Source: Labrys wisconsinensis
Lineage (GTDB): Bacteria > Pseudomonadota > Alphaproteobacteria > Rhizobiales > Labraceae
Assembly (NCBI RefSeq): GCF_030814995.1
Contig: NZ_JAUSVX010000002.1
Coordinates: 372,001 to 436,000 of the forward strand
Length of the DNA stretch: 64,000 nucleotides
Direction of reading: 5' to 3'
Of this stretch, positions 1 to 64,000 are shown one piece after another. The first letter of the stretch is position 1. Each line of letters starts with the position of its first letter. Both the position numbers and the translations under genes were made by a program. The notes below the pieces were generated by a model. That model searched no databases, was not told the DNA's origin, and worked only from the letters and a program-made list of their open reading frames with translations.

Positions 1-548
1 GCGGGATCACCGAGCGCCGCGACGACCGGCCGCAGCAGATCGAGCTCGGCCAGCGTGTCGTGGGTGCCCTGCAGGAACAGCATGGGCACGCCGACCTCCC
101 GGAGATGCGCGGCGCGCTCGGTCGACGGCTTGCCGGCGGGGTGCAGCGGGAAGGCGAGGAAGACGAGGCCGCGCACATCGGGCAGCGGCGAAAGCGCCTG
201 GGCCTGCGATGTCATGCGGGCGCCGAAGGAGCGGCCGCCGGCGAACAGCGGCAGGGCGCCGGCGCGCCGGCCGGCCTCGGCGACGGCGGCGCGCACCGCT
301 TGCTGCGCCAGCGCCGGCGGATCGGGACGCTTGCCGCCCTGCTCCATATAGGGGAACTGGAAGCGCAGCGTGGCGATGCCGCGCGTCGCCAGGCCCTCGG
401 CCGTCCCCACCATGCCCTTGTGCGTCATGCCCGCGCCGGCACCGTGCGCCAGGACGAGGGCGGCACGCGCGGCGGGCGGCGCGAGCCAGAGGGCGGACAC
501 GCTCCGTGTCCCGTCGATCGCGATGGTGAGCGGCTGTGCCTCGGTCAT
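1..548 (-). CDS. Alpha/beta hydrolase, KANL3/Tex30-like (3' end outside window)
   Basis: The ATG lies at 548 and the frame stays open to the window edge, so about 182 N-terminal residues are visible. HGAGA near residues 35-39 forms the oxyanion-hole turn after the first strand. GGRSFG at 104-109 is the nucleophile elbow, with Ser107 as likely nucleophile, and a late FLQGTHD stretch would carry the acidic residue. This arrangement fits the KANL3/Tex30 branch of alpha/beta hydrolases, often annotated as dienelactone hydrolase-like. No signal peptide is seen, so it is probably cytoplasmic. The substrate is unknown and the catalytic His lies beyond the edge. Confidence 0.75.
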
Positions 549-618
549 GCCGCCAGCATAGCGGCGAAGTCCGGTCGATGCAGCTGTGTCCGCCGTCGCG
601 GGCGGCGATGCGGCCGGG

Positions 619-1647
619 TCACGACGGGCAGGCTTCGAGGGATGCGGCTTGTGCCTGCGGCGCGATGCCGATCTCGGCCAGGAGCTCGTAGGAGCGCAGC
701 CGGGCCTGGTGGTCGTAGATCGCCGAGGCGACCATGATCTCGTCGGCCCGCGTCTCCTCGGCGAAGCGCGTCAGCCCCCGCCGCACCGTCTCGGGCGATC
801 CGACGAAGGAGCAGCGCAGCATGTTGGAAGCCTGGATCCTCTCGGGCGGCGTCCAATAGGTCTCGATGTCGTCGATCGGCGGCAGCAGCTGGCCGCGCGT
901 GCCGCGGAACAGGTTGGTGAAGGCCTGTTGCGCCGAGGTGAAGAGCCGCCGTGCCTCGGCGTCGGTTTCGGCGGCGACGACGTTGACACCGACCATGGCG
1001 TAGGGCGCCTGCAATTGCTCGGAAGGCTCGAACTTGGCGCGGTAGAGCGGCAGCGCCTGCTCGAGCTGGTCGGGCGCGAAATGCGAGGCGAAAGCATAGG
1101 GCAGGCCGAGCATGCCGGCGAGCTGGGCACCGAACAGGCTCGAGCCCAGGATCCAGATCGGCACGTCGAGGCCGGCGCCGGGCACGGCCTGCACCACCTG
1201 CCCGGGTTGGGCCGGGGCAAAGAGGGCCTGCAGCTCCAAGACGTCCTGCGGGAAGTTGTCGGCATTGGCCGGGTCGCGCCGCAGCGCCCGCAACGTGCGC
1301 TGGTCGGTGCCGGGCGCGCGGCCGAGGCCGAGATCGATCCGGCCGGGATAGAGCGAGGCCAGCGTGCCGAACTGCTCGGCGATCACCAGCGGGGCGTGGT
1401 TCGGCAGCATGATGCCGCCGGAGCCGACCCGGATGCGGCTGGTGCCGCCGGCGACGTGGCCGATGACCACGGAGGTCGCGGCGCTGGCGATGCCGACCAT
1501 GTTGTGGTGCTCGGCCAGCCAGTAGCGTCCATAGCCCCAGCGCTCGGCGTGCCGGGCGAGATCGAGGGTGTTGCGCAGCGCATCGGCTGGTGTCGAGCCC
1601 AGGGGAACGGGCGCGAGGTCGAGAACGGAAAGCGGGGGCAAGGGCAT
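619..1647 (-). CDS. LLM-class flavin-dependent oxidoreductase (luciferase-like)
   Basis: This 342-residue protein belongs to the bacterial luciferase-like FMN-dependent monooxygenases. Evidence is the [11 protein letters not shown] start, YWLAEHHN near residues 42-49, a flavin-binding [14 protein letters not shown] stretch near 74, and GLGRAPGTD, which together match the MsnO8/YhbW group. I chose the ATG at 1647 because GAAGG lies just upstream and family members start at [13 protein letters not shown]; a longer frame reaches 1785 but lacks family similarity. The substrate cannot be told from sequence. It ends about 70 bases from the start of the neighbouring hydrolase on the same strand, so the two may be cotranscribed. 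Confidence 0.88.
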
Positions 1648-1758
1648 CGGCCTTCGGCGTGGACAGCGGGTCCCCCGGACGTGTGTCTTCCCGGCGCCTT
1701 GCGCAAGATGGCTCGACCCTCGATGCGGTGTGGATAGCCTTGTCCCCCTCGCAGCGAA

Positions 1759-1772
1759 ATGATAGATATCAT
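1759..1772. promoter_or_regulatory. Palindromic operator candidate upstream of vapB
   Basis: ATGATA-GA-TATCAT is a perfect inverted repeat centred about 40 bases before the vapB start, in an AT-rich patch that continues to about 1792. VapB-type antitoxins autoregulate through such palindromes, so this is the likely VapBC operator. The link is inferred from position and symmetry. Confidence 0.5.
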
Positions 1773-1805
1773 GAGCATATATCACTCATTCGAGGGGCTG
1801 GCGGT

Positions 1806-2066
1806 ATGGTCGACACAGCCACGGCGAAGTTGTTCAGGCACGGCCGCAGCCAGGCCGTGCGGCTGCCGAAGGAATTCCGTCTGCCGGGCACGGAGGTGCG
1901 GGTGCGACGGGTCGGCCGGGGGGTGCTGCTGGAGCCGGTGGAGCGCAGTGCCGAGGACATCCAGGCGATCTTCGCCGCCCTCGATCGATACCGCGGCATG
2001 CCCTTCATGGAGGAAGGGCGGCGGCAGCCGTCGCTACCACCCGCAGACGATGTGTCGTTCGAGTGA
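1806..2066 (+). CDS. vapB: VapB-type antitoxin (SpoVT/AbrB-like fold)
   Basis: This 86-residue protein has an N-terminal swapped-hairpin DNA-binding domain: FRHGRSQAVRLPKEFRLPG (residues 10-28) is the classical VapB/AbrB signature. The C-terminal half would wrap around and inhibit the toxin. The ATG at 1806 was chosen over longer in-frame starts because the AbrB motif normally begins within the first 10-15 residues. Its stop codon overlaps the next gene start (TGATG), the usual antitoxin-first operon layout. A palindrome at 1759-1772 suggests autoregulation. Confidence 0.9.
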   Translation: MVDTATAKLFRHGRSQAVRLPKEFRLPGTEVRVRRVGRGVLLEPVERSAEDIQAIFAALDRYRGMPFMEEGRRQPSLPPADDVSFE

Positions 2067-2473
2067 TGATCTGCCTCGATACCAACGTCGTCATCGCCTT
2101 CCTGCGCGGCCAGCCGCGGCGTCTGGTCGAGCGGTTCGAGCGCGAAATGCTCCTGAGCGCCGTGGCCTTGCCGGTCGTCACGCTGTTCGAGCTGCAATAC
2201 GGCATCGCCAAGAGTGCCAGGCGCGAGGAAAATGCCGAGCGGCTCGCCGTTTTCCTGCAATTGCCCGTCACGATCCTGCCCTTCGAGCCGGAGGATGCGA
2301 CGGAAGCCGGCGACATTCGTGCTGCGCTGGAGCGCGCCGGCACGCCGATCGGGCCCTACGACGTCCTGATCGCCGGCCAGGCGCGCCGCAGGGGCGCGGT
2401 TCTCGTGACCGCCAACACTGGAGAATTCTCGCGCGTGCCCGGTCTGAAATCGGAGGATTGGGCCGCCGCTTGA
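2066..2473 (+). CDS. vapC: VapC-type PIN-domain toxin ribonuclease
   Basis: This 135-residue PIN-domain protein is predicted to be a Mg-dependent ribonuclease, as VapC toxins typically are (tRNA or rRNA cleavage). Visible acidic residues are Asp5 in MICLDTN, Glu42 in TLFELQYG and Asp99 in GPYDVLIAGQA, followed by TANTGEFSRVPGL near 115-127, the FitB/VapC hallmark with Asn in the fourth position. The ATG at 2066 overlaps the vapB stop; a GTG three bases earlier is also possible. The pair is intact by sequence and could be active. Confidence 0.92.
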   Translation: MICLDTNVVIAFLRGQPRRLVERFEREMLLSAVALPVVTLFELQYGIAKSARREENAERLAVFLQLPVTILPFEPEDATEAGDIRAALERAGTPIGPYDVLIAGQARRRGAVLVTANTGEFSRVPGLKSEDWAAA

Positions 2474-2520
2474 GCCGCGCGGGCCGGTGAACACCCGATG
2501 CGTCGTTGGAGGCTCATGGT

Positions 2521-2583
2521 TTGATGGAATTATAAATATAAACTATTATAATATGTTACGGTTGTTTTTTGATAGTATGATTT
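2521..2583. promoter_or_regulatory. AT-rich intergenic patch with a TATAAT
   Basis: A roughly 60-base, strongly AT-rich segment sits between vapC and the DUF72 gene in otherwise high-GC sequence. It contains TATAAT at 2547-2552; the only TTGA-like -35 (2521) is 20 bases upstream, a poor spacing. It may be the promoter of the DUF72 gene or a scar of the insertion that brought vapBC. Confidence 0.3.
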
Positions 2584-2696
2584 AGAAGGGGGGCGACTGG
2601 CGGTTGCCGTCCGTCGGCAACCATGCTGCACTCCCGCGTCGATGACGAGACGGTCACGCGCCCTTCGGCGCTGAGACGCAACAGGGAGTATCGGAC

Positions 2697-3500
2697 GTGC
2701 CGCACGACGCAAAGCCGCGCATCCGGGTCGGGATCGGCGGATGGACCTTCGAGCCCTGGCGGGGCACCTTCTACCCCAACGACCTCGCCCAGAAGCGCGA
2801 GCTCGACTACGCCAGCCGCAAGCTGACCTCGATCGAGATCAACGGCACCTATTACGGCTCGCAGAAGCCGGAGAGCTTCGCCAAATGGCATGACGAGACG
2901 CCCGAAGGCTTCGTCTTCGCGCTGAAGGGGCCGCGCTTCACCACCAACCGCCGGGTCCTGGCCGAGGCGGGCGAGTCGGTCGAGCGCTTCCTGACCAGCG
3001 GCGTGCTGGAGCTCAAGGACAAGCTCGGGCCGATCAACTGGCAGTTCGCGCCGACCAAGAAGTTCGACCCCGAGGATTTCGGCGCCTTCCTGAAGCTCTT
3101 GCCCAAGAGCGTGGAAGGCCGGACGATCCGGCACGCGGTCGAGGTGCGCCATGACAGCTTCAAGGCGCCGGATTTCATCGCCCTGGTCCGCGAGCACGGC
3201 GTCGCCGTGGTGACGGCGGCGGATTCGGAATATCCGCAGATCGCCGACATCACCGCGCCCTTCGTCTATGTCAGGATCATGGGCACCAGCGAGGACGAGG
3301 AGGTCGGCTATTCCGCCGCTGCCCTCGACGCCTGGGCGGCGCGCGCCCGCGACTGGGCCTCCGGCCACGCCCCAAACGGTCTCGACGTCGTGGCGCCGGC
3401 GCCGAAGGCCGAGCCGCGCCAAGTGTTCCTCTATGTCATCAGCGGCTTCAAGACGCGCAACCCGGCCGCGGCCATGGCCCTGATCGAGCGGTTGAAGTGA
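2697..3500 (+). CDS. DUF72 (YecE-like) TIM-barrel protein
   Basis: This 267-residue protein is a DUF72/YecE family member: the start VGIGGWTFEPWRGTFYP, EINGTYYGSQKPESFAKWHDETPEGFVFALKGPR and AVEVRHDSF are the conserved family blocks. The biochemical role of DUF72 is not established. The start is a GTG at 2697 with AGGGAG eight bases upstream, which decides it; no ATG fits. It ends 15 bases from the end of the convergent EndoQ-helicase gene. Confidence 0.88.
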   Translation: MPHDAKPRIRVGIGGWTFEPWRGTFYPNDLAQKRELDYASRKLTSIEINGTYYGSQKPESFAKWHDETPEGFVFALKGPRFTTNRRVLAEAGESVERFLTSGVLELKDKLGPINWQFAPTKKFDPEDFGAFLKLLPKSVEGRTIRHAVEVRHDSFKAPDFIALVREHGVAVVTAADSEYPQIADITAPFVYVRIMGTSEDEEVGYSAAALDAWAARARDWASGHAPNGLDVVAPAPKAEPRQVFLYVISGFKTRNPAAAMALIERLK

Positions 3501-3515
3501 GGGCGCCGCGCCGTT

Positions 3516-6500
3516 TCAGAACAGGCGGTATTGCTGCGGCTCGGCGCGCCGGCGCGGCTGCGGCGCCAGGCGCATGGCGAGGTCCGCCGGCACCCCGCCG
3601 AGGAAGCGCGACGGCGGCAGGCTGCGGAGCTGCCCGCGCCAGGGGCGCTGCGCCGTCCGGCTGAGATAGAGCCGGTCCTTGGCGCGGGTCATGGCGACAT
3701 AGAACAGCCGGCGCTCCTCCGCCTCGTCCTGCGTCTCCTCGTCCTCCGTTCCCCAGGAGAAGGGCGTCAGCCCGTCCTCGGCGCCGACCACGAAGACGGC
3801 GGCGAATTCCAGGCCCTTGGCCGCATGCATGGTGAGCAGCGACACCCGGTCGGCGCGGGCATCCCAGAAATCCGCCTCGGTGGCGAGGGCGACCTGCTCG
3901 CGCAGCGCCTCCAGGCTGTCCGTCCCGGGCGCGCCGGTCAGGGCGGCGAGCCAGCGCCGCGCCTCGGCGAGACCGGCCGCATCCGCGGCGCCGCCGGCCC
4001 GCTGCAGGCGCTCGGCGACGGCGGCCACGCGGGTGGCGAGGTCGGGAGCCTCCTCGCCGGGGATCGCCTCGAGCACGGCCCGCACCGCGGCCTGCCCGGC
4101 GATCGGCAGCGGCGAGCTCTTCTTGAAGGGAATGCCGGCGCGGTCGAGCGCCTCGCGCAGCGCCGCCGCCTGGGCATCGGTGCGGTAGAGCGCGGCGAAA
4201 TCGGCGAAGCCGAGCGGCCGTTCGGCCTGCGCCCGGCCGGAGCGGCCCTTGCCGGCGGTGAGGAGGTCGTGCCCGTCGAGCAGGCGCTCGATCTCCGCAG
4301 CGACGAAGTCGGCCTCCTCGCGCTCGCTGGCGGCGACGGTCAGCGCGACCGGCTCACCGCGGGGACGCATGATGCCGCCTTCGAGGCGCTGGCGCGAGTG
4401 CTCGTCGCCCGTGCCGATCACCGCGGCCGCCGCGCGCACGATCGTGCCGCTGGAGCGGTAGTTGCGGTCGAGCCGCACGGTGCGGGCGGCTGGAAAATCC
4501 TCGGCGAAGCGGGTGAAGCAGGCCGCATCGGCGCCGCGGAAGCCGTAGATCGCCTGGTTGGGGTCGCCGATGACGCAGAGGTCGCCGTCCGGCGCCGAGA
4601 GGAGGCGGAGCAGCCGGTATTGCTGCTCGTCGACGTCCTGGAACTCGTCGGCGCAGATATGGGGAAAGCGTTGCCGCCAGGCTGCGGCAAGGCCGGCATT
4701 CTCGGCCAGCACGGCCACGGCGAGGCCGACGAGGTCGTCGAAATCGACCCAGCCGTGCTCGCGGCCGAGGCGACGGCAGGCCTCCAGCGCCTGCGCTGCC
4801 TCGCCTTCCGCCGCCGCGCCGGTGCGCTTCAGCACCGAGACGGCCTTGACGAGGCGCGCCGCCCGGGCGCGGGTGACGCCGAGCTCGGCCGCGAGGGCCT
4901 CGGCCCGCTCGGCCTCGTCGGCAATGCGGAAGTCCGGCGTCAGGCCGGCCGCGGCCCCGTCCCGCCGCAGGATGGCGAGGCCGAGGGAATGGAAGCTGTG
5001 CACCGTGCAGACGCCCGCTTGCGGGGGCAGCAGGGCGGCGAGGCGCTCGCGCATCTCCTCCGCCGCGCGGCGGGTGAAGGTGATGGCGAGGCAGGCGGCC
5101 GCGGGCACGCCGCGCTCCAGCACCAGGTGGGCCAGGCGGTGCGTCAGCATGCGCGTCTTGCCCGAGCCCGGGCCGGCGACGACCATCAGCGGGCCCGGCG
5201 TCGCCGCGGCCAGGGCCTGGTCGGCATCGAGCGCCGCCAGCACGCCGACGCGGCCCGAGGGCGCGGCCGGCGCCGCGTCATCCGCCGGCGAGGGCGGGGC
5301 CGGGGCCACCGCGGAGGGGGGCGCCGGACGGGAACGCCGCCGCATCGGCGCATCGAACAGGAGATCGCCCTTGCTGCGGCGGGCGAGCTCGCCCGCCTCG
5401 AACAGGCGGATCACGCCATATTCGCCGTCATAGCCGCCCTCGCGGATGACGGTGCCGGCCCGCAGGCGCTCCACCGCCTCGGCCAGCAGGGCGTCGGTGC
5501 GGGCTATATCCTCCACCGGCACCTCGCCGAGCAGCGGCAGCTCCGGCCCGAGCGCCGCGGTGACACGGTCATAGGCGCGCGTCACCGCCTGGGAGCCGAC
5601 GCCGCTTTCGAGCATCTCGGAGAGCATCTCCGGCAGCGGCACCAGGCTCGCGACCTCGCCGGCGGTCGGCGGCGGCACCGCCTCGGCGGGGCTGCGGTCG
5701 GCCAGCATCTCGATGCGATGGGCGACGCCGATGGTGACCGGCTTGCCGCAGGCGGGGCAGAGGCCGCCGCGGGCGATGGTCTCGGTCGGCTCGAGCCGGA
5801 CGCCGCAGGCCCGGTGCCCGTCCATGTGATACTTGCCTTCCTCGGGGAAGAACTCGACCGTGCCGTGATAGCCCTCGCCGGTCTCGAGCGCCCGACGGAT
5901 GGCGAAATAGTCGGGCTCGCAGGCAAAGCGCGTCGCCTCGCGCCCGAGCTTGCCGGGCGAATGGGCGTCGGAATTGGAGGTGAGGCGATAGCGGTCGAGG
6001 AAGGAGATGCGCCAGTTCATGGCGGGGTCGGAGGACAGGCCGGTCTCCACCGCGAAGATATGACCGGCGAGGTCGCCATAGCAGGCCTCGATCGAATCGA
6101 AGCCCGATTGCGAGCCGAGCGCCGCGAACCAGGGCGTCCAGATATGGGCCGGGACGAGATAGGAATGGGGCCCGGAGTCCAGCGTGATCTCCAGGAGGTC
6201 GCGGGAATCGAGCCCGAGGATCGGCCGCCCGTCCGAGGCGATGTTGCCGATGCGCGCCAGGCTGGCGGCGAGGCGGTCCGCCGCCGTGAAATCCGGTGCG
6301 TAGAGGAGGTGATGGATCTTCCGGGTGCGCTCGCCCTTCTTGTAGATCGTCGAAATCTCGGTCGAGAGCATGAACTTGACCGACGTCCGGCACGAAGCGG
6401 GCAGGGTCTTCCAGACCTCGGCCTCGATCTCCGGCCTGAGGCGGAACAGCCCGCCGCCGGTCGGCTGCAGCTTGTCCTTCAGCTCCGCCAACCAGGCCGG

Positions 6501-6635
6501 GTGCACGCAGTCGCCGGTGCCGACCACGCCGATGCCCTTGCGCGCCGCCCACCAGGCGAGGTGCTCGAGGTCGAGGTCCCGGCTCGTCGCCCGGGAATAG
6601 CGCGAATGCACATGGAGGTCGGCATGGAAGGCCAT
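3516..6635 (-). CDS. Fusion: endonuclease Q-like PHP nuclease + UvrD-type helicase
   Basis: This 1039-residue protein joins two DNA repair modules. Residues 1 to about 425 resemble endonuclease Q: DLHVHSRYSRATSRD with the PHP metal ligands His8 and His10, SNSDAHSPGKLGREAT near 220-236, and a zinc ribbon made from C277 and CPAC at 293-296. EndoQ incises DNA 5' of deaminated bases and abasic sites. A Pro/Ala-rich linker spans about 430-465. Residues 466-1039 form an SF1A helicase: AGPGSGKT (487-494), DEFQD (663-667), GDPNQAIYGFRGAD (690-703), RLDRNYRSS, TMHAAKGLEF and RRLFYVAMTRAK. The single frame has no gap. Inferred role: unwinding coupled to incision at damaged bases. The domain calls are firm; the coupling is inference. 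Confidence 0.88.
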   Translation of the reverse strand: MAFHADLHVHSRYSRATSRDLDLEHLAWWAARKGIGVVGTGDCVHPAWLAELKDKLQPTGGGLFRLRPEIEAEVWKTLPASCRTSVKFMLSTEISTIYKKGERTRKIHHLLYAPDFTAADRLAASLARIGNIASDGRPILGLDSRDLLEITLDSGPHSYLVPAHIWTPWFAALGSQSGFDSIEACYGDLAGHIFAVETGLSSDPAMNWRISFLDRYRLTSNSDAHSPGKLGREATRFACEPDYFAIRRALETGEGYHGTVEFFPEEGKYHMDGHRACGVRLEPTETIARGGLCPACGKPVTIGVAHRIEMLADRSPAEAVPPPTAGEVASLVPLPEMLSEMLESGVGSQAVTRAYDRVTAALGPELPLLGEVPVEDIARTDALLAEAVERLRAGTVIREGGYDGEYGVIRLFEAGELARRSKGDLLFDAPMRRRSRPAPPSAVAPAPPSPADDAAPAAPSGRVGVLAALDADQALAAATPGPLMVVAGPGSGKTRMLTHRLAHLVLERGVPAAACLAITFTRRAAEEMRERLAALLPPQAGVCTVHSFHSLGLAILRRDGAAAGLTPDFRIADEAERAEALAAELGVTRARAARLVKAVSVLKRTGAAAEGEAAQALEACRRLGREHGWVDFDDLVGLAVAVLAENAGLAAAWRQRFPHICADEFQDVDEQQYRLLRLLSAPDGDLCVIGDPNQAIYGFRGADAACFTRFAEDFPAARTVRLDRNYRSSGTIVRAAAAVIGTGDEHSRQRLEGGIMRPRGEPVALTVAASEREEADFVAAEIERLLDGHDLLTAGKGRSGRAQAERPLGFADFAALYRTDAQAAALREALDRAGIPFKKSSPLPIAGQAAVRAVLEAIPGEEAPDLATRVAAVAERLQRAGGAADAAGLAEARRWLAALTGAPGTDSLEALREQVALATEADFWDARADRVSLLTMHAAKGLEFAAVFVVGAEDGLTPFSWGTEDEETQDEAEERRLFYVAMTRAKDRLYLSRTAQRPWRGQLRSLPPSRFLGGVPADLAMRLAPQPRRRAEPQQYRLF

Positions 6636-6704
6636 GTCCGATTGTCTACTGCGCCGGCCGGCCCGCGCCTAGGGGAGGGGCCATCGCAGCTGGGGACAGC
6701 GGCA

Positions 6705-7066
6705 TCATCCGGCGGCGGCGCAGCCTTGGGGCTTGAACACCCGCGCGATCGAAGCCGGATATTTCGCCAGCAGGGCCGGCGGGCGCACCGGGCGGCGGAC
6801 GAACTCGCCGCCGCAATTGGGGCAGCGGCCGCCGAGCCGCGTCTCGACGCAGTCGCGGCAGAAGGTGCATTCGAAGGTGCAGATCATCGTCCGAGCAGAA
6901 TTTCCGAACTCCGCCCATAGGGCGGGCTCGGAAATTCTGCAGACTCTCAAAGTTTGAGCGGAGTTTCGCGGGTCGGAACCGCGTTCCGATCCGCGAAACT
7001 CTGCTCGGGCGATTCCGGGGCGAGATCGCGGTCGCAGCATTCGCAGTTGGGACGCAGCTGCAGCAT
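6705..7066 (-). pseudogene. DUF1272 gene split by a palindromic element
   Basis: The 5' part (ATG at 7066) encodes MLQLRPNCECCDRDLAPESP, the conserved start of DUF1272 zinc-ribbon proteins. The expected continuation, MICTFECTFCRDC followed by RCPNCGGEFVRRPVRP, is present but in a different frame and about 116 bases further on, ending at 6705. The intervening DNA is a palindromic element that brings an in-frame stop near 6947. The gene is therefore interrupted. A shorter product could start at the internal ATG before ICTFECTFC but would lack the first cysteine pair. Known members are small proteins of unknown function. Confidence 0.85.
6892..7007. mobile_element. 116-bp MITE/REP-like palindromic element
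   Basis: The element sits exactly where the DUF1272 frame breaks. Its ends are inverted repeats CGAGCAGA (6892-6899) and TCTGCTCG (7000-7007). Inside are two hairpins: perfect 13-bp arms at 6895-6907 and 6928-6940, and perfect 11-bp arms at 6961-6971 and 6991-7001 with inner 7-bp arms. A small palindrome CTCAAAGTTTGAG (6946-6958) lies between them. There is no coding capacity, so it would need a transposase acting in trans. A diverged relative appears at 54597-54637. Confidence 0.75.
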
Positions 7067-7070
7067 GGGC

Positions 7071-8441
7071 TCAGTTCGCCGGGGTCTGGAGCTTGGCGAG
7101 CCGGTCGGCGGCGCCCTGGAAGCCGGCCTTGCCGGCGGCCTCGTAGAGCGCTTGCGCCTGCTTGGCGTCGGCCTGGGACGGGGTGCGGTTGACCAGGGGG
7201 TCGTAGGTCTCGGCGAGGGCGAACAGCACGCGCGGATCGCCGCTGGCGCGATGCGGCTCGAGCACCTCGCGCGCCCCGGCGAAATCGCCCATCGCCGAGA
7301 GCTCCCGCGCGTCCTGCAGCGCGACATCGACGGCGTTGAGGCTGATGGTCGCCGTCCTGACCGCATGCTCCGACACCACCGGCGTCTCGGTCTCGGCCGC
7401 CGGGGCCGCCGGCGACAGCGCCGCGACGGCCGGCTGCTCCTGCGGCAGCCGCTCCGGGATCGGCACGACAGCCACCTCCGGATTGGGCTTCCTGCCGTTC
7501 ATCCACCAGATGTAGCCACCGGCCGCCCCGCACAGCACCGCGACGACCAGGAAGGCGGCCGCGACCGCCCAGAGGCTGGACGAGGGGCCGGAGCGCTGGG
7601 CCTGGGCACCCGTGCCGAACACGCCGCCATGGTTGGCATTGGCCGCCTCGCCGCGCCGCGGCGCGGGCTTCGTCTCCGGCGCCGGCTCGCGCGCGGCCTC
7701 GGCCGGCGGCTCGGGCGGCGCCAGGCTGCGCTCGGCCAGGCGTTGCAGCCGCTTCTGCCGCTCGGCCGTGGCGGCGGCAATGCGCTCCTGCGCAGCGCGC
7801 AGGCGCGCCTCGCCGTCATTGGCCGGTTCCGGCGGCACCAGCTGCCGCTCGCCGGAACGGCTCTCCGGCGGTTCCGTCGGCAGGATGACCGGCTGCGCGC
7901 GCGGCGCGGCGGCACGGCCGCGCGCCACGCTCGTGGCCGCGCGCCGCGGCTGCTCCAGATAGATCGCATCGTCGTCGGCGACGACGGGCGCCTTCGCCGG
8001 GGCGGGGCGCGGCGGCGTGGCGGCGGCTGGCGCCGGCGTGGGACGCGGCGCGTCGAGATCCCGCGCCGCGGCGGGCCTCGGCGGCTCCGGCTTGGCAACG
8101 ACGGCGGCCTCGGCCTTCACCGGCGGCGCAACCGCTGCCGCCGGCTCGATCCGGGGCTCGGGCTTCGGCTCCGGCCTGGCAGTCGCCGCGGCGACGGGAG
8201 CGGCGGCCGCGGCAGGGGAAGGCGCGACGACGGGGGCGGGGGGCGGCCCCGCGAGAGTGGGCCGGGCGGGATCGGCGGCCGGGCCAGGGGGCGACATCGG
8301 GGGTGACGGCGCAGCCGGCTGGGCGGCCGGACGCGGCGGCGGGATCGGGGGCGAGGCCCGCCTGGCGTTTTCCATGTGCTTTTGGAAGGCGGCACGCACG
8401 GCAGCCGCCAATGCGTCATCCTTCTTCCCAGGCTCAGACAT
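7071..8441 (-). CDS. Pro/Ala-rich single-pass membrane protein with SEL1-like C-terminus
   Basis: This 456-residue protein is not a recognised named family. Residues 1 to about 285 are low-complexity, rich in Pro, Ala and Arg. One transmembrane helix ([20 protein letters not shown]) lies near 289-312, and the C-terminal domain ends with a SEL1/TPR-like repeat ([26 protein letters not shown]). Topology is probably cytoplasmic N-terminus and periplasmic C-terminus. The ATG at 8441 (MSEPGKKDD) is preferred to an upstream in-frame start at 8456. It is divergent from panB. A role in envelope or peptidoglycan-associated assembly is possible, but only by analogy with other SEL1 proteins. Confidence 0.7.
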
Positions 8442-8644
8442 GTTACCTTGCCTCACGCTATCCCGGTGTCATTACACGAGCACCGACGCTGCGCTCGCGC
8501 GCAGTCTTGCAGGTTACGTTATGCAATTCGCCGGGTTCGGTACAGCGCGTTTTGCGTGTTGTCGACCATAAAGGTTATCACGCATTCGACGGGGCCTCAC
8601 CCAGATGGAGGTGCGGGCCCGGCATACACTGGAAGGAGATCGGC

Positions 8645-9466
8645 TTGTCGATCCAAACGCAGCCCGGACGTGTCACCGCCCCCCAGATTCGCGCCCGCAA
8701 GGGCGGCGAGCCGATCGTATCGCTGACGTCCTACCACGCCCATACCGCACGCATCATCGACCCCTTCGTCGACTTCATCCTGGTCGGCGACAGCCTGGGC
8801 ATGGTGATGCACGGGCTGGAGACCACGATCCCCGTGACGCTCGACATGATGATCCTGCAAGGTCATGCGGTGATGCGCGGCTCCTCGCATGCCCTGATCG
8901 TGGTCGACATGCCGTTCGGCTCCTACGAGGAATCGCGCGAGCAGGCCTTCCGCAACGCCGCGCGGGTGATGAAGGAGACCGGCTGCGGTGCCGTGAAGCT
9001 GGAGGGCGGCGAGCGCATGGCCGACACGATCCGATTCCTCACCGAGCGCGGCGTGCCGGTCATGGGCCATGTCGGCCTGACGCCGCAATCGATCATGGCG
9101 CTCGGCTCGTTCAAGGCGCAGGGGCGCGAGGAGAAGGACTGGGGGCCGATCGAGCGCGACGCGCGCGCCGTGGCCGATGCCGGCGCCTTCGCCATCGTGC
9201 TGGAGGCGGTGGCCGAGCCGCTCGGCGCCAGGATCACCCGGGAGGTGGCGGTGCCGACCATCGGCATCGGCGCCTCGCCCGCCTGCGACGGCCAGATCCT
9301 GGTGCTGGAGGACATGCTGGGCCTGTCCGAGCGCGTGCCGAAATTCGTGCGCAAGTTCGGCTCGCTCGCCGATCACATCCGCGAGGCGGTCGCCGCCTAT
9401 GCCGGGGAGGTGCGGGCGCGCAGCTTCCCGGCGCCCGAGAACACCTATGCCATGAAGAAGGGCTGA
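8645..9466 (+). CDS. panB: 3-methyl-2-oxobutanoate hydroxymethyltransferase (ketopantoate synthase)
   Basis: PanB transfers the hydroxymethyl group of 5,10-methylene-THF to 2-oxoisovalerate, the first step of pantothenate synthesis. The 273-residue length is typical. Expected active-site residues are all present: Asp49 (VGDSLG), Asp88 (VVDMPFG), Lys118 (AVKLEGG) and Glu187 (IVLEAVAE), close to their positions in the E. coli enzyme. The start is TTG at 8645 with AAGGAG seven bases upstream; this choice is decided by the ribosome site and the family N-terminus. panC is not in the window. Confidence 0.96.
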
Positions 9467-9470
9467 GGCG

Positions 9471-10148
9471 ATGATGCGTACCGCATATCTGGCCGCCTGC
9501 CTGTGGCTGGCGCTCGCCCCCGGCCCGGCCGCGGCCCAATCCAGCGCGGCCCCGTCCGGCCACGCGGCCACCCCCGGCGTGCCGCCGGCCGCTGCGCCGG
9601 GGGCGGGGCCCCTCGACCCGGCGCCGCTCCTGCCGGTGCCGCTGGCGGATGCGGACAAGGCGCGCTTCCTCGCCTTCGAGACGACCCGCACCCGCTCGGT
9701 CGCCGCGGCGCTCGCCAGCGGAGCGGCCGACGCGGCGGCGCTGCGCCAGATCCTGGCCGGCGACCCGCAGCCGATCCGCGACGCCGACCTCGCCGGCACC
9801 TGGCGCTGCCGCAGCGCGCAGATCGACGACGGCGAGGCCGCCGGCGCCACGGCCGGCGTCTTCGTCTATCCCTATTTCCGCTGCGCGATCACGCGGCGGG
9901 GCGGGGGCTTCTTCCTGGCCAAGACCAACGGCTCGCAGCGCGTCAGCGGCACGCTCCACCGCGTCGCGCCCGACCGCTTCGCCTTCCTCGGCGGCGCCAC
10001 GGTCAACGACGAGCCGCAGCGTGCCTATGGCGCCTCGGCGGAGGGCAATGTTGTCGCCTATCTCGTCAAGGCCGGCGCCGGGCGGCTGCGGCTGGAGATG
10101 CCGCAGACCTGCTGCAGCACGCTGGAGATCCTGGAGCTCGTGCGGTAG
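9471..10148 (+). CDS. DUF4893 exported protein
   Basis: The first 22 residues (LAACLWLALAPGPAAAQ) form a cleavable signal peptide with an AxA site, so the protein is likely periplasmic. The rest matches DUF4893: DLAGTWRCRSAQ, VYPYFRCAI, KTNGSQRVSGTLH, FAFLGGATVNDEPQRAYG and LRLEMPQTCCSTLEILEL are the conserved blocks. Function is unknown for the family. It begins four bases after the panB stop, so it is probably translated from the same message. Confidence 0.85.
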   Translation: MMRTAYLAACLWLALAPGPAAAQSSAAPSGHAATPGVPPAAAPGAGPLDPAPLLPVPLADADKARFLAFETTRTRSVAAALASGAADAAALRQILAGDPQPIRDADLAGTWRCRSAQIDDGEAAGATAGVFVYPYFRCAITRRGGGFFLAKTNGSQRVSGTLHRVAPDRFAFLGGATVNDEPQRAYGASAEGNVVAYLVKAGAGRLRLEMPQTCCSTLEILELVR

Positions 10149-10160
10149 CGCGGCAGCGCG

Positions 10161-11666
10161 CTACTGGAACGCCACTTCGTTGAAGCTGCGCAGCTTGCGC
10201 GAGTGGAGCTGGGCCCGGTCGGTCTCGCGCAGTAGCGCCATGGTCTCCAGCCCGATCGCCAGGTGCTGGGACACCCGCTCGCGGTAGAAGCGGTCGGCCA
10301 TGCCCGGCAGCTTGAGCTGGCCGTGCAGCGGTTTGTCGGAGACGCAGAGCAGCGTGCCGTAGGGCACGCGGAAGCGGAAGCCGTTGGCGGCGATGGTGCC
10401 CGATTCCATGTCGAGCGCGATGGCGCGGCTCTGGATGAAGGGCAGGTTCTGGATGGTGGAGGGGCGCAGCTCCCAGTTGCGGTCGTCGACCGTGGCGACC
10501 GTGCCGGTGCGCATCACGCGCTTGAGGTCGTAGCCCTCGAGGCCGGTGACGATGCCGACGGCCTTCTCGATCGCGGTCTGGATCTCGGCGAGCGCCGGGA
10601 TCGGCACCTCGCGCGGCAGGTCGGCGTCGAGCACGTGGTCCTGGCGCAGATAGGCATGGGCCAGGACGTAGTCGCCGAGCGACTGCGAATTGCGCAGCCC
10701 GGCGCAGTGGCCGAGCATCAGCCAGGCGTGTGGGCGCAGCACGGCGACGTGGTCGGTGATGTTCTTGGCGTTGGAGGGGCCGACGCCGATATTGATCATG
10801 GTGATGCCGGAATCGTCCGGCCGCTTGAGGTGGTAGGCCGGCATCTGCGGCAGGCGCGGCGGCGGGGCGCCTGGCGGCAGCAGCGGCCGTGCCTCCTGGT
10901 CGCGCGCCACGCCCGCCGCCAGCGTCACCACGTCGCCGGGCTCGACGAAGGCGGTGTAGCCCAAGCCGAGCGGCCCGGCGTCGCCGCCGGCCAGCACCTG
11001 GTGCGCCAGGCGCACGAACTCGTCCATGTAGAACTGGTAGTTGGTGAAGATGACGAAGTTCTGGAAATGCTTGGCCGACGTGCCGGAATAGTGCTTGAGG
11101 CGCATCAGCGACACGTCGATGCGCGGCGCGGAGAACAGCGACAGCGGCTTGGGCTCGTTCAGCGAGGGGATGTCGGTGCCGTTGGCGATGCGGTCGTCGA
11201 GGATGGTCAGGTCAGGCACGTCGAAGATGCGCGGCAGCTGCGCCAGGCGCGCGGGATCGAGGCCGCCTTCGACATGGAAGGTCTCGCCGAGGGCGAAATG
11301 GATCGGGATCGGCGTGGCGCTCTCGCCGACCTCGACCTCGCCGCCGGTGTTCTTCAGCAGGAGCCCGATCTGCTCCTCCAGGTAGCGCCCGAAAATGTCG
11401 GGCCGCGTCACCGTTGTGGCGTAGACGCCGGCATCGGCGATGAAGCCATAGGCCGAGCGCGGGTCGATTTCCGGCGGCCCGTCCGAGCTCAGCCGCACGA
11501 AGGGGTAGGTGCCGCGCACCCGCTGGGTGAAGTCCTGGCCCTTGGTATAGGCGATGAAGGCTTCGCGCAGGCGGGTGGTGGTCTGCTCGTAGAGCTCCGA
11601 GATGGTCCTGACGGCCGCCTTGGCGTCGCGGAAGCGGCGGGGATAGCTGTCCATGCTGTTCGCCAC
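10161..11666 (-). CDS. amn: AMP nucleosidase
   Basis: Amn hydrolyses AMP to adenine and ribose 5-phosphate and thereby helps set adenylate levels. The 501-residue protein has the N-terminal Amn-specific domain (about 1-180, with RGTYPFVRL) and a C-terminal nucleoside phosphorylase-like domain: MINIGVGPSNAKNITDHVAVLRPHAWLMLGHCAGLR and ALDMESGTIAANGFRFRVPYGTLLCVSDKPLHG. The Met-Glu-Ser stretch holds the catalytic-pocket residues. The ATG at 11666 gives full length. It converges with the DUF4893 gene 12 bases away. Confidence 0.96.
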   Translation of the reverse strand: MANSMDSYPRRFRDAKAAVRTISELYEQTTTRLREAFIAYTKGQDFTQRVRGTYPFVRLSSDGPPEIDPRSAYGFIADAGVYATTVTRPDIFGRYLEEQIGLLLKNTGGEVEVGESATPIPIHFALGETFHVEGGLDPARLAQLPRIFDVPDLTILDDRIANGTDIPSLNEPKPLSLFSAPRIDVSLMRLKHYSGTSAKHFQNFVIFTNYQFYMDEFVRLAHQVLAGGDAGPLGLGYTAFVEPGDVVTLAAGVARDQEARPLLPPGAPPPRLPQMPAYHLKRPDDSGITMINIGVGPSNAKNITDHVAVLRPHAWLMLGHCAGLRNSQSLGDYVLAHAYLRQDHVLDADLPREVPIPALAEIQTAIEKAVGIVTGLEGYDLKRVMRTGTVATVDDRNWELRPSTIQNLPFIQSRAIALDMESGTIAANGFRFRVPYGTLLCVSDKPLHGQLKLPGMADRFYRERVSQHLAIGLETMALLRETDRAQLHSRKLRSFNEVAFQ

Positions 11667-11809
11667 GACGGTGGCACTCCCTTTTTCACTCCATAGGCCA
11701 GGCGCCGTGACCGGGCAATGACCGTTTGGGTCCGGCGCGAGCCATTTGCTTGACGCATCCGCCCGCGTCCTCTACGCGAAAGCGCTCAAAAGAGTGACGA
11801 GCGCAGGCG

Positions 11810-12475
11810 ATGGCCGACATCTTCCAGGAAATCGACGAGGACCTCAGGCGCGAGCGCCTCGGCAAGCTCTGGCAGAAATACGGCAAATACGTCATCGCCG
11901 CCGCCGTGCTGATCGTGCTCGCCGTCGCCGGCTGGCGGGGCCTGGAATGGTACCAGCGCCAGCAGGCGGAAGCCGCGGGCGGCCGCTTCCAGGACGCGCT
12001 GACCCTGGCGCGCCAGGGCAAGACCGAGGAGGCCGAGAAGGCCTTCGCCGCCGTGCTCGCCGACGCGCCCTCCGGCTACCAGATCCTGACGCGCTTCCGT
12101 TTGGCGGCCGAGGCCGGCAAGCGCGACGCGGCCGCGGGCGCCAAGGCCTATGACGCCCTGGCCGCCGACGCCGGCGTCGGGCCGCTGCTGCAGGCGCTGG
12201 CGAAGGTCCGGGCGGGGTATCTGCGGGTCGACACCGCCTCCTATGCCGACCTCGCCAAGACCATCGAGCCGCTGACCGCGCCGACCGAGCCGATGCGCCA
12301 TTCCGCCCGCGAGATCCTGGGCCTCGCCGCCTGGAAGGCCAAGGACCTAGCCAGTGCCTCGAAATGGTTCGAGGCGATGACCGCGGACCGCGACGTGCCG
12401 CCGACGGCGCGCCAGCGCGCCGAGGTGATGCTGCAGCTCATCGCCGCAGACGCGCCGGCCAAGGCCGCGTCCTGA
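11810..12475 (+). CDS. YfgM-like TPR membrane protein
   Basis: This 221-residue protein starts with a charged amphipathic segment ([24 protein letters not shown]), then one transmembrane helix near 27-44 and a periplasmic tetratricopeptide region. This is the TPR_21/YfgM layout, whose E. coli member is an ancillary SecYEG-associated periplasmic chaperone. It lies 10 bases before der. In many proteobacteria the order is YfgM-bamB-der; bamB is absent here. It is called by domain architecture and gene neighbourhood. Confidence 0.8.
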
Positions 12476-12485
12476 TCGGATCCTC

Positions 12486-13892
12486 ATGCCCGTTGCCATC
12501 GCCATCGTCGGCCGCCCGAATGTCGGCAAGTCGACCCTGTTCAACCGGCTGGTCGGGCGCAAGCTCGCCATCGTCGACGACCGGCCGGGGGTGACGCGCG
12601 ACCGGCGCGAGGGCGATGCCAGGCTCGGCAACCTGCGCTTCACCGTCATCGACACGGCCGGCCTGGAGGTGGCGGACGATGCCTCCCTTCTCGGGCGCAT
12701 GCGGGCCCAGACCGAGGCGGCGATCGCCAGCGCCGACCTGATCCTGTTCCTGATCGACGCCCGCGCCGGCGTGACGCCGGCCGACGAGCATTTCGCCGAG
12801 GTGGTGCGCCGTTCCGGCGTGCCGGTGGTCCTGGTCGCCAACAAGGCGGAGAGCCGCACCGGCGAGGCGGGGGCCTATGAGGGCTATGCGCTCGGGCTCG
12901 GCACGCCCGTGTCGATCTCGGCCGAGCACAACGAGGGCATGGCCGACCTGGCCGAGGCCATCGCCGAGCAGGTGCCGGAGGCGAGCCTGCCCGAGGACGA
13001 GGACGTCGCCGAGACCGACGCCGTCGTCTCCGGCGAGGAGGGGGAGGAGGAGGCCATCCCCGAGGATGTCGGCCTCGCCCGCCCGCTGCGCCTTGCCGTG
13101 ATCGGCCGGCCGAATGCGGGCAAGTCGACCCTGGTCAACGCCCTTCTCGGCGAGGAGCGGCTGCTGACCGGCCCGGAGGCCGGCATCACCCGCGACACCA
13201 TCTCGGTCGACTGGACCTGGCGCGACAAGCGCATCAAGGTGTTCGACACCGCCGGCATGCGCAAGAAGGCGCGCATCGACGACAAGCTGGAGAAGCTCTC
13301 CGTATCGGACGGGATGCGGGCCGTGCGCTTCGCCGAGGTGGTGGTGCTGCTGGTCGATGCCGCCGCGCCGCTGGAGAAGCAGGAGCTGCAGATCGCCGAC
13401 CTGGTCGAGCGCGAGGGCCGGGCGCTGGTGCTCGGCCTCAACAAGTGGGACCTGGTCGAGGACCGCAACCGGCGGCTCGCCGAGGTGCGCGAGATGTTCG
13501 AGCGCCTGCTGCCGCAGATGCGCGGCGCGCCGATCGTGCCGATCTCGGGCCTGGCGGGGCAGGGCGTCGACAAGCTGATGGAGGCGGCATTCAACGCCCA
13601 TCGCATCTGGAACCGCCGCGTGCCGACGTCCAAGCTCAACCGCTGGCTCGAAGGCGCGCTGGAGCGCCACCCGCCGCCGGCGGTGTCGGGGCGGCGCATC
13701 AAGATCCGCTATGCCACGCAGGTGAAGACCCGGCCGCCGCATTTCGCGGTGTTCGGCACCCAGCTCGACGCCTTGCCGGACAGCTTCACCCGCTATCTCG
13801 TCAACGGCCTGCGCGAGACCTTCGACATGCCGGGCGTGCCGATCCGCCTCAGCCTGCGCTCGCCGAAGAATCCCTTCCACAGGAAGAGCTGA
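12486..13892 (+). CDS. der: Ribosome biogenesis GTPase Der (EngA)
   Basis: Der is a double-GTPase needed for 50S subunit maturation. The 468-residue protein has a first G domain with GRPNVGKST (9-17), DTAG and NKAE, an acidic linker (EDEDVAETD and following), a second G domain with GRPNAGKST (about 206-214), [11 protein letters not shown] and NKWD, and the C-terminal KH-like domain ending KNPFHRKS. All nucleotide-binding motifs are intact. It is cotranscribed with the upstream TPR gene judging by the 10-base gap. Confidence 0.97.
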
Positions 13893-13990
13893 GAGAGCGC
13901 CGGCAAACGCCGGTTGGGAAGCTGCCACGACTTCGGCGACGGTCCACGCCAGGGCCGAACCTTGAAGGATTTGCGCGACGCCCGAGCCTT

Positions 13991-14012
13991 CCCTCCTCCT
14001 TGCAGGGAGGGG
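13991..14012. repeat. Short CCCTCC...GGAGGG hairpin repeat
   Basis: An imperfect palindrome CCCTCCTCCTTGCAGGGAGG lies between the convergent der and helicase genes. A similar sequence occurs at 20557-20580 and a looser one at 32443-32480, always between genes. It is probably a REP-like intergenic repeat; it may also act as a bidirectional stop for transcription. Confidence 0.45.
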
Positions 14013-14049
14013 TGAGTGGTCGCGATCGGGTCTGCTTCCGACCCCGGCG

Positions 14050-16137
14050 CTACTTCCACATGCCGCGCATGCGCGCGCCGATGTCGACCGGGGCACGGGC
14101 GGCCGTCGCCGAGCCGGCATGCGGCGAAGGCCGGGCCGCCGGCCACGCCGCCTGCTCGAAGCGGTCGAGGATGGCGGCCGGGATGAAGCGGGTGCGGCTG
14201 GCATAGACGTGGCGGTCGCCGCGGGCCGCCTGCTGGTGCACGAAGAAGCGCTGCGGCATGACGAGGTCGAGGTCGTCCCTGGCCCGCGTCATCGCCACAT
14301 AGAGCAGGCGGCGCTCCTCCTCGATGGCGGCAACCTCGCCCACCCCGAGATCGGAGGGGATGCAGCCGTCGATGGCGTTGAGCACGAAGACCGAGCGCCA
14401 TTCCTGGCCCTTGGCCGAATGGATGGTCGAGAGGATGAGATAGTCCTCGTCGCGGTCGGGCGGGCCGGATTCGTCGCTGGTCGCATCGGGCGGATCGAGG
14501 GTGAGCTCGGTGAGGAAGCGTTCGCGCGTGGCATAGCTGCCAGCGATCTGCTCGAGCTGCAGCAGGTCGGCCCGCCGCGTCACCGGGTCCTCGTGGATGC
14601 GCTCCAGATGCGGCTCGTACCAGAGGCGGACCTGCTCGATCTCCGCCGGCCAGGGGCTGGCCCGCGATCTGAGATGCCCGGCCATTGCCGCGAAGGCGGG
14701 CCAGTCCGCCGCCGCGCGGGCGGGGGGCTCGGTCGCGGCGAGGTCGGCCGCCGGATCCTCGGCCACGGCGTCGAGGATGCGCGCCGCGCCCGTCGGGCCG
14801 ATGCCCGGCAGGATCTGCAGCACGCGGAACCCGGCCACCCGGTCGCGCGGGTTCTGGGCCCAGCGCAGCACGGCGAGCACGTCCTTGACATGGGCTGCGT
14901 CGAGGAACTTCAGGCCGCCATATTTCACGAAGGGGATGTTGCGGCGCACCAGCTCGACCTCGAGCGGCCCGCTATGGCTGGAGGCGCGGAACAGCACCGC
15001 CTGCTGGCGCAGCGCCGTGCCGGCCTCGCGGTTCTCCAGCACGCGCCCGGCGACATAGGCGGCCTGCCCCGTCTCATCAGGCACCGTGACCAGCCGCGGC
15101 TTTTGCGCCGAGGGGCGATCCGACCAGAGGGTCTTGGTGAAGCGCTCGGCGGCGAGCGCGATCACCGCATTGGCGGCGGCCAGGATCGGCTCGGTGGAGC
15201 GATAGTTGCGCTCCAGCGTGACGATGGCGGCCGGCGGGCTGAAATGGCCGGGAAAGTCGAGGATGTTGCGCACCGTGGCGGCGCGGAAGGAATAGATCGA
15301 CTGCGCGTCGTCGCCGACCACGGTGAGGCCGCTTCCGTCCGGCTTCAGGGCCAGGAGGATCGCGGCCTGCAGGCGGTTGGTGTCCTGGTACTCGTCGACG
15401 AAGACATGGTCGAAGCGCCCGCCGATCTCGGCGGCGATGGCCGGCTCGGCCGTCATCTGCGCCCACCAGAGCAAGAGGTCGTCATAGTCGAGCACGTTGT
15501 TGGCCTGCTTGGCCTCGACATAGGCGGCGAACAGGCCGCGCAGCGCCTCCTGCCAGGCGGCGCACCAGGGAAAGGCGGCGCGCAGCACCTCGGCGAGCTC
15601 GGCCTGGGCGTTGACCACGCGCGAATAGATGGCCAGGCAGGTGCCCTTGGTCGGGAAGCGGCTCTCGCGGCTGGCGAGGCCGAGCTCCTGGCGCGCCAGG
15701 TTCATCAGGTCGGCGGAATCCTCGCGGTCGTGGATGGTGAAGCCGGGGTCGAGGCCGATCAGGGCGGCATAGTCGCGCAGCAGCCGGGCGCCGACGGCGT
15801 GGAAGGTGCCGGCCCAGGTGAGGCCTGCGCTCAGTGCCTCGCCGTCGGCGCCCATGGCCTGCGCCGCGATGCGCTCGACCCGCCGGGTCATCTCGGCCGC
15901 CGCCCGGCGCGAGAAGGTCAGCAGCAGCATCCGCCGCGGATCGGCGCCGTGGACGATCAGGTTCGACACCCGGTGGGCGAGCGTGTTGGTCTTGCCCGAG
16001 CCGGCGCCGGCGATGACCAGCAGCGGCCCGGGCGGCAAGCCCGTGCCGATGCCGTGCACGACGGCGCGCCGCTGGCCTTCGTTCAGCGTGGCAAGGAGAT
16101 CCCCGCGGGTCGGCAGACGCGCTTCGAGTGCAGCCAT
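14050..16137 (-). CDS. UvrD/Rep-family ATP-dependent DNA helicase
   Basis: This 695-residue SF1A helicase is complete: LLVIAGAGSGKT (39-50, Walker A), TFSRRAAAEM, VDEYQDTNRLQ (Walker B), GDDAQSIYSFR, LERNYRST, STIHSAKGQEW and RRLLYVAMTRAR. It lacks the long C-terminal tail of classical UvrD and most resembles the shorter ATP-dependent helicases found beside true UvrD in many alphaproteobacteria. The role is probably unwinding in repair or replication restart. It differs from the helicase at 3516-6635 in lacking any nuclease module. Confidence 0.9.
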   Translation of the reverse strand: MAALEARLPTRGDLLATLNEGQRRAVVHGIGTGLPPGPLLVIAGAGSGKTNTLAHRVSNLIVHGADPRRMLLLTFSRRAAAEMTRRVERIAAQAMGADGEALSAGLTWAGTFHAVGARLLRDYAALIGLDPGFTIHDREDSADLMNLARQELGLASRESRFPTKGTCLAIYSRVVNAQAELAEVLRAAFPWCAAWQEALRGLFAAYVEAKQANNVLDYDDLLLWWAQMTAEPAIAAEIGGRFDHVFVDEYQDTNRLQAAILLALKPDGSGLTVVGDDAQSIYSFRAATVRNILDFPGHFSPPAAIVTLERNYRSTEPILAAANAVIALAAERFTKTLWSDRPSAQKPRLVTVPDETGQAAYVAGRVLENREAGTALRQQAVLFRASSHSGPLEVELVRRNIPFVKYGGLKFLDAAHVKDVLAVLRWAQNPRDRVAGFRVLQILPGIGPTGAARILDAVAEDPAADLAATEPPARAAADWPAFAAMAGHLRSRASPWPAEIEQVRLWYEPHLERIHEDPVTRRADLLQLEQIAGSYATRERFLTELTLDPPDATSDESGPPDRDEDYLILSTIHSAKGQEWRSVFVLNAIDGCIPSDLGVGEVAAIEEERRLLYVAMTRARDDLDLVMPQRFFVHQQAARGDRHVYASRTRFIPAAILDRFEQAAWPAARPSPHAGSATAARAPVDIGARMRGMWK

Positions 16138-16201
16138 TCCAGTCCTCTCGCCCGCACACTAGGCGAGCGCAGGGCGAGTCGCAGCCGGGGCGGGCAGGGG
16201 C

Positions 16202-16708
16202 CTATTCCTCCGGTGCGGCCGGGCCGCCGGCCGGCGGCTCCTCGACCAGGGTATCGGCGAAGCGGCGCATGAGGCGCACCAGCGCGTCGATATCCTCCGT
16301 CGCCCAGGTCGCGAAGATGGCGCGGCCGAGCCGCTCGCGCGCCGCATCGATGCGGTCGGTCATCGCCTTGCCCTGCGGGGCGATCACCGCCTCGCGCACG
16401 CGGCGGTCGGCGGCGCCCGCCCGGCGCTGCACCAGGCCGAGGCTCTCCAGCTTGGCGACCTGGCGGCTGACGGTGGTGTGGTCGCGTCCGACCCGGTCGG
16501 CCAGCTCGACCACGCCGACCGGCCCCAGGCGCTCGATGCCGACCAGCAGCGGGAACAGCGCCCGGTCGAGCCGGATGCCGGCCTCGCGGATCAGCACCTC
16601 GTCGCGCTGCGGCCGGTTCATCACCGCGACGATGTCGAGCACCGCCCCGTGCAGCCGGCGCAGCTGCGCGTTGATATGTGTATTTTGCACATTTTCGGTT
16701 GACACCAT
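16202..16708 (-). CDS. MarR-family transcriptional regulator
   Basis: This 168-residue winged-helix regulator has VVELADRVGRDHTTVSRQVAKLESLGLVQRR as recognition helix and the wing AGAADRRVREAVIAPQG. The ATG at 16708 is chosen because GGAGG precedes it by six bases; a GTG at 16738 in the same frame would place the start inside an operator. It is divergent from an NAD(P)H oxidoreductase and most likely represses it and itself through the two repeats at 16676-16692 and 16724-16740. Confidence 0.9.
   Translation of the reverse strand: MVSTENVQNTHINAQLRRLHGAVLDIVAVMNRPQRDEVLIREAGIRLDRALFPLLVGIERLGPVGVVELADRVGRDHTTVSRQVAKLESLGLVQRRAGAADRRVREAVIAPQGKAMTDRIDAARERLGRAIFATWATEDIDALVRLMRRFADTLVEEPPAGGPAAPEE
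16676..16692. promoter_or_regulatory. MarR operator candidate, site 1
   Basis: ATGTGTATTTTGCACAT has ATGTG/CACAT half-sites and differs by one base from site 2 at 16724. It lies within the first codons of the marR gene, where binding would block its transcription. Confidence 0.65.
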
Positions 16709-16723
16709 TCCAGCCTCCGATTT

Positions 16724-16740
16724 ATGTGTATTATGCACAT
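16724..16740. promoter_or_regulatory. MarR operator candidate, site 2
   Basis: ATGTGTATTATGCACAT lies in the shared divergent promoter region, 48 bases (centre to centre) from site 1. Near-identity of the two sites and symmetric half-sites make a MarR dimer operator likely. Confidence 0.7.
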
Positions 16741-16767
16741 GATTGGAGGGCAGGAAAGGAGATCGTC

Positions 16768-17736
16768 ATGAAGGCAGCGATCGTTCGGGCCGCGGGCCAG
16801 CCGCCCGTCTACGGGGATTTCGCCGAGCCGGTGCCCGCCGCCGGCGAGCAGCGCATCGCGGTGACGGCGGCGGCCGTCAGCCAGGTGGTGAAGGGCCGGG
16901 CCGCAGGCACGCATTACAGCGCCACCGGCCGGTTCCCCTTCGTCGTCGGCATCGACGGCGTCGGGCGGCTCGACGACGGGCGGCGGGTGTATTTCGCCAT
17001 GCCGGCCGCGCCCTTCGGCAGCATGGCGGAGCGGGCCGTCGTGCCCGCGGCGCGGTGCCTCGCCCTGCCGGACGCGCTCGACGACGTCACTGCCGCGGCC
17101 ATCGCCAATCCCGGCATGTCGGCCTGGGCCGCCTATGCCGAGCGTGCCCGGCTGCAGCCCGGCGAGACCGTGCTGGTCAACGGCGCCACCGGTACGGCGG
17201 GGCGCCTCGCCGTGCAGATCGCCCGGCATCTCGGGGCGAAGCGGGTGATCGCCACCGGCCGCAACCCGGCGGCGCTGCAGGAGGTCGCCGCGCTCGGCGC
17301 CGATGCGACCATCCCGCTCGCCGGCAGCGATGCCGAGCTGGAAGATCGCTTCAGGCAAGAGTTCGCCGCGGGTGTCGACGTCGTTCTCGACTATCTCTGG
17401 GGACGCAGCGCCGAGCGCCTGCTGACCGCCGCCGCCAAGGCGGCCCCCGAGGCCGTGCCCGTCCGCTTCGTCCAGATCGGCGCCATGAGCGGGGCCGACA
17501 TCACGCTGCCGGCCGCGGTGCTGCGCGCCTCGGCGATCGTCCTGATGGGCAGCGGATTCGGCAGCGTTCCGCCCGCGCGCCTCCTCGCCTCGATCGATGC
17601 CCTGCTGCAGGCGACGGTGCCGGCCGGCCTGCGCATCGCCGCCACCCCGGTGCCGCTGGCCGAGTTCGAGCAGGCCTGGCCGCGGGACGACAGCACCCGC
17701 CGCACCGTGTTCACCCTCGAGGCGCCGGCGCGCTGA
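16768..17736 (+). CDS. Zinc-independent quinone oxidoreductase-like MDR protein
   Basis: This 322-residue medium-chain dehydrogenase/reductase has an N-terminal GroES-like fold with VVGIDGVGRLDDGRRVYF and a nucleotide-binding Rossmann fold with NGATGTAGRLAVQIARHLGA (GxxGxxG). The catalytic zinc Cys/His ligands of alcohol dehydrogenases are absent, which points to the quinone oxidoreductase branch, usually NADPH-dependent. The ATG at 16768 has AAAGGAG upstream. Its divergent MarR neighbour and two operator-like repeats suggest induction by an electrophile or quinone. Confidence 0.85.
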   Translation: MKAAIVRAAGQPPVYGDFAEPVPAAGEQRIAVTAAAVSQVVKGRAAGTHYSATGRFPFVVGIDGVGRLDDGRRVYFAMPAAPFGSMAERAVVPAARCLALPDALDDVTAAAIANPGMSAWAAYAERARLQPGETVLVNGATGTAGRLAVQIARHLGAKRVIATGRNPAALQEVAALGADATIPLAGSDAELEDRFRQEFAAGVDVVLDYLWGRSAERLLTAAAKAAPEAVPVRFVQIGAMSGADITLPAAVLRASAIVLMGSGFGSVPPARLLASIDALLQATVPAGLRIAATPVPLAEFEQAWPRDDSTRRTVFTLEAPAR

Positions 17737-17834
17737 GGCGCGCGCCGCCATGCCGATTGCGGTTGGCTGGCATGACGCCGGCACCGGCCTCCGGGCCTTA
17801 CCGGCGGGGCCTGCCAACCCCACGTCCATGCATC

Positions 17835-17930
17835 ATGGTCCACCTCGTCTCCATCCTCGCTGCCCTTCTCTGCGTCGGCGTCACTTTGCTGCCGCTGATC
17901 GTGACCGCCGCGCAGGTCGTGGCGCCCTGA
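17835..17930 (+). CDS. Possible 31-residue single-span membrane peptide
   Basis: The ATG at 17835 opens a frame coding for a hydrophobic peptide, MVHLVSILAALLCVGVTLLP and a short polar end, that could be one transmembrane helix. No clear ribosome site precedes it. It lies in the 261-base gap between the oxidoreductase and the phytanoyl-CoA dioxygenase genes. It may be real or chance. Confidence 0.3.
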   Translation: MVHLVSILAALLCVGVTLLPLIVTAAQVVAP

Positions 17931-17997
17931 GGCGCCGAGCCACGCCGCGGGCCCGGCGATCGCCGGGCGCCATCGCAACGCCGTCAGAGGCGGAACG

Positions 17998-18873
17998 CTA
18001 GTTCCACCAGCCCCTGTGCTCGCGCTTGGGCTGCCGCAGCACCCCGTCGCCGCTGCGCGGCGGCTCGATCTCGAGCAGGTAGCGATGGACGGGGCTCATG
18101 CGGCCGTACAGCTCCGGCGTCAGGTGATCGAGCTGCACGAGCTGCTGCGGCAGGTCCCGCCTAGTGTAGGTCAGGTGCAGCATCCGGCGATAGGTGTTGC
18201 TCCGCTTCAGCGTGCCGGCATGCCACATGGACGAGTTGCAGATGATCGCCGAGCCCGCCGGCGCGGTGACCAGCACCTCGCCGGGATAGGGGGCGCCGAG
18301 GTCCTCGGGCACCCGCGCCGCCTCCGCCGGCGACAGGGGCCGGGGCTCCCAGTCGCCCTGGTTGACATAAGGCACGTTGATCGGCGCCCAGCGGTGCGAT
18401 CCCGGCACGACGCGGGTCGGGCCGTTGTCCGGCGTCATGTCGTCCATCATGATCATGGCGTTGACCACCCACCAGTCGTCGTCGAACAGCTTGGGCACGT
18501 CGACATGCAGGTCCTGCTTGCCGTAGCCCTGGACGGGATCGCGAAGATTGGCGCCGTGCACCTTGATCTCGCCGAGGAGATAGTGGGCGGCGCCCAGCAC
18601 CTCCGGGATCTCCAGGCATGCGTCGAAGGCGTCGGTCTTGTTGAAGATGTTGGAGATGCGCCGCGCGCCGGGCTCGACATGGACTTCGTGGCCGCCCCGA
18701 TCGTTCTCGACGGCATGGATGCGCTCGAACTCCGATCGCATCCGGTCGACCGTCGCATCGGGAAGCACGCCCTCGACGATGAAGAAGCCATCCTCGTCGA
18801 GCTGCGCCGCCTGTGCCGCCGACAATCCCGATGACGGGATGCCCAATTCCCTCATGGCCTGCCTGGTGTACAT
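17998..18873 (-). CDS. Phytanoyl-CoA dioxygenase (PhyH) family protein
   Basis: This 291-residue protein is an Fe(II)/2-oxoglutarate-dependent oxygenase of the PhyH family. The metal ligands are visible as His123 and Asp125 (DLHVDVP) and His218 (SMWHAG), with Arg229/230 suited to bind 2-oxoglutarate; GPTRVVPGSHRW is the other family hallmark. The substrate is not predictable; many bacterial members act on small metabolites. The ATG at 18873 follows GGAGG by a good spacing. Two CGAAACG direct repeats 12 bases apart (18898-18904, 18910-18916) lie in its upstream region and could bind a regulator. Confidence 0.88.
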   Translation of the reverse strand: MYTRQAMRELGIPSSGLSAAQAAQLDEDGFFIVEGVLPDATVDRMRSEFERIHAVENDRGGHEVHVEPGARRISNIFNKTDAFDACLEIPEVLGAAHYLLGEIKVHGANLRDPVQGYGKQDLHVDVPKLFDDDWWVVNAMIMMDDMTPDNGPTRVVPGSHRWAPINVPYVNQGDWEPRPLSPAEAARVPEDLGAPYPGEVLVTAPAGSAIICNSSMWHAGTLKRSNTYRRMLHLTYTRRDLPQQLVQLDHLTPELYGRMSPVHRYLLEIEPPRSGDGVLRQPKREHRGWWN

Positions 18874-19011
18874 CCGCTTCCTCCGATTGGTTTTTTTCGA
18901 AACGTTCAGCGAAACGCCTCATTCGTACCAATGCGATCGGGGGCGGGGCAAGCTGGGGGAAGGCGAGCCCGTCGGCGCGACGGGCGGCGGCAATCGGGCT
19001 CGCCGTCGACC

Positions 19012-19626
19012 TCAGCGCGGCTCGTAGCGGCTGACCTCGAGGCCGCTGCCGACCGGCAGCAGCACGCTGGTCATGCCGGGCTTGCGCCGGATCGCCCGGG
19101 CGTAGCGCTGCACGTCCTCGCCGCCGGGGTAGAGCAAGTTGTCGGCGACGACGATCGCGCCCGGGGCGAGCTTGGGATAGAAGGCCTCGAGGCAGGGCAG
19201 GTAGAGGTCCTTCCACAGGTCGAGGAAGACGAAGTCGAGCCCGGCCGGCAGCGCTGAGATGCCGGCCACGGCGTCGCCGACGCGGAAGTCGATATGCCCG
19301 GCGAGGCCGGCCTTGTCAGCCATGCCGCGGGCGAACTCCGACTTGTAGGCGTGCAGCTCCATGGTGACGAGCCGGCCGCCGCTCGCCCGCGCCGCCTCGG
19401 CCAGCCAGATGCCGGAATAGCCGAAGGAGGTGCCGATCTCGAGCATGGCCGGCGCCTGGAGGCTGCGGGCCAGGATGTTGAGGAAGCGGCCGGTCTCCGG
19501 CGGGATGGCGCGCATGCGCCTGTCCTGCCCGCCGTCGCGCCCGCCCGGTGCCTCGCGCGGCTGCGTCTGCTCCTCGCGGATCAGCGCGTCATAGGCCTCG
19601 AGCACCGCCGTGATCTTCTCGTCCAT
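19012..19626 (-). CDS. Class I SAM-dependent O-methyltransferase
   Basis: This 204-residue protein resembles the COG4122 catechol O-methyltransferase-like family: MRAIPPETGRFLNILARS, the SAM motif LEIGTSFGYSGIWLAEAA, LVTMELHAYKSEFAR, and LDFVFLDLWKDLYLP with an acidic metal-binding region, followed by VVADNLLYPGG. The ATG at 19626 begins at MDEKITAV, the normal family start. It is the last gene of a PadR-DUF2218-methyltransferase run, 25 bases after DUF2218. The acceptor is unknown. Confidence 0.88.
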   Translation of the reverse strand: MDEKITAVLEAYDALIREEQTQPREAPGGRDGGQDRRMRAIPPETGRFLNILARSLQAPAMLEIGTSFGYSGIWLAEAARASGGRLVTMELHAYKSEFARGMADKAGLAGHIDFRVGDAVAGISALPAGLDFVFLDLWKDLYLPCLEAFYPKLAPGAIVVADNLLYPGGEDVQRYARAIRRKPGMTSVLLPVGSGLEVSRYEPR

Positions 19627-19651
19627 GGGATGTCCTCGCGATTGCGCCGTC

Positions 19652-19954
19652 TCAGGCCGGCCGCCAGTCGATCTGCAGCTCCTCGCGGAAGGCGAAGCGC
19701 AGGAGATGGCGCGCCACCACGTCCTGGAGCTGCGCCATCTGCTCCTCGCCCGGAGAGGCGAGCGCGATGTGGAGCACGCCGTCGGCGGCCGCAAGGTCGC
19801 AGTCGCCGATCTCGAAGCCGATGCGGCCGGCGTGCTCGTCGAAGGTGACCGGGCGCCGGTGCCCGAAATGCTTGCAGAGCTGCTGCAGGTGGCGCGAGGC
19901 GTTGGGCGTGGCGACGTCCGCGGCGCTGCGCAGGGCGGAAGGGGTGTCGGTCAT
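19652..19954 (-). CDS. DUF2218 domain protein
   Basis: This 100-residue protein is a DUF2218 member: ASRHLQQLCKHFGHRRPVTF, GRIGFEIGDCDL and LHIALASPGEEQMAQLQDVV are the family blocks, ending with the RFAFREELQIDW stretch. DUF2218 genes are often found next to or fused with siderophore-interacting proteins, but no such gene is present here. The ATG overlaps the end of the PadR gene by four bases, so both are translated from one message. Confidence 0.88.
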   Translation of the reverse strand: MTDTPSALRSAADVATPNASRHLQQLCKHFGHRRPVTFDEHAGRIGFEIGDCDLAAADGVLHIALASPGEEQMAQLQDVVARHLLRFAFREELQIDWRPA

Positions 19955-20460
19955 CGGCTTTTCTCCACGGCTCGGGCCGCGACATCGAGCGCCGCGGCGA
20001 TCGCATCGGCTGCCGTCTCGTCGAGCGGACCCTGCCGCAGGCGCAGACGCAGCGCGAATTTCAGGTTCTCCATCGCCCGCAGCACCGGCGCCGGCACCTC
20101 GCCGGGGCCGGCGCGGGCGAGCAGGGCATCGGCCGCCGCCCGGTTGGCGACGAGGAAGGCCTCGCCCTCGGCCGTGATGCGGCACAGCCTGCGGCCGGCC
20201 GCCTCGGCTTCGAGGGCGGCGTAGCCCATGTCGTCGAGCCAGGCGAGGGTGGGGTAGATCACCCCCGGGCTCGGCACATAGCTGCCGCCGAAGCGCTCCT
20301 CGATCGCCTTGATCAGCTCGTAGCCGTGCCGCGGCCGCTCGGCGATCATCGCCAGCAGGAGGAGGCGCAGCTCGCCATAGTCGAAGAGGCGTCCGCGGTG
20401 ACGGCCGTGAGGGCGACCGGGGTCGTCGGGATCGGGGAAGGGGTCGTGTCCCTGCCGCAT
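19951..20460 (-). CDS. PadR-family transcriptional regulator
   Basis: This 169-residue PadR protein has the winged-helix block LLLLAMIAERPRHGYELIKAIEERFGG...SPGVIYPTLAWLDDMGY and a C-terminal dimerisation helix. The N-terminal extension (HDPFPDPDDPGRPHGRHRG) is His- and Asp-rich, as in the metal-sensing PadR protein YqjI, so metal responsiveness is possible. A strong inverted repeat at 20476-20508 lies just upstream. It heads an operon with DUF2218 and a methyltransferase. Confidence 0.9.
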   Translation of the reverse strand: MRQGHDPFPDPDDPGRPHGRHRGRLFDYGELRLLLLAMIAERPRHGYELIKAIEERFGGSYVPSPGVIYPTLAWLDDMGYAALEAEAAGRRLCRITAEGEAFLVANRAAADALLARAGPGEVPAPVLRAMENLKFALRLRLRQGPLDETAADAIAAALDVAARAVEKSR

Positions 20461-20475
20461 GGGTCACGATATAAG

Positions 20476-20508
20476 TCTCGATATATCGGAAGTCAAGATA
20501 TATCGAGA
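20476..20508. promoter_or_regulatory. PadR operator: perfect 12-bp inverted repeat
   Basis: TCTCGATATATC (20476-20487) and GATATATCGAGA (20497-20508) are perfect inverted arms around nine bases, and a further ATATCGAGAT half-site follows at 20511-20520. The repeat lies 16 bases before the padR start. PadR proteins bind such AT-rich palindromes, so autorepression is likely. Confidence 0.8.
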
Positions 20509-20556
20509 TCATATCGAGATGAGGCGGGCCAACCCGCGCCCGCGACGCCGACCGAT

Positions 20557-20580
20557 CCCCTCCTCCTTGCGGGGTGGAGG
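20557..20580. repeat. Short CCCCTCC...GGAGG hairpin repeat
   Basis: This is an imperfect palindrome resembling the copy at 13991-14012 (shared CCTCCTCCTTGC core). It lies between the PadR operator and the methyltransferase gene. Confidence 0.4.
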
Positions 20581-20726
20581 TCTATCAGGTTGGTTCGCGA
20601 CGCTGGCCGAAGGGCGTCTCCCGGGTCCCTCAAGCCTCGTGCTCCCATGCACCCGCGTCCATGGCGAGCCGGCCGTGCTAGGCTCCCGTATCGGAACGAG
20701 GCGGCCGCCGCTCGCGGGGAGGATCC

Positions 20727-21494
20727 ATGCAGTACAGCGAGGCCTTCACCAAGGCGCTGCAGTTCATGTGGGGCGACGGGTTCCTGTCGCCCGGCGGCCC
20801 GGAAGAGGTCGAGGACATGTTGCGCGGCCACGACCTGTCGGGCTGCCGCGTGCTCGACATCGGCGCCGGCCTGGGCGGGGTCGACGCCCTTCTCGTCTCC
20901 CGGCACGGCGCCGCCGCGGTCCTCGGCATCGACGTGGAGGCGCCGCTGATCGAGGCCGCGCGATCCCTCATCGCCGAGAGGGGCCTTTCCGACCGGGTGG
21001 CATTCCAGCTGGTCGAGCCGGGGCCGCTGCCGTTCCCGGACGCCAGCTTCGACGTGGTCTTCTCGAAGGACGCGATGGTGCACATCCCCGACAAGGCGGC
21101 GCTCTACCGCGAGGTGCTGCGGGTGCTGAAGCCCGGCGGCGCCTTCATTGCCGCGGACTGGCTCTGGGCCGAAGGCGCGGCGACCAGCCCGGTCGTCCAG
21201 GCCTGGGTTTCCAAGGGCCCGCTCACCTTCGCCTTCACCACGCCGGCCGAGGCGGCCGCCGCGATGCGGGATGCGGGCTTCGCGGCCGTCTTGGTGGCCG
21301 ACCGCCGCCACCTCCTGCAAGCGTCGAACCGCCGGGAGGTGGAGGCGCTGGAGGGGCCGGCGCGGCAGCGGCTCGCGGATATCGTGGGGGAGGAGATGGC
21401 GCTCGCGCGGCTGGCCAGCGCCCGCGGGCGGCAGAACGCGCTGGATGCGGGGGAGCTGATTCCCAGCCATTTGAGGGCAATGAGGCCAGTGTAA
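20727..21494 (+). CDS. SAM-dependent methyltransferase, phosphoethanolamine MT-like
   Basis: This 255-residue class I methyltransferase has the SAM motif VLDIGAGLGGVDALL (about 42-56), GIDVEAPLIEAA, the post-II block FDVVFSKDAMVHIPDKAALYREVLRVLKPGG, and a C-terminal helical tail. The overall pattern (MQYSEAFTKALQFMWGDGFLSPGG) is close to phosphoethanolamine/sarcosine methyltransferases, but the acceptor cannot be fixed. The ATG at 20727 follows GGGGAGG by six bases. It ends just before the lower-GC NACHT gene on the opposite strand. Confidence 0.85.
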   Translation: MQYSEAFTKALQFMWGDGFLSPGGPEEVEDMLRGHDLSGCRVLDIGAGLGGVDALLVSRHGAAAVLGIDVEAPLIEAARSLIAERGLSDRVAFQLVEPGPLPFPDASFDVVFSKDAMVHIPDKAALYREVLRVLKPGGAFIAADWLWAEGAATSPVVQAWVSKGPLTFAFTTPAEAAAAMRDAGFAAVLVADRRHLLQASNRREVEALEGPARQRLADIVGEEMALARLASARGRQNALDAGELIPSHLRAMRPV

Positions 21495-21511
21495 TCGGAG
21501 ATCTATGATGT

Positions 21512-21577
21512 GTCGACAGCCAGGCCATCTTCGACGAAATAGAGGGCGGTGCTGCTGAGGCGGAGCTTGATGCTGAC
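21512..21577 (+). pseudogene. Possible antitoxin gene remnant at the accessory-region edge
   Basis: A short open stretch encodes AIFDEIEGGAAEAELD, which resembles a conserved piece of small addiction-module antitoxins. It has no start (a stop codon lies directly upstream) and ends where the NACHT gene begins to overlap. It may mark the left breakpoint of the inserted DNA. The match is from memory of the family pattern and is tentative. Confidence 0.35.
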
Positions 21578-24500
21578 TCACTCAAGGTGCGCGAGCTTGG
21601 CTTGAGATTGAAGTTCCATGAATCGCTGTCGCTCTTCGCTATCAAGCAACTCTGGGGGGATCGATGCTAGGAACTCTTCGGCTGCGAACGGTAGGTCGCA
21701 GAGAAGAAGAGCATCCGCAATACAAAGCGCGTCATAAACATCGGGCGTCGGTCGAGAGGCTAATCGGAATAGGATTGAGCGCGCTTCTGCTCCAAACCCT
21801 ATATTATGGAGCAACTCCGCCCCCCTGGCACACGCACTGACGTCACAATTGTCCTCGGATGCCAAGCGTATAATGAGATCTCGCGCCGCCTCCTTCGAGA
21901 CCGCGTCTCCGAGGCTACCGAGTGCCTCCATCTTATCCAGAGCGCTTGTTCCCGCGCGTTCAATGTAGTTACGGCAGATTGTAATCGCACGTTTTGCCTG
22001 GCCGCAGGCGGCCAAGGCTTCAATACCGTCTGGCCAAACCAGATTTTCGGCGATCAGATCGATCGATGAGAGTAGGATTCTTGCATTCTCCTTGAGCCCA
22101 ACGCTCGCCAATCCTTTGGCACAGTCGATACGCTCGCGGGGCGTATTTGACGCGGATTTTGCCATAGCAAGAAAAGTACGCCGCGCCAGCGACCAATCAT
22201 GAATGTCGATAGCGGCTCGACCAATGGCTAGTAAGTCGGTACAGGTTGTGGCCCTGGTCGAAAGTCTTCGTAGGCGAGCACGAGCATCGCCTGTCCTGCC
22301 AAACTGGGACAGAGTGCGACAAGCGAAGGCTCGTTGAGAGATGTCAAGCTGCGTGCTTGAACAGATTTCTTTCAATGTTCTTGCGGCTTCATCTTGGCCG
22401 ACTATTTGTTCTTGAAGTTTATGTAGATATAAAAGTTCATTTATCGCTAATCGATCATTTTTGATTTGCTTTTGCAGGGATATTTTTCGAGTATCCAAAA
22501 CTGTGATGGTAAACTTTGTTGCGCCATATTCAATGAGAGTTCTAGCGATCGGCTCAATGTCGTAGGTACTAAAGCCTTGGTGGTTCACGACTTCCTTCAT
22601 GAGGTTAATGAAATCTGCGACTGGAAGAGAGGCCTTGCTCAACAGCAATAGGTCCTTGAGCAGCTCGGATTCAAGCTCCTTGACCTGACCCGAACTCAGG
22701 GCTTCGGAGAGAGCGCTCGCCGCCTGGCGGCCGGCAAACGGCCCTTCGACCAGAAGCCCAAGTTCTTTCCAGATCCGTACGCGTATGCACAGGTCTTTTT
22801 CCTCAGCGAGAGCAAGATGGAAGCGTTTGGTGGCTCCATCGCGCGAATCAGTAGCTAAGTGAAGGTATGCGGCCTGGATATGACTGAACTCTTCGCTGTC
22901 GAGCAAAGTCCGCCAATGTTCGATTCGCGTTGGATCTTTGCGAAGAGCGTAACGGATCGCAGGCCAGCGCAGCCGGACGGGTGTCGCCTCGTCCTCACAG
23001 ATCGCGTCCACTCCGGGCCAGAACGGGTCGTGCAAATAGTCGCTGGCATCGCCGAGATCCTTCAAGCCCGCTGCGGCGAAACGGCGCTCGATCGGTTGAG
23101 CTCTGTCTGCCGCAATCTCTTGAAGAGCCTTGATCATCGCACCGCAGATCCCATCGGCTAGAGGCTCGTAGGTCGTGTCGCCGCGATGGCGCATCATCTC
23201 TAGGAATGCGTGAGCCGCCTCGATGAACTGATCTGGAGACAACTTTTTGTCCCACACGACATCGTGGCCGCCATCCATTGCCTGGAACTGATCATGATAG
23301 CTCAAGAACTCCATCGCCTTGATGCCGGCTTCCACTGTCTCTTCCGGAGAAATCGTAATGTCGAAGGCCAGATCGAACGCCGTTCGGCTTTCCATTTCAT
23401 TCAACTGTTGGACCGCTTTTATACGCAGGTCCGGCGAAAGCTCTCGATTGAGAATGATATGTCGAAGCAGATTCTCGCCACGCTTTGAAGCGGTTTGAAC
23501 TCTCTTCGCCTGTAGGAGAGTACTCAGAGATGCTATCCGCAAAGCGTGATCGTTGCTCGACAGGAGGTCGCCGCAATGATCGAGAAACTCGTCCCAAGCG
23601 GATGTGTGAGCAAATACCTTCGAAATTTGCTCTAGACAGCGATTAGTCAGATCACCTGAGTGTCGTAATCGCCGAAATGCAGCAATTGCGAGATCTATGC
23701 GGCCTGACTGGGTAAGTTGTCCGATTGCCTCCGCTCGCTCGCCAGCCGACTCGGCCGGCTCGAATGCCACTTGACTAAGGATTGCACAACCCTCTTCCGG
23801 CTCACCACCGAGCACGAGGGCTCTCCCGCATGAAACACGATACCAGGGTTCATCAATGGCGATGCGCTTTAACGTTGAGACCACAACTCCGCGCAAAGGA
23901 GAGGCGAGCAGGTGCGGGACGGTGCTGAAACGCTCGTAGCGAGGTGCTGCTGCATCGCTGAGTAGGGCCTGAAGCTCCGTCAGTCCAAAGTCATCGTGCC
24001 GCTTGAGAAGCTCAAGCGCGCTTCCAATCCGATCCGTCGCGCTTCGCCGGCGATTGGTAACGTCCGGCAGCAGGGCCTTGTTCGCAAGATCTTTGAGTTT
24101 TTTCAAGCCGGTGCGAACAAATGCGGCCTCTCGGCAGGCATTGACACGATCTAGCAGTGCCGCCATCTGGGTCGCATCATAATCGTAGCCCCGCTCTGCG
24201 TTGTGGGACCATTCCATAGTATCGAAAGCACGTCGCGCCGCCGCCTTCGCTTTTCTTGGTTTGCCGATCGCCAGATATGTTTCTGCGAGTACGCTGAGTT
24301 CAAGTTCGCTGCTTAACTCGCGATCAAGGCGGTTGAGAATATCGGCTGCAGCTTGCCCTTGGCCGAGCTTGTGGAAAGCCTCAGCCAGCGTCATCCAACT
24401 CAGATCCATGTCGGGCGGTTTGCTCTGCCACTCCGAGGCGAGCTCAGCCGCACACGCTCGAGCCTCAATCTTCGCGCCGATCTCTATGAGAAGTGCGACG

Positions 24501-26386
24501 GCTAGGACGCGGCTTCCGCAAAAGGAGCTAGCCTTTCGACTGAGCGACATAAGAAAGGCCCGTGCTTCGCTTTGAAGCCCAGCCGTTGCCAGCCCCTGGG
24601 CCGCATATGCGGCGTCTTCAGAATAAGTCCAATCGTCCCCAGCGATTCTACGAAGACAAACGCGCGCAGACTGATAGTGAGATGCCATCAGCGTAAGTTG
24701 TTGGACAGGCCCATTGATATGACCTGGATCCCAATCGTCCTCGCTTCCGTGCATCCATTTATCGACAGCAAGCTCGATCACCTTGATCGGAAGATTCTGG
24801 TCGCGACTTGCAAGCTGTGCGATCAGTCGAAGCCCAGGTTCACCGAAGACTAGAAGATCTTCCAGAGCAGATGTCGTATCTTGACCGTCTCGTCTCCAGA
24901 TTTCGATAACGAATGCGATTGTCTCCCACCCTTCTCGGAACGGCGAGATAGACCGCCAAGGCGCGACCTGCGACTGGTGTGCTCGCGCCAGTGCTTCAGA
25001 TCTGAGATAGCTGCGGAAACTCTCGTGGATGAAGGTCAGCCGCTCGCCATCCTGTCGCACGATGCCCGTTGATAGAAGTAGCGTCTTCGCTCTTCTGCTT
25101 CTGGCGAGCCCAATAAGTCCGTCCGGTAGCAGTCCAAGTTCGGCCGTGATCTGCTCTGCGTGCCCAGCGAGGTCGGATTCCAGGCTTGCGCAGGCTTGTA
25201 GAAGTTCAAATCCAACCCGCATCTCGCGAAGCGATAATTCTCGGCTGCGCTCCAGCCGATCTATCACGAACTCTCGATAAAGCGTTGCATGAGACGAGAT
25301 CTTTTGACGCCTCATAAGTGCGGACAGTGTCAGAACGAGCGGGTTGCGAGGTAAACCTTTTGAGCCAAACTGCTCATGATGAGGGGTTCCTAAAGTAATT
25401 TTGGCAATCAGCGCGTCGGCCTGTTCTGGCGTCGGCTCTTCAATTTTGACATAAGCGAACCCAGGTAAACGGAGAGCCGATCGGCTCGCAAGTATGATGT
25501 TGAAAGATATTCCGTGATTCTTGAGCTTTGTAAGAAGATTATTCCGACTCTCAAAGGAGATTTCATCGATTCCGTCGACAATGGTGAAGAGTGATTTAGG
25601 GGCGCCTGGCTGTCGTGAATCGAAAAAGTACGTTGGAACCTCGAATGGAAGGCGAATCGCCATTTCTTGCGAGACCGCACGTGTAATCGCCGCGGTGAGG
25701 TCCATCCTGTCCCACACAAGCGCCTCTGCCTTGATGTATACTGGCAACGGTTCGGCTAGAAATTTATTGAAATCTGTTATTTCCAACTGCCACCGAGCTT
25801 GATCTAGAACCCACTTCCGCAATTGTATCGATTTGCCTGCGCCTGAATCGCCTATCAGCACAAGTGGAACGCTACACGACACAATAGCGTCCGACAGCGA
25901 CTCGAACCTGAGTTCGTCTGGATAGCGCTGTTGGGGTTGATCCGATCGAACGGCTCGGAAGGCCTGCGGCACCCATACCTCATCGAGGTTGAGCTGGCTG
26001 TCTGTTCCACCGACGATCGGGAGGTCGGAACAATATTCGATGAGAGCGCGGAGATAGACGAGTCTGAAGAGAAGGCGCGACAGCTCGGCCGCTTCATTTG
26101 TGTGAGATTGAATCCACTCGACGAAGGCGGCCTCAATGATGGCCGGCCGTCGATTCTCATCGATCTCGTCGAGTCGCTCACGTAAGTACTCCGGGAAACT
26201 GTCATTGATTCGCTTCGTCCAGTGCGAGAAGATCGCTTGGGCTGCCCCTGTGACGCGCTGGCCTACCGCAGCGGCTACTTTGCCACTTAGGTTCGTAATG
26301 ACCTTCTCACCAGTTTTTGTGAGAAGTACCGCGGGGTCGAAGCCAAGTTGGCTCACAAGCGCCCAAAGTGACTGAATCGAGATCAT
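21578..26386 (-). CDS. Giant NACHT/STAND NTPase with long helical-repeat C-terminus
   Basis: This 1602-residue protein is a NACHT-clade STAND NTPase. Residues 1-165 are helical and match no effector I recognise. The NTPase has Walker A GDSGAGKS (179-186), Walker B LFTIVDGIDEI (266-276) with the NACHT-type acidic pair, ASRS (300-303) as sensor, NPLVLTLSALMRR and LTFIHESFRSYLRS, the winged-helix ending typical of NACHT. Residues from about 480 onward form TPR/HEAT-like helical repeats, the usual ligand-sensing part. Bacterial NACHT and Avs proteins are anti-phage sensors, so a defence role is a reasonable inference. No PD-ExK, TIR or protease motif is evident. The gene has clearly lower GC than its surroundings and stands alone. 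Confidence 0.85.
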   Translation of the reverse strand: MISIQSLWALVSQLGFDPAVLLTKTGEKVITNLSGKVAAAVGQRVTGAAQAIFSHWTKRINDSFPEYLRERLDEIDENRRPAIIEAAFVEWIQSHTNEAAELSRLLFRLVYLRALIEYCSDLPIVGGTDSQLNLDEVWVPQAFRAVRSDQPQQRYPDELRFESLSDAIVSCSVPLVLIGDSGAGKSIQLRKWVLDQARWQLEITDFNKFLAEPLPVYIKAEALVWDRMDLTAAITRAVSQEMAIRLPFEVPTYFFDSRQPGAPKSLFTIVDGIDEISFESRNNLLTKLKNHGISFNIILASRSALRLPGFAYVKIEEPTPEQADALIAKITLGTPHHEQFGSKGLPRNPLVLTLSALMRRQKISSHATLYREFVIDRLERSRELSLREMRVGFELLQACASLESDLAGHAEQITAELGLLPDGLIGLARSRRAKTLLLSTGIVRQDGERLTFIHESFRSYLRSEALARAHQSQVAPWRSISPFREGWETIAFVIEIWRRDGQDTTSALEDLLVFGEPGLRLIAQLASRDQNLPIKVIELAVDKWMHGSEDDWDPGHINGPVQQLTLMASHYQSARVCLRRIAGDDWTYSEDAAYAAQGLATAGLQSEARAFLMSLSRKASSFCGSRVLAVALLIEIGAKIEARACAAELASEWQSKPPDMDLSWMTLAEAFHKLGQGQAAADILNRLDRELSSELELSVLAETYLAIGKPRKAKAAARRAFDTMEWSHNAERGYDYDATQMAALLDRVNACREAAFVRTGLKKLKDLANKALLPDVTNRRRSATDRIGSALELLKRHDDFGLTELQALLSDAAAPRYERFSTVPHLLASPLRGVVVSTLKRIAIDEPWYRVSCGRALVLGGEPEEGCAILSQVAFEPAESAGERAEAIGQLTQSGRIDLAIAAFRRLRHSGDLTNRCLEQISKVFAHTSAWDEFLDHCGDLLSSNDHALRIASLSTLLQAKRVQTASKRGENLLRHIILNRELSPDLRIKAVQQLNEMESRTAFDLAFDITISPEETVEAGIKAMEFLSYHDQFQAMDGGHDVVWDKKLSPDQFIEAAHAFLEMMRHRGDTTYEPLADGICGAMIKALQEIAADRAQPIERRFAAAGLKDLGDASDYLHDPFWPGVDAICEDEATPVRLRWPAIRYALRKDPTRIEHWRTLLDSEEFSHIQAAYLHLATDSRDGATKRFHLALAEEKDLCIRVRIWKELGLLVEGPFAGRQAASALSEALSSGQVKELESELLKDLLLLSKASLPVADFINLMKEVVNHQGFSTYDIEPIARTLIEYGATKFTITVLDTRKISLQKQIKNDRLAINELLYLHKLQEQIVGQDEAARTLKEICSSTQLDISQRAFACRTLSQFGRTGDARARLRRLSTRATTCTDLLAIGRAAIDIHDWSLARRTFLAMAKSASNTPRERIDCAKGLASVGLKENARILLSSIDLIAENLVWPDGIEALAACGQAKRAITICRNYIERAGTSALDKMEALGSLGDAVSKEAARDLIIRLASEDNCDVSACARGAELLHNIGFGAEARSILFRLASRPTPDVYDALCIADALLLCDLPFAAEEFLASIPPELLDSEERQRFMELQSQAKLAHLE

Positions 26387-26640
26387 TGCAGCACATTAGC
26401 GTAAGGAGTTTAAAGAGCGCGGTCGTTGATGTGGATTCCGTCGATCATCCATCAAGTTCGGCAAGCGTCGCCAATTAGCACTCGGCGTGCAATACTGTGT
26501 AATCGTCCACCGTCCAAGTCACTCAATCTCAACGAGAATCCCGCTCGATAACCCCATGCCCGAGACCAGACGCTTCTGAGCATGGTCTTCCGCTGGCTGA
26601 TGTGATTCGGCGCCCGGCGCCGCAGTGTGTCGATCCAGCG
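26387..26640. other. Non-coding gap between the NACHT gene and the ligase remnant
   Basis: This stretch is of mixed composition with no recognisable gene on either strand. It includes the presumed promoter of the NACHT gene; no strong ribosome site is visible before its ATG at 26386. Confidence 0.5.
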
Positions 26641-27587
26641 CCGCCGGGACTCGCGCTGGATCCGATGCCGGAGCGAGTCGAGCCCTGCCTGGCGCTGCCT
26701 GCGCCGAAGGTCCCAGCCGGTCCAGATTAGGCCTGTGACGTCGAGTTGGACAGTTATCGTCTGGCGCTGCATGTCGAGCCGGCCGGCGTCCGCATCCTGG
26801 CCCGCGGCGGACACGACTGGACCCATCGCTTTCCCACCATTGCAGAGGCGGCCCGATCGCTCGGGCCGGCGACGCTCATCCTCGACGGCGAGGCTGTGGC
26901 GCTCGACGACAAGGGCTGGTTCGATCTTGGCCTGCTCCAGCGCGCGCTCGGCAGGCCCGGCGGCGCGCGCCGCCGGCGAGGTGATCCTCTATGCCTTCGA
27001 CCTTCCCTATGTTGACGGCCACGACGTCCGCCGTTTGCCCCAGGCCGAGCGCCGGCACATCCTGGAGGAGTTGGTGCCGGCCGGCGTCACGGGCGCGATT
27101 CGCTTGTCCGAGGAGGTTGCTGCGGATGGTGAGGCGCTCCTGCGCACGGCCTGCGGGGCAGGGGCTCGCCGGCATCGTCGCCAGGCATCGAGATCGGCCC
27201 TATCGCAGCGGCCGGCACGACGACTGGGCAGCCGGAACGACAGCTTCGTCGTCGTCGGCTACGAGCCGTCGAGCGCTCAGCTCTGCGCGGTCGAGAGCCT
27301 GCTGCTCGCCGTCCGGCAAGGCCGCTCGCTTGTTCCCCGTCGGTATCGTCGCCATCGAGGCAGCTCAACTCTCGGCATGGGCCCTGCACCGGGCGCTGGA
27401 GCCGATCCGCAGCATAAGCCGGCGATCCGGATCGAGGGGCGGCATGTCGTCGCGGTGAAAGCCGCTCCGGGTCGCCGAGATCGAGCACCGCGGCTGGACC
27501 AGAGGCGGCACGCTGTGGCATCCCTGCTTCAAGGGGCTGCGGGAGGCGGCGGAGGCCACGAACGTGTTCGTGCTCGATGCCGACTGA
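26641..27587 (+). pseudogene. Decayed LigD-type ATP-dependent DNA ligase domain
   Basis: Pieces of a LigD ligase domain follow each other in order but in changing frames: MPERVEPCLALPAPKVPAGP from 26665, then an amber stop (26728-26730) where Trp is expected, ELDSYRLALHV where the catalytic Lys of EIKLDSYR is Glu, ATLILDGEAVALDDKG, then ILYAFDLPYVDGHDVRRL in another frame, GLAGIVARHRDRPYRSGRHDDW in a third, NDSFVVVGYEPS, and finally RGWTRGGTLWHPCFKGLREA ending at 27587. At least three frame changes, a nonsense codon and loss of the nucleophile show that it is dead. LigD works with Ku in end joining; no Ku gene or polymerase domain is present. Confidence 0.85.
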
Positions 27588-27949
27588 CGCTGTCGCCGTG
27601 AGATCGGGCCGTGGCCCGCGAGGCGTCTTGAAATAGCTGGCCCCTTGAGCTGAATGAAGGTGCGAACTTTGAGTCGCCGATTGCCGTCGAACGTTCGCCA
27701 GAGCTTCCAAAGTGACTGACCTACTACCGAAAGTTCATCCGGCGGCGATTGGAACCTCGGCGGATTGTGCGAGGTGTCGACCGCTGACAGATCCTTGGCA
27801 TCTTCATGTCGATGGCTCGCTCGCCCGCAACCTCGGCTTCCAACCGACCGTCAGGACTGTCTGTCAGGCCGTACAAGAAAAGATCGTGTGAAAGCACGCT
27901 GGCAATCCGTGGCGACTATTATAGCCGTCCATCGGCCATCCCGGAGGGA
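27588..27949. other. Intergenic stretch without recognisable gene
   Basis: About 360 bases between the ligase remnant and the tetR stop. Codon bias and similarity are absent on both strands. It probably consists of further degraded sequence from the accessory region. Confidence 0.5.
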
Positions 27950-28618
27950 TCAGCCGCCACCATCCCCAGGCCCGGCGGTCCGGACGTCCCATCCCGCCAT
28001 GGCGACATCCGCCACCGCCTCCAGGTCGGCGCGGCTTGCCCCGTCGCGGGCGAGGATCGACATGCCGTTCTGAACGGTCTGCACGAAGCGGGCGAGCGCG
28101 TGGAGGTCGGTCGAGGTCGGAATTTCGCCTTCCGCCACCGCCCGGTCGAGGCGGGTCGACAGCCGTTCGAAGGTGACGGCGCGCGCCGACCGGGCCAGCT
28201 CGCCCAAGTCCGCGTGACCTTCGCTGCCGACCGACGAGAGCGTCACCATGCAGCCGCGGGGGATATCCGCGACACAGCCGGTCAGCGCCGCGGCCGAATC
28301 CTCGAGGAAAGACCGGACGGCATCGCGCGCGGTTCCAGCCGCGTGAAACCCGGCCCAAACATATCCTTCGTTGGTCACGGCATAGTGGCGCAGCGCCTCA
28401 GCATAAAGTGCTTCCTTCGATTGGAAGGCGGCATAGAGGCTGGGCGCACCGATACCCATCGCGTGCGTCAAGTCGGCGATGGACGTCGCCTCGAAACCCT
28501 TGGCCCAGAACAGGCGGGTCGCTTGCTCCAGCGCAGCGGTCCGATCGAACGCGCGCGGCCGCCCGCGCGCAGGCGCGGTCGTCGCGACGGCATCGGAGCT
28601 CGGGCCAGAATTTTGCAT
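27950..28618 (-). CDS. TetR-family transcriptional regulator
   Basis: This 222-residue protein has the TetR HTH block AALEQATRLFWAKGFEATSIADLTHAMGIGAPSLYAAFQSKEALY near residues 29-75 and a C-terminal ligand-binding helical domain with CMVTLSSVG. It resembles the regulators usually found divergent from short-chain dehydrogenases. An ATG at 28618 is preferred; a TTG directly before it is possible. It very likely represses the SDR gene at 28700. Confidence 0.88.
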   Translation of the reverse strand: MQNSGPSSDAVATTAPARGRPRAFDRTAALEQATRLFWAKGFEATSIADLTHAMGIGAPSLYAAFQSKEALYAEALRHYAVTNEGYVWAGFHAAGTARDAVRSFLEDSAAALTGCVADIPRGCMVTLSSVGSEGHADLGELARSARAVTFERLSTRLDRAVAEGEIPTSTDLHALARFVQTVQNGMSILARDGASRADLEAVADVAMAGWDVRTAGPGDGGG

Positions 28619-28637
28619 CAACCGCTACATAAACCCA

Positions 28638-28686
28638 TTGACCCCTGGCGGCAATGACTCTAGCCTTTCTGTATCGATCACTAGAG
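28638..28686. promoter_or_regulatory. Divergent promoter with CTCTAG...CTAGAG repeat
   Basis: The 81-base space between tetR and the SDR gene holds TTGACC (28638-28643) followed after 17 bases by TAGCCT, a plausible promoter for the SDR gene. CTCTAG (28658-28663) and CTAGAG (28681-28686) form an inverted repeat with a 17-base spacer that overlaps it, a candidate TetR operator. Confidence 0.4.
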
Positions 28687-28699
28687 AAATGGTGTTACC

Positions 28700-29440
28700 A
28701 TGACGGACCTGGTTGGAAAGCGCGCGCTCGTGACGGGCGGGTCACGCGGCATTGGCGCGGCGATCGCGATCGCCCTCGCGGAAAAGGGCGCGGATGTAGC
28801 GCTCACCTATGAGAGATCCGCCGAACGTGCTGCCGAGGTCGTTCGGGCGATCGAGGGCAGGGGCCGCAAGGCCGTCGCCATTCGAGCAGACAGCGCCGAT
28901 CCGGCGGCGGTCAAGCGCTCCGTCAACGAAGCGGCCGAGGCGCTGGGCGGCCTCGACATCGTCGTCAACAATGCCGCGATCGCACTCTACGCCACGACGG
29001 CCGAGATCAGCGTCGAGACCATCGACGCGATGCTCGACGTCAACGTGCGTGGACCCGTGCTCGCGGCGCAGGCCGCCATTCCCTATCTTTCCGCGGGCGG
29101 GCGCATCGTCACGATCGGTTCCGCCGGTGCGGAGCGTATCGTCGGACATCCCGGCACGTTCTACTATATGACCAAATCCGCCTTGCACTCGTTCACGCGC
29201 GGACTCGCCCAAGAACTGGGACCACGCGATATCACGGTGAATCTGGTCCAGCCGGGCTCGACCGACACCGACATGAACCCCGCCAACGGTGAGTTCTCCG
29301 ACTTCCAGCGCAGCCTGAGCCCGCTTGGGCGGTACGGCGCGCCGGAGGACGTCGCCGCCGCCGTCGCCTTTCTGGCAAGCCCTTCGGCGCGGCATATCAC
29401 CGGCGCCATTCTGACGGTGGACGGGGGACAGACGACCTGA
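28700..29440 (+). CDS. SDR-family oxidoreductase (FabG-like)
   Basis: This 246-residue classical short-chain dehydrogenase has the cofactor motif TGGSRGIG (12-19), NNAAIALYAT, the catalytic Ser in IGSAGAERI and YYMTK with Tyr and Lys spaced by three residues, and the PG block VQPGSTDTDMNP. The ATG at 28700 is the only sensible start. Paired divergently with a TetR regulator, it is probably an inducible oxidoreductase for a ketone or alcohol; the substrate is unknown. Confidence 0.9.
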   Translation: MTDLVGKRALVTGGSRGIGAAIAIALAEKGADVALTYERSAERAAEVVRAIEGRGRKAVAIRADSADPAAVKRSVNEAAEALGGLDIVVNNAAIALYATTAEISVETIDAMLDVNVRGPVLAAQAAIPYLSAGGRIVTIGSAGAERIVGHPGTFYYMTKSALHSFTRGLAQELGPRDITVNLVQPGSTDTDMNPANGEFSDFQRSLSPLGRYGAPEDVAAAVAFLASPSARHITGAILTVDGGQTT

Positions 29441-29580
29441 AACGGGCATGGCCCTGTCCTGCGGAGACGGGCCGGTCTCCTCCGCTCCGCGACTGGGTCG
29501 TGAATCAAGTCACAGGTTCGTTCCGGCCATCCCTGCCGTAGTTTCGGCGGCTTCAGCGCGCCGTAGCGTATAAAAGACGG

Positions 29581-29656
29581 TGGCTCCCTGAGCAGGACTC
29601 GAACCTGCGACCATTCGATTAACAGTCGAACGCTCTACCAGCTGAGCTATCAGGGA
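29581..29656 (-). tRNA. tRNA-Asn (GTT)
   Basis: The minus strand reads TCCCTGATAGCTCAGCTGGT, then an anticodon arm with GTT in the loop, a GGTTCGAGTCC T-arm and the closing TCAGGGA, G, CCA. Acceptor stem pairing is complete and CCA is encoded. It gives 76 nucleotides. Confidence 0.97.
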
Positions 29657-29871
29657 ATGTGGCCGAAGCCTCAGCGAGGTCGCGGCTATAGCAACATCGC
29701 TCCGCGTTGCCAAGCGCCTTTCGCCGGCCGCGGCGAGAAACCGCGGAGCGCCTCCGGGCATCGTTAGCGCCGCCTTGCAGGCTTCGCGGAGAGGGCGTGA
29801 ACTTTCCACGACAGAGCCGCATTTCTCGTGCGGGAATGGCACGGGGCAGGCGAGGGAAGGGCTGGCGGGGG

Positions 29872-30123
29872 ATGCACAGGCCGAGGATCCGATTCGGCGA
29901 GCGGCATGTCCACCTGCCGCGGTCGCGGGCGCTGCGGCTGCTGGTCGGCGGGCTGTTCGTCGCCGGCGGCCTGCTCGGCTTCCTGCCGATTCTCGGCTTC
30001 TGGATGGTGCCGCTCGGGCTGCTGATTCTCTCGGTCGACGTGCCGGTGGTGCGGCGCTGGCGCCGGCGGGCGGCGGTGTGGTGGGCGCGGCGGCGACGCG
30101 CCCGGCAGGGCCTCAGGCCTTGA
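29872..30123 (+). CDS. Small membrane protein with Arg-rich C-terminus
   Basis: This protein of 83 residues carries [22 protein letters not shown] followed by two hydrophobic segments ([19 protein letters not shown] and [18 protein letters not shown]) and a strongly basic tail. Similar short proteins are common in Rhizobiales but have no known function. The ATG at 29872 follows GGCGGGG; an earlier in-frame ATG at 29836 is possible. Its last 11 bases overlap the convergent phaC end. Confidence 0.7.
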
Positions 30124-31927
30124 TCTTCACATAGCTGCCGGGCGCCTCGCCCAGCGGCTTCCTCCGGCCGCCGGGCTTGCGCTTCGCCGCCGCGATGCGC
30201 TCGGGCGCCTGCGCGGTCAGCCAGGCGAGCCAGTCCGGCCACCAGGAGCCGGGATGCTCCTGTGCGCCGGCGAGCCAGTCCTCGTAGGCGCCCTCGGGCG
30301 GGCCGCCGAGCCAGTACTGGTACTTGCCCTTGGCCGGTGGGTTGATCACCCCGGCGATGTGGCCCGAGCCGGTCAGGACATAGCGCACCGGGCCGCCGAA
30401 GGCGGCGGAGCCGACGAAAACCGACTTGGGCGGGGCGATATGGTCCTCGCGCGTCGCCAGGTTGTAGATCGGGATCGTCACCTTCTTCAGGTCCACGGGC
30501 GCGCCGTCGATCTCCATGCGGCCCCGGCTGAGGCGGTTCTCCAGGTAGCAGTAGCGGAGATAGAAGGAGTGGTTCGCCTCGGGCATGCGGGTGGAATCGG
30601 AATTCCAGTAGAGCAGGTCGAAGGGGAAGGGCTGCTTGCCGCGCACATAATTGTTGACCACGTAGGGCCAGATCAGGTCCTGGCTGCGCAGCATGTTGAA
30701 GGCGGCGGCCATCTTCGAGCCGGCGAGATAGCCGTGCTCGGCCATCTTGCGCTCCACCGCCTGGATCTGCTCCTCGTCGACGAACACCTTCAGGTCGCCG
30801 GCATGGGTGAAGTCGACCTGGGTGGCGAACAGCGTCGCCGAGGCGATGCGCCGGTCGCCTTGCGCCGCCATCCAGCCCAGCGTCACCGAGAGCAGGGTGC
30901 CGCCGACGCAATAGCCGATGGCGCTGACGTCGGTCTCGCCGGTGATCTTGCGGATCTCGTCCAGGGCCGCGAGCGGGCCCTCGCGCATATATTCGGCAAA
31001 GCCCTTGCGGCGCTGCTCCGGGCCGGGATTGACCCAGGAGATGACGAAGACGGTGAGCCCCTGCTCGACGCACCAGCGGATGAAGCTCTTCTCCGGGTTG
31101 AGATCGAGGATGTAGAACTTGTTGATCCAGGGCGGGCAGATCAGCAGCGGGCGCTGGTAGACCGTCTCGGTGGCCGGCGCGTATTGCAGGAGCTCCATGG
31201 TCTGGTTGCGGAACACAACCTTGCCCGGGGTGAGCGCCAGGTTGACGCCGACCTCGAACTTGGAGGCGTCGGACTGGCGCAGCTTGAGGTCGCCCTGGCC
31301 GGCGGCGATGTCCTCGGCCAGCATGTGCAGCCCGCGCACCAGGTTCTCGCCGTTCTCGGCCAGGGTCTGCCGGATCAGCTCCGGGTTGGTGGCGATGAAG
31401 TTGGAGGGCGAGAGCGCGGCCGAGAGCTGGCGGACATAGAAGTCCGCCTTGTGCTTCATGTGCGGCTCCAGGCCCTCGGCGTCCTTCACCAGCTTGTCGG
31501 CCCAGCGCGTGGTGATGAGATAGGCCTGCTTGATCACGTCGAAGAACTGGTTCTCGCTCCATTCCGGCGCCTTGAAGCGCGGGTCGCGCGGGTCCGGCGC
31601 GGCCGCGGGCGCGGCCGGCTCGCCGGCCATGCGCTTGAGCGAGGAGGCCCACAGCTCCATGAAGCCGGAGGCGAGGCGCGACTGCGCCTCCACGGCGCGC
31701 TGCGGGTCCTTCATCCAGTATTCGGCGAGATGGCCGAAGGTCTTGACCGCGTCGGCGATCTCGTCGGTAAGGCCGGTCTTCACCCGCCCGTCCTCGCGCG
31801 GGCGCAGATAGGCCGCCATCGCCTTGCCGCCCTCCTCGATGGCGCGGGCGATGTTGCGCGAGAGCGCTTCGATATCGCCGCCGGCGAAGGTGAAGGGGTC
31901 CTCGGGCGGTTTCCTGTCCTTGTCCAT
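30113..31927 (-). CDS. phaC: Class I poly(3-hydroxyalkanoate) synthase
   Basis: PhaC polymerises (R)-3-hydroxyacyl-CoA into storage polyester on granule surfaces. The 604-residue length fits class I. The lipase-like box GYCVGG has the nucleophile Cys near 340; the Asp lies in REDHIAPP and the His in [30 protein letters not shown] and VISWVNPG are family hallmarks. I place the start at the ATG at 31927, with AAGG upstream; a GTG at 31975 would add 16 residues. Other PHA genes (phaA, phaB, phasin) are not in the window. Confidence 0.96.
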
Positions 31928-32043
31928 GCGGCCTTGGGCTTGACGCGTCGCGTTCTGGGGATCGATCCGGCTCACGGCTTTAAACCACTGTCGGCGGGCA
32001 TCCGCCAGTCGTATAAGCGCTGCGTCATTACAGCGAGGCGACG

Positions 32044-32397
32044 ATGCCGGGCAGAGCCTTCCCGACCCTTCCGATCCTGCTGGCCGCCCTGGCGCTGGCC
32101 GGCTGCGAGACCACGGGCGGGCCCGACGAGACCATGTTCGGCCTGCGGCATGGGCCGCTGCCGTCGCCGCAGCCCTTCGTGGTGGACTCGCGGGGGGCCG
32201 TGCCGCCGGACTATCCCTCCGTCGGCGCCATCCCGCCGGCGCGCCAGGACAAGGTGCTGAGCGTGCCCGAGCGCAAGGCGCTGGAGGACGACCTCAAGAA
32301 CCACCAGGACAAGTCCGCCATCGCGCGGGACGCGGCCAGCACGCCGAAGCAGTGGAAGAAGAAGAAACCGAAGCCGGAGCAGACGCCGCAGACGTGA
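32044..32397 (+). CDS. Small putative lipoprotein
   Basis: This 117-residue protein starts with a lipoprotein signal peptide: [13 protein letters not shown] with the acylation Cys at 21. The mature part is Pro-rich ([20 protein letters not shown]) and ends in a Lys/Pro-rich tail ([12 protein letters not shown]). No function is known. It is divergent from phaC across 116 bases. Confidence 0.75.
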
Positions 32398-32442
32398 GGG
32401 GGCGGGAGCGCCCGTTGCAGGCTGTCCGCCGCGTTCTCTACG

Positions 32443-32480
32443 CCCCCCACTCCTTGCCCTCTACCGCAAGGGGGAGGGGA
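32443..32480. repeat. Degenerate hairpin repeat
   Basis: CCCCACTCCTTGCCCTCTAC and the following CGCAAGGGGGAGGGG form an imperfect stem-loop, a looser member of the type seen at 13991 and 20557. It lies between the lipoprotein and aminotransferase genes. Confidence 0.35.
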
Positions 32481-32615
32481 ATAGTTGCCGCCGCGCCTTG
32501 ACCGCGTCGCCTGCTGCAAAAGCGCGGCGATTTGCCATCGCGGCGGCTTCGTTTGGTCACGAATAGTGCTACAAGGGCTGCCCTCATCGTGAGGCCTCCA
32601 ACCGGAACCCGAGCC

Positions 32616-33833
32616 ATGTCCGACTTCTATTCCACCCGCCGTCTGCCGCCCTACGTCTTCGAGCAGGTGAACCGGGTGAAGGCAGCGGCACGGGCGCAGG
32701 GCGACGACATCATCGACCTCGGCATGGGCAATCCGGACCTGCCGACGCCGAAGTTCATCATCGACAAGCTGATCGAGACGGCCCAGAAGCCGCGCACCAA
32801 CCGCTATTCCGCCTCCAAGGGCATTCCCGGCCTGCGCCGGGCCCAGGCCAACTATTATGCCCGCCGCTTCGGCGTGAAGCTGAACCCGGACACCCAGGTG
32901 GTGGCGACGCTCGGCTCCAAGGAGGGCTTCGCCAACATGGCGACCGCCATCACCGCGCCGGGCGACGTGGTGCTGTGCCCGAACCCGTCCTATCCCATCC
33001 ACGCCTTCGGCTTCCTGATGGCGGGCGGCGTCATCCGCTCGGTGCCGGCCGAGCCGAACGCCGACTTCTTCCGCTGGACCGAGCGCGCCATGAAGCACTC
33101 GATCCCCAAGCCTATCGCCGTGGTGGTGTCCTATCCCGCCAACCCGACGGCGCTGGTGGCCAGCCTCGATTTCTACAAGGACCTCGTCGCCTTCGCGAAA
33201 GCCAACGAGATCTTCATCCTCTCCGACCTTGCCTATTCCGAGATCTATTTCGACGGCGTGCCGACGCCCTCGGTGCTGCAGGTGCCCGGCGCCATGGACG
33301 TGACGGTGGAGTTCACCACGCTGTCCAAGACCTTCTCCATGGCCGGCTGGCGCATGGGCTTCGCCGTCGGCAACGAGCGCCTCTGCGCGGCCCTGGCGCG
33401 GGTCAAGTCCTATCTCGACTACGGCGCCTTCACGCCGATCCAGGTGGCGGCGGCCGCGGCGCTGAACGGGCCGGAAGACTGCATCGTCGAGATGCGCGAG
33501 ACCTATCGCAAGCGCCGCGACACGCTGGTGGAAAGCTTCGGCAAGGCCGGCTGGAAGGTGCCGGCGCCGGCGGCCTCGATGTTCGCCTGGGCGCCGATCC
33601 CGGAGAAGTTCCAGCCGCTCGGCTCGGTGGAGTTCTCCAAGCTGCTGGTCGAGAAGGCCTCCGTCGCCGTCGCGCCCGGCGTCGGCTTCGGCGAGCACGG
33701 CGACGGCTATGTCCGCATCGCCTTCGTCGAGAACGAGCAACGCATCCGCCAGGCCGCCCGCAACATCCGCAAGTTCTTCGACAGCGCCGACCAGACCCTG
33801 CACAACGTCGTGCCGCTGCAGAAGTCGGCGTGA
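32616..33833 (+). CDS. Class I/II aminotransferase (LL-DAP aminotransferase/AlaC-like)
   Basis: This 405-residue PLP enzyme of fold type I has IIDLGMGNPDLPTP, SYPANPTALVA (the Asn-Pro block), SDLAYSEIYFDG (the Asp-Tyr pair), TTLSKTFSMAGWRMGFAVGN with the Schiff-base Lys, and YVRIAFVENEQRIRQA with the carboxylate-binding Arg. In many alphaproteobacteria this gene precedes hom and is annotated as LL-diaminopimelate aminotransferase, though alanine or branched-chain keto acid transamination (AlaC type) is equally compatible. The ATG at 32616 (MSDFYSTRR) is the family start. Confidence 0.88.
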   Translation: MSDFYSTRRLPPYVFEQVNRVKAAARAQGDDIIDLGMGNPDLPTPKFIIDKLIETAQKPRTNRYSASKGIPGLRRAQANYYARRFGVKLNPDTQVVATLGSKEGFANMATAITAPGDVVLCPNPSYPIHAFGFLMAGGVIRSVPAEPNADFFRWTERAMKHSIPKPIAVVVSYPANPTALVASLDFYKDLVAFAKANEIFILSDLAYSEIYFDGVPTPSVLQVPGAMDVTVEFTTLSKTFSMAGWRMGFAVGNERLCAALARVKSYLDYGAFTPIQVAAAAALNGPEDCIVEMRETYRKRRDTLVESFGKAGWKVPAPAASMFAWAPIPEKFQPLGSVEFSKLLVEKASVAVAPGVGFGEHGDGYVRIAFVENEQRIRQAARNIRKFFDSADQTLHNVVPLQKSA

Positions 33834-34219
33834 GGGTTGGGTTGTGACAGCACGAAGCGCGGGGCCGTCGACTGGGGCCGGTGGTCTGCGCCAAGACAGT
33901 CGCCCGTGGTGTTCGCTACGAAATCGAACGATTTCGTCGGGATGGCCGGGTCAAGCCCGGCCATGACGCTGCGGGTGGTGCGGCCGTCTCAGCCCTTGCC
34001 GCCAGGGTTCCGTCATGGCCGGGCTTGACCCGGCCATCCACGCGCGCAGGAAGGGTAGAACGGAGCACCGCCTCATCCGATGGCTTGGGTAGGGCATTTG
34101 CGTTCCATCCGGCGTCTGCCCACCCATTCCCCGCTTCCGCATGCCGCGGTTGCGCGTGCGGCGCTTGATCCTGCGCCCTCGCCGTTGCACAACGGCGCTC
34201 ACTCCCAATCGGAACTCCC
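33834..34219. other. 386-base intergenic region filled with repeats
   Basis: This gap between the aminotransferase and hom holds a perfect small hairpin CGAAATCG-AA-CGATTTCG (33919-33936) and the long inverted repeat described separately. I see no gene, leader peptide or riboswitch. Confidence 0.6.
33940..34039. repeat. REP/BIME-like inverted repeat
   Basis: Two arms of about 29 bases, 33940-33968 and 34011-34039, are near-perfect inverted copies; each contains the palindrome ATGGCCGGGTCAAGCCCGGC or its complement. This repeat type (GGCCGGGCTTGACCCGGCC) is widespread between genes in Rhizobiales genomes. No coding capacity. Confidence 0.8.
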
Positions 34220-35542
34220 ATGCAGGCTCCCCTCAAAATCGGCGTCGCGGGTCTCGGCACGGTCGGCGCCTCCGTGGTGCGGCTGATCGACCGGCGCGCC
34301 AATGCTCTCTCCGCCGCCTGCGGCCGGGCGATCACCGTCCAGGCCGTCTCCGCCCGCTCGCGCGGCCGCGACCGCGGCCTGCCCCTGGAGCGCCTGCGCT
34401 GGTTCGACGATCCGGTGGCGCTGGCGCGCGACCCCGGCATCGACGTCTTCGTCGAGCTGATCGGCGGCGAGGAGGGGCCGGCGCGCGAGGCGGTCACGGC
34501 GGCGCTCGATGCCGGCAAGCCGGTGGTCACCGCCAACAAGGCCCTGCTCGCCCGCCACGGCGTCGACCTCGCCCGCCGTGCCGAGAAGGCCGGCGTCGCC
34601 CTGAATTTCGAGGCCGCGGTCGCCGGCGGCGTGCCGATCGTCAAGACGCTGCGCGAGGGCCTGCTCGGCAACACGATCGAGCGCGTCTACGGCATCCTCA
34701 ACGGCACCTGCAACTATATCCTCAGCCGCATGGAGGCGGAGGGCCTGAGCTTCGAGGCATGCCTGAAGGACGCCCAGCGCCTGGGCTACGCCGAAGCGGA
34801 TCCGACCTTCGACGTCGGTGGCTTCGACACCGCCCACAAGCTCGCCATCCTCACCAGCCTCGCCTTCGGCACCGAGATCGACGCCGAGGCGATCCATGTG
34901 GAAGGCATCACCCAGATCACCCCGGCCGACCTCGCCGCGGCGGACGAGCTCGGCTACCGCATCAAGCTGCTCGGCGTCGCCACGCGCACCGAGGCAGGCG
35001 TGGAGCAGCGCGTCCACCCGACCATGGTGCCGAAATCGGCGCCGATCGCTCAGGTCAACGGCGTCACCAATGCCGTGGCCATCGACGCCGACGCGGTGCA
35101 GGAGCTGACGCTGGTCGGCCCGGGCGCCGGCGGCGAGGCGACCGCCTCGGCCGTGGTCGGCGACATCACCGACATCGCCCGCGGCTTCCGCCCGGCGCCC
35201 TTCGGCGTGCCTGCCGCCGAGCTGGCCAAGCCGGCGCGCGCGCCGATGCAGGCCCACAAGGGCGGCTATTACGTGCGCCTCTCCGTGGTCGACCGGCCCG
35301 GCGCGGCCGCGGCCATCGCCACGCGCATGGCCGAGCGCGCGATCTCGCTGGAATCGATCGTGCAGCGCCGCAAGGGCCGCGTCCACGGCGGCGACGACCC
35401 GGCCAAGGTGGCGGGCTCGGTGCCGGTGATCCTGATCACCTACGCCACCACCGAGGCGGCCATCCGTGCGGCGCTCGAGGCGATGATGAGCGACGGCTAC
35501 ATCGCCGAGACGCCGCAGACCATTCGCATCGAGCGCGAATAG
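34220..35542 (+). CDS. hom: Homoserine dehydrogenase
   Basis: Hom reduces aspartate 4-semialdehyde to homoserine for threonine and methionine synthesis. The 440-residue protein has the NAD(P) motif GVAGLGTVGASVVRLI (8-23), NKALLARHGVDLA, the catalytic region GILNGTCNYILSRM and EADPTFDVGGFDTAHKLAIL, and a C-terminal ACT domain (VVDRPGAAAAIATRMAERAI) for threonine feedback. It is followed after 22 bases by glpX, as in most Rhizobiales. Confidence 0.97.
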   Translation: MQAPLKIGVAGLGTVGASVVRLIDRRANALSAACGRAITVQAVSARSRGRDRGLPLERLRWFDDPVALARDPGIDVFVELIGGEEGPAREAVTAALDAGKPVVTANKALLARHGVDLARRAEKAGVALNFEAAVAGGVPIVKTLREGLLGNTIERVYGILNGTCNYILSRMEAEGLSFEACLKDAQRLGYAEADPTFDVGGFDTAHKLAILTSLAFGTEIDAEAIHVEGITQITPADLAAADELGYRIKLLGVATRTEAGVEQRVHPTMVPKSAPIAQVNGVTNAVAIDADAVQELTLVGPGAGGEATASAVVGDITDIARGFRPAPFGVPAAELAKPARAPMQAHKGGYYVRLSVVDRPGAAAAIATRMAERAISLESIVQRRKGRVHGGDDPAKVAGSVPVILITYATTEAAIRAALEAMMSDGYIAETPQTIRIERE

Positions 35543-35564
35543 ACCGTTTGCAGAGGGGAGGCCC

Positions 35565-36563
35565 ATGTCGGACATCATTCAGGTCAAGCCGAAAGACGTC
35601 ATCGAGCGCATCCTCTCGCTGGAGCTGGTGCGCGTCACCGAGCGCGCGGCGGTGGCCTCGGCCCTGCTGCGCGGGCATGGCGACGAGAAGGGCGCCGACA
35701 AGGCGGCCGTCGACGCCATGCGGCGCGAATTGAACAAGATGCCGATCGACGGCACCATCGTCATCGGCGAAGGCGAGCGCGACGAGGCGCCGATGCTGTT
35801 CATCGGCGAGAAGGTCGGCAACGGCACCGGCCCCAAGGTCGACATCGCCGTCGACCCCTTGGAAGGAACGACGCTGTGCGCCAAGGACATGCCGGGCTCG
35901 ATCGCCGTGATGGCCATGGCCTCCGCCGGCTCGCTGCTCAACGCCCCCGACGTCTACATGGACAAGATCGCCATCGGGCCGGGCTATCCCGACGGCGTGG
36001 TCGACCTCGACGCCGGCGTGGAGGAGAATCTCAACGCTCTGGCCAGGGCCAAGGGCGTCAAGCCGCGCGAATTGACCGCGCTGGTGCTCGACCGGCCGCG
36101 CCATGCCGGCATCATCGAGGCGATCCGCAAGGTCGGCGCCTCCATCCGCATCATCACCGACGGCGACGTCGCCGGCGTGATCTTCACCACCAATCCGCTC
36201 GAGACCGGCATCGACATCTATCTCGGCAGCGGCGGCGCTCCGGAAGGCGTGCTGGCGGCGGCGGCGCTGCGCTGCGTCGGCGGCCAGATGCAGGGCCGGC
36301 TGATCCTCGACACCGAGGCCAAGCGCGAGCGCGCCTTCCACATGGGCGTCACCGACCCCACCAAGAAATACCGCATGGAGGAGCTCGCCTCCGGCGACGT
36401 CATCGTCTCGGCCACCGGCGTCACCGACGGCTCGCTGCTGCAGGGCGTGAAGTTCCGCGGCAACGTCATCACCACCGAGACCATCATCTATCGCTCGCTC
36501 AACGGCACGGTGCGCCGCATCCACGGCGAGCACCGCCAGATGTCGAAGTTCAACCTGGACTGA
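35565..36563 (+). CDS. glpX: Class II fructose-1,6-bisphosphatase
   Basis: GlpX dephosphorylates fructose 1,6-bisphosphate in gluconeogenesis. The 332-residue protein shows the class II hallmarks GTIVIGEGERDEAPML (metal-binding Glu and Asp), IAVDPLEGTTLCA, GPGYPDGVVDLDAG and LGSGGAPEGVLAAAALRC. The ATG at 35565 follows GGGGAGG. It is probably cotranscribed with hom. Its last 14 bases overlap the convergent prephenate dehydrogenase gene. Confidence 0.96.
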   Translation: MSDIIQVKPKDVIERILSLELVRVTERAAVASALLRGHGDEKGADKAAVDAMRRELNKMPIDGTIVIGEGERDEAPMLFIGEKVGNGTGPKVDIAVDPLEGTTLCAKDMPGSIAVMAMASAGSLLNAPDVYMDKIAIGPGYPDGVVDLDAGVEENLNALARAKGVKPRELTALVLDRPRHAGIIEAIRKVGASIRIITDGDVAGVIFTTNPLETGIDIYLGSGGAPEGVLAAAALRCVGGQMQGRLILDTEAKRERAFHMGVTDPTKKYRMEELASGDVIVSATGVTDGSLLQGVKFRGNVITTETIIYRSLNGTVRRIHGEHRQMSKFNLD

Positions 36564-37341
36564 GGGGCGTCGCCAGGGCCCGCGTCGCCTCCAGCAGGCG
36601 GGCCTTGACCTCGTCCACGAACGGGTTCTCCGCCGTGATGGTGCGGAACAGCTCTTCGGAATCGCTGCGCACCACCTCGACCATGCGCGTGAGGTGCTCG
36701 AAGGCCGTCGTGGTCTGGGCGAGCTCGGGCACGTCCATGGCGAGGACGATGCGCGCCAGGAGGTGGGTGAGGCCCTGGACATAGGCCATCTGCCGGTCGT
36801 GCTCCGCCGCCGTGGTGCTGAGCACGGCGAGGCCGAGCTTGCGCTCGAGGAAGCGGGCGACCCGGCCGGTGCTGCGCCCGCGCCCGGCGCAGACCGCGAC
36901 GCGCAGCCCGGCAATGCCACCGGCGCCGCTGCGCGGTCCGAACAGCGGATGGGTGCCGACCACGTCGACATGGTCCGGCAGGTGTTCGAGCAACGTCGCG
37001 AGCGGCTTCTGCTTGATCGAGCAGACGTCGATGACCAGGCTGCCGGGCGCGAGATGCGGCGCGATGGCGCGCGCCACCGCCTCGAGCCGGGGCTGCGGCA
37101 CCGCCAGCACCACCACGGGCTCGGCCGCCGCCGCGGCGAGGTCCGCCGCCTCGACGCCGTGGCGCGCCGCAAGGGCCGGCAGGTCGGGCCTGGGATCGCT
37201 GAGGCGCAGGCGGAAATGGGGGGCGAGATGGGCGATGCAGAAGGTGCCGAAGGCGCCGGCGCCGATCAGGCCGAGGCCGGGCCGCGCTGGTGGCGGCGCC
37301 AGGGCGGGCGCTTCATCATCGAGGAGGGTCTGCGTGAACAT
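36550..37341 (-). CDS. tyrA: Prephenate dehydrogenase (short TyrA type)
   Basis: This 263-residue NAD(P)-dependent enzyme of tyrosine synthesis has the Rossmann motif GLIGAGAFGTFC (near 24-35), VVLAVPQPRLEAV, DVCSIKQKPLATL, and VVGTHPLFGPRSGAGGIAGL with the substrate-binding His, then the all-helical dimerisation domain (EHDRQMAYVQGLTHLLAR). It lacks a chorismate mutase or ACT domain. The ATG at 37341 is the family start. Its leader carries a Tyr-Tyr peptide and a terminator hairpin, so attenuation by charged tRNA-Tyr is the likely control. It interrupts the otherwise conserved order hom-glpX-recJ. Confidence 0.88.
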   Translation of the reverse strand: MFTQTLLDDEAPALAPPPARPGLGLIGAGAFGTFCIAHLAPHFRLRLSDPRPDLPALAARHGVEAADLAAAAAEPVVVLAVPQPRLEAVARAIAPHLAPGSLVIDVCSIKQKPLATLLEHLPDHVDVVGTHPLFGPRSGAGGIAGLRVAVCAGRGRSTGRVARFLERKLGLAVLSTTAAEHDRQMAYVQGLTHLLARIVLAMDVPELAQTTTAFEHLTRMVEVVRSDSEELFRTITAENPFVDEVKARLLEATRALATPLSPG

Positions 37342-37384
37342 CGGGGGTCCATGGGGCTGGTGCGCGCCGCATGGGGGATTTCGC

Positions 37385-37414
37385 AAAACGAAAATGCCGC
37401 CCGGCGGCGGCATT
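37385..37414 (-). terminator. Attenuator hairpin before tyrA
   Basis: On the minus strand the arms AATGCCGCC (37414-37406) and GGCGGCATT (37401-37393) pair perfectly around a four-base loop and are followed by TTCGTTTTG. This T-rich tail makes it an intrinsic terminator placed between the leader peptide and the tyrA start. The 5' arm can pair instead with GCGGCA at 37440-37435, an antiterminator. Confidence 0.75.
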
Positions 37415-37442
37415 GTTTCGACGTGATCGATCCCTGCCGCTC

Positions 37443-37490
37443 CTATGAGGACAGGCGGTAATAGCTGTTGAGGGGCCGGGTCGCGATCAT
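37443..37490 (-). CDS. Leader peptide of the tyrA attenuator
   Basis: A 15-codon frame, ATG at 37490 to TAG at 37443, encodes MIATRPLNSYYRLSS with adjacent TAT-TAC Tyr codons at 37463-37458. GGGAG lies nine bases upstream. CCTGTCCTC right after the Tyr codons (37455-37447) can pair with GGAGCGGCAGG (37443-37433), which in turn can pair with the terminator 5' arm. This is the classical order 1:2, 2:3, 3:4 of transcription attenuators. A ribosome stalled at Tyr codons would free segment 2 and let tyrA be read. Confidence 0.75.
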   Translation of the reverse strand: MIATRPLNSYYRLSS

Positions 37491-37936
37491 GGCTGTGATC
37501 TCCCAGGAAACGGCCGAGACGTCAAGAGCCGCTTTGCGCTATGAGGCGTGCATGACGGGCAGCGATCGAATCCTCACCGTGGGCTGCGCAGGCGCCGAGA
37601 TAGGGCCGTCCGGATGCGGGATGAGGCGCCGAGAGCACCATAGCGCGCGAAAGCCTTCCCCACGAAGCTGGGGAAGGTGTCGATCCGAAGGATTGACGGA
37701 TGGGGTGCGGTCCGCAGGGCTCGCCCGGTATTCGGCTTGCATGGACGTCCGTGCAGGTCTTGCAAGCGACGGGTCCTGCCCGCCACACCCCATCCGACCC
37801 GACTTCGTCGGGCCACCTTCCCCAGCTGCGTGGGGAAGGCTTTGGGTTGCGCCCCGTTTTGCACCGCTTCCTGCCCGTAGCGCGCGTCGTGCGCCCGTCG
37901 CGGCAGGCCGCCCCTCTCCCATGGGAGCTGCATCCC
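37491..37936. other. Intergenic region with large inverted repeat before recJ
   Basis: Outside the tyrA leader and the repeat at 37650-37843, the remaining sequence holds no recognisable gene. It includes the presumed tyrA promoter near 37500-37560 and the start region of recJ. Confidence 0.5.
37650..37843. repeat. RIME-like long inverted repeat
   Basis: Outer arms at 37650-37679 and 37814-37843 are near-perfect inverted copies; each arm itself is a hairpin built from CCTTCCCCA and TGGGGAAGG. Inner parts (GGATGGGGTG and CACCCCATCC, GTCCGCAGG and CCTGCCCGC) also pair loosely, so nearly 200 bases could fold into one structure. It resembles mosaic intergenic elements of rhizobia. No coding capacity. 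Confidence 0.75.
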
Positions 37937-39739
37937 ATGCTTGACACGCCGGCGCGGCGCGCCTTCCTCGGGGTCGAGTCCTCCTTCACCGGCAAGGCCT
38001 GGCGCGACAGGCTCGGTGGCGCGGCGGCGGCCCAGGCCGTCGCCATCGCCCAGCGGCTCGGGGCGCCGGAGCTGCTCGGGCGCATCCTCGCCGGCCGCGG
38101 TGTCTCGGCCGACCAGGCGGAGGCCTTCCTCGATACCTCGATCCGGCGCTGGATGCCCGATCCCTCCACCCTCACCGGCATGGACGCGGCGACGGAGCGG
38201 CTGGCGCGCGCCGTGACGGAGCGCCAGCGCGTGGCGATCTTCGGCGATTACGACGTCGACGGCGCCACCTCCTCGGCCCTGCTGGCCGGCTGGCTGCGCC
38301 AGGTCGGCATCACGCCGAAGATCCACATTCCCGACCGGATCTTCGAGGGCTACGGCCCCAATGTCGACGCCATCCGCGGCTTGCGGGCCGAGGGCGCGGA
38401 CCTGCTGGTCACCGTCGACTGCGGCACGACCAGCCTGGAGACGCTGGCGGAGGCGCGCCGCATCGGCTTCGACACGCTGGTGATCGACCATCACCAGGCC
38501 GGCGAGCTCCTTCCCGAGGCGGTGGCGGTAGTCAACCCCAACCGGCTCGACGACCTCTCCGGGCAGGGGCACCTCGCCGCCTGCGGCGTGGTCTTCCTGT
38601 TGCTGGTCGCGGCCAACCGGAGCCTGCGCCGGCTGGGCTTCTGGTCGCCGGAGCGGCCGGAGCCGGACCTCGTCGCCATGCTCGACCTCGTCGCCCTCGG
38701 CACCGTGGCCGACGTGGTGCCGCTACGCGGTCTCAACCGCGCCTATGTCGTGCGGGGCCTGGCCACGCTGCGCCGGCGCGCCCGGCCGGGTCTCAGGGCG
38801 CTGATGGACGTGGCCCGGCTCGACGGCCCGCCGCTGCCCTACCATCTCGGCTACCTCCTCGGGCCGCGCATCAATGCCGGCGGGCGCATTGGCGACGCCG
38901 CCCTCGGCGCCCGCCTGCTCCTGACCGAGGACGAGGCCGAGGCGGCGGCGATCGCCGCGACGCTCGACCGCCTCAACCGCGAGCGCCAGACCATCGAGGG
39001 CGCCATGCTGGAGGAGGCGCTGGCCGAGGCCGAGGCGGGGCTCGGCCGCGAAGGGCAGGGGGCCGCGGTGGTCACGGCCTCGGAGAGCTGGCATCCCGGC
39101 GTGGTCGGCCTGATCGCCGCGCGCCTGAAGGAGCGCTACGGCCGCCCCGCCTTCGCCATCGCCTTCGGCCGCGACGGCGTCGGCGCCGGCTCCGGCCGCT
39201 CGATCGCGGGGGTCGATCTCGGGCGGGCGGTGCAGGCAGCCCTGGCGGCCGGCCTGCTGGTCAAGGGCGGCGGCCACGCCATGGCTGCCGGCGTGACGCT
39301 GGCGCGCGCCGATCTCGGCCGCTTCCGCGCCTTCCTGGAAGAGCACCTCGCCGTGGCGGTGACCGCGGCCAAGGCCGCGGCGGCGCTGGAGATCGACGGC
39401 GCGCTCTCCGCCTCCGGCGCGACGCCCGAGCTGATCGAGACGGTGGAGCGGGCCGGCCCCTTCGGCCAGGGCAACCCGGAGCCGGTCTTCGCCCTGTCCT
39501 CGCACGTGGTGGCGCTGGCCCAGGAGGCCGGCGGCGCGCATCTGCGCCTGCGCCTCAAGGCCGCCGACGGGGCCGTGCTCGACGCCGTCGCCTTCCGCGC
39601 CCTCGGCCAGCCGCTCGGCGAAGCCCTGATGCGCCGGCGCGGCAGCCCGGTCCACATCGTCGGCACCCTCGGCATCGACCGCTGGGGCGGCCGCGAGCGG
39701 GTGCAGATGCGCGTGATCGACGCAGCCGCGCCGGGGTGA
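37937..39739 (+). CDS. recJ: Single-stranded-DNA-specific exonuclease RecJ
   Basis: RecJ is the 5'-3' exonuclease of the RecF recombination and mismatch repair pathways. The 600-residue protein shows the DHH-family motifs FGDYDVDGATS (Asp104, Asp106), LVTVDCGTTS (Asp161) and VIDHHQAGE (DHH at 184-186), then GPRINAGGRIGDA and the DHHA1 motif VKGGGHAMAAG, with a C-terminal OB fold. The ATG at 37937 was chosen by family start; longer frames run back into the repeat. Confidence 0.96.
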   Translation: MLDTPARRAFLGVESSFTGKAWRDRLGGAAAAQAVAIAQRLGAPELLGRILAGRGVSADQAEAFLDTSIRRWMPDPSTLTGMDAATERLARAVTERQRVAIFGDYDVDGATSSALLAGWLRQVGITPKIHIPDRIFEGYGPNVDAIRGLRAEGADLLVTVDCGTTSLETLAEARRIGFDTLVIDHHQAGELLPEAVAVVNPNRLDDLSGQGHLAACGVVFLLLVAANRSLRRLGFWSPERPEPDLVAMLDLVALGTVADVVPLRGLNRAYVVRGLATLRRRARPGLRALMDVARLDGPPLPYHLGYLLGPRINAGGRIGDAALGARLLLTEDEAEAAAIAATLDRLNRERQTIEGAMLEEALAEAEAGLGREGQGAAVVTASESWHPGVVGLIAARLKERYGRPAFAIAFGRDGVGAGSGRSIAGVDLGRAVQAALAAGLLVKGGGHAMAAGVTLARADLGRFRAFLEEHLAVAVTAAKAAAALEIDGALSASGATPELIETVERAGPFGQGNPEPVFALSSHVVALAQEAGGAHLRLRLKAADGAVLDAVAFRALGQPLGEALMRRRGSPVHIVGTLGIDRWGGRERVQMRVIDAAAPG

Positions 39740-39802
39740 GCGGATCGGTCGCCGTCGCCCTTTGCTCGCCCGCCGCGCTTGACGCCGCATCCCTGCTGTG
39801 CG

Positions 39803-39833
39803 TAGCTAGTCAAGCCGGCGCATAGCTAGTCAA
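39803..39833. promoter_or_regulatory. Direct repeats TAGCTAGTCAA upstream of the ABC operon
   Basis: TAGCTAGTCAA occurs at 39803-39813 and again at 39823-39833, 20 bases (about two helical turns) apart, some 115 bases before the transporter ATPase start. The phasing suggests a dimeric regulator bound on one face. No regulator gene lies next to the operon. Confidence 0.5.
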
Positions 39834-39945
39834 TGGCGCAAAGACGCCGGATTCAGGGTCAGGAAACGCGAAATGGGCTGCGATCCTCGCGCGCAGATGG
39901 CCATTGTCGGCGACGGGGCGGCGTGAGCCGGCAGGGAGCTTCGCC

Positions 39946-41478
39946 ATGGCCGAGCCGCAACCCGACGCCGTGCCGACGCTGCGCATTCGCGGCATCGGCA
40001 AGTCCTATGGGCCGACGCGAGTCCTCTCCGACATCAGCTTCGACATCGTGCCGGGCCGCGTCCACGCCCTGGTCGGCGAGAACGGTGCCGGCAAGTCGAC
40101 CCTGGTCAAGATCATCACCGGCATCGTCGCCGCCGACGAGGGCGAGGTGCTGCTGGAGGGGCGGCCGGCGGCATTCCCTTCGCCGATCGAGGCGCGGGCC
40201 GGCGGCGTCTCGGCGGTCTACCAGGACCCGAAGCTGTTCCCGCACCTGGACGTCGCCGAGAACATCTTCATCGGCAATTTTCCGAAGACCGCCATCGGCA
40301 CGGTCGACCGCGCCGCCATGGTCCGCGGGGCGCGCCAGGCGCTCGCCCGCCTCGGCGTCGATCTCGATCCGCGCTCGCTGGTGGCGGCGCTCTCCATGGC
40401 GGAGCTACAATTCGTCGAGATCGCCCGCGCGCTCTCCACCGACGTCAAGCTGCTGATCCTCGACGAGCCGACCTCGCCGCTGACCCCGGCCGAGGCCGAG
40501 AAGCTGTTCTCCATCGTTCGCACGCTGCGCGCCGCCGGCAAGTCGATCCTCTTGATCACCCATCGCCTGGAGGAGGTCGAGGCCATCGCCGACGACGTCA
40601 CCGTGCTGCGCGACGGGCGGCACGTGGCGACGCGGCCGGCGCGGGCGCTCGACCGGGCCGGCATCGTCGGCCTGATGGTCGGGCGCAGCGTCGAGACGCT
40701 GTTCGCCCGCAGCCGGGCCGCGCCCAAGGGCGAGGAGGTGCTGCGGGTCGAGGGCCTCGGCCTCGCCGGCAGCTTCGCCGACGTCTCCTTCACGCTCCGG
40801 GCCGGCGAGATCGTCGGCATGGCCGGGCTGGTCGGCGCCGGCCGGTCCGAGATCGCCCAGGCCGTGTTCGGCATGACGCCGCCGACCGCCGGGCGGGTGC
40901 TGGTCAAGGGTCGCGCGGTGGTGCCGTCCAGTCCCGAGCGCATGCTCGGCCTCGGCGTCGCCTATCTGCCGGAGGATCGGGACGGGCAGGGGCTGATCAT
41001 GGCCGAGAGCGTCGGCGACAACGTCACCCTGCCGATCGCCGGGCGCCTCGCCCGCTTCGGCTTCCTCGCCCGTCGGCGCCAGGAGCGCATCGCCGAGGAG
41101 GCGGTCGCCACCTACAAGGTGCGCACCACCGGCATCGAGCAGATCGTCTCGGCGCTGTCGGGCGGCAACCGGCAGAAGGTCGCCTTCGCCCGCTGGCTGG
41201 CGACCAGCCCGGCGGCGATGCTGCTGGACGAGCCGACCCATGGCGTCGACGTCGGCAGCAAGGCGCAGATCCACCAGATCATCCACCAGCTCGCCGCCTC
41301 GGGCCTGGCCGTGCTCATGATCTCCTCCGACCTGCCGGAGGTGCTGGCGATGAGCGACCGCATCCTCGTCGTCGCCGAGGGCCGGATCGTGGCGGAGCTC
41401 GACGGCGAGGGCGCGACCCAGGAGGCGGTGATGCGGGCGGCGACGCGGAGCGGGGAGGCGGCCCATGCCCTCGCCTGA
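39946..41478 (+). CDS. Sugar-type ABC transporter ATPase (double NBD)
   Basis: This 510-residue protein has two fused nucleotide-binding domains, as in RbsA, LsrA and RhaT. The first has GENGAGKS (44-51), LSMAELQFVEIARAL and LLILDEPTSPLTPAE; the second has degenerate Walker A VGAGRSE, LSGGNRQKVAFARWL and LLDEPTHGVDVGSK. The ATG at 39946 follows AGGGAG. It starts a four-gene transporter set; its stop overlaps the next gene by 14 bases. Confidence 0.94.
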   Translation: MAEPQPDAVPTLRIRGIGKSYGPTRVLSDISFDIVPGRVHALVGENGAGKSTLVKIITGIVAADEGEVLLEGRPAAFPSPIEARAGGVSAVYQDPKLFPHLDVAENIFIGNFPKTAIGTVDRAAMVRGARQALARLGVDLDPRSLVAALSMAELQFVEIARALSTDVKLLILDEPTSPLTPAEAEKLFSIVRTLRAAGKSILLITHRLEEVEAIADDVTVLRDGRHVATRPARALDRAGIVGLMVGRSVETLFARSRAAPKGEEVLRVEGLGLAGSFADVSFTLRAGEIVGMAGLVGAGRSEIAQAVFGMTPPTAGRVLVKGRAVVPSSPERMLGLGVAYLPEDRDGQGLIMAESVGDNVTLPIAGRLARFGFLARRRQERIAEEAVATYKVRTTGIEQIVSALSGGNRQKVAFARWLATSPAAMLLDEPTHGVDVGSKAQIHQIIHQLAASGLAVLMISSDLPEVLAMSDRILVVAEGRIVAELDGEGATQEAVMRAATRSGEAAHALA

Positions 41479-42484
41479 GGCGGCACCCCGCCGCAGCATC
41501 GCCGACCTGGCGCTGCGCCTGCGCCTCAGCGGCGTGATCGTGTTCCTCCTGCTGCTCGGCCTCGCCTTCTCGCTCCTGACGCAGCAGTTCCTGAGCTGGC
41601 AGAACCTCGGGGTGATCGCCGCCAACGCCGCCATCCTCGCCATCGTCGCGGCCGCCCAGTCGGTGGTGCTGCTGACGCGCAACCTCGACGTCTCGGTCGG
41701 CTCGATCATGGGCTTCGCCGCCTATCTCACCGCCGACTACGCCGCCCATCATCCCGCCGGCGGCGTCGAGATCGTGCTGATCGCCCTGGCGCTCGGCGGC
41801 CTCCTCGGCCTGATCAACGGCCTGATCGTCGCCTATGCGGAGGTCTCGCCGCTGATCGCCACGCTCGGCACCATGTCGCTCTATCGCGGCTTCACCTACA
41901 TCTACGCAAACGGCCAGGAGATCACCTCCAGCAAGCTGCCGCGCTGGATGCTGGAGGCGGTCGATGCGCGCATCGCCGGGCTCTCCTCGCTGGTGGTGGT
42001 GGCGATCGTGGTGGTCGGCCTGCTGGCGCTGTTCCTGCGCTTCGTCCCGCTGGGACGGCGCATCTACGCGGTCGGCTCCAACCCGCTGGCGAGCCTGTTC
42101 TACGGCCTCCGGACCGAGCGGGTGGTGCTGTTCGCCTATATCCTGGCCGGCGTGATGTGCGGCTTTGCCGGCCTGCTCTATGCCGCCCGCGTCGGCACGG
42201 TCACGGTCGTCCTCGCCTCGGGATGGGAGCTGACCTCGCTGGCCGCCGCCGTGCTCGGCGGCGTCAGCGTCGCCGGCGGCTCCGGCTCGGTGATCGGGGC
42301 GGCGCTCGGCGCCGTCGTGCTCGCCACCATTGACAACGGGCTCGTCCTGCTCGGCATCCCGGAGTTCTGGCGCATGTTCGTGCAGGGCTCGGCCATCGTG
42401 CTCGCCGTCGCGGTCGACGTGGTCATCGGCGCGCAGATCCGGCGCAGCCTGCGCCGCCGGCGCTTCGGCGGGAGGCTGGCATGA
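41465..42484 (+). CDS. Sugar ABC transporter permease 1 (RbsC/LsrC-like)
   Basis: This 339-residue membrane protein of the BPD_transp_2 type has about eight to ten hydrophobic helices, an NLDVSVGSIMGFAAYLTAD stretch and the ATPase-contact loop GRRIYAVGSNPLASLFYGL. SVAGGSGSVIGAALGAVVLA near the end is typical of ribose/AI-2/rhamnose permeases. It overlaps both the ATPase gene and the second permease gene, so the set is one operon. Confidence 0.92.
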   Translation: MPSPEAAPRRSIADLALRLRLSGVIVFLLLLGLAFSLLTQQFLSWQNLGVIAANAAILAIVAAAQSVVLLTRNLDVSVGSIMGFAAYLTADYAAHHPAGGVEIVLIALALGGLLGLINGLIVAYAEVSPLIATLGTMSLYRGFTYIYANGQEITSSKLPRWMLEAVDARIAGLSSLVVVAIVVVGLLALFLRFVPLGRRIYAVGSNPLASLFYGLRTERVVLFAYILAGVMCGFAGLLYAARVGTVTVVLASGWELTSLAAAVLGGVSVAGGSGSVIGAALGAVVLATIDNGLVLLGIPEFWRMFVQGSAIVLAVAVDVVIGAQIRRSLRRRRFGGRLA

Positions 42485-43512
42485 CGGCGCCCGAACACGT
42501 CAGCCGCCTCTGGCGTCCGAGCGCCTGGGAAGCATTCCTGGTGATCATGATCCTGGTCGCGGGCACCTGGTCCTCGCTGCTGTCGCCCTATTATCTCAGC
42601 TTCGACCAGATCCTCTATTCCAGCCGCCAGTTCCTGATCCCCGGCCTGCTGGCGCTCGGGCTGATGGTGGTGGTGGTCACCGGCGAGATCGACATCTCGC
42701 TGGCCTCGACGCTGGCGGTCGGCGCCGTGCTCCTCGCCAAATGCTCGGCCTTCGGCGTGCCGGTCTGGCTGGCCGCGCCGGCCGTCGTCCTCGTCGGCGC
42801 GCTGCTCGGCGCCTTCAACGGGCTGCTGGTCGCCCGCTTCGGCCTGCCGTCCCTGGCGGTGACGCTCGGCACGATGGGCGCCTATCGCGGGCTCGCCTTC
42901 ATCATCGGCTCGGAGATCGGCTACACCGATTTCGACGATTCCTACCTCTATGTGGGGTCCGAGCTGTTCTTCGAGCTCGTGCCGGTCGCGCTGGTGCTGT
43001 TCACCCTGGTGACGCTCGGCATCGGCGTGCTGATGCACCGCACCGTGTTCGGGCGCCGTTGCTTTGCCGTCGGCAACAACCGCGAGGCGGCCCGGATCGC
43101 CGGCATCGGCGTCACCCGCCTGAAGATCCAGGCCTATGCCCTGGCCGGCGCGCTCGCCGGCCTCGCCGCCCTGGTCTGGATCGGCCAGTACGGCTCGGCC
43201 CGCGGCGACAATGCCGACGGCCTGATCCTGTTCGTCGTCACCGCCGTCGTGCTGGCCGGCGTCGACATCAACGGCGGCAAGGGCACGGTGCTCGGCATGC
43301 TGCTGGCGCTCCTGCTGCTCGGCACGCTGCGCAACGGGCTCGGGCTCGCCAACATCGCCGGCCCGATCCAGACCGTGGTGCTCGGCACGCTGCTGGTGCT
43401 CGGCGTGCTCCGGCCGGTGGCGACCCGGTTGCTCTGGCATGCGCGGCTCCTCCTTTCGCCGCGGCCCGGCTCCGGACCGCGGACCAAGCCGGCGCGATCG
43501 ACCGGCCCATAA
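42481..43512 (+). CDS. Sugar ABC transporter permease 2 (LsrD-like)
   Basis: This 343-residue BPD_transp_2 permease pairs with the preceding one. It shows VVVTGEIDISLASTLAVGAV, GRRCFAVGNNREAARIAGIGV and VDINGGKGTVLGMLLALLLLG. Its ATG overlaps the end of permease 1 by four bases. Two distinct permeases (heterodimer) are found in rhamnose and AI-2 importers, but not in ribose importers with a single RbsC. Confidence 0.92.
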   Translation: MTAPEHVSRLWRPSAWEAFLVIMILVAGTWSSLLSPYYLSFDQILYSSRQFLIPGLLALGLMVVVVTGEIDISLASTLAVGAVLLAKCSAFGVPVWLAAPAVVLVGALLGAFNGLLVARFGLPSLAVTLGTMGAYRGLAFIIGSEIGYTDFDDSYLYVGSELFFELVPVALVLFTLVTLGIGVLMHRTVFGRRCFAVGNNREAARIAGIGVTRLKIQAYALAGALAGLAALVWIGQYGSARGDNADGLILFVVTAVVLAGVDINGGKGTVLGMLLALLLLGTLRNGLGLANIAGPIQTVVLGTLLVLGVLRPVATRLLWHARLLLSPRPGSGPRTKPARSTGP

Positions 43513-43568
43513 CCAGGAGCGGAGCCAATCCGCCGCACGACAAGAACATGGCAAACAGGAGGAACGAG

Positions 43569-44576
43569 ATGAGGACAAGACGTGAAACCCTCGCCCTGAT
43601 GGGCGGTGCCGTGCTCGCCGGCTCCGCTCTGGGGGCGCCGGCTCTGGCCAAGGACTCCGGCTTCAAGCTGATGATGACGCCGAAATGGACCGGCTTTCCG
43701 TATTTCGAGGCCGCGGCCAAGGGCGGCAAGGCGGCGGCAGACGAGCTCGGCGACAGCTTCGTCTATGCCGGCGCCGACCATGCCGACGTCTCCCTGCAGG
43801 TGGAGACGCTGGAGAACTTCCTGACCCAGAAGCCGGACGGCATCATCCTCGCCGCCATCGACCTCAACGCGGTCGCGCCGGTGCTCAAGCAGGCACGCAA
43901 GCGCGGCATCACCGTCACCACCTTCGACGCCGACGCGGCGCAGGACGCCCGCGACATGTTCGTCAACCAGCTCTCCTACGAGCAGGCAGCCCGCACCATG
44001 CTCGACTGCGCGCTGATGGACGCGCCGGCGGGCGGCGAGATCGCCTTCATCGCGGCCTCGCCGACCTCGCCGAACCACACCGCGCACATGAAGATCATGA
44101 CGCAGCTGACGCTGAGCGAGGACAAGTACAAGGTCTTCAAGGTGGTCGACACCCAGTATGCCGGCGACGACGACGCCAAGAGCTACGACGTCGCCAACAA
44201 CCTGATCCAGGCCCACCCCAACCTCAAGGTGATCATCTCGTCCTCGGCGGTCAGCGCGCCGGCGGCGGCCCGCGCCATCGTCGCCGGCGGCCATGCCGGC
44301 AAGGTGTTCGCGACCGGCTTCGCCCTGCCCGCCGCGATCAAGAGCTATCTCGACGACGGCTCGGAGAAGGCCTTCGCCCTGTGGAACCCCTACGAGCTCG
44401 GCTATGTCGCGACTTATGCGACCCACCTCAAGCTCGCCGGCAAGCTCGAGATCAAGCCGGGCGCCACGTTCGAGGCGGGCAAGGCCGGCAGCTACACGGT
44501 CGGGGAGAATGGCGAGATCGTCTACGGCAAGCCGATGATCTTCACCAAGGAGACGGTGGACAAGGCCGGGTTCTGA
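43569..44576 (+). CDS. Periplasmic sugar-binding protein, LsrB/RhaS type
   Basis: This 335-residue type I binding protein has an N-terminal twin-arginine-like export signal (TRRETLALMGGAVLAGSALG). The mature part reads KLMMTPKWTGFPYFEAAAKG, DGIILAAIDLNAVAPVLKQA, TTFDADAAQDARDMFVNQ and ends PMIFTKETVDKAGF, closest to LsrB (AI-2) and RhaS (rhamnose). A Lys near the start and Asp in TFDAD are shared with LsrB, but the Asp-Gln pair that LsrB uses for AI-2 is not obvious, so the ligand is uncertain. It is the fourth gene of the operon. Confidence 0.88.
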   Translation: MRTRRETLALMGGAVLAGSALGAPALAKDSGFKLMMTPKWTGFPYFEAAAKGGKAAADELGDSFVYAGADHADVSLQVETLENFLTQKPDGIILAAIDLNAVAPVLKQARKRGITVTTFDADAAQDARDMFVNQLSYEQAARTMLDCALMDAPAGGEIAFIAASPTSPNHTAHMKIMTQLTLSEDKYKVFKVVDTQYAGDDDAKSYDVANNLIQAHPNLKVIISSSAVSAPAAARAIVAGGHAGKVFATGFALPAAIKSYLDDGSEKAFALWNPYELGYVATYATHLKLAGKLEIKPGATFEAGKAGSYTVGENGEIVYGKPMIFTKETVDKAGF

Positions 44577-44674
44577 TCCCGGGCGTCCACGCCCCGCCTA
44601 GCCTCGTCTCGTCCGGCCGCCGCCCGCGGCCGGGCCGGGCAGCTTATTCCCTGACGTCAGACAAGGACATCGCC

Positions 44675-44986
44675 ATGGCCACGCCGCGCTGCACCCTCAC
44701 CGCCACGCTCCATGCCCGGCCGGAAAAGCGGGACGAGCTCGTCAAGCTCCTGTCGAGCTTCGTCGACCGCTCCCGCGCCGAGCCCGGCTGCATCGACTAC
44801 CACTTCCACGTCAGCGACGAGGATCCCAACGTCTTCTATTTCTACGAGAACTGGACCACGCGCGCCGATCTCGACGTGCATCTGCAGCTGCCCTACCAGC
44901 GCGAATGGTTCGGGCGGCACAAGGAGTTCCTGACCCGGGACGCCGAGCTCAGGTTCTTCACCATGCTCAGCGCCTACGACAAGTGA
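44675..44986 (+). CDS. ABM-domain protein (LsrG/YgiN-like)
   Basis: This 103-residue protein has an antibiotic biosynthesis monooxygenase fold: CTLTATLHARPEKRDELVKL, EPGCIDYHFHVSDEDPNVFYFYENW and YQREWFGRHKEFL. LsrG of the AI-2 pathway and quinol monooxygenase YgiN share it. Its position right after an LsrB/RhaS-like transporter makes a role in processing the imported compound likely, but no kinase (LsrK) or thiolase (LsrF) is present. Confidence 0.85.
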   Translation: MATPRCTLTATLHARPEKRDELVKLLSSFVDRSRAEPGCIDYHFHVSDEDPNVFYFYENWTTRADLDVHLQLPYQREWFGRHKEFLTRDAELRFFTMLSAYDK

Positions 44987-45016
44987 GCCGGCCGCTGCGA
45001 GCAGGGAGGAGAGACG

Positions 45017-45553
45017 ATGACGAACGAGGAGCTGCGCGCCCTCAATGCCGGGCGCCGAATCTACCAGATCGCCTGGGTCACACGCGACCTGGAGCGAAGC
45101 CTGAAGACCTGGGTGGAAACGCTGAAGGTCGGGCCCTGGAAGGTGTTCGCCTTCACCGACGAGACGGTGAAGAACCTGAAGGTCGGCGGTAAGGTGGTGA
45201 CCGAGCCGTTCAAGTTCCTGATCGCCATCTCCTGGATGGGCGAGACCGAGCTGGAGCTGATCCAGCCGGTGTACGGGCCGACGATCTACGAGCGCTTCAT
45301 CCAGGAGAAGGGCGAAGGCCTGCATCACGTCAAGGAGAAGATCGAGGAGAAGGATTTCGCGCCCGTGCTGGCGGGCTATCGCGAGCAGGGGATCGAGGTG
45401 ACGCAGACCGGCCAGTTCTTCGCCGACTTCCACTTCTATCTCGACACCGAGCCCGGGCTCGACTTCATCTACGAGCTCGGCAACTGCCCGGTGCAGGATC
45501 TGCCGGCGGGAGCCTACACGGTCTATCCCCCGGAAGCGGGGGCCGCTCGGTGA
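45017..45553 (+). CDS. VOC-superfamily protein (glyoxalase/epimerase-like)
   Basis: This 178-residue protein has two beta-alpha-beta-beta-beta units of the VOC fold (YQIAWVTRDLERSLKTWVET, ELELIQPVYGPTIYERFI, EGLHHVKEKI and PGLDFIYELGNC), similar to methylmalonyl-CoA epimerase-like and plant-type isomerases. The ligand pattern (His in HHV, Glu in IYELG) fits a metal-dependent enzyme. It lies 30 bases after the ABM gene on the same strand, so it probably belongs to the same operon. Substrate unknown. Confidence 0.82.
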   Translation: MTNEELRALNAGRRIYQIAWVTRDLERSLKTWVETLKVGPWKVFAFTDETVKNLKVGGKVVTEPFKFLIAISWMGETELELIQPVYGPTIYERFIQEKGEGLHHVKEKIEEKDFAPVLAGYREQGIEVTQTGQFFADFHFYLDTEPGLDFIYELGNCPVQDLPAGAYTVYPPEAGAAR

Positions 45554-45590
45554 GGTGCGAAGATGCGGGGGTGACCATGCCGGGAGGGCG

Positions 45591-45665
45591 TGGCGCGCTC
45601 TAGGGGAATCGAACCCCTCTCTCCACCGTGAAAGGGTGGCGTCCTGACCGATAGACGAAGAGCGC
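45591..45665 (-). tRNA. tRNA-Glu (TTC)
   Basis: The minus strand reads GCGCTCTTCGTCTATCGGTC, an anticodon loop with TTC, the GGTTCGATTCC T-arm and AGAGCGC, then G and an encoded CCA. The acceptor stem pairs fully; 75 nucleotides in all. Confidence 0.97.
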
Positions 45666-45794
45666 GGCGGCGCGGACATATAGAGGGCCGCGGACGGGGC
45701 GGCAAGCGGATTGTGCCGCCGCCGCCGAGAGTTCTGCCGGCCTGTGGATGGATCGGTCCGCCCTGTCGCAAACGGGCGTACGGACCGGTCCGTC

Positions 45795-46235
45795 CTACCA
45801 CACGCCGGTGTTGGCCATGGACAGCCAGGGCTCGGCCGGGGCCTTGGCCTCGCCCTTCTGCAGGATCTCGATGGAGACCAGGTCGGGCGAGCGCACGAAG
45901 GCCATGTGGCCGTCGCGCGGCGGGCGGTTGATGGTGACGCCGGCCTTCATCAGCTGGTCGCAGGTGGCGTAGATGTCGTCGACCTCATAGGCGAGGTGGC
46001 CGAAATTGCGGGCCGAGCCATAGTCCTCGGTGTCCCAGTTGTAGGTGAGCTCGAGCGCCGGGGCCTTGCCCGCGCGGAAGGACTCGACATCTTCCGGCGC
46101 GCAGAGGAAGACCAGGGTGTAGCGTCCCTTCTCGTTGTCGAAGCGGCGGACCTCGACCAGGCCGAAGATGTTGACGTAGAAGTTCAGCGAGGCGTCGAGA
46201 TCGCGCACGCGCACCATGGTATGGAGATATTTCAT
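45795..46235 (-). CDS. Glyoxalase I-like VOC protein
   Basis: This 146-residue protein starts KYLHTMVRVRDLDASLNFYV, the GloA signature with His5, followed by LELTYNWDT, RNFGHLAYEVDDIYATC and LVSIEILQKG, giving Glu, His and Glu as the other metal ligands. It is most like lactoylglutathione lyase, which detoxifies methylglyoxal with glutathione. The ATG at 46235 is chosen by family length; a longer start exists at 46262. It is divergent from a sirtuin gene. Confidence 0.86.
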   Translation of the reverse strand: MKYLHTMVRVRDLDASLNFYVNIFGLVEVRRFDNEKGRYTLVFLCAPEDVESFRAGKAPALELTYNWDTEDYGSARNFGHLAYEVDDIYATCDQLMKAGVTINRPPRDGHMAFVRSPDLVSIEILQKGEAKAPAEPWLSMANTGVW

Positions 46236-46336
46236 GTCGATGGGCCTCTTGACGATGGGCACGATGCCGGTCGCGCCGCCGGGGGAGGGCCGCGGACGGC
46301 GTCCGGCCCGCCCACGCCGGCGCCGGGCGTGACAAT

Positions 46337-47101
46337 ATGGTTTTCGACGACGATCTCAAGCAGGGTCTGGCCGCCTTCGCGGCCCTCCTGGACGCGTCCG
46401 ACACGGTCGTGCCCTTCACCGGCGCCGGCATCTCCACCGACTCCGGCATCCCCGATTTCCGTTCCCCGGGCGGGCTGTGGACGCGCAACAAGCCCATCCC
46501 CTTCGACGCCTTCCTCGCCAGCGCCGAGGCCCGACGCGAGGCCTGGCAGCGGCGCTTCGCCATGGACACGGCCTTCAACGCCGCCAGGCCGGGGCCGGGC
46601 CACCGCACCATCGCGCGCTGGGTCGCCAGCGGCTTGAGCCCGGCCGTCATCACCCAGAACATCGACAACCTGCACCAGGATTCGGGCGTGGCGACCGAAA
46701 GTGTCGTCGAGGTCCACGGCAACACCACCTACGCCACCTGCCTCAGCTGCGGGCGCCGCCACGAGCTTTCCTGGATCCGGCCGCTGTTCGAGGCGCATGG
46801 CGAGGCGCCGGATTGTCAGGCCTGCGGCGGGCTGCTCAAGACCGCCACCATCTCTTTCGGCCAGGCCATGCCGCAGGAGGCGATGCGGCGGGCAGGCGAG
46901 CTGGCGCGCCGCTGCGACGTCTTCGTCGCCATCGGCTCCTCGCTCGTGGTGCATCCGGCCGCCGGCCTGCCGCTGATCGCCCGGGACAGCGGCGCCTGGC
47001 TGGTGATCATCAACCGCGAGCCGACCCCCTGCGACGAGGCCGCAGATATCGTGCTTCGTGGAGAAATCGGTTCAATTTTGAATGATCGCGCCGATTTGTA
47101 A
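46337..47101 (+). CDS. NAD-dependent protein deacetylase (Sir2/CobB family)
   Basis: This 254-residue sirtuin has GAGISTDSGIPDFRSPGG (29-46), TQNIDNLHQDSG, the catalytic His127 (VEVHGN), two CxxC zinc pairs (CLSC from Cys135, and CQAC), and GSSLVVHPAAGL. Such enzymes remove acetyl or longer acyl groups from lysines using NAD. The presence of both zinc Cys pairs supports an active enzyme. The ATG at 46337 is the only close start. Confidence 0.94.
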   Translation: MVFDDDLKQGLAAFAALLDASDTVVPFTGAGISTDSGIPDFRSPGGLWTRNKPIPFDAFLASAEARREAWQRRFAMDTAFNAARPGPGHRTIARWVASGLSPAVITQNIDNLHQDSGVATESVVEVHGNTTYATCLSCGRRHELSWIRPLFEAHGEAPDCQACGGLLKTATISFGQAMPQEAMRRAGELARRCDVFVAIGSSLVVHPAAGLPLIARDSGAWLVIINREPTPCDEAADIVLRGEIGSILNDRADL

Positions 47102-47246
47102 AATTTCTTGAATACGCTTGAGGTTTTGTTACCGAATTTGCATCCTGCGAGTGTTCGATGGCGTGAAATGATGCTTCCTGCCCGGCGCGGGGATGTTATC
47201 GTAGAGGTAGAGATTCGCGTGGCGCGCTGGCACGAGCGTTGAGTGG

Positions 47247-47846
47247 ATGGCGTTGATGGGTACGAACGATTTCGAGGCGAGGTTCGGACTCGGCCGGGAA
47301 GCCGGCGATCACATCGAGGACCGCCCGGTCGGGCTGGTCGAGATCGCTGGCGCGATCAAGTGGTTCGACGTCGCCAAGGGGTACGGCTTCATCGTCCCCG
47401 ACAATGGCGGCCATGACATCCTGCTCCATGTCAGCGTCCTCAGGCGCGACGGCTATCAGGCCGCCTTCGAGGGTGCGCGCGTGGTGGTCGAGGCGGTGGA
47501 GCGGCCGAAGGGCCTGCAGGTCTTCCGCATCCTGTCGATGGACGAATCGACGGCGATCCATCCGGCGCAGCTGCCGCCGGCCCGCACCCATGTCCAGGTG
47601 ACGCCCTCGGGCGGCTTCGAGCGCACCACCGTGAAGTGGTTCAACCGCCTGCGCGGCTTCGGCTTCGTGTCGCGCGGCGACGGCACGCCCGACATCTTCG
47701 TGCACATGGAGACGCTGCGTCGCTTCGGCATCATGGACCTCAAGCCCGGGCAGATCCTGCTCGTGCGCTTCGGCAACGGGCCGAAGGGGCTGATGGCGGC
47801 GGAGCTGCGGCTTGCGGACGGCCCGACCGGCCCGCAATCCCATTGA
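47247..47846 (+). CDS. Cold-shock protein with two CSD domains
   Basis: This 199-residue protein carries two cold-shock domains: GAIKWFDVAKGYGFIVPD (RNP1 KGYGFI) in the first half and TVKWFNRLRGFGFVSRGDG (RNP1 RGFGFV) with IFVHMETL in the second. Double-CSD proteins are characteristic of alphaproteobacteria and bind single-stranded RNA/DNA. The N-terminal 30 residues are an extension. The 145-base leader is AT-richer than usual, which fits cold-responsive mRNA folding, though I cannot define a thermosensor. Confidence 0.93.
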   Translation: MALMGTNDFEARFGLGREAGDHIEDRPVGLVEIAGAIKWFDVAKGYGFIVPDNGGHDILLHVSVLRRDGYQAAFEGARVVVEAVERPKGLQVFRILSMDESTAIHPAQLPPARTHVQVTPSGGFERTTVKWFNRLRGFGFVSRGDGTPDIFVHMETLRRFGIMDLKPGQILLVRFGNGPKGLMAAELRLADGPTGPQSH

Positions 47847-47860
47847 CCCCGGCACGGGGA

Positions 47861-48328
47861 ATGCGCGCTGGTGCAAGGCTTTGCGCGGCGTTGCTCATGT
47901 TCTTTCTGAGCCTCGGCGCTCTCGATCGGGCCCAGGCCGAGGACGGTGTCTTCGAGCCGCTGACCATCGTCACCAAGACCGGCCGGCACGACTTCCAGGT
48001 CGAGGTGATGCGCACGGACGAGGAGCATGCCCGCGGCATGATGTTCCGCCGCAGCCTGGCGAGCGATCGCGGCATGCTGTTCCAGTTCAAGACCGAGCAG
48101 GAGACCTCGTTCTGGATGCAGAACACCTATGTGCCGCTCGACATGATCTTCATCAAGGCGGACGGGCGCGTGCATCGGGTCGAGGCGAACGCCGAGCCGT
48201 TGTCGACCCAGAGCATCCCGTCCGGGGCGCCGGTGCTGGCGGTGCTCGAGGTGCTGGCCGGCACGGCCAAGCGCCTCGACATCGAGCCGGGCGACAAGGT
48301 CGAGCAGGCGATGTTCGGTCCGCCGTGA
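47861..48328 (+). CDS. DUF192 exported protein
   Basis: This 155-residue protein has a signal peptide (LCAALLMFFLSLGALDRAQA) and a DUF192 domain: FQVEVMRTDEEHARGMMFRR, SDRGMLFQFKTEQETSFWMQ and NTYVPLDMIFIKADG, with SIPSGAPVLAVLEV. Function is unknown. It follows the cold-shock gene by 14 bases and may be cotranscribed. Confidence 0.87.
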   Translation: MRAGARLCAALLMFFLSLGALDRAQAEDGVFEPLTIVTKTGRHDFQVEVMRTDEEHARGMMFRRSLASDRGMLFQFKTEQETSFWMQNTYVPLDMIFIKADGRVHRVEANAEPLSTQSIPSGAPVLAVLEVLAGTAKRLDIEPGDKVEQAMFGPP

Positions 48329-48426
48329 GGCAGGTGGAACGCATCGGCCACATTCCCGCGCGGTCGTGGCGTGAGCCCTTGCTCTCGGAGCGCTCTGCCC
48401 GTACTAGACAGATTGTCTCGACGTGG

Positions 48427-48500
48427 CGGGGTATGGCGCAGCCTGGTAGCGCGGCAGTTTTGGGTACTGCAGGTCGCAGGTTCGAATCCTGCTGCCCCGA
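48427..48500 (+). tRNA. tRNA-Pro (TGG)
   Basis: CGGGGTATGGCGCAGCCTGG, an anticodon loop with TGG, the GGTTCGAATCC T-arm and TGCCCCG, then discriminator A. CCA is not encoded. The cloverleaf pairing is good. Confidence 0.95.
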
Positions 48501-48539
48501 CTAGCAGCGAGCGGGACGTGAGGATTCGGACGGCTGACC

Positions 48540-48845
48540 ATGAGTGCGAAGATCTACAAGCCCGCCCGCACGGCAATGCAATCCGGCTCGGCGAAGACGA
48601 ATCGCTGGCTGCTGGAGTTCGACCCGGAGCAGGCCCGTTCCGTCGAGCCGCTGATGGGCTGGACCAGCTCCGGCGACATGAAGCAGCAGGTGAAGCTCTG
48701 GTTCGACACGAAGGAGGAAGCGGTCGCCTTCGCCACGCGCAGCGGCATCGCCTACCGCGTGTTCGAGCCGAAGGAGGAGACCCCGAAGGTCCTGTCCTAT
48801 TCCGACAACTTCAAGGCGTCGCGCATCGGGCAGTGGACCCACTGA
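48540..48845 (+). CDS. NADH dehydrogenase accessory subunit, NDUFS4/ETC complex I type
   Basis: This 101-residue protein matches the ETC_C1_NDUFA4/NDUFS4 family: KIYKPARTAMQSGSAKT, RWLLEFDPEQARSVEPLMGW, VKLWFDTKEEAVAFATRSGI and SYSDNFKASRIGQWTH at the very end. In mitochondria and alphaproteobacteria it is a supernumerary subunit at the hydrophilic arm of complex I. It lies between two tRNA genes and away from the nuo operon, as is usual. Confidence 0.93.
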   Translation: MSAKIYKPARTAMQSGSAKTNRWLLEFDPEQARSVEPLMGWTSSGDMKQQVKLWFDTKEEAVAFATRSGIAYRVFEPKEETPKVLSYSDNFKASRIGQWTH

Positions 48846-48923
48846 ATCCCCCGCGTCGGCGGCGTCGGCATTGCCTCCGTCTCCTGTTCCGTGGATCGGG
48901 CGCGATCCGATCCACCCGGCCAA

Positions 48924-48997
48924 GGCCCCGTAGCTCAGCTGGATAGAGCGAGCGCCTTCTAAGCGCTAGGTCGCAGGTTCGAGCCCTGCCGGGGTCG
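48924..48997 (+). tRNA. tRNA-Arg (TCT)
   Basis: GGCCCCGTAGCTCAGCTGGA, an anticodon loop with TCT, the GGTTCGAGCCC T-arm and CGGGGTC, then discriminator G. CCA is not encoded. Acceptor pairing is complete with one G-T pair. Confidence 0.93.
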
Positions 48998-49174
48998 CCG
49001 TCGCGGCATCAGGCGGCGGGCGTGGCGTGCAATGCAGTGTTGACCGCGGCCATGCGCGGCTTTCGTTCCGTATCCGTCCATGACATTCTGGATGCGGGGT
49101 TTCGCTCCCGCTCCGGGGGCATCGCAATGGGTGGGGCCGGGGCAGGGCCGATCGAATGGGGGAGATGAGACGAC

Positions 49175-49372
49175 TTGCACGATAAATTGATCGCTCTCCG
49201 GGAGCGTCTCGTGGAGGCCCAGCACAAGCTGCTGGCCCAGGCCGCCGAGGGCGGCATCCTGCCGAGCGACAGCGCCTTGCGCCGGATATCGGACCTGGAG
49301 GGCGCGATCGCCGCGACCGAGGTCATGATCCAGGAGCAGGAGCCGCGGCCGAAGCCGACGCCGTCGCGGTGA
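49175..49372 (+). CDS. Small helical protein of unknown function
   Basis: This 65-residue protein is largely alpha-helical (KLIALRERLVEAQHKLLAQA and SALRRISDLEGAIAATEVMI), likely a short coiled coil, ending in a Pro/Lys-rich tail. I do not recognise a family. Its only in-frame start is TTG at 49175, with GGGGGAG ten bases upstream; its stop overlaps the GTG start of the glycosyltransferase gene, which supports it being translated. Confidence 0.6.
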   Translation: MHDKLIALRERLVEAQHKLLAQAAEGGILPSDSALRRISDLEGAIAATEVMIQEQEPRPKPTPSR

Positions 49373-51093
49373 CCACGTCCGGAGAGACGGTCGGGATCGC
49401 GGCATCCGGCCCGGACTCGGGCTGGTTCGGCCGCGCCTTCGCCCGCATCGCCACATCGAATCGGCTGTCGGCCTTCGTCCTGCTGTTGCTGGCGGCCCTG
49501 GCTTTCGCGCCCGGCTTTGCGACCATGCCGCCGATGGACCGCGACGAGCCGCGCTTTGCGCAAGCCTCCAAGCAGATGCTGGAGACCGGCGACTTCGTCA
49601 GCATCCGCTTCCAGGACGAAGCGCGCCTGAAGAAGCCGGTCGGGATCTACTGGCTGCAGGCCGGGGCGGTGGCCGTCGGCGAGGCGCTCGGCGTGCCCGA
49701 GGCGCGCACCACCATCGCCCTCTACCGCGTGCCCTCGCTGCTGGCCGCCTTCGCGGCGGTGCTGCTGACCTGGTGGACGGCCCTGCCGTTGGTCGGGCGC
49801 CGGGCGGCGCTGCTGGCGGGCCTGGCCATGGCCGCCTCCATCATGCTCGGCGTCGAGGCGCGCCTCGCCAAGACCGATGCCACGCTGCTGGCGACGGTGC
49901 TCGCCATGGCGGGCGCGCTGGCGCGGGTCTACATGGCCGGCCGGCGCGGCGGGCCGGGCGGCGGCACGCCGCTGGCGACGGCGGCGGTGTTCTGGACGGC
50001 GATGGCCGCCTCCATCCTGATCAAGGGGCCGATCGGCCCGATGGTGATCGGCCTGACCATCGCCGGCATCGTGGCGACGACGCGCGACTGGCGCTGGCTC
50101 AAGGACCTGCGCTGGCTCGCCGGGCTCGCCTGGACGCTGGTGCTGGTCTCGCCCTGGTTCGTCGCGATCATGGTCGAGACCGGCGGCAGGTTCCTGCAGC
50201 AGTCGGTCGGCAACGACATGATGGCCAAGGTCGCCGGCGGCCAGGAGTCGCACGGGGCGCCGCCCGGCCTCTATCTCGCGCTGGTCTGGGCGACGTTCTG
50301 GCCGGCCGCTCCCCTGGCGGCCCTGGCGGCGCCCTGGGTCTGGCGCCATCGCCGCGAGCCGCAGGTGCTGTTCCTCCTGAGCTGGCTCGTCCCCAGCTGG
50401 CTGCTGTTCGAGGCGGTGCCGACCAAGCTGCCGCACTATGTGCTGCCGCTCTATCCCGCCCTCGCCATGCTGATCGGCGCGGCCATCGCCGAGGACGGCT
50501 TGGCGCGGGGGCTCTGGGGGCGGCTCGTCGCCCTGCTCGTGCCGGTCCTGGCCCTGGTGGCGCCGGCCGCGGCGCTGATCCTGATCCGCCATTACGAGGG
50601 CGCCATCGCCTGGGCCGTCCTGCCCTTCGGCCTCGCCGCCGTCGCGGCCGCGGTCCTCGCCTGGCTGCTGCTCGGACGCGGGCGCGCCGCCGAGGGCCTG
50701 GCCCTGTCCGCCGTCGCGGCTGTCCTGGTCTATTGGGGCGTGTACTGGGCCGGCATGCCGGCGCTGCCCACCCTCTGGCCGAGCCCGCGCCTGGCGGCGG
50801 CGGCGAAGACGCTGGACTGCGCCGATCCCGCCTTCGCCAGCGCCGGCTTCCGCGAGCCGAGCCTGGTGTTCCTGGTGGGCACCGCTCTCGCCATGCCCGA
50901 CGGCGCCGGCGCGGCCGACTTCCTCGGCGCCGGGGGCTGCCGCATGGCCTTCGTCGAGAAACGCCAGGAGGTCGCCTTCCTGGCCGAGGCCACCGCCCGT
51001 GGCGCCAAGGTGGCGCTGACCGGCCGGATCACCGGCCTCAACATCAATGGCGGTCGCGAGCTCGACATCGGCGTCTTCCGCGCGGCGCCGTGA
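49369..51093 (+). CDS. GT39/ArnT-like membrane glycosyltransferase
   Basis: This 574-residue integral membrane protein has the GT-C hallmarks of the PMT/ArnT family: MPPMDRDEPRFAQASKQML with the catalytic acidic residues near 57-60, RLKKPVGIYWLQ, SILIKGPIGPMVIGLTIAG, and KLPHYVLPLYPALAMLIGAA, spread over about 11-13 hydrophobic segments, then a small C-terminal periplasmic domain. Such enzymes transfer a sugar from a polyprenyl carrier to lipid A or another envelope acceptor. The start is GTG at 49369. Confidence 0.9.
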   Translation: MTTSGETVGIAASGPDSGWFGRAFARIATSNRLSAFVLLLLAALAFAPGFATMPPMDRDEPRFAQASKQMLETGDFVSIRFQDEARLKKPVGIYWLQAGAVAVGEALGVPEARTTIALYRVPSLLAAFAAVLLTWWTALPLVGRRAALLAGLAMAASIMLGVEARLAKTDATLLATVLAMAGALARVYMAGRRGGPGGGTPLATAAVFWTAMAASILIKGPIGPMVIGLTIAGIVATTRDWRWLKDLRWLAGLAWTLVLVSPWFVAIMVETGGRFLQQSVGNDMMAKVAGGQESHGAPPGLYLALVWATFWPAAPLAALAAPWVWRHRREPQVLFLLSWLVPSWLLFEAVPTKLPHYVLPLYPALAMLIGAAIAEDGLARGLWGRLVALLVPVLALVAPAAALILIRHYEGAIAWAVLPFGLAAVAAAVLAWLLLGRGRAAEGLALSAVAAVLVYWGVYWAGMPALPTLWPSPRLAAAAKTLDCADPAFASAGFREPSLVFLVGTALAMPDGAGAADFLGAGGCRMAFVEKRQEVAFLAEATARGAKVALTGRITGLNINGGRELDIGVFRAAP

Positions 51094-51097
51094 CGCG

Positions 51098-52360
51098 TCA
51101 GTCCTCGTCCGTGCGGAAGACGATGCCCTTCTGCACCGCATCCTTGCCGAACCTGGCCCGCAGCGCGTCGATGGCTTCCTCGGTCGCGAGCTGGCGGCGG
51201 ACCTGCGAATCCGCCAGGTCGCCGAGGTCGCCGTCGGCGATGTCGGTGAGCTCGGAAACGCCGATGCCGATCAGCCGGTAGCGCGTGCCGTCCGTCTCCT
51301 TGCGCAGGAGGTCGCGCCCGGCTGCGAAGATGCGCGCGGCGAGGCGCGTCGGCTCGTGCAGCGTGCGGGCCCGGGTGCGCAGGCGGAAATCCGCCGATTT
51401 CAGCTTGAGCGTCACGGTCGAGCCGGCGAGGCCGGCCGCCTTCAGCCGGCCCGAGACCCTCTCCGACAGCCGCCACAGCACCGGCATGAGGTCGGCGGCG
51501 GCGGCGAGGTCGTGGTCGAAGGTGGTCTCGGCCGAGACCGACTTGCGATCGCCGTCCGGATCGACCTTGCGCCGGTCGATGCCGAGCGCCAGCTGCGCCA
51601 GGCGCAGGCCCTCCGCGCCGTAGCGGCGCACGAGCTCGCGCTCGCCGGCGCGCTGCAGGTCGGCGATGGTGCGCAGGCCGTCGCGCTCGTAGCGCTCGGC
51701 CCCGGCCTTGCCGATACCCCAGATGAAGGAGACCGGCCGCGGGGCGAGGAAGGCCTTCGCCTCGGCGGGCGAGAGCACGGTGAAGCCGCGCGGCTTCTCC
51801 AGGTCCGAGGCGAGCTTGGCCAGGAACTTGTTGCCGGAAAGGCCGATCGACACGGTGATGCCGATCTCCTGCTCGACCTGGCGGGCGAAGCGCAGCAGCG
51901 TGCGCGCCGGGCTGCCGCCGTGCAGCCGTTCGGTGCCGGTGAGGTCGAGGAAGGCCTCGTCGATGGAGAGCGGCTCGACCAGCGGCGTCATCGCCAGCAT
52001 CATGGCGCGCACCTGCCGGCCGACCTGGACATATTTCTCCATGTTCGGCTTGATCACCACCGCGTCCGGGCAGGCGGCGAGGGCCTTGAACATCGGCATG
52101 GCCGAACGCACGCCATAGGTGCGGGCGATGTAGCAGGCCGTCGACACCACGCCGCGCCGGCGGCCGCCGACGATCACCGGCCTGTCGAGCAGCGAGGGAT
52201 CGTCTCGCTTCTCGACCGCGGCGTAGAACGCGTCGCAATCGACATGGGCGATGGACAGGCCGTCCAGCTCGGCATGCCGGACGATGCGCGGCGAACGGCA
52301 GGCCGGGCAGCGCTCGCCCTCGTCCACGCCGGTCAGGCAGTCACGGCAGATCGCCGCCAT
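51098..52360 (-). CDS. dinB: DNA polymerase IV (DinB) with N-terminal zinc ribbon
   Basis: This 420-residue Y-family polymerase carries [14 protein letters not shown] (Asp41, Asp43), [15 protein letters not shown] with the Asp-Glu pair, [18 protein letters not shown], and GISKFLAK-like [16 protein letters not shown]. Residues 5-21 hold CRDC and CPAC, a small zinc ribbon seen in alphaproteobacterial DinB proteins. The ATG at 52360 (MAAICRDC) is preferred. It performs lesion bypass. It lies 40 bases after the DUF3572 gene on the same strand. Confidence 0.94.
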
Positions 52361-52400
52361 CGGCCCACCTCCGCCGAGCTCTGTCCACGTGGTTGCCGCG

Positions 52401-52709
52401 TCAGGGCGTGTCACGCTCCCACGCACCGGCACCGAGCGCCCGGGCGGCGCGGGCCAGATCCTCCGGACCGAGACCGGCCCCGGTTGCGAAAGCCTGCGCG
52501 ATTCGATCGTCGTCCATGATATGGTGCAGCACGCCGGCCAGGAAGTCCGGCCTGGTGGCGGCAGCGCGGATCTCCCCGGCGGCAAGGCCGGAGAGCGCCA
52601 GGAACCGTTCCAGCCGCTCCGGATCGGCGGCGAGGAAGGCGAGTCCGCGGACGGCGACCTCCTCTGCGAAGGCGCGTGATGCAGGGGGCGTAAGCGGTAT
52701 GTCGCGCAT
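52401..52709 (-). CDS. DUF3572 domain protein
   Basis: This 102-residue protein matches DUF3572: [36 protein letters not shown] and [20 protein letters not shown] are the core. The ATG at 52709 ([17 protein letters not shown]) is chosen by family length. Function is unknown. It is divergent from divK and followed by dinB, the usual Rhizobiales order. Confidence 0.88.
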
Positions 52710-52812
52710 CAAATTTTCCGTTTGGTAAGAAGTGGGTGCTATTGCTTTTTTCGAGCCCGGAACGGAACTCGGATGGCGTAGCGACCGCCGGCGTTGTGTA
52801 GGACAAGCGGCG

Positions 52813-53184
52813 ATGGCGAAAACCGTCATGATCGTGGAAGACAACGAGCTCAATATGAAGCTCTTTCACGATCTGTTGGAGGCGCACGGATACAATACCG
52901 TGCAGACCCGCAATGGCATCGACGTGATGGCTCTGGCCCGCCAGCATCGGCCGGACCTCATCTTGATGGACATCCAGCTGCCGGAGGTTTCCGGCCTCGA
53001 GGTCACACGCTGGCTGAAGGATGACGAGGAGCTGCGGAGCATTCCCGTGATCGCCATCACCGCCTTCGCCATGAAGGGCGACGAGGAGCGCATCCGCGAG
53101 GGCGGCTGCGAGGCCTATCTGTCGAAGCCGATTTCCGTGACGAAGTTTCTCGAGACGGTGAGAACGTATCTGGGGGAACGGTAA
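52813..53184 (+). CDS. divK: Single-domain response regulator DivK
   Basis: This 123-residue receiver domain has the acidic pocket VEDN (9-12), phosphoacceptor Asp53 in [13 protein letters not shown], Thr in [12 protein letters not shown] and Lys in YLSKPISV. DivK is a cell-cycle phosphosignal in alphaproteobacteria that acts with DivJ, PleC and DivL to control CtrA. It is followed by pleD after three bases, the conserved arrangement. Confidence 0.95.
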
Positions 53185-53187
53185 TCC

Positions 53188-54561
53188 ATGACCGGACGCG
53201 TTCTCGTCGTCGACGACATCATCGCAAACGTCAAGCTCCTGGATGCGCGCCTGACGGCGGAGTATTTCGACGTCACCACCGCCACGTCCGGCACCGACGC
53301 CATCGACCTTTGCGAGCGCGCGCAGTGCGACATCGTGCTGCTCGACGTGATGATGCCGGGGATGGACGGCTTCGAGACCTGCCGGCGCCTCAAGGCCAAC
53401 CCGGCGACCTCCCACATTCCGGTGGTGATGGTCACGGCCCTCGACCAGCCCGCCGACCGGGTGAGGGGGCTGGAGGCCGGCGCCGACGACTTCCTCACCA
53501 AGCCGGTCAACGATATCGCGCTGCTGGCGCGCGTGCGCTCGCTGATCCGCCTCAAGATGGTGACCGACGAATTGCGCAAGCGCGAGAGCGCCTCGCGCGA
53601 GTTCGCCGTGCAGGGCGCGAGCGTGGACTTCTCGCCCGATTCCGGCCAGAACGCCAATATCCTGATCGTCGACGACCGGCTCTCCTCCCACGAGCGCCTG
53701 AACGCGGTGCTCCGCGACCACAATCGCGTCGACGTGGAGACCAGGCCGCAGGAGGCGCTGTTCCGCGCCGCCGAGGGCAATTACGACCTCGTCGTGATCT
53801 CCCTGGCGCTCGAGGACTATGACGGCCTGCGCCTGTGCAGCCAGATCCGCTCGCTCGACCGCACGCGCCAATTGCCCATGCTGATCCTGGCCGAGCCGGA
53901 AGACGATGCAAGGGTGCTGCGGGGCCTGGACATCGGCATCAACGACTATCTCATGCGGCCGATCGACCGCAACGAGCTGAGCGCCCGGGTGCGCACCCAG
54001 GTCCGGCGCAAGCGCTATGCCGACCGCCTGCGCAACAACGTGCAGTTCTCCCTCGAGATGGCGATGACGGACCCGCTGACGGGGCTGCACAACCGCCGCT
54101 ATTTCGAGGCCCATGCCGCTGCCGCGGTCGAGCAGTCGATCCGGCGCGACCGGCCGATGTCGATGCTGGTGCTCGACATCGACCTGTTCAAGTCGATCAA
54201 CGACAATTGGGGCCATGACGCCGGCGACGACGTGTTGCGGGAATTCGCCCATCGCGTCCGCAAGAACCTGCGCGGCATCGACCTCCCCTGCCGCGTCGGC
54301 GGCGAGGAATTCGTCATCATCATGCCCGAGACCGAGATGACGATCGCCACCGTGGTGGCCGAGCGGGTGCGGCGCAAGATCGAGCGCGACCCGTTCCTGA
54401 TCCATGGCGGCACCCGCTCGATCGCCGTGACCGTGTCGATCGGAGCGTCCTGTCTCAGCACGCCGGCGGATACAGTGCAGTCCATCCTCAAGCGCGCCGA
54501 CCAGGCGCTCTACCGCGCCAAGCGCGACGGCCGCAACCGCGTGGCAGCCGACGCAGCCTGA
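53188..54561 (+). CDS. pleD: Response regulator/diguanylate cyclase PleD
   Basis: This 457-residue protein has two receiver domains and a GGDEF domain. The first receiver has VVDD and phosphoacceptor Asp53 (LLDVMMPGMDGFE); the second is degenerate (VISLALEDYDGL). The cyclase has RVGGEEFVIIMPE (about 369-381) and the inhibitory I-site RxxD (RGID) five residues before it, so c-di-GMP feedback is expected. PleD drives the swarmer-to-stalked transition in Caulobacter. It is cotranscribed with divK. Confidence 0.95.
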   Translation: MTGRVLVVDDIIANVKLLDARLTAEYFDVTTATSGTDAIDLCERAQCDIVLLDVMMPGMDGFETCRRLKANPATSHIPVVMVTALDQPADRVRGLEAGADDFLTKPVNDIALLARVRSLIRLKMVTDELRKRESASREFAVQGASVDFSPDSGQNANILIVDDRLSSHERLNAVLRDHNRVDVETRPQEALFRAAEGNYDLVVISLALEDYDGLRLCSQIRSLDRTRQLPMLILAEPEDDARVLRGLDIGINDYLMRPIDRNELSARVRTQVRRKRYADRLRNNVQFSLEMAMTDPLTGLHNRRYFEAHAAAAVEQSIRRDRPMSMLVLDIDLFKSINDNWGHDAGDDVLREFAHRVRKNLRGIDLPCRVGGEEFVIIMPETEMTIATVVAERVRRKIERDPFLIHGGTRSIAVTVSIGASCLSTPADTVQSILKRADQALYRAKRDGRNRVAADAA

Positions 54562-54596
54562 GCGGAATGGCCGGGCGCCATCGAAGAGCTGCGCGG

Positions 54597-54637
54597 AATT
54601 TCTTGCAGAATCTCAATGCTTTGGCCGAGATTCGCGG
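54597..54637. repeat. Diverged fragment of the palindromic element at 6892
   Basis: About 40 bases align with 6931-6971 of the element in DUF1272: shared pieces are TGCAGA, TCTCAA, CTTTG/GTTTG, CGAGATTCGCGG versus GGAGTTTCGCGG, with two single-base gaps. Neither terminal repeat is complete, so this is an old or partial copy. Confidence 0.5.
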
Positions 54638-54694
54638 ACCCGGCCGGTGTCCCCGTCGGCAAAATCCCGCCTGGGGACGCATCGCCAAGTAATG

Positions 54695-54710
54695 TTAATG
54701 GTTTACTAAC
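54695..54710. promoter_or_regulatory. CtrA-like box TTAA-N7-CTAAC
   Basis: TTAATGGTTTACTAAC differs at one position from the CtrA consensus TTAA-N7-TTAAC. It lies downstream of pleD with no gene immediately following on the plus strand, so its target is unclear. Confidence 0.35.
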
Positions 54711-54954
54711 AATTCAGCGCGTCCGGCTGAGGTCGCCGCAATACGTTTCATTTGAACAAAATTGCAGATACCGTTCCAACGACGGCGAGGGGCAGCGCAT
54801 TGTCCCCCCCCCCCCTCGCCAGATCGGTCCCCGCACCCGAGTCCGCCGCAATCGCTCGGGTTCGTGGGGCACGGCCGGCGGACGGGTCTGTCGAGTGGCC
54901 TCCTTGTCGTCCCGCTCCGCCGGTCACCTTTTCGGGCGGTTCCGCAATGACAAA

Positions 54955-54976
54955 GGGCGCCTCGCGGCGCCCTTTT
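54955..54976. terminator. Intrinsic terminator (rpmG end)
   Basis: GGGCGCC (54955-54961) and GGCGCCC (54966-54972) form a perfect stem with a four-base loop, followed by TTTT on the plus strand and by TTTG on the minus strand. It lies 22 bases beyond the rpmG stop and can act in both directions. Confidence 0.75.
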
Positions 54977-54997
54977 CCGTGCTGGGAACGATCGATC

Positions 54998-55165
54998 TTA
55001 CTTGATCTTCGATTCCTTGAACTCCACGTGCTTGCGCGCGACGGGATCGTACTTCTTCATCGCGAGCTTTTCGGTGGTGGTTCGGGTGTTCTTCTTGGTC
55101 ACATAGAAATAGCCGGTGTCGGCGGTCGACACGAGCTTGATCTTGATCGTCGCAGCCTTGGCCAT
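54998..55165 (-). CDS. rpmG: 50S ribosomal protein L33
   Basis: This 55-residue protein begins [20 protein letters not shown] and continues [20 protein letters not shown], ending VEFKESKIK: this is the Cys-less form of L33 typical of alphaproteobacteria. It was read directly from the sequence since it is short. The ATG at 55165 follows GGAG with good spacing. A strong hairpin terminator follows. Confidence 0.96.
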
Positions 55166-55310
55166 GATGGTCTCCGGAGCAGTCCCGCCGCCGGGCGATC
55201 GCCAACGGCAACAGCGGCCGCGCCCGAGCGCAGCCTTCGAGTGGGCCGCACACTACTCACGGCGCGCTCGAAGTCAACCAGGACGCGGATGAAAATCCGA
55301 CCGTGCCGGT

Positions 55311-56492
55311 TCAGTCGCGCCGCGCCGCCATCCGCATGGCGACCAGCACGCAATAGGCGGCGCACAGAGCGGCGACGGCATAGGCGAAGCCGTGCGGGCG
55401 GACGGCGTCGACGACGACGCCGACGGCCGGCGACCCGACGAACATGCCGAAGGCGTAGAGCATGACGAAGGCGGCGTTGGCGGTGGCGAGCTCCGAGCCG
55501 GTGAAGCGCGCCCCGAGATGGGCGAGGCCGACGGTGTAGAGGCCGCCGACCACGCCGCCGGTGACGAACACCAGCGCCATCATCGCCGTGGGCGTCCCGG
55601 CAGCGAACGGCAGGGCCAGGACCCCGGCCAGGGTGACGAGGGCGCAGACCAGGATCAGCAGCCGGCGGTCCATGCGGTCGGACAGAATGCCGATCGGCAC
55701 CTGCGACAGGACGTTGCCGAGCCCGAACAGGGTCAGCAGCAGGGCGGCCTGCGCCGTCGTCAGCCCGATAATCTCGCCGTAGAGCGGCAGGAAGGCGAAG
55801 CTGCTCTGCTCCACCGCGCCGTAGAGGAAGCTCGCCAGCGTGGCGATCGGCGCCAGCAGCACCAGCGTCCAGGCATTGCCCCGCGCCTTGCCCTCGAGCG
55901 GCGGCGCGCCGTCGCCGGCCAGCAGGATGGGCAGGGCGGCGACGGCGAAGAAGGAGGCGCCGATGAAGAACAGGGTCTGGCTCGCGCCGCCGGCGGCGGC
56001 CAGCAGCGCCGGGCCGGCGGCGAAGCCCAGCGACAGGGCCGTGGCGTAGATGCCCATGATCATGCCGCGGCGGGCGGGCGGCGCGGTGGCGGCGATCCAG
56101 TACTCGGAGAGGACGAACAGCGTGCCCACCGAGGCGCCGAACACGAAGCGCAGCGCGAACCAGGCGGCGAGCGAGTCGAAGGCGGGGAACAGCGCCATCA
56201 TGGTGCCGCCGCTGGCGAGGGTGAGGAACAGCAGGGCCCTCAGCCCGATCGCCTTGGCGACGCGCGGGATCAGTGGTGCCATCATCAACGTCGCCGAGCT
56301 GCCGAACGCGGTGTTGAGGCCGATCACCGTGGCGGAGATGCCCCGGCCGGCCATGACCAGCGAGATCAGCGGCGAGGACAGGGACAGCGCCACGCCGACC
56401 AGGGTGATGCAGGTGATCGCCGCCCCGATGGTCATGGCATGGCGGCGGATCGGCATCTGCGCGGTCATGGCGTCCTGCGGGGAATCGGGCAT
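55311..56492 (-). CDS. MFS transporter
   Basis: This 393-residue protein has about 12 hydrophobic segments and the MFS loop motif SDRMDRRLLILV (the A-like motif between helices 8 and 9), plus SEYWIAATAPPARRGMIMGIYATALSLGFAAGP. The pattern is that of the YcaD/MFS_1 group of small drug or metabolite exporters. The ATG at 56492 overlaps the stop of the NUDIX gene by one base (TGATG), so they are cotranscribed. The substrate is unknown. Confidence 0.9.
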   Translation of the reverse strand: MPDSPQDAMTAQMPIRRHAMTIGAAITCITLVGVALSLSSPLISLVMAGRGISATVIGLNTAFGSSATLMMAPLIPRVAKAIGLRALLFLTLASGGTMMALFPAFDSLAAWFALRFVFGASVGTLFVLSEYWIAATAPPARRGMIMGIYATALSLGFAAGPALLAAAGGASQTLFFIGASFFAVAALPILLAGDGAPPLEGKARGNAWTLVLLAPIATLASFLYGAVEQSSFAFLPLYGEIIGLTTAQAALLLTLFGLGNVLSQVPIGILSDRMDRRLLILVCALVTLAGVLALPFAAGTPTAMMALVFVTGGVVGGLYTVGLAHLGARFTGSELATANAAFVMLYAFGMFVGSPAVGVVVDAVRPHGFAYAVAALCAAYCVLVAMRMAARRD

Positions 56493-57259
56493 CAGATCTC
56501 GTCCCGCAGCCATCGCCCCCGACGCTCGTAGAAGAAGGGCACCGGCAGGTCGCGCTCGAGTCCCTGCTCGAGACGCGTCGCCACCTCGTCGAGGATCACC
56601 TGGGTGATCTCGGCGACATGGCCGCGACTCGCCTCGGCGAAGGTGAACCAGCCGATCTCGACCAGCTCGGACTCGGCGCTGACCACGCCCTCGAGCCGGT
56701 GGGCGACGCCGGCGGCGTCGGCGGCGAAGAATCGCGTATCGAAGCGCCGCGGCAGCCACGGCGGCGTGATGGCGCGCGCGACGAAATAGAGCGCCTCCAG
56801 CGAGGGATAGACCGCGTGCTCGGCGAAGGGGCGCCAGGCCGGGCTGGGCGCGGAGGGGGCGCCGCAGTCGCCGGCGCCGAACAGAATCCCGGTCTCCTCC
56901 GCCGTTTCGCGGATGGCGCAGAGGGCCAGGGCCCGGGCCTTGGCGGCGCCTGTCCGGCCGGCGCGGGCCATGACGTTGCGTTCGGTGTGGGGCGGCAGGG
57001 TGCCGTAGGCCCGCATGACACGATCGGACGGCTCGGCGCGGCCGCCCGGGAACACCATGAAGCCCGGCATGAACTTGTGCCCGTCATGACGCCGGCCCAT
57101 CAGCACCCGGGGCTGGCGCCCGGACCGGTCGATGACGATCAGGCTGGCGGCGTCGGCCGGGCGCACGGCCGGGGTGCCCGCGGCGGCGCGGGGCGTCGTG
57201 CGGAGATGGGTGATGTCTTCGGCCAAGGCGGGCGTCCTGTTCGGGCGGACGCCTAGCAT
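56492..57259 (-). CDS. NUDIX hydrolase
   Basis: This 255-residue protein has FMPGFMVFPGGRAEPSDRV and LCAIRETAEETGILFG, the Nudix REUxEExG core, separated by a long insert, as in the larger COG0494-type members. FTFAEASRGHVAEITQVILDEV follows. The substrate is probably a nucleoside diphosphate derivative but cannot be fixed. It is translationally coupled with the downstream MFS gene. Confidence 0.9.
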   Translation of the reverse strand: MLGVRPNRTPALAEDITHLRTTPRAAAGTPAVRPADAASLIVIDRSGRQPRVLMGRRHDGHKFMPGFMVFPGGRAEPSDRVMRAYGTLPPHTERNVMARAGRTGAAKARALALCAIRETAEETGILFGAGDCGAPSAPSPAWRPFAEHAVYPSLEALYFVARAITPPWLPRRFDTRFFAADAAGVAHRLEGVVSAESELVEIGWFTFAEASRGHVAEITQVILDEVATRLEQGLERDLPVPFFYERRGRWLRDEI

Positions 57260-57306
57260 GGCGCAGGGGCGAGGGCCAGGAGGCGGTCGGGCGTGCTGCC
57301 GCCGGG

Positions 57307-57723
57307 TCAGGCCTTCAGGATGGGCCTCGGGTCGTCAGCGTCGGGGCCGCCGGCGAAGCCGTGCATCCGGGTGGCCCATTGCAGCCCGACGATCGCTCCC
57401 TTGATGCACGGCAGCAGCACGAGCGACAGGATCACGGTGAGCGGCAGCCAGATGATCATGTGCAGCCAGATCGCCGGGTGATAGGCGATCTCCGTCGCCA
57501 GCACCCCGCCGACGACGACGTGGCCGACGATCAGCATGGTGAAGTAGGGCGGCGCGTCGTCGGCCTGGTGGTGGTAGAGCGCCTCGCCGCAGGCCGGGCA
57601 ATGGTCCGCCACCTTGAGATAGGCGCGGAACAGCTTGCCGCGGCCGCAGCGCGGGCAGCGGCAGCGAAAGCCGCGCCCCATCGCCAGCCCGACATCCCGC
57701 TCCGGCTCGCCGGCCTGCGTCAT
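57307..57723 (-). CDS. DUF983 membrane protein
   Basis: This 138-residue protein matches DUF983: RGFRCRCPRCGRGKLFRAYLKV and HCPACGEALYHHQADDAPPY hold two CxxC zinc pairs, followed by two transmembrane helices (FTMLIVGHVVVGGVLATEIA and MIIWLPLTVILSLVLLPCIKG). The ATG at 57723 overlaps the rnr stop, so it is translated from the rnr message. Function is unknown. Confidence 0.9.
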   Translation of the reverse strand: MTQAGEPERDVGLAMGRGFRCRCPRCGRGKLFRAYLKVADHCPACGEALYHHQADDAPPYFTMLIVGHVVVGGVLATEIAYHPAIWLHMIIWLPLTVILSLVLLPCIKGAIVGLQWATRMHGFAGGPDADDPRPILKA

Positions 57724-60026
57724 CACCTCGCTCCCTTGCCTCTGCGCAGCGGCCCTGCCTTGCGGCCGGACGGCTTGCGGTCGGTGATCCGCGGGCGCTT
57801 CATCCCCCCCGATCGGCGGCCGCGTGCCTGGCCCTGGCGCCCACCCGAGACGATCTCGAAGCGCAGCGCCCCGGCAAACGGCGCGGCTTCCACCAGCTTC
57901 ACCGAGACGAGATCGCCGAGCTGGTAGGATTCGCCGGTCGCGGCGCCGACGAGCTGATGTGCGTCTTCCTCGAAGCGATAGTAATCGTGACCGATCGTCG
58001 CGGCGGGCACGAAGCCGTCGGCGCCGGTGTCGAGCAATTTCACGAACAGGCCGGACTTGATGACGCCGGACACCCGTCCCTCGAAGATCGTGCCGACCTT
58101 GTCGGCGAGGAAATGGGCGATCAGCCGGTCGATGGTCTCGCGCTCGGCCGTCATGGCCCGGCGCTCGCAGGCGGAGATGCGCGCGCCGACATCGGCCAGC
58201 ACCGCCGGCGTCATCGAGTCGGGCAGCCCGTCGTCGCCGAGGCGCAGCGCCCGGATCAGGGCACGGTGGACGATCAGGTCGGCATAGCGGCGGATCGGCG
58301 AGGTGAAATGGGCGTAGCGCCGCAGGTTGAGGCCGAAATGGCCGATATTCTCGGCCGCGTACTCGGCCTGGGACTGGGAGCGCAGCACCACTTCGTTGAC
58401 GAGATGGGCGTTGTCGGACCCGGCGACACGCTCCAGCACATCGTTGAACTGCGCCGCCCGCAAGGCCCCCTGCTTGGAGAAGTTGATGTCGAGCGAGCGC
58501 AGGAACTCGCGCAGCGCCACGATCTTCTCCATCGAGGGCTCGTCGTGCACGCGATAGACCAGCGGCGTCTTCTTCGCCTCCAGCGTCTCGGCCGCGGCGA
58601 CGTTGGCGAGGATCATGAACTCCTCGATCAGGCGATGGGCGTCCAGGCGGTCGGGAATGACGACGCGGTCGACGGTGCCGTCGTGCTTGAGCAGGATCTT
58701 GCGTTCGGGCAGGTCGAGGTCGAGCGGCCCACGCTGGTCGCGTGCCTGCTTGACGCAGGCATAGGCGGCCCAGAGCGGCCGCAGCACGGGGTCGAGCAGC
58801 GGGCCGGTGGTCTCGTCCGTCACGCCGTCGATGGCGCGCTGCGCCTGCTGGTAGGCGAGCTTGGCGGCCGAGCGCATCATCACCCGATGGAAGCCGTGGC
58901 GCAGCTTGTGGCCGTCGGCGGCGATGAACATGCGCACGGCAAGGGCAGGGCGATCCTCGCCGGCGCGCAGCGAGCAGAGGTCATTGGAGATGCGCTCGGG
59001 CAGCATCGGCACCACCCGGTCGGGGAAATAGACCGAGTTGCCGCGGATCAGCGCCTCGCGGTCGAGCGCCGAGTCCGGCCGGACATAGGCGGCGACGTCG
59101 GCGATGGCGACGGTGACGATGTGCCCGCCGGGATTGGCCGGGTCCGGGTCGGGCTCGGCATGCACCGCATCGTCGTGATCCTTGGCGTCGTGGGGGTCGA
59201 TGGTGATCAGCGGCAGTCGCCGCCAATCCTCGCGGCCCGACAGGGTCATCGGCCTGGCGGCCGCGGCCTCCGCCAGCGTGTCGGCGCGGAAGACGTGCGG
59301 GATGTCGTGGACGTGGATGGCGATCAGGCTGACCGCCTTCTCGCTGCCGACCGGGCCGACGCGCTCGACCACGCGGGCCGACGGCACGCCGCCGCGCCGG
59401 CGCACCGGCTCGATGGCGACGAGATCGCCGTCCTCGGCGCCATGGGTATCGGCAGCATGGACGGGCATGTCGCGGCCGGCGCTGCGCTTGTCGACCGGCT
59501 GCACCCGCCCGCCGCCGTCGGGCGTGCCGCGGTAGACGCCGAGCATGCGAGCGCGCTGGCGCTCCAGCACCTTGACGACGCGGCCGGCCGGCAGTCCGGG
59601 GCTGCCGCCGTCGGCTAGGCGCAGCAGCACGCGGGAGCCGACGCCCGGCGCCGGGCCGCCCAGGCGCTTGGGCACGACCACCAGGATGCGCGGCGCAGGG
59701 CCGCGGGCCTCGTCCCAGTCGGCCGGCGAGGCGATGAGCTCGCCGTCGCGGTCGCGGCCGGTGATGTCGGCGGGAAAGACGGCGGGCAGGGCGCCGGGCG
59801 CCGAAAGGCCCTTGCGGCCGCGCTCCAGCAGGCCTTCCCCCTCGAATTCGGCCAGGAGATGCTTGAGGGCGATCTTGTCCTCGCCGCCGAGGCCGAACTC
59901 GCGGGCGATCTCGCGCTTGCCGGCGCGGCCCTGCGAGCGGGCGACGAAGGCGAGGATCTCGTCGCGGCTGGGGAGATGGGAGGCCTCTTGCGGCCCTCCC
60001 TCGGTATTTCGTGATTTTCGTGTCAT
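57723..60026 (-). CDS. rnr: Ribonuclease R
   Basis: This 767-residue 3'-5' exoribonuclease shows cold-shock domains, the RNB catalytic block LITIDPHDAKDHDDAVHAE (metal-binding Asp cluster) with VTVAIADVAAYVRPDSALD, YFPDRVVPMLPERISNDLCSL, and a C-terminal S1 domain (GTIFEGRVSGVIKSGLFVKL). The tail is Lys/Arg-rich. RNase R degrades structured RNA and acts in tmRNA-linked quality control. The ATG at 60026 gives full length. Confidence 0.96.
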   Translation of the reverse strand: MTRKSRNTEGGPQEASHLPSRDEILAFVARSQGRAGKREIAREFGLGGEDKIALKHLLAEFEGEGLLERGRKGLSAPGALPAVFPADITGRDRDGELIASPADWDEARGPAPRILVVVPKRLGGPAPGVGSRVLLRLADGGSPGLPAGRVVKVLERQRARMLGVYRGTPDGGGRVQPVDKRSAGRDMPVHAADTHGAEDGDLVAIEPVRRRGGVPSARVVERVGPVGSEKAVSLIAIHVHDIPHVFRADTLAEAAAARPMTLSGREDWRRLPLITIDPHDAKDHDDAVHAEPDPDPANPGGHIVTVAIADVAAYVRPDSALDREALIRGNSVYFPDRVVPMLPERISNDLCSLRAGEDRPALAVRMFIAADGHKLRHGFHRVMMRSAAKLAYQQAQRAIDGVTDETTGPLLDPVLRPLWAAYACVKQARDQRGPLDLDLPERKILLKHDGTVDRVVIPDRLDAHRLIEEFMILANVAAAETLEAKKTPLVYRVHDEPSMEKIVALREFLRSLDINFSKQGALRAAQFNDVLERVAGSDNAHLVNEVVLRSQSQAEYAAENIGHFGLNLRRYAHFTSPIRRYADLIVHRALIRALRLGDDGLPDSMTPAVLADVGARISACERRAMTAERETIDRLIAHFLADKVGTIFEGRVSGVIKSGLFVKLLDTGADGFVPAATIGHDYYRFEEDAHQLVGAATGESYQLGDLVSVKLVEAAPFAGALRFEIVSGGRQGQARGRRSGGMKRPRITDRKPSGRKAGPLRRGKGAR

Positions 60027-60099
60027 TGGGTGCTTGTAGCAGGAAATTGCAAAGGGCAGTGCGATTGCCGGCGCGCTGCGCCTGGGCGATCATCGTGCC

Positions 60100-60477
60100 A
60101 TGGGGACCAAGCTCACGGTCTGGTACAACACGCGGTGCCCGGTTTGCGATGCCGGCATCGATCGCCAGCGCAACAAGCTGATCGCGGCAATCGAGGCCGG
60201 CGCCATCGAGTTCCGCGACATCAACCTGGAGCCGGAGGCGCTGGCCGCCCATGGCGCCGCGCTCGACGACGTGCGTCGCCGCCTGCATGCCGTGGACGAA
60301 GCGGGGCGCCTCCTCACTGGTGCCGACGTGGCGGTCGCCATCTGGCGGCGCACCCCGGGCGAGGCCTGGCTGGCCACGCTGGTCGGCGCGCCCGGCCTAA
60401 TCCAGGTGGCGCGCCTCGGCTATGATCGCTTCGCAGATATGTTGTTCGCCTGGAACAAGCGCAAGGGGCGCTGGTGA
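60100..60477 (+). CDS. DCC-family thiol-disulfide protein (DUF393)
   Basis: This 125-residue protein begins LTVWYNTRCPVCDAGIDRQR, the DUF393/DCC motif with a CxxC pair at about 13-16, followed by EFRDINLEP, LHAVDEAGRLLTGADVAVAI and the C-terminal LGYDRFADMLFAWNKRKGRW. The usual YDG before the first Cys is YNT. The family is thought to be redox-active. It lies between divergent rnr and convergent topA. Confidence 0.88.
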   Translation: MGTKLTVWYNTRCPVCDAGIDRQRNKLIAAIEAGAIEFRDINLEPEALAAHGAALDDVRRRLHAVDEAGRLLTGADVAVAIWRRTPGEAWLATLVGAPGLIQVARLGYDRFADMLFAWNKRKGRW

Positions 60478-60511
60478 GGCGCACGTGGGGCCCGGCGCCG
60501 TGGCGGCCGGA

Positions 60512-63232
60512 TCAGCTGCGCTTGCGGGCCGGGGCGTCGGGCTCGAACGGCACCTCGTCGCTGTCGGCGATGGTTTTGGCGCGGCTCCCGGCCGGCGCCT
60601 TGCCCTTGCCCTTGGCCTTGCCGGCCGGGGCCTTGGCAGGTGCCGCCTTGGCAGGCGCCTTGCCGGCGCGCGCCGGCGCCTTCCTGCCGCCCTTGGCCGG
60701 CGTGGCGCCGCCCTTGGCGGCGATCAGCTCCACCGCCTGGTCGAGCGTCACGCTCTCCAGCGCCATGCCCTTGGGCAGGGTGGCGTTCACCTTGCCGTGG
60801 TTGACATAGGGGCCGTAGCGGCCGGGCCGGGCCACCACGGGGCCGCCCAGGGCGGGATGGTCGCCGAGCGCGCGTCCCTCCGGCGCGGCGCGGCCGAACC
60901 GCCCCTTGCCGCCGCTCTCCTTGGTGACGATCAGGTCGATGGCGCGGTTGGCGCCGATCGCCAGCACGTCGTCGTCCTTCTCCAGGTTGGCGTAGGTCTT
61001 GTCGTGCTGGACATAGGGGCCGAAGCGGCCGATGCCGACCAGGATCGGCTTGCCGCTCTCCGGATGGGTCGCCACCTCCTTGGGCAGGGCGAGCAGGGCC
61101 AGGGCCCGTTCGAGGTCGACATTCGCCGCGGTCATGCCCTTGGGCAGGCTGGAGCGCTTGGGTTTCTCGCCCTCGCCGAGCTGGATATAGGGCCCGAACC
61201 GCCCGTCGCGCAGCGTGACCTCCTGGCCCGTCGCCGGGTCGGTGCCGAGGTTGCGCCTGCCCGGCTCCGCCCCGTTGCCGCCTTCGCCCTCCGTCTGTTC
61301 GCCCGAGGGGGCGGCGAGCTGGCGGGTATAGCGGCATTCGGGATAGTTCGAGCAGCCGATGAAGGCGCCGTACTTGCCGAGCTTCAACGACAGCGTGCCG
61401 GTGCCGCAGGTCGGGCAGGCCCGAGGGTTCGAGCCGTCGCCCTTATCCGGAAAGATGTGCGGGCCGAGCAGCGTGCTCAGCGCCTCCAGAACCTGCGCGG
61501 TGCGCAGGTCCTTGGTGCCTTCGAGGGCGGCCGAAAAATCCTTCCAGAAGTCGCGGAGGACCTCCTTCCAGTCGAGCTCGTGGTTGGAGATGCGGTCGAG
61601 CTGCTCCTCCAGCCCGGCCGTGAAGTCGTACTCGACATAGCGGGCAAAGAAGCTCTCGAGGAAGGCGATGACCAGGCGGCCCTTGTCCTCCGCCTTCAGC
61701 CGCTTCTTGTCGAGCGAGACATATTCGCGGTTGCGCAGCACGGCCAGCGTCGCGGCATAGGTCGAGGGACGGCCGATGCCGAGCTCCTCCATGCGCTTGA
61801 CGAAGGAGGTCTCGGTGTAGCGCGGCGGCGGCTCGGTGAAATGCTGGGTGGCGGCGATCGCCTTCTTCTCCAGCGTCTCGCCCCGGCTCATCGCCGGCAG
61901 GCGCCGGCCGTCGTCGTCCTCGGCGTCGTCGTCGCGGTCCTCGTTGTAGAGGGCGAGGAAGCCGTCGAACTTCACCACCTGGCCGGTGGCGCGCAGCTCG
62001 AGCTTGCGTCCGCCGGCCTCGGCCAGGACGTCGACGGTGGTGCGCTCGAGCTCGGCGCTCTCCATCTGGCTGGCGATGGTCCGCTTCCAGATCAGCTCGT
62101 AGAGCCGGGCCTGGTCGGCGTCGAGATGCCGCGTCACGTCCTTGGGCAGGCGGAACGGGTCGGTCGGCCGGATCGCCTCGTGCGCTTCCTGGGCGTTCTT
62201 GGCCTTGACCGTGTATTTGCGCGGCGCCTTGGGCAGATAGCGCTCGCTGTAGGCGCTGCCGATCAGCCGTCGCACCGCGGCGATCGATTCCGGCGCCATG
62301 TCGACGCCGTCGGTGCGCATATAGGTGATCAGGCCGACGGTCTCGCCGCCGCCGAGCCGCACGCCTTCGTAGAGCTTCTGGGCGACCTGCATGGTGCGGT
62401 CCGGCGAGAAGCCGAGCTTGCGGCCGGCCTCCTGCTGCAGCGTCGAGGTGGTGAAGGGCGCGAAGGGGTGGCGCTTGGCGGGCTTGGCCTCGACCTCGGC
62501 GACGGTGAAGCGGCCCCGCTCCAGGGCCTCGCGGAAGGCCTCTGCCTCGGCCTTCGTGCCGACGTCGAGGCGCTGGATCTTCTTGCCGTCGGCCCCGACC
62601 AGCCGGGCCTCGAACTGCTCGCCGCGCGGAGTGGCGAGGGTGGCGACGAGCGACCAGTATTCGCGCGCCACGAAGCGCTCGATCTCCGCCTCGCGGTCGC
62701 AGACGAAGCGTAGCGCCACCGACTGGACCCGCCCGGCCGAGCGGGCGCCGGGGAGCTTGCGCCACAGCACCGGCGAGAGGCGGAAGCCGACGAGATAGTC
62801 CAGCGCCCGGCGGGCGAGATAGGCATCGACCAGCGCCTCGTCGATGGCGCGCGGCTGCTTCATCGCCGTCTGTACCGCGTCCTTGGTGATGGCGTTGAAG
62901 GTGACGCGCTCGACCCGCACGTCCTTGAGCACGCGCTTGCTCTTGAGGATCTCCAGGACGTGCCAGGAGATCGCCTCGCCCTCGCGGTCGGGGTCGGTGG
63001 CCAGGATCAGCCGGTCCGTGTCCTTGACCAGCTTGGCGATGTCGCCGACGCGCTTGGTGGCCTTGCCGTCCACCTCCCACAGCATGGCGAAATCGGCATC
63101 GGGATCCACGGACCCGTCCTTGGCCGGCAGGTCGCGCACGTGGCCATAGGAAGCGACGACCCGATAGTCCGAGCCGAGATATTTGTTGATAGCCTCGACC
63201 TTGCCGGGAGACTCAACGATGACGACGGGCAT
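60512..63232 (-). CDS. topA: DNA topoisomerase I
   Basis: This 906-residue type IA enzyme relaxes negative supercoils. TOPRIM: VIVESPGKVEAINKYLG and LATDPDREGEAISWH. The catalytic Tyr is in GLITYMRTDGVDM near residue 305. A C-terminal zinc ribbon (CPTCGTGTLSLKLGKYGAFI and CSNYPEC) is followed by further topoisomerase C-terminal repeats and a Lys/Ala/Pro-rich tail. The ATG at 63232 (MPVVIVESPGK) is the family start; a TTG four codons upstream is less likely. It lies downstream of dprA, the conserved order. Confidence 0.97.
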   Translation of the reverse strand: MPVVIVESPGKVEAINKYLGSDYRVVASYGHVRDLPAKDGSVDPDADFAMLWEVDGKATKRVGDIAKLVKDTDRLILATDPDREGEAISWHVLEILKSKRVLKDVRVERVTFNAITKDAVQTAMKQPRAIDEALVDAYLARRALDYLVGFRLSPVLWRKLPGARSAGRVQSVALRFVCDREAEIERFVAREYWSLVATLATPRGEQFEARLVGADGKKIQRLDVGTKAEAEAFREALERGRFTVAEVEAKPAKRHPFAPFTTSTLQQEAGRKLGFSPDRTMQVAQKLYEGVRLGGGETVGLITYMRTDGVDMAPESIAAVRRLIGSAYSERYLPKAPRKYTVKAKNAQEAHEAIRPTDPFRLPKDVTRHLDADQARLYELIWKRTIASQMESAELERTTVDVLAEAGGRKLELRATGQVVKFDGFLALYNEDRDDDAEDDDGRRLPAMSRGETLEKKAIAATQHFTEPPPRYTETSFVKRMEELGIGRPSTYAATLAVLRNREYVSLDKKRLKAEDKGRLVIAFLESFFARYVEYDFTAGLEEQLDRISNHELDWKEVLRDFWKDFSAALEGTKDLRTAQVLEALSTLLGPHIFPDKGDGSNPRACPTCGTGTLSLKLGKYGAFIGCSNYPECRYTRQLAAPSGEQTEGEGGNGAEPGRRNLGTDPATGQEVTLRDGRFGPYIQLGEGEKPKRSSLPKGMTAANVDLERALALLALPKEVATHPESGKPILVGIGRFGPYVQHDKTYANLEKDDDVLAIGANRAIDLIVTKESGGKGRFGRAAPEGRALGDHPALGGPVVARPGRYGPYVNHGKVNATLPKGMALESVTLDQAVELIAAKGGATPAKGGRKAPARAGKAPAKAAPAKAPAGKAKGKGKAPAGSRAKTIADSDEVPFEPDAPARKRS

Positions 63233-63469
63233 GAATGACTTCAACAGGGTTGGAAGGGGCGGGCGCCGCTTCGGGAACGCCGGGTGCCGGGGCTGGTTCC
63301 GACCGACGGACCCGGCAGGACCGGGCGGCGAACGGTCGCCGGGGCCAGGTCAGCCGAGCCTCGGACGAACCCGGCCGGGCGGTGCTTGGAGCGGAACATG
63401 GTGAAAAGGGTGGGGTAAGTCAAATGCCACCCCGACGGCGGCGATCGGCATGGGCCTCCTTTCCGGCCG

Positions 63470-64000
63470 TCAGCGCAGGGAGATCCGGTTGCCGCCATGC
63501 CGCTCGATCCGCCCTTCGAGGTCGAGCTCGACCAGCGCGAGCTGGACCTCGCGCAGGGCGAGCCGCGAGGCGCGCGCCAGGTCGTCGATCGACACGGGCG
63601 AGGGCCCGAGCAGCGCCAGCAGCGTCTCGCGGCCGGAGGCGACGGCCGGCGCGGCCTCGAGCGGCAGGGCCGGCTCGTTCTCCCAGTCGGCGGCCTCCGC
63701 GTCCGCCTCGACGGCAGCGCCCGGATGGCCCGGCATCGGCGCCGGCGGCCCCGCGGCGACGAGCGGCCGGAGCGCCTCCAGCACGTCGGCAACGCCGGTG
63801 ATCAGGGTGGCGCCCTGGCGGATCAGCTGGTTGGTGCCCTCGGCGCGCGGATCGAGGGGCGAGCCCGGCACGGCGAAGACCTCGCGCCCCTGCTCGTTGG
63901 CGAGGCGCGCCGTGATGAGCGAGCCGGAGCGCAGCGCCGCCTCGACCACGACGACGCCGTAGGCCAGGCCCGAGACGATGCGGTTGCGGCGTGGGAAGTC
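63470..64000 (-). CDS. dprA: DNA processing protein DprA (5' end outside window)
   Basis: The visible 176 C-terminal residues include [45 protein letters not shown] and [20 protein letters not shown] of the Rossmann-fold domain, then a linker and the DprA winged helix ([20 protein letters not shown]). DprA loads RecA on incoming single strands during transformation. The frame continues past the window edge. About 240 bases of non-coding DNA separate it from topA. Confidence 0.93.

Follow-up and report, generated by a model that had tools for sequence, protein, structure and literature searches.

Attenuation by leader peptides is well established for genes of Trp, His, Phe, Leu, Ile/Val and Thr. 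The pheL and trpL leaders of Escherichia coli carry ribosome sites. In E. coli pheL-pheA and trpL-trp the availability of charged tRNA is read via the leader peptide (available text of PMC11802643). The same text describes AroR of Corynebacterium glutamicum, a Phe-Tyr-Phe leader ahead of the aromatic pathway gene aroF. The trpL mRNA of Sinorhizobium meliloti is leaderless and begins at its AUG (excerpts of PMC7298713 and PMC10117765). For tyrA itself, putative attenuators from the Merino database were listed in 2005: predicted terminator/antiterminator pairs upstream of other tyrA operons, among them Agrobacterium tumefaciens hisHb>tyrA (available text of PMC1173090).

We describe a leader ahead of a tyrA gene in a 64-kb stretch of Labrys wisconsinensis DNA (the window). 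The initial annotation had proposed a complete Tyr attenuator here and knew of no described one for tyrA in this bacterial group. Our search of the open literature likewise found no Tyr-responsive leader-peptide attenuator for tyrA; the proteobacterial survey of Vitreschak et al. (2004), outside the scope of that search, may report one. From the comparison of relatives presented below, the leader is probably a Tyr-sensing, ribosome-mediated transcription attenuator.

The leader and its pairing segments

The features of the locus, in the order of transcription, are as follows.

37520..37525, minus strand: TTGACG, probable -35 box, 35 nt 5' of the leader ATG; supported by TTGAC at -34 to -39 in 32/32 leader loci
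37497..37502, minus strand: GAGATC, weak probable -10 box, 17-nt spacer, overlapping the claimed ribosome site; position inferred from the -35 box
37443..37490, minus strand: leader ORF MIATRPLNSYYRLSS, stop TAG; from ORF reading and comparison
37458..37463, minus strand: tandem Tyr codons TAT TAC; YY in 29/32 leader loci, with synonymous variation
37447..37455, minus strand: segment 1 (CCTGTCCTC), partner of segment 2; from the minimum free energy (MFE) fold, the corresponding helix covarying in the relatives called type B below
37433..37442, minus strand: segment 2 (GAGCGGCAGG), whose GCGGCA (37440-37435) is pairable with segment 3
37406..37414, minus strand: segment 3, 5' arm of the terminator (AATGCCGCC)
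37393..37401, minus strand: segment 4, 3' arm of the terminator (GGCGGCATT)
37383..37392, minus strand: T-rich tail TTCGTTTTGC, 6 T among the first 8
36550..37341, minus strand: tyrA, coding for a divergent prephenate/arogenate dehydrogenase of plant type (263 aa); convergent with glpX, with a 14-nt overlap with its end

The leader ORF has 15 codons, from the ATG at 37490 to the TAG at 37445-37443 (ATG ATC GCG ACC CGG CCC CTC AAC AGC TAT TAC CGC CTG TCC TCA TAG). Among ATG ORFs of 12-24 codons with YY placed 2-6 codons before the stop, it is the sole case on either strand of the window. The terminator hairpin (37414-37393) reads AATGCCGCC-GCCG-GGCGGCATT, a perfect 9-bp stem followed by the tail, and GCGGCA of segment 2 is complementary to TGCCGC (37412-37407) of segment 3. 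Reading of the sequence bore out the ORF and its adjacent Tyr codons as initially annotated, as well as the placement of segments 1-4, the complementarity of 2 and 3 and the 3:4 stem with its tail. The locus has three features of ribosome-mediated attenuators: a short ORF in which codons for the regulated amino acid stand in tandem just 5' of the hairpins, an intrinsic terminator (3:4) ahead of the gene, and a downstream gene that, by sequence (PF02153, 5t9f), serves Tyr synthesis.

The terminator is one of two Watson-Crick stems in the window that reach 9 bp and are followed by a T-rich tail; six first-order Markov random strands contain none. Statistics on the window alone are otherwise modest. 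The fold of the 131-nt leader is not exceptionally stable (z -1.32; 18/200 shuffles equally stable); against shuffles, pairing 2:3 has p 0.044, which is marginal, and pairing 1:2 falls short of significance (p 0.23). Such figures are the point in favour of a chance ORF next to the ordinary terminator of an upstream transcript, a reading contradicted by the comparison below (a strict leader rule, covariation, a tyrA-blind pattern and the leader labels on the gene tree) and to which we give almost no credence. Rfam has no match at the leader, to T-box or any other family; within the window the gathering score is reached by four tRNAs and nothing else.

Other repeats in the window were recorded as well. 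The second strong stem with a T-rich tail (37816-37839, plus strand) falls between the leader and recJ, within an imperfect 97-nt inverted repeat (37650-37843) that has no spacer and 71% complementarity. Just 5' of a homoserine dehydrogenase gene, two perfect 29-nt inverted copies separated by 42 nt (33940-34039) form a repeat-like palindrome.

Conservation of the leader in relatives

Of 48 loci of the plant-type TyrA (tblastn, E <1e-25), 32 have an equivalent leader ORF, counting two single-Tyr leaders (L038, L048) that the automatic search missed and that were added by hand. YY is present in 29 of these and a single Tyr in three (L038, L048, L081). The 16 loci lacking the leader are L054, L061-L069, L071-L075 and L077, where L061-L069 comprise eight Planctomycetota and one Gracilibacteria. 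A leader candidate at L062 was a chance match and was dropped. At L072, L073 and L075 another reading frame seems, by eye, to extend to the tyrA start.

Strict rule. We required YY together with TTGAC starting 34-39 nt 5' of the ATG, dropping L054 and L061-L069 to leave 38 loci. The rule is satisfied at 29/38 loci against 1/3800 dinucleotide shuffles (5/3800 for YY alone), and at none of 33 other TyrA-like loci. Comparison of related tyrA leaders had been set beforehand by the initial annotation as one test that could refute it, and for relatives of the gene the claim came through, with the ORF at 32/48 loci and the strict rule at 29/38 against 0/33.

Peptide. The Tyr codon pairs of the 29 YY leaders are TATTAC (17), TATTAT (9) and TACTAT (3), and this synonymous variation points to selection on the amino acid. 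Conservation of the peptide appears confined to its C-terminal YY and to those residues whose codons lie under segment 1. Action in trans by the peptide, or by the terminated leader RNA, is an alternative, as reported for peTrpL/rnTrpL in S. meliloti, where the architecture is similar, a leaderless ORF ending in an attenuator (excerpts of PMC7298713 and PMC10117765); the N-terminal half, however, differs among loci, and we consider such action very improbable.

tyrA-blind pattern. A pattern of promoter box, ATG, Tyr-Tyr and stop, with no reference to tyrA, gave 15 matches in 397 genomes, all just 5' of TyrA matches and none elsewhere; its reverse gave 7. In the genome of the window it matches once, at the studied leader. 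Nine of the 24 known leaders of this sample escape it, and because it was built from leaders already found, the rediscovery is no independent proof; what it adds is the lack of matches elsewhere.

Covariation. The leaders fall into two types. Type A comprises the window, L031, Microvirga L058 and Pseudoroseomonas L059 and L060, five members of which two are nearly identical, with a common terminator around TGCCGCC/GGCGGCA. Type B comprises the other 27, of which 23 were aligned (without L037, L051, L078 and L079). Hairpins were located by a restricted search, in which that of L051 is misplaced and that of L080 is poor; an unrestricted search downstream of the stop for the hairpin of highest stability was rejected, as it mostly chose longer downstream structures and not 3:4. 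Covariation supports helices 1:2 and 3:4 in type B: 93.3% of cells in the 23 leaders are paired, five pairs are changed on both sides, and 0/500 shuffles equal the observed value on any of five measures. Helix 2:3 has 82.5% of its type B cells paired, against 20-67% when slid, but no pair is changed on both sides and shuffles are not exceeded (82.7% mean), so that it is conserved yet unsupported by covariation. Its score over all 32 leaders has a mean of 16.1 against 12.5 in shuffles. Leaders that individually reach p <=0.05 number 8/32 for 2:3 and 6/32 for 1:2. The mutually exclusive pairings initially proposed are in this way backed for 1:2 and 3:4 in type B, while 2:3 has conservation without covariation.

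Probable promoter and leaderless start

TTGAC lies 34-39 nt 5' of the leader ATG in 32/32 loci, and exactly 35 nt in 17, which is where a -35 box would sit for a transcript beginning at that ATG. A Shine-Dalgarno core is found at just 3/32 leader ORFs, against 24/28 tyrA starts. Because of these two observations together, the leader ORF is probably translated from a leaderless mRNA, as is trpL of Sinorhizobium. For the window taken singly this is less certain, as its leader is one of the three with a core (GGGAG) and its -10 box is poor; in several relatives CTATCG- or CTAAGC-like letters were seen by eye near the -10 position. A sigma-70 scan of 30000-45000 detected no promoter. The ribosome site of the initial annotation is present as letters (GGGAG, 37504-37500), but it overlaps the expected -10 region, and its function as a ribosome site is doubtful, since the ORF is probably leaderless.

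A second leader was noted in three congeners (L107-L109), where a WWW-containing ORF, MRISSFSASWWWPV, lies ~180 nt before the fused trpE(G). It is probably leaderless too, and we count it in favour of the Tyr attenuator. TTGTTC at -35 and TAGCAT just 5' of the ATG were seen by eye, and a scripted search found no TTGAC before these leaders. Searching the window's own genome for this leader family gave partial matches, none above the cut-off.

The tyrA gene

The product belongs to Pfam PF02153, and its best PDB relative is the prephenate dehydrogenase 5t9f (E 2.5e-18), a soybean enzyme. The first ATG of the tyrA frame (37413) is within the terminator; the likely start is the ATG at 37341, which matches the start of type A relatives in the alignment. 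It has no clear Shine-Dalgarno sequence.

In the available text of PMC5681985, clade I of TyrA places alphaproteobacteria together with plants, and specificity for arogenate is ascribed to an acidic residue at position 222, with the warning that this position is not assignable in distant TyrA. The window TyrA has Asp at the position aligned to 5t9f chain residue 222, as do all 55 aligned rows. Given that warning, and since ordinary TyrA rows likewise have Asp there, the column is informative for close relatives only. The window TyrA is probably arogenate-using.

An ordinary TyrA is encoded on another contig of the same genome, with no Tyr leader ORF in its upstream region. Ordinary TyrA is present in 29/29 leader-bearing genomes tested (E 1e-113 or better), a test that left out the three named type A relatives (Microvirga and two Pseudoroseomonas). 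Six genomes lacking the leader gave one ordinary TyrA, in G491 (5e-106); in the other five (G526, G684, G701, G709 and G720) no match is better than 3e-12. The hypergeometric value for co-presence of leader and ordinary TyrA is 1.8e-5, in a count that ignores kinship. On these matches the tyrA behind the leader is a second, plant-type copy, extra to the housekeeping TyrA. The initial description of it as a tyrosine biosynthesis gene holds by PF02153 and 5t9f, with the amendment that it is not the housekeeping one.

The window TyrA type is rare. It was not found in four other genomes of the genus at E 1e-15, so the gene with its leader is, on this distribution, a sporadic accessory unit. Matches were found in 31/397 genomes of the order (E 1e-15; the weakest are a more distant TyrA), and in 11/385 genomes of the class and 9/398 of the phylum (E 1e-25; samples overlap). 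A collection of genome contigs gave 13 loci, including Microvirga aerilata, two Pseudoroseomonas and Planctomycetota. An empty-site comparison for tyrA between glpX and recJ failed, as recJ was not detected within ~8 kb after glpX in four congeners. An in-frame TGA is reported within the tyrA matches of L047 and L081.

In the gene tree, type A loci cluster (99/94) although their hosts belong to four families. Presence of the leader follows the tree, with 3 label changes where shuffles need 18.1, a difference to which near-copies contribute. Tree and 55-row protein alignment leave out L047, L061 and L069, whose extracted proteins were too short. Gene and leader appear to move as one unit.

Proposed mechanism

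A Tyr-codon attenuator upstream of tyrA, as first annotated, is the best reading of the locus and is now backed by comparison, with leaders at 32/48 loci and covariation of 1:2 and 3:4. The Tyr-ending peptide, the promoter box and these two helices are conserved; for stalling, formation of 2:3, termination and a response to Tyr we infer the following course.

Start. From the position of the promoter, transcription would start at or next to the leader ATG, giving leaderless translation.

Ample Tyr-tRNA. The ribosome would reach the stop and cover segment 2; 3:4 would form, and the polymerase would halt before tyrA.

Scarce Tyr-tRNA. The ribosome would stall at TAT TAC, covering segment 1; 2:3 would pair before segment 4 exists, and tyrA would be transcribed.

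Masking the window leader is consistent with this course in the nascent RNA, where 2:3 forms with 6.6 expected pairs when the ribosome is on the Tyr codons and with 0.0 when it is at the stop. At equilibrium with segment 4 present, 3:4 wins with the ribosome on Tyr (0.94) or at the stop (0.96); among the 14 of 32 loci listed, 3:4 at equilibrium is 0.65-1.00. Since a ribosome on the Tyr codons does not prevent 3:4 from winning at equilibrium, only a kinetic switch would work: 2:3 would have to form before segment 4 and persist until the polymerase has passed. Since the gene concerned is a second TyrA beside the housekeeping one, such a device would raise the capacity for tyrosine synthesis when needed.

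The output step could differ among lineages. With the same Tyr sensor, the hairpin might mainly block or free translation of tyrA, most likely in type B, where 25/27 tails have 0-3 T in the 8 positions after the stem (exceptions L053 with 4 and L076 with 6) and where several leaders have, by eye, a segment complementary to the tyrA Shine-Dalgarno sequence. This complementarity, however, beats shuffles (p <0.05) in just 3/23 (mean 6.2 against 5.4), too weak for Shine-Dalgarno sequestration to be kept as the general type B output, and the window itself has 6 T of 8 in its tail and no clear Shine-Dalgarno sequence to hide. We regard a mainly translational output as unlikely, and transcription attenuation remains the preferred reading. 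In type A, T makes up 3-6 of the 8 positions in each of the five tails. Since the U-tract is missing after the hairpin of most relatives, their output step may differ, and type B may use another kind of stop or translation.

A wider proposal, which we advance tentatively and at somewhat less than even confidence, is that of a Tyr attenuator family in which one leaderless sensor travels with the plant-type TyrA in alphaproteobacteria, present where this TyrA is a second copy and mostly absent where it is the sole one. Its output would have changed between lineages, from a U-tract terminator in the window's group to a U-tract-less hairpin, which may act on translation, in most others. A single family in which some leaders have a U-tract and some lack it would make a natural series on a change in the output step of an attenuator. 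That the leader goes with an extra, arogenate-type TyrA suggests that constitutive and starvation-induced tyrosine routes coexist in some bacteria.

Comparison with known systems

In its architecture the leader resembles S. meliloti trpL/trpE(G) (peTrpL/rnTrpL), also an alphaproteobacterial, leaderless short ORF with consecutive end-product codons and a terminator before the biosynthetic gene (excerpts of PMC7298713 and PMC10117765). That system has Trp codons and trpE, whereas the leader studied here has Tyr codons and tyrA and is a prediction from sequence. The E. coli leaders pheL-pheA and trpL-trp differ in serving other amino acids. AroR of C. glutamicum is reported to respond when Phe is limiting but not to the supply of Tyr, and it has a single Tyr and belongs to another gene and phylum (available text of PMC11802643). 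The putative tyrA entries of the Merino database are listed as attenuators before gene clusters, and the word 'leader' is absent from the available text of PMC1173090. The leader ORF uORFC-8-2 before cysS of Rhodobacterales is likewise alphaproteobacterial, has two tandem relevant codons and was found by comparison; it pairs Cys codons with cysS, and the available text of PMC8632094 has no tyrA leader. A conserved Tyr attenuator would fill a gap among the amino-acid leader-peptide attenuators. On our best reading the leader studied here joins these known attenuators, and its Tyr specificity is the new point.
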